A stretch of 35,786 nucleotides of DNA, from positions 1 through 35,786 of the forward strand of contig JACYLR010000099.1 of the NCBI GenBank assembly GCA_015272465.1. Direction: 5' to 3'. The position numbers and the translations under genes were made by a program. Positions 1 through 35,786 of this stretch are shown one piece after another (positions within the stretch are counted from its first letter, which is position 1; the number at the start of each line of letters is the position of its first letter). The notes under the pieces were generated by a model. That model saw only the letters and a program-made list of their open reading frames with translations. It was not told where the DNA came from and ran no database searches. The stretch is from Gloeomargaritaceae cyanobacterium C42_A2020_066. GTDB lineage: Bacteria > Cyanobacteriota > Cyanobacteriia > Gloeomargaritales > Gloeomargaritaceae.

Positions 1-2394
1 CACTACGCCCAAGTGCAATTCGGTTGGCTGTTTGCCGGTCTGTGTGGTCGCATCCTGTTTTTCAATGCGGATCGGGCCTTTCTGGCGGCCTGGTTGCTGT
101 TCACCATTGGGGCGGCAGTGCTGACGGGCTACCTCTACGGCGGCAAGTCTTGGTGTCAGTACCTCTGTCCGATGGCTCCTGTGCAGCAAATCTACAGCGA
201 GCCGGGGGGACTCCTGGGCAGTCCAGCCCACACCAGCGACCAGTTGATTACCCAGTCCATGTGTCGGGTCACCCTGCCAGAGGGCCAAGAACAGAGTGCC
301 TGTGTCGCCTGCCAAAATCCCTGCATCGACATTGATGCCGAACGGGCCTACTGGGAGGGCCTGCCCCAGCCTGAGGCGGCCGGCCTCCGCTACGGCTATG
401 TGGGTCTAGTGCTCGGATACTTCCTCTACTACTACCTCTACGCCGGTAACTGGACGTACTACTTCTCCGGCTACTGGGCACGGGATCCGGATCAACTGGC
501 CACCCTGCTCAGCCCTGGACTTTACCTGGGGGGCTACAGCGTTCCCATCCCCAAACTGGTGGCCGTTCCCCTCACCCTGGGAGGCTTTACTTGGGCAGCC
601 CGGGCGGCCGGCCGGTGGATCGAGCGCCAGGCGTGCCAAATTTGGGAGCCCCACTGCCCCTCGCAGGTGATCCGTCATCGCCTGTTCACGGTCTCTACCT
701 TTGCCATCTTCAACATCTTCTTCATCTTTGGCGGCCGGCCGCTGGTACAACTCTGGCCCCTGTGGGTGCAGTACATCTACGACCTGGGCCTTGTCCTGCT
801 CAGCACCCTGTGGCTAGCCAAGACTTGGGGCCGCACCCCAGAACGCTATGCCCGCGAGGGGCTGGCCAACCGTTTCCGGCGCCAACTGACCAAACTGGGC
901 CTCACCATTGGCCAGTATTTGGAGGGACGCACCCTGGCCGACCTCAACACCGATGAGGTCTACGTCCTAGCCAAGGTTTTGCCGGGATTTACGCGGGAAA
1001 AGCGTCTCCTGGCCTACAAGGGTGTTTTGCAGGAGGCCCTAGCTGAGGGCTATGTCAACTACGCCAGCAGTCTTCAGGTACTCCAGCAACTGCGCCAGGA
1101 ATTGGGCATTACGGAGGACGACCACCGCGAAGTCCTAGACACCCTGGGCGTTGAAGATCCGGAGTTGCTCAACCCCGATCGGCAACGTACCCAGGAAAAC
1201 CTGGTGCGGTTGAATGGCTATCGCCAATCCCTAGAGCGACTCATGCGGCTGCAACAGCAACAGCCGGGGACTGACCTAGCGCCAATTTTGGAGCCGTCTT
1301 CAGACGCGTTGCGCCACCTGCGCCGCCAGTACGGCATCACCGTCCAGGAGGAACAGTGGATTTTGGGAAACCTCGCTCCGGAAACCTGCCAGGTGCGGCG
1401 GGGGGAATACCTGCTCACCCAGTTGCCCCGCTGGATTGCCATCGACCGTGCCCTGCACCAGCCTGCCCTGCGAACCTTTGAAGCGCCCTTGACCCTGCTC
1501 CGGGAAGCGGTTCATCACAAGAAGGAACTGATGGTGCGCGCCCTGCTGGATATCCTGGTGGGTCTGGGAGAGGATCCGGCCGGCCGCCCGCTGGCCACCG
1601 CCTTAAGCCAGTGCTGTCCTGCCGAGTTGCCCCTGCTCCTGGAAACAGAGGACTGGGCCAATCGCCTGGCTGACCCCATCTACGCCTGTTTGACCCAACT
1701 GGAAAAGCCACCTGCCCCCTGCGCTCTGGATGCTACCCCCGATCAGGTGACACCCCATCTGCTGACCCTGGTGACGGATCGCAACCCCTTGGTGCAGGCG
1801 GCCGGCCTCTACGTCTTGGCCCACCTCGACCCCGACCTTGGTCGAGACACCGCCGCCGAAGTGAGTCAGCAAAACCCCCATCCCCTAGTGGCGGATACGG
1901 CCGGCCGCATCCAAGCTGGGGAACCTGGGCCAATGCCCCTCTCTGATTTTCCCATTCTGGAAAAGGTGGTCTACCTGGCCAACGCCGACTTTTTCCAGCG
2001 CATGCACAATGAAACCCTGCTGGCCCTCGCCGAACGGGCCGAGATTCGCACCTATGCCAACGGCGATGCGGTCACGGAACCGGGGGATACCTGTCGCGAG
2101 CTATTGCTACTGGTGGCCGGTGCCGCGGAGGTTCAGGCCATGACTGCCACAGGAGACCGAGTACGAACCGCCCTTCATCCGGGGCAAACCCTAGACGAAC
2201 TGGAAGTCCTGGCCCACAGTGAGTCGCAAAACCGGATCGTGGTCACTGCCCCCGACACTCGCATCCTGGCCGTACCCGTGGCAGCCTTTGATGACCTGCT
2301 GGCCCAAGACCCCGACTTTGCCCGCCGCGTGCTGGCCCTCGAAAGCCGTCAACTCCAACGGTTCATCCATTCGTTCCAGGGCGCGACCGTGTAG
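1..2394 (+). CDS. Membrane 4Fe-4S protein with HEAT-like and cNMP-binding-like domains (5' partial)
   Basis: The frame is open at base 1, so the N-terminus lies outside the window; the first in-window start-like codon (GTG at 13) is probably internal. The N-terminal third has several membrane segments and cysteine motifs of the NapH/CcoG-like ferredoxin type: [14 protein letters not shown] near residue 50 and [13 protein letters not shown] near residue 100. A long helical cytosolic region follows, then HEAT-like helical pairs around residues 510-640, then a C-terminal Crp-type beta-roll domain (about 655-790). In that domain the expected phosphate-binding cassette (G-E-x-A/S plus P-R-A/S-A) is replaced by [16 protein letters not shown], so cyclic nucleotide binding may be lost. 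By inference it is a membrane electron-transfer or redox-sensing protein. Its last 32 bases overlap the convergent remA gene. Domain calls are by eye. Confidence 0.75.
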
Positions 2395-2656
2395 CCCCTG
2401 TCAGGCCGGCCGGGCTAGCACCGGGAAACCGCTGGGCAATGGTTTCGGGTTGGAGCGCCGAGAGCACCACATCCCGCGAGTCCAGAATAACCACCGCCCG
2501 GGTTCGCCGGCCGCAGGTGGCATCAATCACCTGGTGACGGTCGCGGGCCTCGCTGATCAACCGTTTGATGGGGGCTGAATCTGGGGAGACAATGGCGACC
2601 ACGCGCTGGGCGGTGACCAGATTACCAAACCCGATGTTGACCAGAACAACTGTCAT
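2363..2656 (-). CDS. remA: RemA/DUF370 family DNA-binding regulator
   Basis: The first 80 residues fit the DUF370/RemA family: a start of [11 protein letters not shown], then [15 protein letters not shown], then [16 protein letters not shown] and [13 protein letters not shown]. In Bacillus subtilis RemA is an oligomeric DNA-binding activator of matrix genes. Cyanobacteria carry close homologues of unknown role, so the function here is by family only. The 97-aa length includes a low-complexity tail after the conserved core (about residue 82) that runs antisense into the end of the upstream convergent gene, so the tail may be a recent extension. The ATG at 2656 has no visible Shine-Dalgarno sequence, and a TACAAT hexamer lies only 6 bases upstream, which would give a nearly leaderless transcript. 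Confidence 0.85.
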
Positions 2657-2661
2657 TGGAG

Positions 2662-2667
2662 ATTGTA
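2662..2667 (-). promoter_or_regulatory. Possible -10 element of remA
   Basis: On the minus strand the hexamer TACAAT sits 6 bases before the remA ATG, with a poor -35 (GTCACA) 17 bases further upstream. If used, transcription would begin at or next to the start codon. No experimental support. Confidence 0.3.
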
Positions 2668-2807
2668 GAATTGCTCGCCTACACTGTGACTAACGCGGTG
2701 GAGGCTGCCGATCCTGTACAGGTTGTGGACGGTGGGATGATTCCCATACTCAAATCTAGCTTTACCCCAAAAATAGAGCTATCCTGCCAACACCCAGGAT
2801 AAAACTG

Positions 2808-3668
2808 CTAATTAATTTCAGGAATGAAGCGGAAGGGATAATTAGGGTCTTGGTAATCCCCCTGTGCCTGGCGCTTAGGCAATTTGATATCCGCTTGAGG
2901 CAACGGCTCATAGGGTATCTGACTTAGCAGATGACTGATGATATTCAATCGGACACGCCTTTTATCATCCGATCTGGCGACATACCAGGGCGCAAACTCC
3001 GTGTCCGTTACTGCGAACATCTCATCCCGAGAGCGAGAATAGTCGTACCAGCGACTGTAGGACTTGAGATCCATCGGCGACAGTTTCCATGTCTTACGCC
3101 CATCCTGTAAGCGAGCTTCTAGGCGACGGGTTTGCTCCTCTGGACTGACCTCAAGCCAGTACTTGATGAGGTGAATGCCTGAGTCAACCATAGCTCTTTC
3201 AACCAAGGGAACTCCCTGGAAAAAGTGCTCAACCTCTTCCTCAGTACAAAAGCCCATGACTCGCTCAACCCCGGCTCGGTTGTACCAGCTTCGATCAAAA
3301 ATAACCACTTCACCGGCGGCAGGGAAATGGGGAACGTAGCGCTGTAGGTACATCTGGCTCTTCTCTCGCTCCGTTGGAGATGGAAGGTCTCGCTCCGTTG
3401 GAGATGGAAGGGCCACAACACGGAAAATCCGGGGGCTAACTCGCTCAGTTATCGCTTTGATAGTACCACCTTTGCCAGCACCATCTCGGCCCTCGAAGAT
3501 AATACAAACCTTCAGCCCTTTGGTAACGACCCATTGTTGAAGGAGCACCAGCTCACAATGCAGCTTCCTAAGCTTCTTCTCATAGATTTTCCGATCAAGT
3601 GGCTCCCCTTGAACAGCTTCCTGTTCGGTGGGAGAACTAGGGCTGGACTTGGTATACTTCGATTTCAT
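2808..3668 (-). CDS. ppk2: Polyphosphate kinase 2 (PPK2 family)
   Basis: PPK2 enzymes transfer phosphate between polyphosphate and nucleotides in the cytoplasm. Visible motifs are the Walker A loop EGRDGAGKGGT (residues 59-69), the Walker B block FDRSWYNRAGVE (124-135), and the conserved C-terminal stretch SPMDLKSYSRWYDYSRSRDEMF. The 286-aa length fits the one-domain class. Residues 87-102 read LPSPTERDLPSPTERE; the family normally has one such segment before EK-Q, so 8 residues are duplicated between Walker A and Walker B. The gene has clearly lower GC than its neighbours and contains no GGCCGGCC, which hints at transfer from elsewhere (inference). The ATG at 3668 opens the frame. Which nucleotide it prefers cannot be told from the sequence. 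Confidence 0.9.
   Translation of the reverse strand: MKSKYTKSSPSSPTEQEAVQGEPLDRKIYEKKLRKLHCELVLLQQWVVTKGLKVCIIFEGRDGAGKGGTIKAITERVSPRIFRVVALPSPTERDLPSPTEREKSQMYLQRYVPHFPAAGEVVIFDRSWYNRAGVERVMGFCTEEEVEHFFQGVPLVERAMVDSGIHLIKYWLEVSPEEQTRRLEARLQDGRKTWKLSPMDLKSYSRWYDYSRSRDEMFAVTDTEFAPWYVARSDDKRRVRLNIISHLLSQIPYEPLPQADIKLPKRQAQGDYQDPNYPFRFIPEIN
3364..3411 (-). repeat. Perfect 24-bp tandem duplication inside ppk2
   Basis: Two adjacent identical 24-base units (3364-3387 and 3388-3411, each starting TCTCGCTCCGTTGG on the plus strand) duplicate 8 codons of ppk2. The reading frame is kept. The absence of any difference between the copies suggests a recent slippage event. Confidence 0.95.
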
Positions 3669-4104
3669 AGAGGAGCCTAGTGCTTGGAAATCAAATTCAA
3701 GATGGTGAGCAGAAAAAGCCCAATGCTAAACGAGGGTCACTTTACAGTGGGGAAGAACAGGTGGCCAATCCATGTCCCTGCGCTAGTCCCGAGCTTCCCC
3801 TGAATCTTCAGTGTTTTTCATGAATGCGTTGTAGTCCAGTCGCGTCGCATACTAGCGCGACTCATTCTTAAGTGTACGTCCAGCATGTGAACGATCAGTG
3901 TTGGTGTTACGCTTTTTTACGATGCCCTCTGCCTGAATGGAACATCCCCTGTCCTCAGGAATGCTGCGCTTTAACTCTAGAGCTTTGACGGTCTGGCAGT
4001 TCCCTGATTGGATCTCCGAGAGGCAGGTCTGCTTCGCCAGGGGTGATGTCGCTGGCGGGGAAATCCTCTAGGATCGTAAAGCCGCGTTTTCTGGGAATCC
4101 CACC
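3669..4104. other. 436-bp intergenic region between ppk2 and gltX
   Basis: This divergent intergenic region is AT-richer than its flanks and has no GGCCGGCC. No open frame in it looks coding. The only structure seen is the inverted repeat at 3838-3862. It should hold the promoters of both flanking genes, but no convincing -35/-10 pair was found. Confidence 0.6.
3838..3862. repeat. 7-bp perfect inverted repeat (AGTCGCG / CGCGACT)
   Basis: AGTCGCG (3838-3844) and CGCGACT (3856-3862) are separated by 11 bases and could form a hairpin or bind a dimeric regulator. No T-run follows on either strand, so it does not look like an intrinsic terminator. Confidence 0.45.
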
Positions 4105-5553
4105 GTGAGTGTGCGCGTCCGCATTGCCCCCAGTCCCACCGGAATCCTCCACATTGGCACAGCCCGCACGGCGGTCTTCAATTGGCTGTTTGCCCGCCAC
4201 CACGGGGGCACCTTTATCCTGCGGGTGGAGGATACGGATCGGGAGCGCTCTCGTCCGGAGTTCACCCACAACATCCTGGAGGGTCTGCGCTGGCTGGGCC
4301 TCACCTGGGACGAAGGCCCCATTTTTCAGACTGACCGCCTGGATCGGTATCGGGAGCGGGTACAGGAACTTCTCGACCAGGGTTTAGCCTACTACAGCTA
4401 CGAAACCGAAGCTGAGTTAGAAGCCCTGCGGGAGACTCAGCGCGCCCAGGGTGAAGCGCCCCGCTACAACAACCAACATCGCACCCTGACCGCTGAGCAG
4501 ATCGCCCAGTTTGTGGCCGAGGGACGGCAGCCGGTGGTGCGGTTTCGGATCGAAGATGACCGGGAAATTCTCTGGCACGACTTGGTGCGGGGCGAGGTGC
4601 GCTGGCAGGGGCGCGACTTGGGGGGGGATATGGTAGTTGCCCGCGCCGATGGTCAGGCCCTCTACAACCTGGCGGTGGTGGTGGATGACATCGATATGGG
4701 GATTACTCATGTGATCCGCGGCGAGGATCACATTGCCAACACGGCCAAGCAAATCCTGCTCTACGAAGCCTTCGGGGTGACCCCGCCTCAGTTTGCCCAC
4801 ACCCCCCTGATTCTCAATGCGGAGGGTCGCAAACTCTCCAAGCGGGATGGGGTGACCTCAATTAGTGATTTCCAGGCGATGGGCTATGTGGCGCCAGCCC
4901 TGGCCAACTACATGACCTTACTGGGCTGGTCTCCTCCGGCCGGCCGGGAGGTGTTCACTCTGGCGGAGGCCGCCGCAGCGTTTGACCTGGGTCGGGTGAA
5001 TCGGGCGGGGGCCAAGTTTGACTGGGAGCGGTTGAATTGGTTGAACAGCCACTATCTCCACGCCCTGCCGCCGGAGGAGTTGTGCGATCTGCTGATTCCG
5101 TTCTGGGCGGCGGCCGGCTATGCCTTTGATCCCCAGGCGGATCGGCCCTGGCTGGAGTTAGTTGCCGCCCTGATTGGCCCTAGTCTGACGGTACTCAAGG
5201 ATGCGGCCGGCCTGAGTCAGTTTTTCTTCACACCCCAGGTGAGCTACGACTCAGAAGCCATAGCTCAACTCCAGCAGCCGGGGGTGGTGGAGTTACTCCA
5301 GGTTGTGTCCGAGCATACTCCCGAGCCGGGAACACTGACGCCGGCCGGCCTGCAAGCGGTGGTGCAGGCGGCGGTGAAGACGACGGGCCTGAAAAAGGGC
5401 GTGGTGATGAAGTCGCTGCGGGCGGCGCTCATGGGCCAGATGCATGGCCCCGATCTGAGTCAGTCCTGGGTGATTCTGAACCAGCGGGGCTTTGACCGAG
5501 ACCGCCTGGCTGCGGCCGGCCTACTTCTGGCAGGCTCTGGGACGGCGAGTTAG
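4105..5553 (+). CDS. gltX: Glutamyl-tRNA synthetase
   Basis: This class I synthetase charges tRNA-Glu, which feeds both translation and, through the C5 pathway, 5-aminolevulinate and so chlorophyll and bilin synthesis. The ATP-site HIGH motif appears as [10 protein letters not shown] (residues 14-23) and the KMSKS motif as KLSKR (243-247). [11 protein letters not shown] at the very start and the 482-aa length are typical of bacterial GluRS. The start is GTG at 4105, chosen because the conserved N-terminus begins there; no clear ribosome binding site is visible. The catalytic motifs are intact. GGCCGGCC occurs four times, all in the C-terminal anticodon-binding half (4938, 5205, 5343, 5514). 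Whether it is the discriminating or non-discriminating type was not determined. Confidence 0.97.
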
Positions 5554-6320
5554 TCGGCAGTCATCAAGGCTAGGTTGTCCTCGGCGGTGCAGGTCATCGA
5601 CTGGGAGGGTGTGCGGCGGATTTTGAGATTAGTCAGGAGATTGTTCAACGAGAGAAAGACCGGATGAAACTCCTCATGCTCAATGAGGGGAATGAATGGC
5701 GAAGCCCAAGAATTCCATCACGAGATACGGTCATTGACTTGGAAACTCTAGTTCGATATCAGTGACATCGCAGATTCGCTGTATGATAAGCAACGTGAAT
5801 ATAAGAACAACAAAGAGGCTTTCCGGGAGCATTATTTTTGCTAATTTCCTGATAATCCGTTAAAATGCTGGTTACCACTCGTGAGCATAAATAAGCTGAT
5901 GGAGCCTTCCAAGTAACGGCTTCTTATAACAAAGATTGTTGCTGCTCTCCGCGTAATCTCATAAGGGTACCTCTATCAATCGGCGAATCGCCCCATTACT
6001 GAGAATAAGCCAACTTGAAAAGCCTATTTTGCCCGCCCATATTGTCAATAAGTGTGTAGCAGACTGAATAAATAGAGGTGCCCTATAGCTGTTTCATTCA
6101 GGTTTGAGACACTCAGCCTCACCTCTCTATGTCCGCCAGACATCTTCCACATAAGCCTTCTAGGGCAGGCAGGGAGAGTCAAGGGAGCCGAAGAAATGTC
6201 TCATTCTCATTCAAATTGGCTATACTTCGCAGTTCCAATGGCAAGACTGGCGATGCACCCAAGGTTACACCCTCTGGATGGCCTATCTTCGGTCTAGGGT
6301 CTTAACCGGCTCGTGATGCG
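5554..6320. other. 767-bp gene-poor, AT-richer intergenic region
   Basis: No intact gene is recognisable. The segment 5613-5765 (+) is open and reads like protein (it contains EKDRMKLLMLNEGNEW) but has no credible start or recognised family, so it may be a gene remnant. 5766-6080 is AT-rich with many stops. 6084-6169 is one copy of the 86-bp dispersed repeat described separately. No GGCCGGCC is present. The region looks like the decayed site of past insertion or deletion (inference). Confidence 0.6.
6084..6169 (+). repeat. Dispersed repeat, copy A (second copy at 35701-35786)
   Basis: This copy aligns without gaps to 35701-35786, with 7 mismatches by eye over 86 bases (about 92% identity). 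Copy B is cut by the window edge, so the true length may be greater. Here the repeat lies in non-coding DNA; in copy B its first 24 bases encode the end of a coiled-coil protein. Confidence 0.9.
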
Positions 6321-7088
6321 TTACACATGAGCGAACTCGCCTGCCTCTTGGACGCGACGCACCGTCGTGCGATGCTGTCCATCCGCTTCTAGGTAGAGGA
6401 GTCGATAGCCGGGCGCTTGGGTATCCAGACAGAACTGTTCGGTTTGAGGCTTAAATTGCAACCCCGTTGCCGGCGTGGTGTAGTGAGCAACACCCTGATT
6501 CATCGCCTGAGACTCCTGGTGGACATGACCCGCCAGCACCACCTTGACATGAGGATGGGCTGCCAGCAACTCGACAAACGCGCCTGCCGGCCGCAGACGC
6601 GTGGCATCAATCCAAGGGGAACCGATGGGTAGCACCGGATGGTGAAGGGCAATCAGCGTCGGCCGGCCGGCCGTCTGGGTCAGGGTAGCATCCAGGGCGG
6701 TCAACTGATCGAGGCTGAGATCGCCGTACACCTCACCCGGTACCGTGGAATCCAGGAGGAGGATCGCCCAGCGGCCGGCCGTCACTAGAGGAGTCGTACA
6801 CAGGTTACCCCCTGGGAAGACTGCGGCCAGGGCTGCCGGATTGTCGTGGTTGCCCGGCAAAACATAGGTGGGAATCCCGAGAGGCTCCACTAGGTCGCGC
6901 AGATGCTCGTAGGATGCCCGACTGCCATCCTGGGACAGATCCCCCGTCAGCAGCAGCAGATCGGGACGATCCTGGGCAACTGCCGCCAGCACGGCCCGAC
7001 AGGACGCCCAAGTGGGCCAGCCGCGATAGGTGTCTTGAGGACTGGCCAGTAGGTGTGTGTCTGTAACCTGGGCCAGAATGCAGGTCAT
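6321..7088 (-). CDS. cpdA: Calcineurin-like phosphoesterase, CpdA/Icc type
   Basis: Dimetal phosphodiesterase of the class that hydrolyses 3',5'-cyclic AMP. All metal-ligand motifs are present in order: DTH (residues 10-12), GDLSQD (49-54), GNHDN (79-83), HHP (149-151) and GHVH (187-190). The 255-aa length matches CpdA. It is the last gene of a minus-strand operon and its ATG overlaps the upstream aminotransferase stop by 4 bases, suggesting translational coupling. Two proteins with cNMP-binding-like domains are encoded elsewhere in the window, so cyclic nucleotide signalling is plausible. Substrate choice within this family cannot be read from sequence, so the symbol is by similarity only. 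Confidence 0.8.
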   Translation of the reverse strand: MTCILAQVTDTHLLASPQDTYRGWPTWASCRAVLAAVAQDRPDLLLLTGDLSQDGSRASYEHLRDLVEPLGIPTYVLPGNHDNPAALAAVFPGGNLCTTPLVTAGRWAILLLDSTVPGEVYGDLSLDQLTALDATLTQTAGRPTLIALHHPVLPIGSPWIDATRLRPAGAFVELLAAHPHVKVVLAGHVHQESQAMNQGVAHYTTPATGLQFKPQTEQFCLDTQAPGYRLLYLEADGQHRTTVRRVQEAGEFAHV

Positions 7089-8206
7089 CTGGGGGCGAGC
7101 AGGGACTTGAGGCGGGTCATCACCTGGTCCTGCTCCGCCTCGGTCAATTCCGGGAACATGGGCAGGGACAAAACTTCGCGGGCAGCCTGTTCAGCCTGGG
7201 GCAACTGGCCCTCCCGATACCCTAGGGCCGCATACAGGGGTTGAAGATGGATGGGGATGGGATAGTACAGGGCCGTACCAATACCCTGGGTGGCCAACTC
7301 GGCCTGCACCCGATCCCGATCCTGGAGAATCCGCACCGTGTACTGGTTCCAGACGCTGCGGGCCTTGTCTCCGGGCACCACGGCCGGCCGCACGAGGCCC
7401 GGACAGTCTGCTAGACCCTGGTCGTAGACCTCCGCCACCCGCTGGCGCGCCGCATTCCAGGTGTCCAGGTGGGCCAACTTTAGGGTCAGCAGGGCGGCTT
7501 GGATCGCATCTAGGCGACTGTTGACGCCCACGGTGTCCGAGTAGTAGCGGCGACTCTGGCCGTGCTCCTTGATCTGACGAAGGCGGGCTGCTAAAGCGGG
7601 ATCATCGGTGGTGACGGCTCCCCCATCCCCACAGGCCCCCAGGTTTTTGGTGGGGTAGAAACTAAAGCAGCCCACGGTGCCCAAACTGCCCACCGGCCGG
7701 CCGGCCCACGTGGCACCCGTTGCTTGAGCGCAATCCTCAATCACAGCCAACTGATGGCCCTGGGCCAAGGCGAGCAGATCCGCCATGTCGGCCGGCCGGC
7801 CGAACAGGTGCACCGGCAACAGGGCACGCGTCCGCGGTGTAATGGCAGCGGCGGCTTGGGCTGGGTCGAGATTGAAACTGGCCAGGTCAATATCCACAAA
7901 CACGGGGGTCGCCCCCACCAGGCTAATCGCCTCCGCCGTGGCAATGAACGAAAACGGACTGGTGATCACCTCATCCCCAGGGCCAATGTCCAGGGCGCGC
8001 AAGGCCAGATACAGGGCATCGGTACCGGAGTTACAGGCAATGCAGTGGCCTGTTCCCACATACTGGCCAAAGGCTTCTTCAAAGCGCGCCACCCAGGTGC
8101 CCCCGATGTAGCGCCCGGATGCCAACACCTCCAGGGCGGCCTGTTCCACCTGAGGCCGAATCTGCTGATACTGGCGGCTCAGGTCAAGCTGGGGAACCAC
8201 ACTCAT
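7085..8206 (-). CDS. DegT/DnrJ/EryC1/StrS family aminotransferase
   Basis: PLP-dependent enzyme of the sugar aminotransferase family, which transfers an amino group to a nucleotide-activated keto-sugar for surface polysaccharide or antibiotic sugars. The PLP lysine is K187 in SFYPTKNLGACGDGG; the PLP-ring aspartate is in VIEDCAQATGA (D158). The phosphate-contact motif CNSGTDAL (58-65) and the substrate-binding segment VGVNSRLDAIQAA are also present. The 373-aa length is typical. The gene overlaps its neighbours by 4 bases on both sides (8203-8206 and 7085-7088), so it belongs to one transcription unit with ycf23 and the phosphodiesterase. No other sugar-modifying gene lies nearby, so its substrate is unknown. 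Confidence 0.93.
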   Translation of the reverse strand: MSVVPQLDLSRQYQQIRPQVEQAALEVLASGRYIGGTWVARFEEAFGQYVGTGHCIACNSGTDALYLALRALDIGPGDEVITSPFSFIATAEAISLVGATPVFVDIDLASFNLDPAQAAAAITPRTRALLPVHLFGRPADMADLLALAQGHQLAVIEDCAQATGATWAGRPVGSLGTVGCFSFYPTKNLGACGDGGAVTTDDPALAARLRQIKEHGQSRRYYSDTVGVNSRLDAIQAALLTLKLAHLDTWNAARQRVAEVYDQGLADCPGLVRPAVVPGDKARSVWNQYTVRILQDRDRVQAELATQGIGTALYYPIPIHLQPLYAALGYREGQLPQAEQAAREVLSLPMFPELTEAEQDQVMTRLKSLLAPR

Positions 8207-8949
8207 TCGCAGGGGGCAGGCACGCGCACGGCTAGAGCCTGCACCAAGGAGCGCACCACAGCAGCCATCGCCAACTCATCGTCCAGCCGGTTGATGGCTG
8301 AACCCACACCCACACCCGCGGCGCCCGCCGCAATGGCTAGGGGGGCAGTAACACTGGAAAGGCCGGAAGCACAGAGAACGGGGACAGAAACAGCCCGGGC
8401 AATTTCGTAGGCGGCGGCCAGGGTGGGGAGCGCCTTTTCCATAAGGCCCAGGGTACCGCTGTGGCTGGGCTGGGCGGCCATACCCCCTTCGGTTTGGATC
8501 AGGTCAGCGCCCGCCTGCACCAGGTTTTGCGCCAAATCCGCCTGCTGATCGAGGGGCAGGGTGTGGGGCACGGTCACGGTAAGAACGGTCTGGGGCAGCA
8601 GGGCACGGGTGGCACGGGTCAAGTCCAGGATGCGGGCAGCGGAGAAGCGTTCGCCTTGGGCGTAAAAGGGGTCGTAGTTGCCAATTTCCACCAAGTCAGC
8701 GCCGGCCGCCACGGATTGGGCCAAGGCCAAGGGATCAATGGCCGAAACACAGATGGGAAGGGACGTTAAATCCCGCACCTGCTTCACCAAACTGGGCACT
8801 GCGGCAATGTCCACATAGGTTGCGCCTCCCCAGGTGGCGGCCCGCACTACTTGGCCCACCCGCACCGGGTCAGTGTTGAGAATGCCACTGATCACCTTCA
8901 GGGCAGTGCGCTGTTCGAGGGCGAGGCGGAGGGAGGCAGGAAGAGTCAT
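8203..8949 (-). CDS. ycf23: Ycf23 / DUF561 family protein
   Basis: Conserved cyanobacterial and red-algal plastid protein with a predicted TIM-barrel fold and no established reaction. Family features are LKVISGILN at the N-terminus, AADLVEIGNYDPFY-like text in the first half, QTEGG in the middle, and a glycine-rich phosphate-site-like end (VGVGSAINRLDDE). I place the start at ATG 8949 because an AGGTG lies 6 bases upstream; a GTG three codons earlier (8958) is also possible. The gene follows the ferredoxin gene by 9 bases and overlaps the aminotransferase by 4, so all are probably co-transcribed. Function remains unassigned. Confidence 0.9.
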   Translation of the reverse strand: MTLPASLRLALEQRTALKVISGILNTDPVRVGQVVRAATWGGATYVDIAAVPSLVKQVRDLTSLPICVSAIDPLALAQSVAAGADLVEIGNYDPFYAQGERFSAARILDLTRATRALLPQTVLTVTVPHTLPLDQQADLAQNLVQAGADLIQTEGGMAAQPSHSGTLGLMEKALPTLAAAYEIARAVSVPVLCASGLSSVTAPLAIAAGAAGVGVGSAINRLDDELAMAAVVRSLVQALAVRVPAPCE

Positions 8950-8958
8950 GGGGCACAC

Positions 8959-9435
8959 CTAATCTGCAAGGCCGGCCGGGGGTGGGGCCGATGAACTGGG
9001 GTTATTGTAGCCCGCTAGGGGTTGGATGCAGAACGCGTAGTCGGCCACCACCTGACCACCGAGTACATGTTCCTGCAAGATGCGTTCCAGGACTGGGGGT
9101 GTGGCGGAGTGGTACCAGACGCCATCGGGATAGACCACGCAGATTGGGCCATCCTGGCAAACGCGCAAACAGTTGGCCTTGGTACGAAAGACGGCTCCGG
9201 CCGGCCGGGGTGGGTCGAGGCCCAGATCCTTGAGACGACGTTTGAGGTACTCCCAGGCTTCCAGGCTCAGGCCCCGATCACAGCACAGGGGCTTACTTTG
9301 ATCAGCACAGAGAAAGATGTGACGACTCAGGGTAGGTAGGCCCAAGGCCGCGGCGCGCTCGGCAAGCGTAGGGGTAGCCACAGGGCGAGATGGAGGATTC
9401 TGCACGAGACCGGCGCGCTTCAGAACCGGACACAC
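8959..9435 (-). CDS. Thioredoxin-like [2Fe-2S] ferredoxin
   Basis: A soluble Shethna-type ferredoxin. Likely cluster ligands are C43, C51/C52 ([12 protein letters not shown]), C89 and C93 (ANCLRVC), spaced as in thioredoxin-like 2Fe-2S ferredoxins; [11 protein letters not shown] after them is the usual strand of the fold. The frame opens with GTG at 9435, but the first 35 or so residues are not conserved-looking, so a later start (for example the GTG giving VATPTLAER) is possible. It heads the minus-strand operon with ycf23 nine bases downstream. It may supply electrons to an oxidoreductase, but the partner is not visible. Confidence 0.85.
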
Positions 9436-9512
9436 CGCCTTAGTTTAACGCGGGTCATGCCGGCCGGCCGGGCCAATCGCTATCCTGGAGACACCCCACG
9501 GGTCGATACATC

Positions 9513-10250
9513 ATGGCAATTCAGCTAGGACTGGGCCAGATTCCCCGCCCCACTGTGCTGTACGTGGGTCGCGAAGATAGCGCCTGCTGGTACTACTGGG
9601 ACGGTCAGAAACGCATCCCAGAACCTTTGCCCGCCCTGACGGGCTACATCCAGGGCCTCAGCCTACGTACGACGGATAATCCTCGCTTTCCTGACCGCAC
9701 CAAGGCCAGCCTGGAGATTCAGGCGGACAAACCCTACCAGATTCGCACGGAAGCTGCCCCTGGACGAGAGACCACCTTCCTCAAGGGCTTATTGTCTGCT
9801 CTTGATAACCTGGATGAGGCCCGGTTGCTAGAACCTCTGACGGTGGCGGTGGAACCGGGCGATACGGAGACGGTTGTCCTCTGTCAACTCTACGACCCGG
9901 AAACCTACCAGTCCCTGCGTTCCCATTGGGAGCAGGAATTGGACTGGCAGACGCTTCTGCATCGGGTGATGGACAAATTGACGCGCCTCCACGGCCGGCC
10001 GGCCCCGATGTCTCTGCCGGAACCCAAAGTGCCCTTTCCGGAACCGAAGCCTATCCCCCCAGAGCCTAAGCTGGAACCCCTGGATGCCAAGGCGATGATG
10101 GCCCAGAGCATGGAGGAATTGACCCGCCTGGGTTGGACAATTGACCAAGGGCGGGAGTGTCTGTTGAAGCGCTACGGCAAGCGCTCACGCCAAGAATTGA
10201 CGGAAGGGGAGTTACGGGACTTTTTGCTTCATCTCCAGCAGCAGCCCTAG
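9513..10250 (+). CDS. Conserved cyanobacterial-type protein of unknown function
   Basis: 245 aa, ATG at 9513, no signal peptide or membrane segment. Three parts can be seen: an N-terminal globular domain (1-160) with VLYVGREDSACWYYWDG; a proline/glutamate/lysine linker (about 168-192) built of PEPK-like units; and a C-terminal helical module (about 197-245) containing GWTIDQGRECLLKRYGKRSR followed by LTEGELRDFLLHLQ. The last module resembles a short C-terminal domain I associate with several cyanobacterial proteins, perhaps for nucleic acid or protein binding, but I cannot name it with confidence. The gene is divergent from the ferredoxin operon with 77 bases between. No function is proposed. 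Confidence 0.75.
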   Translation: MAIQLGLGQIPRPTVLYVGREDSACWYYWDGQKRIPEPLPALTGYIQGLSLRTTDNPRFPDRTKASLEIQADKPYQIRTEAAPGRETTFLKGLLSALDNLDEARLLEPLTVAVEPGDTETVVLCQLYDPETYQSLRSHWEQELDWQTLLHRVMDKLTRLHGRPAPMSLPEPKVPFPEPKPIPPEPKLEPLDAKAMMAQSMEELTRLGWTIDQGRECLLKRYGKRSRQELTEGELRDFLLHLQQQP

Positions 10251-10446
10251 GGTTTCCGGGGCGGCGTTAGGAATTGGCCCTTCACATAGACACCTCACTG
10301 CATTTACCTTCAGCGTTCGCTTCCACGAGGAATCGGTAACCTAGGCGATCTGGGCTGAGAGATGCTTATGAGCGGCACAATCGGGCAAGGGAGGGTGCCG
10401 TCCTACAGCCTAGAATCAAGGCATATTCTCATACAGATAAGCAGCT

Positions 10447-10650
10447 ATGCTCAGAACACTTTGGGCAACAGTTAGACAAGGGAGGATCGAGCTATTGGAG
10501 CCAACAGCGCTGCCAGAAGGTGTACGAGTATTAGTAACCGTCTTGCCTGAGGACGAAACTGCTTTCTGGCTACAGGCAAGCCAAACATCCCTTGGCACGG
10601 TTTGGGACAATGCGGAGGACGATGCCTATGCCCAGCTTCTCCAAAGATGA
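10447..10650 (+). CDS. Antitoxin of a MazF-type pair
   Basis: 67-aa protein whose stop lies 23 bases inside the following MazF-like gene, the usual arrangement of a toxin-antitoxin pair. The N-terminus (TVRQGRIELLEPTALPEGVRVLVTVLP) has the beta-rich look of small antitoxins that put G-x-I-x-L-x-E/P next to a DNA-binding fold; the C-terminus is acidic and probably wraps the toxin. The exact antitoxin family was not established. The pair lacks GGCCGGCC and sits in an AT-richer stretch, consistent with mobility. Confidence 0.75.
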   Translation: MLRTLWATVRQGRIELLEPTALPEGVRVLVTVLPEDETAFWLQASQTSLGTVWDNAEDDAYAQLLQR

Positions 10651-10957
10651 TGTTATTTTAGTGCGCTATCCTTTCTCAGACCTATCGAGTGCAAAGGTGA
10701 GGCCTGCTGTCGTGGTCAGCGCCCCTCACCCCTCTCAAGATGTCTTCATCACGCCTTTGACAAGCAAAACGGGTTCTCTGCTGGCTGGAGAGTCTTGCCT
10801 ATCTGAGTGGTCAGCCGCGGGATTGAACCTAGCAACCGCGGTCAAAAGGGGGGTGTATACCGTCCACGAAAGTCTAGTGATTCGCGTGATCGGCCAGTTA
10901 GCTGCGGTGGATGCCGACCAACTTGAGCACGCCTTGCGCGCTTGGCTGGGTTTTTAA
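10628..10957 (+). CDS. mazF: MazF/PemK-type endoribonuclease toxin
   Basis: 109-aa toxin that would cleave mRNA when free of its antitoxin. Family features are GDVVLV-like KDDVILVRYPFSD at the N-terminus, KVRPAVVVS, the strand DVFITPLTSK, and the C-terminal AVDADQLEHALRAWLGF. I start it at ATG 10628; ATG 10622 is an equal alternative, and the frame stays open to 10592. It overlaps the antitoxin by 23 bases. No frameshift or lost block is seen, so the pair looks intact. Which RNA sequence it cuts cannot be predicted. Confidence 0.88.
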   Translation: MPSFSKDDVILVRYPFSDLSSAKVRPAVVVSAPHPSQDVFITPLTSKTGSLLAGESCLSEWSAAGLNLATAVKRGVYTVHESLVIRVIGQLAAVDADQLEHALRAWLGF

Positions 10958-11097
10958 GCCGATCCAACCGCGCCGTTGGGTGCAGTATCAAGCGCTCCAT
11001 CCCATCAGGCTAAGGGTGAGCCGAGTTCAACAAGGCCCAGACTTCCCCCCATCCTGGTTTAGGATTGCGGATAACCCGCTGTATCGACTCCTCGCCC

Positions 11098-13467
11098 GTG
11101 GCTGCTGCACATTCTGACTTTCTCCACCACCTCAACCCAGCCCAACGCCAAGCGGCCCAACACTACTGTGGCCCCCTATTGGTCGTGGCTGGAGCGGGTT
11201 CCGGCAAAACCCGCGCCCTCACCTACCGGATTGCCAACCTGCTGCTCCAGCGGCGCGTCGATCCCGAAAGCATCCTGGCGGTCACCTTCACCAACAAGGC
11301 GGCGCGAGAAATCAAGGAACGGGTGGAAACCCTGCTGGCTGAACAACAGGCCCTGACCACGGCCGGCCGGCCGCTGGGGGAATTGCCCGCCAGTCAACAA
11401 ACCCGATTGCGCTCCGAGGTCTACCGGCGGATCACCAAGCCCATGTGGATGGGGACATTCCACAGCCTCTGCGCCCGCATCCTGCGCTTGGACATTGAAA
11501 AGTACCAGGACGAGCAGGGCCGCCGCTGGGAAAAGACGTTTTCGATTCTGGATGAATCGGACACCCAAGCCCTGGTCAAGGACATTGTGCTCAATGACCT
11601 CAACCTGGATGAAAAGCGCTTTGAACCGCGTTCGGTGCGCTACGCCATCAGCCATGCCAAGAACCAGGGGCTAACCCCGCGGGACGTGGAGCGCCAAGAA
11701 GCCAACTATCGGGGGCGTGTGGTGGCCGATATCTATACGCGCTACCAGCAGCGCTTGGCCGAAAATAATGCCCTTGATTTCGATGATCTGATTGGGATTC
11801 CGGTGCGTCTCTTTCGCCAGAATGAACAGATTCTGGCCTACTGGCACCAGCGTTTTCGCCACATTTTAGTGGATGAATACCAGGATACCAATCGGATTCA
11901 GTACGATCTGGTGCAATTGCTGACCACCAACGGTGAAGATAGCCGAACGTTCGAGGCTTGGCAGGATCGTTCGATTTTCGTGGTTGGTGATGCAGACCAG
12001 TCCATTTACAAGTTCCGCGGTGCTGATTTCACCATTCTGCTTGGTTTCCAGGGCGACTTTGGGGATGGTCTACCCGATGACGACACCCGGACAATGATCA
12101 AGCTAGAGGAAAACTACCGCTCCACAGCCACGATCTTGACTGCGGCCAATGCCCTGATTGAGCATAATACGGAACGCATTGACAAAATTCTCCGTCCCAC
12201 CCGTGATCCGGGGGAAGCCATTACCTGTTATGCCGCGGAGGACGAGCAGGATGAGGCCCACTATGTTGTCCAGCAAATCCGCACCCTGGCCCGGCAGAAC
12301 TCGGCCCTGAACTGGGGAGATTTTGCCATCCTCTACCGCACCAATGCCCAGTCCCGTGTTTTTGAAGATATTTTGGTGCGGGCCAATTTGCCTTACGTGA
12401 TTATTGGGGGATTGCGGTTCTACGAACGCAAGGAAATTAAGGATGCCCTAGCCTACTTGCGGTTGCTGATCAACCCGGCCGATAGCCTCAGTTTACTGCG
12501 GGTGATCAACACCCCCCGGCGGGGCATCGGCAAAACCACCCTGGATCGGCTCCAGGACATGGCCCAAACCCTGGGGTTGCCCCTCTGGGAAGTCCTCCAG
12601 GATGGAACTGCGGTGCAGACTGCGGCCGGCCGGGCGGCGCGCCCCATCGAAACCTTTGTCAACCTGCTCCAGCGGTGGCGGGTGGTGGTGGATCAGACGC
12701 CAGCCCCAGACCTGATCCAGGGCATCCTGGAGGAGTCGGGCTACCGCCGGGAATTGGAAGTCCAGGGCACGGACGAAAGTCTGGATCGGTTGCAAAACCT
12801 CCAGGAACTGTACAATGCCGCCCTCCAGTATGGGGAAGAGAACGAAGACCCCTCCCTGGCCGGGTTTCTCCAGAATGTTTCCCTCGCCTCGGATCTGGAT
12901 GGCTATTCGGAAAACCAGCCCCGTGTCACCCTGATGACCCTCCATTCCTCCAAGGGCCTGGAGTTTCCGGTGGTGTTCATGGTGGGGATGGAGCAGGGGC
13001 TTTTCCCCAATTTCCGCTCCATGAATGACCCTGCTGCCCTGGAGGAGGAGCGACGGCTGTGCTACGTGGGTATCACCCGCGCCCAGGAGTGTTTGTTCCT
13101 CAGCCATGCGGCGTCCCGTCGTCTCTATGGCAATCAGCGGGAAGCGGCAATTCCCTCCGACTTTCTCAGTGAACTCCCCAGGGATTGCCTGCGGTTGGAC
13201 GGTTCCGGCCGGCCGAATCCCTATCGGATGTCAGGGGCGAGCGTGTCTCCAGATCGGCGGCGACCACCGGAACCCATGTCCGAGGCGCGGGCGGCTGTAC
13301 CACAGACGTGGGCTGTGGGTGACCAACTGATCCACGACAAGTTTGGGCCGGGGGAAGTCACCCATGTGTTTGGAGAGGGACAGCGGCTCAACCTTGCGGT
13401 GCGTTTTGTCCAAGCTGGCCACAAGATTCTCGACCCCAAACTGGCCCGCCTACGCAAGGTGAACTAG
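11098..13467 (+). CDS. pcrA: ATP-dependent DNA helicase PcrA/UvrD
   Basis: Superfamily 1A 3'-5' helicase for repair and replication-fork maintenance. Seen in order: Q-motif LNPAQRQA, Walker A GAGSGKT (32-38), motif Ia VTFTNKAA, motif II DEYQDTN, motif III VGDADQSIYKFRGA, motif IV-type EENYRST, motif V TLHSSKGLEFP and motif VI YVGITRAQ. The C-terminal 50 residues (WAVGDQLIHDKFGPGEV and on) form the Tudor-like RNA-polymerase-binding domain known from PcrA. The frame is open from a TTG at 11065, but I prefer GTG 11098, which gives the usual short lead before SDFLHHLNPAQ. No good ribosome binding site marks either. Length about 789 aa; all helicase motifs are intact. Confidence 0.96.
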   Translation: MAAAHSDFLHHLNPAQRQAAQHYCGPLLVVAGAGSGKTRALTYRIANLLLQRRVDPESILAVTFTNKAAREIKERVETLLAEQQALTTAGRPLGELPASQQTRLRSEVYRRITKPMWMGTFHSLCARILRLDIEKYQDEQGRRWEKTFSILDESDTQALVKDIVLNDLNLDEKRFEPRSVRYAISHAKNQGLTPRDVERQEANYRGRVVADIYTRYQQRLAENNALDFDDLIGIPVRLFRQNEQILAYWHQRFRHILVDEYQDTNRIQYDLVQLLTTNGEDSRTFEAWQDRSIFVVGDADQSIYKFRGADFTILLGFQGDFGDGLPDDDTRTMIKLEENYRSTATILTAANALIEHNTERIDKILRPTRDPGEAITCYAAEDEQDEAHYVVQQIRTLARQNSALNWGDFAILYRTNAQSRVFEDILVRANLPYVIIGGLRFYERKEIKDALAYLRLLINPADSLSLLRVINTPRRGIGKTTLDRLQDMAQTLGLPLWEVLQDGTAVQTAAGRAARPIETFVNLLQRWRVVVDQTPAPDLIQGILEESGYRRELEVQGTDESLDRLQNLQELYNAALQYGEENEDPSLAGFLQNVSLASDLDGYSENQPRVTLMTLHSSKGLEFPVVFMVGMEQGLFPNFRSMNDPAALEEERRLCYVGITRAQECLFLSHAASRRLYGNQREAAIPSDFLSELPRDCLRLDGSGRPNPYRMSGASVSPDRRRPPEPMSEARAAVPQTWAVGDQLIHDKFGPGEVTHVFGEGQRLNLAVRFVQAGHKILDPKLARLRKVN

Positions 13468-13670
13468 AAAATGTACCCCTTGAAACTGCGGGTATCCCTA
13501 GGGGCCTAATTCCGACAGCAGGTCATGCCTCAGTCGGCTGATCCAGAGGCGTATTGGCGAGCGGTTAATGCCTGGTACTGGCGGTGTCTTTCCCTTACTG
13601 CCTTGCGTCAGAATCAACAAGGGAACAGTCGCGACTGAGTACCCGTGCAATCCACTGCGGGAGCGGAGCA

Positions 13671-14036
13671 ATGACCAAACTTCAACAGGTTATCGAGCAG
13701 CTTGGTGAACTGAGTCCGACTGAGCTAGAGGCATTGTTGATTGTTGTACAGGATCAGCTTGCCCGAACCCCGCATGACGTGCCTCACCGACACTCTGAGC
13801 AAGAAGGCCGCTCCATTGTGAAAACGCCGGGCGTTTGCGGTGGTGATGCCCGTCTGGCACACACCCGAATACCCGTATGGTCTTTGGAGCGATTGCGGCA
13901 ACTGGGGGCTTCCGAGCAGGCTATTCTGGGGAGCTTTCCAGGGCTGTCGGCGGCTGACCTTGCCCAAGCTTGGGCCTATGTAGACCAGCATCGCAGCGAG
14001 ATAGAACAGGCTATTGAGGCGCAGGAAGGAGCCTAG
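13671..14036 (+). CDS. DUF433 antitoxin (orphaned)
   Basis: 121-aa protein. The C-terminal half carries a DUF433 winged-helix module: SIVKTPGVCGGDARLAHTRI, then PVWSLERLRQLGASEQAIL, then LSAADLAQAWAYVDQH. The N-terminal half is a helical segment (LSPTELEALLIVVQDQ) often found ahead of it. DUF433 proteins are antitoxins paired with DUF5615 PIN-like nucleases encoded directly downstream. Here the downstream partner survives only as an internally deleted relic (14039-14167), so the antitoxin is probably orphaned. The start is ATG 13671, preceded by GGAG with 5-6 bases spacing. Family assignment is by eye. Confidence 0.83.
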   Translation: MTKLQQVIEQLGELSPTELEALLIVVQDQLARTPHDVPHRHSEQEGRSIVKTPGVCGGDARLAHTRIPVWSLERLRQLGASEQAILGSFPGLSAADLAQAWAYVDQHRSEIEQAIEAQEGA

Positions 14037-14038
14037 GA

Positions 14039-14167
14039 CTGGCTCGTCTCTATGCCGATCCTGACTTTGTGGACCCGGCCGGCCGAATCCACGAGGCCAT
14101 CCAGTCGCTGTCCGACTTCAAGGGCCTACTTATCCGGGTCAACCGGCCAGCGGCAACGCCCCCTTAG
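14039..14167 (+). pseudogene. Relic of a DUF5615 PIN-like toxin gene with a large internal deletion
   Basis: Beginning 3 bases after the DUF433 stop codon, a 42-codon frame reads LARLYADPDFV, then DPAGRIHEAIQ, then LLIRVNRPA. The first block matches the usual start of DUF5615 toxins (M-A-R-L-Y-A-D-E-x-F) and the last matches their usual end (R-I-H-x-A-I ... L-I-R-V-N-R-P). The 60-70 central residues with the catalytic acidic positions are missing, and the start codon is CTG instead of ATG. A GGCCGGCC at 14077 lies inside the retained C-terminal codons, just after the apparent junction. The toxin should be inactive. Confidence 0.72.
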
Positions 14168-14236
14168 CCCTGATCCTGAGCTTGGAGACTGCACAAGACT
14201 TGCACAAGAACCCCGTCGCGTAGCCGGTGGCTGCCC

Positions 14237-17200
14237 CTATTCCACTCCCTCAATCCGGTCTTCAATCTCCTGGTAAAGCTCCCGGAGGCGTTGAAGGTTC
14301 TCCTCGCTAGTTTCCCAGTAGCCCCGGCCATTGGCCTCCAGCAGGGTACTAACAATCCGCCGGAAGGAATGGGGATTGAGGTTCATCAACCGCTGCCGCA
14401 TCGCCTCGTCCTTGACGTAGGTGCTATTAGCGTCCTCATAAATCCAGTTGTCCACTGCCCCCGCTGTTGCCGACCAGCCCAGGGTATTATTCAGCCGCTT
14501 GGCAATTTCCCGAGCACCCTCGTAGCCGTGATTGAGTAGACCCTCATACCACTTGGGATTGAGCAGTTTGGTTCGGGAATCCAGGCGTACCGTCTCCGAG
14601 AGGCTGCGGACACGGGCATCGGGTGTGGTGGTATCGGCGATATAGGCGGCCGGCCGTTGGTTATCGCCCCGCAGCCGCTGCACCACCTTGGTGGGATCAG
14701 AATCAAAGTAGTGACTGACGTCAGTGAGGGAAATCTCCGAGGAGTCCAGATTCTGGAACGTGACGTTGACCGTCTTCAGAGACATCTGGAACAGGTCGCT
14801 GTTCTGCTGCATCGTCCCCGGATTGTCCGCATCAAAGGCGTAGCCCTTGCGTTGCAGGTACATATCCTGGAGGTCTTGCTCCTGTTCCCAGGTGGCATTT
14901 TCCACCGCCAGACTGACGTTGGCCGAGTAAGACCCGGAGGCATTGGAGAACACCCGTGTCGCTGCCTGCCGCACCTGAATCCCCAGGGTTTGGGCTTGCT
15001 CCAGGGCGTGGCGCCGCACAAAGTTCTGATCCAGGGGTTCGTCGGCTTCGGCCGCCAGTTTCACAGCTTGGTCGATCAGATACATCTGGTTGAGGAACAA
15101 ATCCCGGAACACCCCAGAGCAGTTGACCACCACGTCAATGCGCGGCCGGCCGAGTTCGGCGAGGGGCACCAGTTCCAGACGGTTCATCCGTCCCAGGGCA
15201 TCGGGCATAGGCTTGACCCCCACCAGCCAGAACACCTGGGCCAGGGATTCGCCGTAGGTCTTAATGTTGTCCGTGCCCCAGAGCACCACCGCGATCGATT
15301 CCGGCCACTGGCCCTCGTGCTCCTCGCGGTAGCGGGCCAACAACCGATCTACCACCACCCGAGCCGACTGGATCGCAGCCGAGGTGGGAATCGACTGAGG
15401 ATCAAGGGCATGGATGTTCTTACCCGTCGGCAGGACTTCCGGTGTCCGAATCGGATCACCCCCCGGCCCCGGCAGAATGTAGTCCCCCTCCAGAGCTTTG
15501 AGCAGCGCCCCCAGTTCGTTGTCCGCAGTCAGCAGTTCTAGCCCTGCTTCCAGATACTCCATCAAAGCCTTGAGTGGAGCTTGATCCACCTCGCCATAGC
15601 CCAAATCCTGAAGTGCCTTCAGGTAAGGGGCCGGCCGGCCGAGGTTGAGGAAATTGAGGCGCGCCAACCGAGATAGACGACCCTCCTCATCCGACTGGGA
15701 TTCCACCAGGGCTGTCACCGCGACACGGGTGGCCTGCTCCAGGTTTTCCAGAAGCTGCACTGCCGCCAAGTGGCCCCGATTGCTGTCGGCATACAGGGCT
15801 TCTAGGGTGTATCCCTTGGTGGTGGCCAGCAGCCGTGGCAGACTCACCAGGTTATCCTCCGGTCGATCCACCTTGGCAATACTCACCAGGGTGGCAATCG
15901 CCTCCTGGGCCGAGGGCGGCTTGCCAATCACATGCAGTCCGAAGGGCAGCAACCGGGACTCAATGTCCATCAACTGCTTATAAACCTGCCCCACCAGCGT
16001 GTCCCGCTCCTCCGCCGACAGATCTTCGGCCGGCCGCTCCGGCAGGGGGATGTCCTGATCCAGGTTCACCTGGCGGCAGGCTTCGATCACACTATTGACA
16101 ATCGCCGAACCGCGCCCCGAATCCTTGAGACTCTGGTAAGAGCCGATCAACTCCTTCAGTTCCCGCAACCCCTTGTAGAGGCCCGCATTATCCGCCGGCG
16201 GCGTCAGGTAGCTGATGGTGTTGGCGTAGCCCCGCCGCTTGGCGATCGTCGCCTCACTGGGGTTGTTGGCCGCATAGTAGTAGAGGTTGGGCAGGCCGCC
16301 GATCAGGTTATCGGGATAGCAGTCCCCCGACAGCCCCATCTGCTTACCGGGCATGAACTCCAGGGAACCGTGGGTGCCGAAGTGCAGGACGGCGTCCGCT
16401 CCCCAGAGCTTGTTGAGATAGGTGTAGTAGGCCGCAAACCCGTGGTGGGGGCTAGCAGAGCGGCTGAACAGCAACCGCATCGGGTCGCCCTCGTAGCCGA
16501 AGGTGGGCTGTACCCCGACAAACAAATTGCCGAACTGCTTGCCGTAAATCAGCAGGTTCTGGCCGTCACTGTTGAGGTGCCCCGGCGGTGGTCCCCAGTT
16601 CTCATGCAACCGCTCCGCGTAGGGAGTCAGCGCTTCGTATTCCCGCACCGGCATCCGATAGGCCACATTCAGATTGGGACTGCCCACCTGGGCCTGCCGG
16701 TCGTGGAGCACCGCCTCCATCAGCGCTTCTGGGGTTTCGGGCATCTCCTGCACGTCGTAGCCGTTGCGCTGGAGGGCCTCCATCACCTTGAAGATGGAAC
16801 CAAACACGTCGAGATAGGCGGCCGTTCCCACATTTCCCTTGTCCGGCGGGAAACTGAATACGGTGATCGCAACTTTCTTCTGGCACTTGGGCTTGCGCCG
16901 CAGATTGGCCCACTTCAGCGCCCGCTCCGCCAGTAACTCGATCCGATCCTGAAGGGCGTGGGCCTTGCCCGTAGCCCCATCCCGGCCGGAGAGGATAATC
17001 GGCTCGATGGCCCCATCCAATTCGGGAATGGCGATTTGCAGGGCGACCTGGATGGGGTGTAGACCCAAGTCGCTGGCTTCCCATTCTTCTGTGGTCTGAA
17101 ACACCAGAGGCAGCGCCACCAGGTAGGGTCGGTTCAGCTTCTTCAGGGTTTCAATGGCCTTGGGGTGATCCTGTCGGGCTGGGCCGCCGACTAGGGCAAA

Positions 17201-18211
17201 CCCAGTAAGGGACACCACCACGTCAACCAAAGGTTTCTCAGGTTTGGCAGGGTCGTAGAAGAACGCCTCCACGGGCCGAGAGAAATCTAGCCCACCGGCA
17301 AACACGGGCAACACCCGTGCCCCCAGGCACTCCAGTTCCTGCACCATGGCCACGTAGTGGGCATCATCGCCGGTGATCAGGTGGGTGCGCTGGAGCACCA
17401 GCCCGACGCAAGGCGCTAGGGGATCCTTCAGGTCGTCCCCGATATCGGTGCGGGTTTGGTGCCAGGCCAGGTAATCCGTCAGGCTCTCAAACATCTGGGG
17501 AGCCAGGGGATGCCAGAGGCCCAAGTCTGGGTAGGTGACCGGCTCCTGGAAGCTGACCTTTTCCCCCACTTGAGGCAGGTACTTGTCCGCCAGCATCAGC
17601 AGGAAGTTTTGCAGGTTCTCCTCCGAGCCACCCAGCCAGTACTGGAAGCTGAGCATGAAGTTGCGGGCATCCTGGGCCTTGTCGATGGGCAGGTACTTGA
17701 GCACCTTGGGCAGGGTTTGCAGCAGCTTGAGCATGCCGTCTTGGAAGGAAGCGCCACTCTGCTCCTTGCGCTTGCGCATGAACTGGGCAATGGCGCTCTT
17801 AGACTGCCCCAACTGAGCCATCGAGAAGGTGCCCAGCTTGTTCAGCCGCATCACTTCCGGCAGAGAGGGAAAAACGATGGCCGCATCCAGCCGATCCCGG
17901 TGGGGTTCCACCGCCGCCACCAGCTTGCGGGCTAGGTCTTCGATGAAAATCAGGGAGGCAATGAACACATTGGCCTCGGCCACATCTGCCTGGAAGGCCC
18001 GGTAGTTCTCGGCGTCGCGCAGCTCTTCGATCAAGTAACCACGCAAGTCCACCGCCAGATGAGGATGCTGGGCATTGATCGCCCGGCCGGCCGCTGTCAG
18101 CGCACTCTGGTACTGAGGCTCGAGCACGACATAGACCACTTTCATCAACGTCCGATTACCAAGCTGGTCTGGGGCAACGTGACGAACTGCGGGCTTGACG
18201 TAGGTGAACAT
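14237..18211 (-). CDS. chlH: Magnesium chelatase subunit H (ChlH)
   Basis: Large porphyrin-binding subunit of the ATP-dependent Mg-chelatase (ChlH-ChlI-ChlD) that commits protoporphyrin IX to chlorophyll. The 1324-aa length and full-length family text support it: the N-terminal DUF3479-like region ([16 protein letters not shown]), [27 protein letters not shown], the central [59 protein letters not shown] and [14 protein letters not shown]. No break is seen. The start is ATG 18211 with GAGGAG about ten bases upstream. A 6-7 bp palindrome lies in the leader, 38 bases before the ATG. ChlI and ChlD are not in the window. The FHA gene is divergent, with about 311 bases between. Confidence 0.98.
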
Positions 18212-18248
18212 GCAGACTGTGCTCCTCAGGGTGCGGCCGGCTAAAACA

Positions 18249-18264
18249 GGGACTTGGAAGTCCC
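18249..18264. promoter_or_regulatory. Palindrome in the chlH leader (GGGACTT-GG-AAGTCCC)
   Basis: Two perfect 7-base arms are separated by two bases, 38 bases upstream of the chlH ATG. It could be an operator for a dimeric regulator or a 6-bp RNA hairpin with a four-base loop near the ribosome binding site. The function is inferred only from its position. Confidence 0.45.
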
Positions 18265-18407
18265 GCCACTAAGCATTTTTACCAAAAATCCCAGTACTGT
18301 GTGACAAACTGCGGCATCCCCACACAAATTGATAAGCCCTGTTCACGAATCGCAATGCGCAACGCCACAGTGCGCCCAGCCTGGAGATCCCCCGATATTT
18401 TGGGGTC

Positions 18408-18416
18408 TGGTATGAT
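18408..18416 (+). promoter_or_regulatory. Extended -10 promoter element (TGGTATGAT) upstream of the FHA gene
   Basis: TGG followed by TATGAT fits an extended -10 sigma-70-type promoter. No good -35 lies 17 bases upstream. The expected leader to the GTG at 18523 would be about 100 bases. Confidence 0.4.
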
Positions 18417-18522
18417 CCGGCTACGTAGACGGGGTAAGCTAAAGTTTGCCTGCCTGTGTTACTTTCCCTCTCCTTTGTCCACCAGCGACCCTATCCCCAG
18501 GCCCCCAATTTCCCCCAGAGCC

Positions 18523-18825
18523 GTGATCACCCTCAGCCTGCTACACCCGGTACAAGGCACCTCCATTCGAGATTGGGCTTTTCCTCAGGAAGCAGTGATC
18601 CGCATGGGGCGTGCACCTGACAATGAGGTGGTGCTGCTCAGTTCGGTTGTCTCTCGCCACCACGCTGAATTGCGCTTGGAGGGTGGGCTCTGGTCTCTGG
18701 TCAGTCTGGGAGCGAATGGCACCTTCCTCGATGGTCAGCAGGTGACCACCCAGGCCAAGGTGACGAACGGCTCCACCATCCGTCTGGCCCCCTCCGGCCC
18801 AGTAATTCAGGTACAGATTAGCTGA
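18523..18825 (+). CDS. FHA-domain phosphothreonine-binding protein
   Basis: A small single-domain protein of about 100 aa. The FHA core motifs are in order: IRMGRAPDNEVVL (GR), SSVVSRHHAEL (SxxH), and LVSLGANGTFLDGQ (NG). Such domains bind phosphothreonine on partners of Ser/Thr kinases; no kinase is encoded nearby. The frame is open from 18301, but I start at GTG 18523, where the conserved text begins (VITLSLLHPVQGT), because the upstream translation is arginine/proline-rich and unlike protein. It precedes lepA by 67 bases and may share its transcript. Confidence 0.85.
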   Translation: MITLSLLHPVQGTSIRDWAFPQEAVIRMGRAPDNEVVLLSSVVSRHHAELRLEGGLWSLVSLGANGTFLDGQQVTTQAKVTNGSTIRLAPSGPVIQVQIS

Positions 18826-18892
18826 CCACCTGAGAAAAATCCTAAACTTTGTTGAAGAGGACTGGTTTTTCCCCAGGCCCCCCTAGGTTTTT

Positions 18893-20704
18893 ATGACGCA
18901 AGCGCCTGTCCACCGGATTCGCAACTTTTGCATCATTGCCCACATCGACCACGGCAAATCCACCTTGGCCGATCGGCTGCTCCAGACCACGGGCACGGTG
19001 GATCAGCGGCAGATGCGGGATCAGTTTCTGGACAATATGGAACTGGAGCGGGAGCGGGGGATCACGATCAAGCTCCAAGCAGCCCGCATGACCTACCGGG
19101 CTAAGGACGGGGAGGAGTACGTCCTCAACCTGATCGACACACCCGGCCACGTGGACTTTTCCTACGAAGTCTCCCGCTCCTTAGCAGCCTGTGAAGGGGC
19201 CTTACTGGTGGTTGATGCCTCCCAGGGGGTAGAAGCCCAAACCCTGGCCAACGTCTACCTGGCGTTGGAGCACAACCTGGAAATCATTCCAGTGATCAAC
19301 AAAATCGACCTGCCAGGCGCCCAACCCGAACGGGTAAAACAGGAGGTCGAAGATGTGGTCGGACTCGATTGTAGCCAGGCGATCCTGGCCTCCGCCAAGG
19401 AAGGCATTGGTATCGGGGATATTTTGGAGTCGATTGTGCAGCGGATTCCGCCGCCCGCCGATCGAACCGCGGAACGGCTGCGCGCCCTGATCTTTGACAG
19501 TTACTACGATCCCTACCGCGGGGTGGTGGTCTACCTGCGGGTGATGGATGGACGGTTGGGAGCACGGGATCGGGTGCGGCTGATGATCTCCGGCAAGGAG
19601 TACGAGTTGGATGAGGTGGGGGTGATGTCCCCCCAACAGGTGCCGGTCGAGGAACTCCATGCGGGCGAGGTGGGTTACCTGACTGCGGCCATCAAGACGG
19701 TGGAGGATGCCCGGGTGGGGGATACCCTGACCCTGGCTAGCGCCCCCGCCCAGGAACCACTGCCGGGCTACAAGGAAGCCAAACCCATGGTTTTTTGTGG
19801 TCTGTTCCCCACGGATGCTGACCAGTACGATGACCTGCGGGAGGCGCTGGGCAAGCTGAAGTTGAGCGACGCTGCCCTCAACTATGAGCCGGAAGCTTCG
19901 CCAGCCATGGGCATGGGGTTCCGTTGCGGCTTCCTGGGGCTGCTGCACATGGAAATCATCCAGGAGCGGCTAGAGCGGGAGTACGACCTGGATCTGGTGG
20001 TCACAGCCCCGTCGGTGGTCTATCGCGTGACCACAAACAAGGGCGAGATTTTAGATATTGACAACCCTAGCGATCTGCCTGCCCCTAATGAGCGGGAGAC
20101 GATTGAGGAACCCTATGTTCGGCTGGAAATGATCACACCTGAGTCTTTTGTGGGTCCCCTGATGGACTTGGCCCAGACCCGGCGCGGCGAGTTTCAGGAT
20201 ATGCGCTACCTGACGCCGGAGCGCACCTGTCTGGTCTATGACCTACCCCTAGCGGAGGTGGTGACAGACTTTTTCGACCAAATGAAGTCTCGTTCCCGTG
20301 GCTACGCCAGCATGGAGTATCAGTGGTCGGGGTATCGAGAAAATGACTTGGTGAAGCTGGATGTCCTGATCAATGACGAACCGGCGGATGCTCTGGCCAC
20401 CATTGTTCACCGAGATAAGGCTTACTTTGTGGGGCGGGCGCTGGTGCAGAAGCTCAAGGAGTTAATCCCCAGACACCAATTTAAGGTGCCCATTCAGGCG
20501 GCCATTGGATCTCGGGTCGTGGCCAGTGAAACGATTCCGGCCATGCGTAAGAATGTTCTAGCCAAATGCTATGGCGGGGATATCAGTCGCAAGAAAAAGC
20601 TCCTGGAAAAGCAAAAGGAAGGCAAAAAGCGGATGAAGGCTCTGGGCAATGTCGATGTGCCCCAGGAAGCCTTCATGGCGGTGTTACGGCTGAAGGCGGA
20701 GTAG
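18893..20704 (+). CDS. lepA: Elongation factor 4 (LepA)
   Basis: Translational GTPase that back-translocates or remodels stalled ribosomes. The G1 motif is [10 protein letters not shown]3 is DTPGHVDF and G4 is NKIDLPGA; the EF4-specific C-terminal domain ends in [20 protein letters not shown] and the family ending PQEAFMAVL. The 603-aa length is standard and no residue is obviously missing. The start is ATG 18893; AGG lies five bases upstream. The stop lies 32 bases inside the convergent chorismate-lyase-like gene. The gene contains no GGCCGGCC over its 1.8 kb, so lack of the octamer is not by itself proof of foreign origin. Confidence 0.98.
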
Positions 20705-21305
20705 GGCCAGCCGGCGGCAGAGGCCCCAGGTAGGTTGCTAGCAGAGGCGAAAAAACCTCGTAGATCAGGGTGAGCGGCCGGCCGCCGTGCCAGAACAGGT
20801 AGTGTCGTGCCCAGTAGGGCCCCGGCCGGCCGAAGGTGGGTTCTAGGGGGGGGCAATGGCCATAGCACAGCCCCTGAATGTCTCGATATAGCTCGGTGCG
20901 CAATTGACTGAGGCTGGCCCAAATAGGCAGGTGACGGTTCGGGAGGTAGTCATCCACGGCTTCGGCCGGCCACCAAGAGACCGCGTAGGCCAGGCATTGA
21001 CCTGTAGCAGTGCGCAACCACACCTGACGGCGCAGGCGCGGCCCCGGTACGAGGCTGACTGGGGCGGGCGCCCCATCCAGGTCGTGGCCAATCGGTGACA
21101 TGTCGATCAGCTCTACCACCGTTGGCTCACCCGTGAGCAGTTGCAGGTGACGGGTGAGGGAACCATCACTGAGCAGGAGCAATCGCCACAGGGGTGGCAA
21201 AACAGAGGGTGGAATCCCCTGCTGTACCACCTCGGGAGTCGCACACCAATCGGATTCAAGACAGTGCCAGGCCGGCCGAATCACCGAGGAAAGGGAGGGG
21301 GGCAA
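20673..21305 (-). CDS. DUF98 / chorismate-lyase-like protein
   Basis: Cyanobacterial members of this UbiC-like family are thought to turn chorismate into 4-hydroxybenzoate, the head-group precursor of plastoquinone. Supporting text includes [19 protein letters not shown] near residues 43-61, an [21 protein letters not shown] strand pair around 91-111, and [30 protein letters not shown] near the C-terminus, where E and R residues form the family's active site. The frame opens at a TTG (21305); a GTG at 21284 is as likely. The proline-rich tail overlaps the lepA end by 32 bases. Function is by family; the catalytic role was not proven from residues. Confidence 0.75.
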
Positions 21306-21373
21306 AATCTCAGGCTCCCAGGTTCTGTAAGACTTCTTAATATTTTATCCATCGCGGTGGGTGACCCCAGGGA

Positions 21374-22018
21374 TCAGGTTCCCAGGCGACACTCCATCGC
21401 CCAACGGGCCAGTTCCGTGCGGTTATGCAGCCCCGTCTTGCCCAGCATGTTGCTGACGTGACTTTCGACAGTACGTTGGGATACCTGGAGTGCCTCAGCC
21501 ACCTCCCGATTGGAATAGCCACGGGCCACCAAGCCAATCACCCGCCGCTCTGTGGGGGTGAGGTGGATGTCCTCCGGCACCTGAATTAGGGGGGCGCCCA
21601 GACTTTGCTGCCGCAGCCGCTCGGCCTGCGCGAGGGATGACCGGACTTGGGCCAGGAGTTCTTCAGGTTCAAAGGGCTTGACCAGGTAGACATCGCCCCC
21701 GGCATTGAGGCCCTGGATACGGTCTTGGGTCGCACCCTTGGCCGAGAGGAAAATGACGGGGATGAGACGGGTGGCGGGAAGGGTGCGGAGGCGGCGAACC
21801 AGCTCGTATCCGTCCAATCCCGGCATCATCACGTCACAGATGATCAGGTCAGGGAGGACAGCGGCCGGCCGGGTCAGCGTCTGGAGGGCCGCTTGACCGT
21901 GGGGGGCAGTCGTCACCTGGTATCCCCCTTCCAGCCGCAGGTAATCCTGGGTGAGAAACAGAAAACTCGGGTCGTCATCCACCAGCAAAAGGGACTGGGG
22001 AGTGGAAGGGGCGCTCAT
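21374..22018 (-). CDS. NarL/LuxR-type response regulator (Ycf29-like)
   Basis: 214-aa two-domain regulator. The receiver (10-130) has the acidic pocket LLVDDD, phospho-acceptor D62 in CDVMMPGLDGYE, the switch segment FLSAKG, and K114 in YLVKPFEPEEL. The LuxR-type helix-turn-helix (about 150-208) reads LTPTERRVIGLVARGYSNRE and then QVSQRTVESHVSNML. It resembles the NarL-type regulators of cyanobacteria and red-algal plastids called Ycf29, but I have not ruled out other subfamilies. No sensor kinase is adjacent. The start is ATG 22018 and it lies about 77 bases from the divergent ffs gene. Confidence 0.88.
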   Translation of the reverse strand: MSAPSTPQSLLLVDDDPSFLFLTQDYLRLEGGYQVTTAPHGQAALQTLTRPAAVLPDLIICDVMMPGLDGYELVRRLRTLPATRLIPVIFLSAKGATQDRIQGLNAGGDVYLVKPFEPEELLAQVRSSLAQAERLRQQSLGAPLIQVPEDIHLTPTERRVIGLVARGYSNREVAEALQVSQRTVESHVSNMLGKTGLHNRTELARWAMECRLGT

Positions 22019-22082
22019 GGCCGGCCGGTGCTGCTCCCTGGGGGTCTGTGCTGCCAGTCTACCACTGGCCTAGGGGGTTGGA

Positions 22083-22091
22083 TGCTATACT
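22083..22091 (+). promoter_or_regulatory. Extended -10 element of ffs (TGCTATACT)
   Basis: TGC plus TATACT lies 5 bases before the inferred 5' end of the SRP RNA, the expected spacing for a sigma-70-type promoter with an extended -10. A -35 is not obvious. Confidence 0.55.
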
Positions 22092-22095
22092 CGAA

Positions 22096-22196
22096 GCCGA
22101 CCTGGATCCATGCGGCTCCAACGCCCGAACCGTGTCAGAACCGGAAGGTAGCAGCACTAAGGGATGCTTGTAGCAGGCGTGGTCTCCGGGTCTTTT
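22096..22196 (+). ncRNA. ffs: Signal recognition particle RNA (4.5S type)
   Basis: The invariant SRP domain IV is present: CCGAACCGTGTCAGAACCGG, then AAGGTAGCAGCACTAAGGG, which pairs into the stem with the asymmetric internal loop and GGAA-type tetraloop recognised by Ffh. Flanking segments pair (GACC near 22099 with GGTC near 22189), giving a roughly 100-nt hairpin RNA of the short bacterial class without an Alu domain. A TTTT run at 22193-22196 may end transcription. The RNA acts with Ffh to target membrane proteins. The 5' and 3' ends are estimates. The next start codon is only 17 bases downstream. Confidence 0.9.
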
Positions 22197-22212
22197 CGCG
22201 AGGATCGTACCC

Positions 22213-22986
22213 ATGATGGGGGTACCTTGGCGCTACCTGCCCCTGCTGTCCGCCTCTGGCTCTCTACAGATGGCGTTGGATGCCTGGTTGGTGGCGGAAC
22301 ACCGGGCCGGCCGGATGCCCGCCTTGCTGCGGTTTTACCAATTCTCGCCGCCCGCGTTGTCCCTGGGATATCACCAGCGAGCCTGGCCGACCCCCGCAGT
22401 CGCGATAGACTGCGTGCGGCGACCTACAGGCGGGCGGGCGGTTCTGCACCAGGGTGACCTGTGCTACAGCCTAATTACCTCCTGGATCGGCCAATCCCGG
22501 CCGGCCGTATACCGGCAACTCTGCCAATTCCTGATCCAGGGGTTTGCGGTGTTGGGGTGTCCTCTCAGCTTCGGAACTGAGACGGCGGCCGGCCGGGAAG
22601 CGAATTGCTTCAGCCTCAGTACGCCCGCTGATCTGGTGGACTCAGCCGGCCAGAAACGGATCGGCAGTGCCCAGCGCTGGTTTGGCACAACCGTTCTGCA
22701 ACAGGGCAGTATCCCACTTCAGCCCGACCCCGACCTGTGGCAAGCCGCTTGGGGCCGGCCGCTGCCGGATGTGTCGCCCCTGCCCCCTCAAGACCAAGTG
22801 ATTGAGGCCCTCGTGGCGGCCGGCCGTACCCTATGGGGCGATCCGCTCTGGCCACACCCCCTCACGGAGGAGGAGTGGGCGCAGTTTAGTCAGGCGCAGA
22901 GCCTTTCTGGGCTGCCTCCATCTCCAGCACCCGCCGAGCTAGGGCGGCCAGTTGATTGGCATTGTTGTACTGACCTTCCTGTTTGA
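22213..22986 (+). CDS. Lipoate-protein ligase / octanoyltransferase family protein
   Basis: BPL/LplA/LipB-superfamily protein of 257 aa. The family signature is RRPTGGRAVLHQGDLCYS (residues 76-93), followed by the G-x-A-Q block RIGSAQRW where this class normally shows its active-site lysine-plus-GSAQ arrangement. Related cyanobacterial proteins are annotated as lipoate-protein ligases or octanoyltransferases acting on E2 and GcvH. The C-terminal 33 residues lie antisense to the convergent protease gene and are not conserved-looking. ATGs at 22213 and 22216 are both possible, and both sit just after the ffs 3' end, so it may be read through from the ffs promoter. Substrate is uncertain. Confidence 0.82.
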   Translation: MMGVPWRYLPLLSASGSLQMALDAWLVAEHRAGRMPALLRFYQFSPPALSLGYHQRAWPTPAVAIDCVRRPTGGRAVLHQGDLCYSLITSWIGQSRPAVYRQLCQFLIQGFAVLGCPLSFGTETAAGREANCFSLSTPADLVDSAGQKRIGSAQRWFGTTVLQQGSIPLQPDPDLWQAAWGRPLPDVSPLPPQDQVIEALVAAGRTLWGDPLWPHPLTEEEWAQFSQAQSLSGLPPSPAPAELGRPVDWHCCTDLPV

Positions 22987-24121
22987 TCCGCTGTAGCTCC
23001 CCAGCCGGTAGCACGACTTCGCGAGCCAGAGCTTGGAGAACATCGGCCCAGTCCACCAGACCTGCCACACCCCCCGCCGGGGTCAGCACTGTCACCCGGC
23101 CGGCTGGGGCCTCCTCCAGGGTGAGGATCACCTGAGCTAGGACGGTACCCTCGCTCACCGTAGGGATTTCTGCCAGAGGCTTGACAAGCGTGGCCAGAGT
23201 TTCCACCTCCCATCGCCCCCGATCCAGTGCCTGGAGTGCGTCGGGTTTCACCAAACCCAGGTAGCGGCCATCCCGATCCGCGAAAAACACAGGGGGGCGG
23301 TCGTGGGGAAGCAAATGGAGATCGACGAAATCCCGGAGGGGCATTTCCGCCGGCAAGACCCGGAACTCCCGGTCCATCACGTCGCGAGCCGTCGCCTGGA
23401 GAAGAATTTCCTGGAGATTGGTCAGACGGCGATAGGACTGGGCGTTGCTGTAACCAAACCACCCCAGCAGACCCAGCCACAGACCAGCAATCGGGTCACG
23501 GGTCACCAAGAACAGAAAAACCCCCAGACCCATGGCCAAACTCCCCAGGAGTTCCCCACTGCGGGCGGCCCAGCGCACCCCCTGGAAGGGACTCCCTGTC
23601 AGCTTCCAGACGAGGGCCTTGAGCACCTGTCCCCCATCCAAAGGCAGGCCCGGCACCAGGTTAAACAGCCCCAGCACGAGGTTGACAATGCTGAGTTCAC
23701 GGGTGATGACGTAGGGGGGCGTATCCTCCAGCAGACGCGTTCCCACCGCCGCAAACACGAGGAATAGCCCTAAACTCACCAGAGGGCCGGCAATAGCCAC
23801 CTGAAAGGCTTGGCCGGGGGTGCGGGATTCCCGATCCAGGGAGGCAATCCCCCCAAACAAGAACAGGGTGATCGATTGCACACGGATACCCTGGGCCCGG
23901 GCCACCAAACTATGCCCCAGTTCATGGAGGACAACCGAAGCAAATAGAGCAAGGGCCAGCAAAAAACCCGCCCCCCAAGCCGTGGCCGTGCCCCAGCCGG
24001 AATAGAGCCGATCCCAGCGACTGGCATTAAGCCAGGTCAATAACAACAGGATATAGAACCAGGAAGGGTCGAGGTTGAGGGGAATGCCAAAAAGCGACCC
24101 CACCCGCCAGTTACGCTGCAT
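22886..24121 (-). CDS. M50 site-2-protease-type metallopeptidase with CBS domains
   Basis: Intramembrane zinc protease of the SpoIVFB/Rip3-like group. The zinc site is HELGH (residues 66-70) inside a membrane helix, and the third ligand is D162 in NLVPGLPLDGG (154-164). About six membrane segments fill residues 15-215. Two CBS-like modules follow (about 235-290 and 300-360), often nucleotide sensors, then a short helical tail. The 411-aa length fits. The gene ends by overlapping the convergent ligase gene for 101 bases, so its last 33 codons are encoded opposite another frame. The substrate (for example an anti-sigma factor) is not identifiable here. Confidence 0.93.
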   Translation of the reverse strand: MQRNWRVGSLFGIPLNLDPSWFYILLLLTWLNASRWDRLYSGWGTATAWGAGFLLALALFASVVLHELGHSLVARAQGIRVQSITLFLFGGIASLDRESRTPGQAFQVAIAGPLVSLGLFLVFAAVGTRLLEDTPPYVITRELSIVNLVLGLFNLVPGLPLDGGQVLKALVWKLTGSPFQGVRWAARSGELLGSLAMGLGVFLFLVTRDPIAGLWLGLLGWFGYSNAQSYRRLTNLQEILLQATARDVMDREFRVLPAEMPLRDFVDLHLLPHDRPPVFFADRDGRYLGLVKPDALQALDRGRWEVETLATLVKPLAEIPTVSEGTVLAQVILTLEEAPAGRVTVLTPAGGVAGLVDWADVLQALAREVVLPAGELQRIKQEGQYNNANQLAALARRVLEMEAAQKGSAPD

Positions 24122-24197
24122 AGAAATCGGGGGAAGGCTGTACCTTCATTCTAGGCCCGGCCGGCCGGCCCCCGTTCTGAGCTTGGGGCAGATGAAC

Positions 24198-24461
24198 CTA
24201 GAGCAGGCCGGCGTTGCTCAGTCCCAGGATCATGCCTGCACCCAGCAGATGACCCAGACTGGCAGTGCCCAGCAGTTCAGGGATACCAAAGCCGGTAAAC
24301 AAACCGGGCATCGCCACAGGTAGAGCCGGGCCGACACCCTTCTTTTGGATGGCGTAAAAGCCAATGGCCACGGCGAACAGATTGCAAGTAATCATAATCA
24401 AGGCCGTCCCCACGCTCCAACTCGCAGTAACCGGCAGGGTCGCCAGGGGTAGGTAAACCAT
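24198..24461 (-). CDS. psaK: Photosystem I subunit PsaK
   Basis: 87-aa membrane protein at the edge of the photosystem I core that helps bind antenna chlorophyll. It shows two transmembrane helices separated by a short positively charged loop: WSVGTALIMITCNLFAVAIG, then YAIQKKGVGPALP, and ELLGTASLGHLLGAGMILGL. These match PsaK in length and pattern. The start is ATG 24461 with GAGG seven bases upstream. A TACAAT -10 lies about 70 bases upstream. Confidence 0.93.
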   Translation of the reverse strand: MVYLPLATLPVTASWSVGTALIMITCNLFAVAIGFYAIQKKGVGPALPVAMPGLFTGFGIPELLGTASLGHLLGAGMILGLSNAGLL

Positions 24462-24532
24462 CGGATAACCTCGCTTAGGATGATCTTAAAAGTGCTTGAC
24501 TCGTGGTGTTAGCCCAACTTCGCCGCGGCGGT

Positions 24533-24538
24533 ATTGTA
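24533..24538 (-). promoter_or_regulatory. Possible -10 element of psaK
   Basis: TACAAT on the minus strand, giving a leader of about 65 bases before the psaK ATG. No convincing -35; a GGCCGGCCGGCC cluster lies about 18 bases upstream of the hexamer. Confidence 0.4.
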
Positions 24539-24568
24539 GCGCTGGGACAAGGTCGGCCGGCCGGCCCC

Positions 24569-25027
24569 TTAAGCATCTGTTACGACCTGAGTGGCATAGA
24601 GACTGGCATTGACGCGACGCAGCCTCTGGCAAAGCTGGCGAATAATCTCCACGGCAAAATCGGGTTCCTGGCGCAGGGCCTCAAACACCAAGTCTTGGGT
24701 GAGCACTAAACAGACGGAATCCACCAGCGTAGTGGCACTGGCCGAGCGGGGCTGACCATCAAACAGAGACATCTCGCCCAAGTGATCCCCAGGCCCCAAT
24801 TCCGCCAAATCTATATCCTCCACGTGAATGCGAATCTGGCCCACGACAATGATGTAGAGCGTGGTGCCCGGGTCGCCGGCCTTGAAGAGGGTATAGTCCG
24901 TGGGAAAGGCTTTCTCCGTAGCGGCATGGGCCAGTCGGGCTAACCCAGTGGGGTGTTGCCCCAAGAGCGGCACCTCCCGCAACAGACGGAGCCGTTCACC
25001 CAAACGGGGAATTGCAGGTTGGGTCAC
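24569..25027 (-). CDS. Stand-alone cyclic-nucleotide-binding domain protein
   Basis: 152-aa protein with one Crp-type beta-roll domain and no DNA-binding domain. The phosphate-binding cassette is canonical: LGEMSLFDGQPRSASA, with the G-E pair and the R-S-A that contact cyclic phosphate. YTLFKAGDPGTTLYIIVVG is the typical glycine-turn region before it. The C-terminal helix is short and could dock to a partner. The start is GTG 25027. It lies 39 bases downstream of the unknown membrane protein gene in the same direction, which suggests they are co-transcribed. Family members regulate partners in response to cAMP; no partner is known here. Confidence 0.88.
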   Translation of the reverse strand: MTQPAIPRLGERLRLLREVPLLGQHPTGLARLAHAATEKAFPTDYTLFKAGDPGTTLYIIVVGQIRIHVEDIDLAELGPGDHLGEMSLFDGQPRSASATTLVDSVCLVLTQDLVFEALRQEPDFAVEIIRQLCQRLRRVNASLYATQVVTDA

Positions 25028-25066
25028 CAGTCCACCCCTCCCGATGGGGAGCGCAATCAGTTAGTT

Positions 25067-25543
25067 TCAGGATTTTAAGGCAATTTCCAAGATCGTGCGG
25101 AGTTCGGCCACCTGCTCCGGTTGGCTGACCTGCGCCAGCCGCTGGTGGAGGGCCTGGTAGGCGATCCGGCGCTGGTCGGGCGAAAGGCGACGCAACTGGC
25201 GGGGCACCTGCTGCTGGGCGAGGCGGCGCACCTGGGGATCGGCCGACTCTAGGTCAGCCAAGGTCTGCTGCCAGCGCGCCAAATGCTGACGTTCGGGCCG
25301 GCCTAACCCCATCCAGATCCCCAGGCTGCCCAGCATCCCTACTCCCAGCCCCTGGGCCAAGGCGGTGGCCAAGAGCCAGGTGCCGTGGGCATCCCCACCA
25401 CCCGCTGCTGTACTATACACCCCCGCCGTGAGCAAGCTCCCCCCCCCCACCGCTGCAACAAACCGGCCGGCCGTGCGCCCCGGCAGCCCCTTTCTCCAGG
25501 ACAAACCGACCCAAGTACGCCACCTGCGGAGAGAAACGGTCAC
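25067..25543 (-). CDS. Unknown small membrane protein with helical C-terminus
   Basis: 158 aa from GTG 25543. The N-terminus is basic (RRWRTWVGLSWRKG), followed by two hydrophobic, glycine-rich segments (about 26-46 and 55-78) likely to span the membrane. The remaining 80 residues are charged and helical, rich in Q, R and L (WQQTLADLESADPQVRRLAQ), with a spacing reminiscent of a HEAT-like helix pair. I do not recognise the family. It is followed at 39 bases by the cNMP-binding protein, with which it may form a membrane-anchored sensor pair (inference only). Confidence 0.7.
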   Translation of the reverse strand: MTVSLRRWRTWVGLSWRKGLPGRTAGRFVAAVGGGSLLTAGVYSTAAGGGDAHGTWLLATALAQGLGVGMLGSLGIWMGLGRPERQHLARWQQTLADLESADPQVRRLAQQQVPRQLRRLSPDQRRIAYQALHQRLAQVSQPEQVAELRTILEIALKS

Positions 25544-25619
25544 AGCGACCCTCAGACCAGGACTTTTCTCCCATCCTAGACTCAGGCGGGAAGAACCCCA
25601 CGGGCCAGATCGGCTGTCT

Positions 25620-25640
25620 ACACTGTAAAGGTAACAGTGT
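25620..25640. promoter_or_regulatory. Candidate operator: ACACTGT-N7-ACAGTGT
   Basis: A perfect 7-base inverted repeat with a 7-base spacer lies 53 bases upstream of the HlyD-type adaptor start, in the divergent intergenic region. Such sites are typical for TetR- or BlaI-like repressors of efflux genes, but no regulator gene is adjacent. An AT-rich stretch just right of it (TGTAAATAAAT) could hold a -10. Confidence 0.5.
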
Positions 25641-25692
25641 GTAAATAAATCTCAGCCACACGTTACTCCCCCTCACCGAGACAGCGGCAACC

Positions 25693-26979
25693 ATGGCAGT
25701 TCCCTTTCTGCGCAAAGGCGGCCGGCCGGCCGCATGGGTGGTCGGTCTCACCCTAGTGGGGATTCTGGGGGCTGGGGGTATTGCCCTGCGGATGACCCAG
25801 GAGCGGCGGGCCCAGCCGGATCTGACCAGCTTAACCGTGCCTGCTCAGACCGAAACCCTCCAAGTGCGCATCCCAGCCAGTGGCAAGGTGGAACCCAATC
25901 AACGGGTCAACCTCAGTCCCAAAGTGGCGGGTCAGTTGGTCAGGCTCTACGTGGAGCAGGGGGATCGGGTGCAGGCTGGCCAGATTTTGGCGCAGATGGA
26001 CAACGCTGAACTCTTGGCCCGGCGGCAGCAACTCCAAGCAGCCTTGGCCCAGGCCGACGCCCGCCTCCAGGAGATTCAAGCTGGGTTTCGCAGTGAAGAA
26101 GTGGCCCAGATCGAGGCCCAGGTGCGCGCGGCCCAGGCCCGCTACACGCTCAGTCGTCAGCGCCGGTTACGCAATGAGGCCCTCGCTGCCGAAGGGGCCA
26201 TTTCCAGAGACACCTTGGATGGCGCCATTGCCGAAGAGGAGGCCACCGCCGCCACCCTGAGAGAAGTTCAACGTCGCCTCGATCTCTATCGGATCGGCAA
26301 CCGGCCGGAGGAAATCGCTCAGGTGAAGGCGGCCGCTGCCCAAGCCCGCGCCGAGTTGCGGGTGGTGGATGTGCAGTTGGCCGATACGGTGGTGCGGGCA
26401 CCCTTCGCCGGGCTGGTCACCCAGAAATACGCTTCTGTGGGAGCGTTTGTCACCCCAACCACCTCCGCCTCAACGACAAGCTCGGCGACTTCAACCTCGA
26501 TTGTTGCCCTCGCCAGTGACCTGGAAGTGGTGGCCAAGGTCGCCGAAACCGACATCAGCCAGATTAAACCGGGCCAAAAGGTGGAGATTCAGGCAGATGC
26601 CTACCCTGCTCAGACTTTCCAGGGTGTGGTGCGTCTGATTGCTCCGGAAGCCGTGGTTGAACAGAATATTACGGCTTTTGAGGTGCGGATTCGGGTGCTG
26701 ACGGGCCAAAACGAACTCCGCTCTGGGATGAATGTGGATGTCACCTTCCTGGGGGGTGAACCGACCCAGAGCTTGGTGGTTCCAACGGTGGCCATCGTTA
26801 CCGAGAAGGGGGAAGCGGGGGTGCTGGTGCCCGATGCCAACGGCCGGCCGGTATTTCGGGCTATTACCCCAGGGCTGTCCCTGGAGGACAAGACCCAGGT
26901 GTTGCAGGGCTTGCGGCCGGGCGAGCGGGTGTTTATCAATCTGCCCCCGGGTGCCCTACGCGCCGCCCAGACGGAGTAG
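25693..26979 (+). CDS. HlyD/MacA-type membrane-fusion adaptor of an efflux system
   Basis: Periplasmic adaptor that links an inner-membrane transporter to the outer membrane. The N-terminus has one membrane anchor (about 16-33). A split biotinyl-lipoyl-like domain follows (IPASGKVEPNQRVNLSPKVA and, later, DTVVRAPFAGLVTQKY), enclosing a long coiled-coil hairpin (about 107-215, rich in A, Q, E and R). Beta-barrel and membrane-proximal domains (DISQIKPGQKVEIQADAYP) complete 428 aa. A serine/threonine-rich segment near 257-272 interrupts the lipoyl-barrel junction. No MacB- or DevC-type permease lies next to it; the pentapeptide gene follows by 18 bases. Substrate unknown. The start is ATG 25693. 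Confidence 0.9.
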   Translation: MAVPFLRKGGRPAAWVVGLTLVGILGAGGIALRMTQERRAQPDLTSLTVPAQTETLQVRIPASGKVEPNQRVNLSPKVAGQLVRLYVEQGDRVQAGQILAQMDNAELLARRQQLQAALAQADARLQEIQAGFRSEEVAQIEAQVRAAQARYTLSRQRRLRNEALAAEGAISRDTLDGAIAEEEATAATLREVQRRLDLYRIGNRPEEIAQVKAAAAQARAELRVVDVQLADTVVRAPFAGLVTQKYASVGAFVTPTTSASTTSSATSTSIVALASDLEVVAKVAETDISQIKPGQKVEIQADAYPAQTFQGVVRLIAPEAVVEQNITAFEVRIRVLTGQNELRSGMNVDVTFLGGEPTQSLVVPTVAIVTEKGEAGVLVPDANGRPVFRAITPGLSLEDKTQVLQGLRPGERVFINLPPGALRAAQTE

Positions 26980-26997
26980 ACCTCGGCGAATGGCCCT

Positions 26998-27564
26998 ATG
27001 ATGGGGGCGAAGGCGGGGGAACGAGCACAGTCTATGGGATGGTTACAGGTTTGGCGGGGGCTAGGAGTCGCTGGTGCGGCCAGCTTAGTGGCGTGTACGC
27101 CAGCGGATCTGAGTCGCCTCCAGGGATCTGACCGCTGTCTGCGCTGTCAACTGGCGGGGGCGAACTTAACGGGCCAGACCCTGACGGGCAAACTCCTCAG
27201 CCAATCCAACCTGGCGGGGGCCGACCTGAGTGGGGCCAACCTGGCCGGCTCGGACTTGCGGGGGGCCAACCTCAGTGGAGCCAATTTGAGCGGGGCGATC
27301 CTGACGGAGGTCAACCTGAGTGGGGCCAATTTGAGCGGCGCCAATTTGAACGGGGCCAATCTCAAGCAGGCCAACCTCTTCCAGGCCAACCTCGACCGGG
27401 CAAACCTGGCGGGTGCAACCCTCCGGCAAACCATTCTGTTTGGGGCCGATCTCTCCGGGGCGCAACTGGAAACCGCGGATTTGGTGGGGGCCAACTACAC
27501 GGCGTCCACCCGGTTCCCGGCGGGCTTCGATCCGGTGACGGAGTTGATGGAAAAGCTGAATTGA
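26998..27564 (+). CDS. Pentapeptide-repeat lipoprotein
   Basis: 188 aa. A signal peptide ends in a lipobox, LVAC, with C33 as the likely lipidated residue; a later ATG (27034, residue 13) would give a more compact signal peptide and may be the true start. From about residue 50 to 165 the sequence is tandem pentapeptides of the A(D/N)L(S/T)G type, which fold as a right-handed quadrilateral beta-helix. The biochemical role of such proteins in cyanobacteria is mostly unknown. It lies 18 bases after the efflux adaptor, so they are probably co-transcribed. The C-terminal 23 codons overlap the convergent ABC ATPase gene by 70 bases. Confidence 0.88.
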   Translation: MMGAKAGERAQSMGWLQVWRGLGVAGAASLVACTPADLSRLQGSDRCLRCQLAGANLTGQTLTGKLLSQSNLAGADLSGANLAGSDLRGANLSGANLSGAILTEVNLSGANLSGANLNGANLKQANLFQANLDRANLAGATLRQTILFGADLSGAQLETADLVGANYTASTRFPAGFDPVTELMEKLN

Positions 27565-28637
27565 GGGTCGGCCGGCCGGGTCTCAAAGAGGCGCACCTGA
27601 TCGGCATCTACCCTGACCCGGACATGGGTGCCCACCGCCAATTGGGGGGTCTGGTTGACCCGGGCGTGTACCTCCCGGCCGGCCGGGGTGCGGAGACAGT
27701 AGCGTCGCTCCCGCCCCAGAAACTGACAGTCCTGGATGACCACGGGTGAACTTTCATCCGGCTCTAGGCTGAGGCTTTCCTGGGGAATCATCAGGTCACC
27801 AGCAGCACCCGCCAGGGGAAGCGTCAGCAAGCCCAGATCGGTTTGCCACGCCTGGGAACCGAGGGACTGGGCAGGTAGAAAGTTGGCTTGGGTGACAAAC
27901 TCGGCCACAAAACGGGAGGCGGGGGTGCGGTAGATGGCCTCCGGCCGGCCGAATTGCTCCAGCTTGCCCTGGCAGATCACGCCAATCCAGTCGGAGATCG
28001 AGAGGGCTTCCTCCTGGTCGTGGGTGACGAACACGCCGGAGATCCCCGTCTCCTTGAGAATCCGCCGCACCTCGTGGCGCAACCGCAGGCGTACCTGAGC
28101 ATCCAGATGGCTGAGGGGTTCATCCAGCAGAATCAGGGCTGGCTGTGGCGCCAGGGCGCGGGCCAAGGCCACCCGCTGTTGCTCCCCGCCAGAGAGGGCG
28201 TGGGGATACCGGTCGGCGTAGGCACTCAGGCCCACCAAATCCAAGACCTCGGCGACGCGACCCCGGCCGGCCGCCCGGCTGAGCCCCTGACGGTGCTGCA
28301 ACCCAAAGGCAATATTCTCGGCAACGGTGAGGTGGGGGAAGAGGGCATAGTCCTGGAACACCATGCCCACGGGCCGTTGTTCCGGGGGGAGCCAATGGTC
28401 GTCACTGGCCACCGGCCGGCCGGCCACCCAGACTTGGCCCGTGTCGGGTTGCTCAAACCCAGCCACCAGCCGCAGGAGCGTGGTTTTGCCGCACCCGGAC
28501 GGCCCCAACAGGCCCAGGATATCCCCCGCCGGTAGGCTCAAGCTCACACCCGAGAGGGCGGGTTGGCCCTGACCGGCATAGCGTTTCCCCAAATTGTCTA
28601 GGGTCAGCATGGCATTGGGAGCAGCGGGGGCAGGCAT
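27495..28637 (-). CDS. futC: Iron(III)-type ABC transporter ATPase (FutC/FbpC-like)
   Basis: Cytoplasmic ATPase of an importer. Walker A is GPSGCGKT (45-52 from my start), the Q-loop is VFQDYALFP, the signature is LSGGEQQR, Walker B is LILLDEPLSHLD, and the switch histidine is in FVTHDQEE; a TOBE-like regulatory domain follows. I start at ATG 28637 (MPAPAAPNAMLTL); the frame is open further to 28787 but that would run into the divergent permease's leader, and ATG 28610 is also possible. It is divergent from the matching permease, and the substrate-binding protein is absent. The last 23 codons overlap the pentapeptide gene. Iron specificity is inferred from the permease type. Confidence 0.83.
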   Translation of the reverse strand: MPAPAAPNAMLTLDNLGKRYAGQGQPALSGVSLSLPAGDILGLLGPSGCGKTTLLRLVAGFEQPDTGQVWVAGRPVASDDHWLPPEQRPVGMVFQDYALFPHLTVAENIAFGLQHRQGLSRAAGRGRVAEVLDLVGLSAYADRYPHALSGGEQQRVALARALAPQPALILLDEPLSHLDAQVRLRLRHEVRRILKETGISGVFVTHDQEEALSISDWIGVICQGKLEQFGRPEAIYRTPASRFVAEFVTQANFLPAQSLGSQAWQTDLGLLTLPLAGAAGDLMIPQESLSLEPDESSPVVIQDCQFLGRERRYCLRTPAGREVHARVNQTPQLAVGTHVRVRVDADQVRLFETRPADPQFSFSINSVTGSKPAGNRVDAV

Positions 28638-28721
28638 GGGTATCAGTCGAAAGTGCGGCGGAGCTTTTTGAGAGGTATTTGCAAAACCCTCGTTATTATC
28701 CGAGACTAGAAAACTGGCGTC

Positions 28722-28728
28722 AAGGAGG
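28722..28728 (+). promoter_or_regulatory. Strong ribosome binding site (AAGGAGG) deciding the futB start
   Basis: This near-perfect Shine-Dalgarno sequence lies 4 bases before ATG 28733. It favours that ATG over the earlier TTG at 28679. A second ATG at 28729 is in another frame with no protein-like product. Confidence 0.75.
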
Positions 28729-28732
28729 ATGC

Positions 28733-30424
28733 ATGGCGGGTCAAGCAGGGAAAACGCCAGCCAGGCGGGGGGTGAGCGGCGGGACACTGATGGCCTACCT
28801 CTCCCTGGGCGTCGTGGCGCTGTTGGTGTTGCCGGTACTTGTCATCCTAGGGAGTCTATTGCGGCCAGCCCCGGCGGTCTGGTCCCATTTGCTAGAAACC
28901 GTCCTGGGACGTTATGTCACAAACAGCCTTCTGCTGGGCCTGGGTGTTGGCATCGGTACGGTGCTGATTGGTGTGAGTACAGCGTGGCTGGTGACGGCCT
29001 GTCGGTTTCCGGGCAGCCGCTGGCTCACCTGGGGACTGGTGTTGCCCTTTGCGGCCCCGGCCTACATCCTGGCCTATGCCTACACGGATCTGCTGGAAGC
29101 CTATAACCCCCTTCAAATCACGGTGCGGGCCTGGCTTGGGTTGCCTCCAGGTGTGGGATTCTGGCAAGTGCGCTCCCTACCGGGGGCGATCGCCATGCTC
29201 ACCTTGGCCCTCTATCCCTACGTCTACCTGCTGGCACGGGTGGCGTTTCTGGAGCAGTCAGGGGCGATCCTGGAGGCTGGTCGAAGCTTGGGGTGTGGGC
29301 CGTGGCGCGGGTTTGGGCGATTGGCACTGCCCCTGGCCCGGCCGGCCGTGACCGCAGGGGTAGCCTTGGCCCTGATGGAAGCCCTGGCGGACTTTGGCAC
29401 GGTGCAGTATTTCGGTGTTGATACCTTTACCACGGGGATTTATCGCACCTGGTATGGGTTGGGTGAACGCCAAGCGGCGACCCAACTGGCGGCCTGTCTG
29501 CTCTTGGCAGTGTTGGGGCTGTTGCTCCTGGAACGCTGGTCTCGTCGTCAGATCGAAACGCGGGTCGCGGCCCAACCCCCCGCCAGTCCCTATCGCCTCC
29601 GAGGTTGGCGAGCCATTGGCGCGGGCCTCGTGTGCTTTCTGCCCATTGCCCTGGGGTTTATCATCCCTGCTGCCGCCCTCCTGCACCTAACCCTAGAACA
29701 GGGCTGGACTGCCTGGGACGACCGCTTTTGGAGCTATGCCCGCCACAGTGCCATTTTGGGGGGGCTGAGTGCAGCTTTAGCTGTCGGCCTGGCGCTGCTG
29801 CTGGCCTACCAGGAACGGCTGCGGCCGGCCGCCTGGGTGCAGGGCCTAAATCAGTTGGCAGGAATGGGCTATGCGGTACCTGGTTCCGTGGTAGCGGTCG
29901 GGGTTCTGATCCCCCTGGGTCGTTTTGATAATTGGCTGGATAGCTGGATGCTGACCCACTGGGGCTGGGGGACGGGACTCCTGCTCAGTGGTACCCTGGT
30001 GGCCCTGGTGTTTGCCTACCTGGTGCGCTTCATGGCCCCGGCCTTGGGCACGGTCACGAGTGGCTTGGGCAAAATTCAACCCAGCTTGGATGATGCGGCG
30101 CGCAGCCTGGGGAGTGGGCCGGCTGCCACTCTGGTGCAGGTGCACCTGCCGCTGTTGATGAACAGTTTGATCACTGCGGCGATGGTGGTGTTTGTCGATG
30201 TGGTGAAGGAACTGCCCGCCACGCTGATTATTCGGCCCTTTAACTTTGACACCCTGGCAGTACGGGTTTACACCCTGGCGGCAGATGAGCGACTGGCGGA
30301 GGCGGCTGCCCCATCCCTGGCAATTGTGCTGGTGAGCATGATTCCGGTGATTGTTCTGCAACAAGCCTTGAATGGACGACGGCCGGCGGCGGCCCAAGGG
30401 GTTCAGGATGCTTGGGTGCCCTAG
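28733..30424 (+). CDS. futB: Iron(III)-type ABC transporter permease (FutB/FbpB-like)
   Basis: Double-domain inner-membrane permease with about twelve membrane segments in two homologous halves, each ending in a binding-protein-dependent transport motif that docks the ATPase (EAGRSLGCGPWRGFGRLALP in the first half; DDAARSLGSGPAATLVQVHLP in the second). The stretch FVDVVKELPATLIIRPFNFD is characteristic of the FbpB/FutB family. Start ATG 28733 is chosen for its strong Shine-Dalgarno sequence. The gene is divergent from futC with 95 bases between, where a weak CTCG/CGAG inverted repeat (28689-28704) could hold a regulator. No break is seen. Iron as substrate is by family. Confidence 0.87.
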   Translation: MAGQAGKTPARRGVSGGTLMAYLSLGVVALLVLPVLVILGSLLRPAPAVWSHLLETVLGRYVTNSLLLGLGVGIGTVLIGVSTAWLVTACRFPGSRWLTWGLVLPFAAPAYILAYAYTDLLEAYNPLQITVRAWLGLPPGVGFWQVRSLPGAIAMLTLALYPYVYLLARVAFLEQSGAILEAGRSLGCGPWRGFGRLALPLARPAVTAGVALALMEALADFGTVQYFGVDTFTTGIYRTWYGLGERQAATQLAACLLLAVLGLLLLERWSRRQIETRVAAQPPASPYRLRGWRAIGAGLVCFLPIALGFIIPAAALLHLTLEQGWTAWDDRFWSYARHSAILGGLSAALAVGLALLLAYQERLRPAAWVQGLNQLAGMGYAVPGSVVAVGVLIPLGRFDNWLDSWMLTHWGWGTGLLLSGTLVALVFAYLVRFMAPALGTVTSGLGKIQPSLDDAARSLGSGPAATLVQVHLPLLMNSLITAAMVVFVDVVKELPATLIIRPFNFDTLAVRVYTLAADERLAEAAAPSLAIVLVSMIPVIVLQQALNGRRPAAAQGVQDAWVP

Positions 30425-30518
30425 GGTGGGGGTGCCCCTCCCTCTTCTCCCCAAATGACTCTGGATGAGGAAGGAGGCATCGGTTGTGTGCAGGGCCCTG
30501 TTTATGGCTACCCAAGCT

Positions 30519-31313
30519 CTAATCCTGCTGCTGGGTAAAGCGATAGGCCCCCAGTGCAGCAAGGAGCACCGCGACACAGCCCAGCACGGCAAAGCAGTAC
30601 CAGGGGAATTGTCGCCAGTCGCCAAACACAGCCGCCCGCAAACCAATACTGGTGTAGGTGAGGGGCAAGACGTAAACTAACGCCTTCAGCATGGGCGGTA
30701 GCGTGGCGGGGTCAAAAAAGGTTCCCCCCAAAAATGACATGGGCACGATCAGGAAATTGTTGTAAAGGCCCACAGCTTCTAGGGATCGCACCGTCAGGCC
30801 CACCAGAATGCCGAGGCCCGCAAACACCAAGCAATTGAGCAACAGCAGCGTCAAAAACAGGGGATTGAGAAACCCCCACGGCCGGCCGATGAACAGCGCC
30901 CCCACCACCAACACCGCCCCGGACGTCATCAGGCCCCGCACCACACCTGCCATCACACGCCCCAAATAGAGGCTGAGGGGATGCACCGGTAGCAGCAGGA
31001 ACTCCTCAAAGGTTTTGGTAAACAGCCGATCCCCACACAGGGAAAAGGTGGTGCCCCCAAAACTGATGGTCATAGAGGACAGCGCCACCATCCCCGGCAG
31101 GATAAAGGCTAGGTAGGAATCCCCCAGGGGCGGGGTCGGCAAAGAACTGCCCAGGCCAAACCCAAAGGCCAGAATGTAGATCAGGGGGGACACCAGACCC
31201 GCCACAGCCACCTGGGGCAAGCGAACCCGCAGATCGAGCCACTCCCCCCAAAACACCGCCAGGCTATCCATCCAGAGGGTTTTCCACCAGGGCCAAGAGA
31301 ACAGAGTGGCCAC
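30519..31313 (-). CDS. ABC-2 type transporter permease
   Basis: 264-aa integral membrane protein of the NodJ/DrrB-like class with six membrane segments. It shows the family's central block (ILPGMVALSSMTISFGGTTF, FEEFLLLPVHPLSLYLGRV) and the C-terminal TSIGLRAAVFGDW. Such permeases export polysaccharides, drugs or lipids with a separate ATPase, which is not found in this window. The start is GTG 31313, supported by AAAGGGAG six bases upstream; that Shine-Dalgarno sequence overlaps the end of rpsA, so the two genes (11 bases apart) are probably co-transcribed, an unusual pairing with a ribosomal gene. Substrate unknown. Confidence 0.9.
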   Translation of the reverse strand: MATLFSWPWWKTLWMDSLAVFWGEWLDLRVRLPQVAVAGLVSPLIYILAFGFGLGSSLPTPPLGDSYLAFILPGMVALSSMTISFGGTTFSLCGDRLFTKTFEEFLLLPVHPLSLYLGRVMAGVVRGLMTSGAVLVVGALFIGRPWGFLNPLFLTLLLLNCLVFAGLGILVGLTVRSLEAVGLYNNFLIVPMSFLGGTFFDPATLPPMLKALVYVLPLTYTSIGLRAAVFGDWRQFPWYCFAVLGCVAVLLAALGAYRFTQQQD

Positions 31314-31324
31314 CAGTACTCCCT

Positions 31325-32284
31325 TTAGAGTGTTGCCTGAGCTTCTTCTTCTACCAAGTCGCTGGTGGCTTCTGCTGCCTGGGTCGCAGCCGCCAGAAGT
31401 TTCTCCCGGTAGCGAGCCGCCATTTCCTCCGCCTTGTCGAAGACCACCTCGCGATTGCGTACCATGTCGCCCGGTTCCGGTTCCAACTGCTTGGTGGAGA
31501 GGGAAATTCGGCCCCGCTCAGAATCGAGGTCGATGATCATCACCTTCAGCTCATCCCCTACCCCCAAGACGCTATGGGGCGTTTCGATATGCTCGTGGGA
31601 GATTTCCGAAATGTGGAGCAGGCCACTGACCCCACCAATGTCGATGAAGGCTCCGTAGGGTTTGATGCCCCGTACTGTGCCGGTGACCACCTCGCCCACC
31701 TCCAGCTTGTTCATCTGCCGTTCCACCAAGGCACGGCGATGGCTGAGCACAAGCCGGTTACGCTCCTCGTCCACTTCCAAAAACTTGAGGGGCAAATCCT
31801 GATCCACCAAATCCTCTTTGGGCGAGCGAGTACTGATGTGGGAACCGGGAATGAAGCCGCGCAGGCCCTCAATCCGCACCAGGGCACCGCCGCGGTTGGT
31901 GGCAAACACCTTGGCCCGCACCGTCACATCTTCCGTTTGCAATTGACGCACCCGCTCCCAGGCCCGCATGTACTCCAGCCGCCGGATTGAGAGGGTCAAC
32001 TGCCCTTCTTCATTCTCCTCAGTCAGGATGAAGAACTCCCGCTCCTCATTGCATTGTAGGACTTCCTCCGGCGACTCCACCCGATTGATGGACATTTCTT
32101 GGAGAGGAATAAAGGCTGCTGTTTTAGCGCCAATATCAATCAAGGCACCCCGTGGCTCTAGGCTGAATACCGTGCCCGGAACCACGTCTCCCGGGCTAAA
32201 ACGGTAATCGTACCGATCCAGTAGGGCGGCAAAATCCTCTCGAGAAAATCCGATATCTTCAGGTTTGGGTGGGGGGTTGACCAT
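31325..32284 (-). CDS. rpsA: 30S ribosomal protein S1 (three-S1-domain cyanobacterial type)
   Basis: RNA-binding protein that helps mRNA enter the 30S subunit. From ATG 32284 it is 319 aa, with three S1 repeats: about 30-100 (GDVVPGTVFSLEPRGALIDI), 115-185 (VRAKVFATNRGGALVRIEGL) and 195-270 (GEVVTGTVRGIKPYGAFIDI), the short form typical of cyanobacteria and plastids rather than the six-domain enterobacterial form. The frame stays open to 32416, but the upstream text does not look like S1, and AGGA lies about nine bases before ATG 32284. A small hairpin sits in the leader. The ABC-2 permease follows by 11 bases. Confidence 0.96.
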   Translation of the reverse strand: MVNPPPKPEDIGFSREDFAALLDRYDYRFSPGDVVPGTVFSLEPRGALIDIGAKTAAFIPLQEMSINRVESPEEVLQCNEEREFFILTEENEEGQLTLSIRRLEYMRAWERVRQLQTEDVTVRAKVFATNRGGALVRIEGLRGFIPGSHISTRSPKEDLVDQDLPLKFLEVDEERNRLVLSHRRALVERQMNKLEVGEVVTGTVRGIKPYGAFIDIGGVSGLLHISEISHEHIETPHSVLGVGDELKVMIIDLDSERGRISLSTKQLEPEPGDMVRNREVVFDKAEEMAARYREKLLAAATQAAEATSDLVEEEAQATL

Positions 32285-32602
32285 GCTAAGTGTCCTGGAT
32301 TGCCTGCAATTTACTGAGCCTTGCTCAGAGGTAAGATGTACTGGGGAAGCCCCCAGAGCCGGCCGGCCCGACAGGCGGCGTGCGGCTGACAGGGCTACCC
32401 CCACGAGCAGGGACAAGATTCAATGATACTCCAGAAATGGTAGCCGTGCAAAGGTTAAGGCCACCTTTTGAAAACAGCCGGTAACTACACTTGACAAGTG
32501 CTTAAAATGTTTGAGAGGATTAAAAGCCTGTGAACTTGCCCGGATCAGGTAGAAGCGTTCCATTGTGAACCACCTGTACGGCAGCGCTGGAGCGAGCATC
32601 CT
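32285..32602. other. 318-bp divergent intergenic region between rpsA and rplU
   Basis: Contains the rpsA leader hairpin (32314-32328), one GGCCGGCC (32361) and, on the plus strand, a consensus TTGACA at 32491-32496 that could be the -35 of rplU, though no well-spaced -10 follows (GATTAA is 21 bases away). The minus-strand frame extending rpsA upstream through part of it is not considered coding. Confidence 0.55.
32314..32328. promoter_or_regulatory. Hairpin in the rpsA leader (CTGAGC-CTT-GCTCAG)
   Basis: A perfect 6-bp inverted repeat with a 3-base loop, 30 bases upstream of the rpsA ATG. It could form in the mRNA leader and take part in S1 autoregulation, or be an operator. The role is inferred from its position only. 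Confidence 0.4.
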
Positions 32603-32992
32603 ATGGCATACGCAATTGTGGCGGCGGGCGGCAAGCAGTTTTGGGTGGAGCCGGGCCGCTTCTATGACATTAATCGGTTGGCGGCTGAGCCGGACGACCC
32701 TTTAACTCTGGATCAGGTGTTGTTGGTCAACGACGGTGAGCAGGTGCATGTCGGCCGGCCGCTGGTGGCAGGCGCCACGGTTGAAGTGAAAGTGTTGCAG
32801 CACATCCGTGGCCCCAAGCTGGTGATCTATAAGATGCGACCCAAGAAGAAGACTCGCAAAAAGACGGGCCACCGCCAAGAACTAACCCGGATCAGGGTGG
32901 AGGCCATCCGGTTGCCTGGCCAAACCTTAGGGGCTGGCTCTCCTGCGGTGGAGCTAGCTGATGCGGTTGCCGAAACGGTCGGCGTCGAATGA
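32603..32992 (+). CDS. rplU: 50S ribosomal protein L21
   Basis: Ribosomal protein binding 23S rRNA near L20. Recognised by [20 protein letters not shown] at the start, [16 protein letters not shown], and the basic block [18 protein letters not shown]. The last 25 residues form an acidic, alanine-rich tail, as often seen in cyanobacteria. 129 aa from ATG 32603; GGAG lies about ten bases upstream. It is followed 66 bases later by rpmA, the normal bacterial order. Confidence 0.97.
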
Positions 32993-33058
32993 AGTCTGGG
33001 TTCTGACCCGTGCCCACAGCTTCGTGTGTCCTGTTGTAAAGGTTGAGGATGGTGTTCC

Positions 33059-33352
33059 ATGGCCCACAAGAAAGGTAGCGGCAGTACCCGCAACGGACGT
33101 GACTCCAATGCCCAGCGCCTCGGTGTCAAGCGCTACGGCGGCCAAGCAGTGCGGGCAGGCAATATTTTGGTGCGGCAGCGGGGTTGCTCATTCCATCCCG
33201 GCAACAACGTGGGCCTAGGCAAGGACTACACCTTATTTGCCTTAGTGGACGGCGTTGTCACTTTTGAACGCTATGGTAAGACCCGTCAGAAGGTGAGCGT
33301 GTACCCCGTAGCAGTGGTCAGTGCTGAACCTGAACCAGCAACAGCGGCCTAG
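33059..33352 (+). CDS. rpmA: 50S ribosomal protein L27
   Basis: 97-aa protein whose N-terminus reaches the peptidyl-transferase centre. The sequence starts directly [20 protein letters not shown], with no cleavable N-terminal extension of the Firmicutes type, then [17 protein letters not shown] and [17 protein letters not shown]. It forms the rplU-rpmA unit. The start is ATG 33059. Confidence 0.98.
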
Positions 33353-33402
33353 GCTGGGAGCGTTACGTTCGCTGCACTCCCTCTGCGGCTGGATCGCTTG
33401 AC

Positions 33403-34587
33403 ATGACTGCTACTCTCGGCCGGATCAAAGATTTGACGACGGCCCTGGCCCCACGCCTGACGGAAATCTACCATCACCTCCACAGTTTCCCAGAACTGAG
33501 TGGTCAAGAGCGCCAAACCGCAGCCTATGTGGCGGGCGTGCTGTCCTCTTGTGGCCTGGGGGTGCGAGAGGCGGTGGGCAAAACTGGGTTGTTAGCAGAA
33601 CTGCCCAGCCGGCCGGCCGAGGCCCGGCTACTGGCCATCCGAGCGGATATGGATGCCCTGCCCATCCAGGAGGCTACGGCTCTGGCCTATGCCTCGCGGA
33701 TCGATGGGGTGATGCATGCCTGCGGTCATGATGTCCACACGACCGTGGCCCTAGGCGCGGCGATGGTTCTGGCCTCGCTGGGGGAGGAACTGCCAGGCCG
33801 GGTACGGTTCCTCTTTCAGCCCGCGGAAGAGACGGCCCAGGGCGCCGGCTGGATGATCGCCGATGGGGCGATGGTGGGGGTGGATGCGATCCTGGCCTTT
33901 CATATGTGGCCGGCCCTGACCGCGGGGCAGATTGGGGTTCGCTACGGCGCGTTGACGGCAGCGGCCGATGATCTGGAGATTTGGATTCAGGGAGAGTCGG
34001 GCCACGGGGCGCGCCCCCACGAGGCGGTGGATGCGATTTGGATTGCAGCCCAGGTGATTACGACGTTGCAGCAAGCCATTAGCCGCACCCAAAATCCTTT
34101 GCGGCCGATTGTGCTAACCATTGGCAAGGTTACCGGTGGCCGGGCACCCAATGTAATTGCCGATCAGGTACGGCTTCAGGGTACAGTGCGCTCGCTGCAT
34201 CCCGCGTCCCATGAGGCCCTTCCCGGTTGGATCGAGGGGATTGTTGCCCAGCTTTGCCAAACCTACGGGGCAAGCTACCAATTCCACTACCGGCGGGGGG
34301 TGCCGTCGGTGTTTAACGATGCCAGCCTTACCCAACTGCTGGAGTCGGCCGGCCGGGAAGCCTGGGGAAGCGAACGGGTGGAAGTCTTGGCGGAACCCTC
34401 TCTGGGGGCTGAGGATTTTGCTCTGTATTTAAGTCACGCGCCTGGTGCCATGGCTCGTCTGGGCACAGGTTACCCGGATCGCCCCAATGCGCCCCTCCAC
34501 CATCCTAAGTTCGCGGTTGCGGAACCGGCGATCACCACTGGCGTAGTCACCCTGGCCTATGCGGCCTGGAAGTATTTTCAGCCCTGA
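33403..34587 (+). CDS. M20-family metal-dependent amidohydrolase (HipO/IAA-amino-acid hydrolase type)
   Basis: 394-aa cytosolic di-metal hydrolase that cleaves N-acyl amino acids. Metal-binding and catalytic residues are in place: IRADMDALPIQE, HACGHDVHTT (metal ligands C, H and H), PAEE with the catalytic and bridging glutamates, FHMWP, and the C-terminal LGAEDFALYL. The dimerisation domain lies between, with SGHGARPHEAVDAIWIAAQ. The start is ATG 33403, 50 bases after rpmA, and the gene is followed 5 bases later by cpcT, so they are likely co-transcribed. The natural substrate is unknown. Confidence 0.93.
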   Translation: MTATLGRIKDLTTALAPRLTEIYHHLHSFPELSGQERQTAAYVAGVLSSCGLGVREAVGKTGLLAELPSRPAEARLLAIRADMDALPIQEATALAYASRIDGVMHACGHDVHTTVALGAAMVLASLGEELPGRVRFLFQPAEETAQGAGWMIADGAMVGVDAILAFHMWPALTAGQIGVRYGALTAAADDLEIWIQGESGHGARPHEAVDAIWIAAQVITTLQQAISRTQNPLRPIVLTIGKVTGGRAPNVIADQVRLQGTVRSLHPASHEALPGWIEGIVAQLCQTYGASYQFHYRRGVPSVFNDASLTQLLESAGREAWGSERVEVLAEPSLGAEDFALYLSHAPGAMARLGTGYPDRPNAPLHHPKFAVAEPAITTGVVTLAYAAWKYFQP

Positions 34588-34592
34588 CTGCC

Positions 34593-35186
34593 ATGAGCCA
34601 TGATTCTGCCCTGGAAACTCTGGCCACCTGGCTGGCCGGCCGCTTTGACAATCGCGCCCAAACCCTCGAACAACCGGCTTGGTTTGTCCATCTCCATCTC
34701 TGGCAGCGGCCGATTCCCGGGGGTCTGGACGGCCGGCCGGCTCTGTTCGTGGAGCAAGCGAACGCCCTGACCCTGGAACGTCCCTATCGCCAGCGAATTC
34801 TGGTGCTGGAGACAGGCAACACAGGGGATAGGCTTCAGGTGCGTTACCTGGCTCTGCGCCACCCCCAAGCATTTCAAGGCTGTGGTGCCGATCCAGCCCG
34901 ATTGATTGAACTGCGGCCGGCCGACCTTGTACCTTTGCCTGGCTGTCGGGTCTGGGTCACTGGTGAGGAAAATGCGTTTCGGGGGGAGATGCTGCCTGAA
35001 GATCGGTGCACCTTCGACTACGCAGGCGCGACTCGCCAAGTCATCCTAGGGTTTACGGCCCGCGAGACGGAGTTCCTAAGCTACGACCGGGGCATTGATG
35101 CTGAAACAGGCCAAGCGACCTGGGGGGCACTCCTAGGTCCCTACCAGTTTGAGAAACGGGAGAGTTACCCATGGGATAAGGGCTAA
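34593..35186 (+). CDS. cpcT: CpcT/CpeT-type phycobiliprotein lyase
   Basis: Lipocalin-like beta-barrel enzyme that attaches phycocyanobilin to a cysteine of the phycobiliprotein beta subunit (Cys-153/155 type). It matches the CpcT family: LATWLAGRFDNRAQ at the start, WFVHLHLWQRPIP, ALFVEQANAL, PYRQRILVL, WVTGEENAFRGEM and GPYQFEKRESYPWD at the end. The 197-aa length is normal. The start is ATG 34593, five bases after the amidohydrolase stop. It implies that this organism builds phycobilisomes. CpcT and CpeT are not separable here by eye; CpcT is the likelier form. Confidence 0.92.
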   Translation: MSHDSALETLATWLAGRFDNRAQTLEQPAWFVHLHLWQRPIPGGLDGRPALFVEQANALTLERPYRQRILVLETGNTGDRLQVRYLALRHPQAFQGCGADPARLIELRPADLVPLPGCRVWVTGEENAFRGEMLPEDRCTFDYAGATRQVILGFTARETEFLSYDRGIDAETGQATWGALLGPYQFEKRESYPWDKG

Positions 35187-35373
35187 GAAGCCAGCCGCCT
35201 GTCTCCCTGGGGAACGTTCAGGCTTTCCAGCTTGCAGGCACATTTCAGCCTCTGGGCTATCTAGCTTACCGTAGGCACGGTTGATGTCCTTACCCGGCAG
35301 GGAGGGGTGGGCACTCCTTTGTTAGGATTGCAGCGAGGGGGGAAGAAACCTCTCCCACCACAAGACCTCAGCA

Positions 35374-35724
35374 ATGGGCGAACCCTCTAGCCAGGAAATC
35401 AAAGAACTTATCCTTGCCTTGGATAAGAAAATAGATGTTGGCTTCGCTGCGATTTCAGGGGAGATTAACCGAGTTGAGGAGAAACTAGGCGGCGAGATCA
35501 AGCGGGTCGAGGAGAAGCTGGGAGGAAAAATCAAGCGGGTTGAGGAAAAATTGGGTGGCGAAATCAAACGCCTAGAAGGTGAACTCAACCGTATTGAAGA
35601 GAAAATTAATGGTATTGACAAGCGTCTAGCCAATGAAGAATTCATCAGCCGCAGCGCTTTCACCGCCGTGGTTGTGAGTGTAATGGCCGGCCTAGTAAAG
35701 TATAGCCGTTTCATTCAGGTTTGA
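35374..35724 (+). CDS. Small coiled-coil protein with hendecad repeats
   Basis: 116 aa, no recognised enzyme domain. Residues 33-65 are three 11-residue repeats (RVEEKLGGEIK, RVEEKLGGKIK, RVEEKLGGEIK), followed by a looser fourth (RLEGELNRIEE) and more coiled coil to about residue 86. Eleven-residue periodicity suggests a right-handed or nearly straight helical bundle. A hydrophobic segment (about 96-108, FTAVVVSVMAGLV) near the C-terminus may anchor it to the membrane. The last codons (YSRFIQV plus stop) lie within the dispersed repeat, copy B. The start is ATG 35374. Similar small coiled-coil proteins are common in cyanobacteria; the function is unknown. Confidence 0.75.
   Translation: MGEPSSQEIKELILALDKKIDVGFAAISGEINRVEEKLGGEIKRVEEKLGGKIKRVEEKLGGEIKRLEGELNRIEEKINGIDKRLANEEFISRSAFTAVVVSVMAGLVKYSRFIQV
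35470..35568 (+). repeat. Three tandem 33-bp units within the coiled-coil gene
   Basis: Each 33-base unit encodes R-V-E-E-K-L-G-G-(E/K)-I-K. The units differ mainly at third codon positions, so the array is older than the ppk2 duplication and has been kept at the protein level. A degraded fourth unit follows. Confidence 0.9.
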
Positions 35725-35786
35725 GACACTCAGCCTCACCTCTCCATGTCCGCCAGACACCGTCCATATAAGACTTCTAGGGTAGG
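35701..35786 (+). repeat. Dispersed repeat, copy B (continues past the window edge)
   Basis: This is the partner of 6084-6169 with 7 mismatches in 86 bases, same orientation. Its first 24 bases encode the last 7 codons and stop of the coiled-coil protein; the remaining 62 or more bases are non-coding and include TCCGCCAGAC. The right boundary is not visible. Confidence 0.9.

Follow-up and report, generated by a model that had tools for sequence, protein, structure and literature searches.

A 141-bp IS630-type MITE that very probably provides the C-terminus of a coiled-coil protein in a Gloeomargaritaceae cyanobacterium

A reading frame and two repeat copies in the window

The stretch of DNA analyzed here (the window, 35,786 bp) is the entire contig C89 of an assembly of 2.73 Mb in 246 contigs. 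Close to its right end lies a reading frame of 116 amino acids, coding for a coiled coil followed by a hydrophobic C-terminal helix, which finishes with GTA AAG TAT AGC CGT TTC ATT CAG GTT TGA (VK-YSRFIQV-stop). The tyrosine codon of this frame, at 35701-35703, coincides with the start of a repeat, and comparison with the rest of the window by BLASTN showed that the 86 bases from this point to the contig end are the same as those at 6084-6169 in 79 of 86 positions (92%, E = 3e-31). The frame is therefore composed of two parts, the coiled coil and helix representing the host gene, and the last six residues and the stop codon lying in the repeat, as the original prediction had described for the right-hand copy (copy B). 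The equivalent bases of the left-hand copy (copy A) read YSCFIQV-stop, again as proposed, and no open frame of at least 50 amino acids was found running into them; copy A is intergenic, located between a gltX-like gene (4105-5553) and a gene at 6321-7088.

The coordinates of these features are collected in Table 1. The 86-bp span first assigned to the repeat was real in copy B, but it did not cover the whole feature, as it corresponds to bases 1-86 of a 141-bp element that is present in full in copy A, with both ends and 91% identity to the element consensus. Copy B is 99% identical to the consensus across its 86 bp (model match, E = 9e-23), and what ends it at 35786 is only the end of the contig, which falls inside the element. 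The right half of copy B consequently falls outside the assembled sequence, and its second TA is expected past the contig end.

Table 1. Positions of the reading frame and of the MITE copies in the window.
Feature	Positions	Strand	Basis
Chimeric open reading frame, 116 aa	35374..35724	+	Translation; same-family homologues 49-56% identical over the alignment, with other tails
TGA stop codon, from the MITE	35722..35724	+	Sequence
MITE copy B, bases 1-86 of 141 bp, cut by contig end	35701..35786	+	Consensus and model match
Putative TA target dinucleotide, common to host Tyr codon (TAx) and element end	35701..35702	.	Homologue Tyr TAC; TA-bounded copies
MITE copy A, complete, 141 bp	6084..6224	+	Model match (E = 4.3e-39, positions 1-141)

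The 141-bp family and its IS630-type relatives

We then considered the repeat at the level of the whole genome, where BLASTN located copies at about 35 places with unrelated flanks, and a model of the element gave 44 matches at E ≤ 0.01, divergent ones included. Continuous copies measure 141 bp (TATAGCCGTTTCATTCAGGTTTGAGACAC...TGTCTCATTCCCATTCAAATCGGCTATA) and have imperfect inverted ends of 28 bp, identical at 19 of 28 positions (TATAGCCG...TGAGACA) and terminating in TA; almost every complete copy has a TA at each of its two boundaries. Identity to the consensus goes from 100% down to approximately 72%, which indicates that the family includes recent as well as old insertions. Of the eight partial copies, seven are truncated at a contig end, the outcome to be expected of short-read assembly, which collapses near-identical repeats. 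As RNA, the element would form a long hairpin (-45.5 kcal/mol, z = -3.45). It lacks a transposase gene, and frames entering it from outside gain at most about 26 amino acids before a stop.

The element thus falls within the length of about 100-400 bp typical of MITEs, is transposase-less and dispersed, has inverted ends in common with the genome's own IS630, and is flanked by a TA duplication, the latter resting on the boundary TAs and on one in silico removal (contig C56, see below) in a single genome. On these sequence features, the repeat is a non-autonomous MITE derivative of IS630 type, and it was not filed as an insertion sequence (IS), since the DDE transposase of an autonomous IS630 member is absent from its 141 bp. 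No published description of this family was found among open-access papers, and its exact end pattern had no match in named genomes.

Fragments of DDE_3 (IS630-type) transposases occur in the genome, where the autonomous element is visible only as fragments at contig ends. The end of this IS630 (TATAGCCGATTAGATTAGGAATGCGACA), within whose inverted repeat the transposase stop codon lies, is identical to the right end of the MITE at 24 of 28 positions and to the left end at 20 of 28. The sister genome G002 has an element of 954 bp whose ends, TATAGTTATTTCAATTAAATATGAGACA and TATAGTTGTTTCGGATTAGAATGAGACA, match those of the MITE at 17-21 of 28 positions and enclose IS630-type transposase reading frames in two frames; in genome G001, an IS of about 962 bp, also with related ends, is present several times in near-identical form. 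The 141-bp element therefore resembles the IS630 family in its boundary TA and its TATAG...GACA inverted ends, with DDE_3 transposases found in this and in sister genomes, while differing from it in its size and in the missing transposase gene. Presumably, a transposase of the IS630 family mobilises the MITE in trans.

The MITE model also matched divergent elements of approximately 116-142 bp in genomes G001, G002, G004, G005 and G011. Such elements with TATAG-type ends were seen at loci L129, L130, L136 and L141 (G004 and G001) and at L128 and L134 (G011), and the model matched 13 times in G001 and 31 times in G004, both sister-family genomes, and 13 times in G011, which belongs to another family. 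In addition, the genome under study has another MITE, of about 119 bp (TATAGCTACTCCAGCTTAGGTTGACACAT...CTGGCTATA), at no fewer than seven places, and on contig C163 (6904-7022; L145:1501-1619) it sits inside a copy of the 141-bp MITE. A repeat beginning TATAGCTACTCC had been considered as the left end of an autonomous IS, a possibility that was rejected, as its full loci correspond to this second MITE. The 141-bp MITE explains where contigs of this genome break. In contigs C1, C54, C67 and C76 (L104, L105, L106 and L108), the break lies about 54 bp into one and the same end of the IS630, the one with the transposase stop codon in its inverted repeat.

Homologues of the coiled-coil gene and origin of its C-terminus

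Homologues of the coiled-coil protein are present in three genomes of the same family, and their C-termini mostly follow the pattern [FL]ISRSAF...VK-[YL]-[FL]-F-F-P-xxx-stop; in G002, for example, the 3' DNA reads GTC AAA TAC TTC TTT TTC CCG CCT AAC TCC TAA. The closest homologues have a tyrosine codon, TAC, where the gene of the window meets the MITE: the latter gene reads GTA AAG TA and continues as the element, departing from its homologues exactly at the TA of this codon, and the native C-terminus (FFFPPNS or LFFPxxx in the homologues) is missing from its product. On this basis, we consider it very probable that a 141-bp IS630/Tc1-mariner-type MITE inserted near the end of the coiled-coil gene and now supplies six residues and the stop codon, and it is this one of the two origins offered by the original prediction, a mobile element becoming the C-terminus, that the junction and the missing tail bear out. 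An IS630-family transposase would recognise the TATAG...GACA ends and insert the MITE at a TA; one copy would have landed at the TA of the tyrosine codon, with about eight codons of the gene left to run. Translation would then run on into the element, from TAT AGC to its TGA, so that SRFIQV would replace about the last seven native residues (FFFPPNS in one close relative), and the native tail would have been displaced beyond the right end of the MITE, outside the assembled sequence. Contig C22, which carries the only other high-identity right half, was considered as the continuation past the end of C89, but it showed no convincing FFP tail; it enters what appears by eye to be a reverse-strand remnant of an IS5-like transposase.

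The insertion was probably tolerated, because the coiled coil and the hydrophobic helix are kept, and the protein may still be functional. It is possible, even if somewhat unlikely, that the retailed gene is instead a dying pseudogene, its function abolished by the loss of FFFPxxx: the aromatic/proline tail is conserved among the aligned relatives, and elsewhere the MITE has plainly disrupted genes, e.g., the C56 prophage frame. However, the remaining frame is intact, with neither frameshift nor internal stop, and it retains 49-56% identity to the relatives over the alignment. An assembly artefact, in which the contig was misjoined to a repeat and the gene actually keeps its native tail, is highly improbable. 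The contig does end within a high-copy repeat, where short-read assemblers err, but the junction between gene and element lies 86 bp inside the contig and is in frame, and it falls exactly at the TA end of the element and at the homologues' tyrosine codon, as an insertion would give.

The other origin offered at the outset, in which the SRFIQV tail is native to the coiled-coil family and the copies, copy A among them, were left by the 3' ends of paralogues since lost, the family having spread together with its tail, is refuted by the tails of the homologues and by the two-ended structure of the element: although relatives do have several paralogues, some in tandem, these end in FFPxxx and have no repeat downstream, the genome itself holds no convincing paralogue (the next match has 21% identity, E = 0.003), and the copies, at some 35 unrelated sites, have both inverted ends, copy A being a complete element. 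The comparison of 3' ends that had been suggested for this spreading with the family hence went against it. Regarding the paralogues of the relatives, their repeat-rich middle varies in length (L125:4534-8353, in G006), and those of the sister genomes adjoin a gene that, by eye, resembles 3-dehydroquinate synthase. In a Pfam search with the coiled-coil protein, the only match above the cut-off was the coiled-coil arm of valyl-tRNA synthetase, which was taken as compositional and discarded.

Other genes ended by the MITE, and known parallels

The MITE also terminates or interrupts further genes. On contig C173, a GGDEF-EAL gene retains the EAL domain in full (profile positions 3-236 of 236) and then reads HSRFE-stop, contributed by the opposite end of the element, and a reading frame on C73, for which no Pfam match was obtained, ends in an identical YSRFIQV-stop. 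On C56, a prophage Peptidase_S78/Phage_capsid frame is split by the MITE and gains 26 element-encoded residues; in silico removal of the element together with one TA reopens a frame of 624 amino acids, and the genome itself thereby offers evidence for TA as the target site. Frames running into the MITE on C10 and C149 look non-coding and were left out of the count. In one frame the ends of the MITE read YSRFIQV-stop (left) and YSRFEWE-stop (right), and in another frame an immediate TAG. It could be imagined that the ends are selected as mild inside genes and recurrently give host proteins a YSRF... tail, a reading that we regard as improbable; according to it, a short tail and stop, or an immediate TAG, would leave domains intact in near-terminal insertions.

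Capture of gene 3' ends by bacterial MITEs has already been published. The small mobile sequences RU-1, RU-2 and RU-3 of enterobacteria are fused to gene 3' ends, where they remove the normal stop and supply C-terminal residues, as in the amidase ECA3499 and, with four residues, in ECA4072 (Delihas 2007, PMC2759123). The present case is similar in that a small MITE-like repeat gives both residues and stop, whereas the RU elements (127, 168 and 103 bp) belong to another family; the cyanobacterial element described here targets TA and has ends like those of IS630. QMITE1 and QMITE2 of Coxiella burnetii overlap the 3' ends of several functional genes (pntAA, mutT and nagZ) and supply proteins with new C-terminal residues, which in EnhC of the Dugway strain are the last 33 (PMC5896051); they also are MITEs at gene 3' ends, but of a different family. 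In Anabaena sp. 90, 147 MITE copies of 77-541 bp, complete or partial, were reported; some lie within genes and disrupt them, and the elements were classified as type II, with ends unlike those of the genome's IS (PMC3542288). The 141-bp family shares with them the many short inverted-repeat elements, some within genes, but its ends resemble the IS630 of the same genome. Overall, an apparently undescribed IS630-type MITE family is added to a documented phenomenon, and no new phenomenon is proposed; what the locus offers is a clean, junction-resolved case in which a MITE very probably rewrote the C-terminus of a cyanobacterial protein, and in which the homologues show the likely ancestral tail.

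Two other observations were made in the same window. The octamer GGCCGGCC occurs 73 times in its 35.8 kb (e.g., at 7781-7810 and 25711-25740), where base composition would give about 2.4 occurrences. Another 52 were counted in 27.8 kb from further contigs of the genome, as opposed to none in 38 kb from genomes of the same family; of HIP1 (GCGATCGC) there is a single occurrence. The octamer, which the HIP review consulted does not name, looks like a genus-specific highly iterated palindrome replacing HIP1. Moreover, a small bacterial signal recognition particle RNA (RF00169, 60.1 bits) is encoded at 22099-22195.
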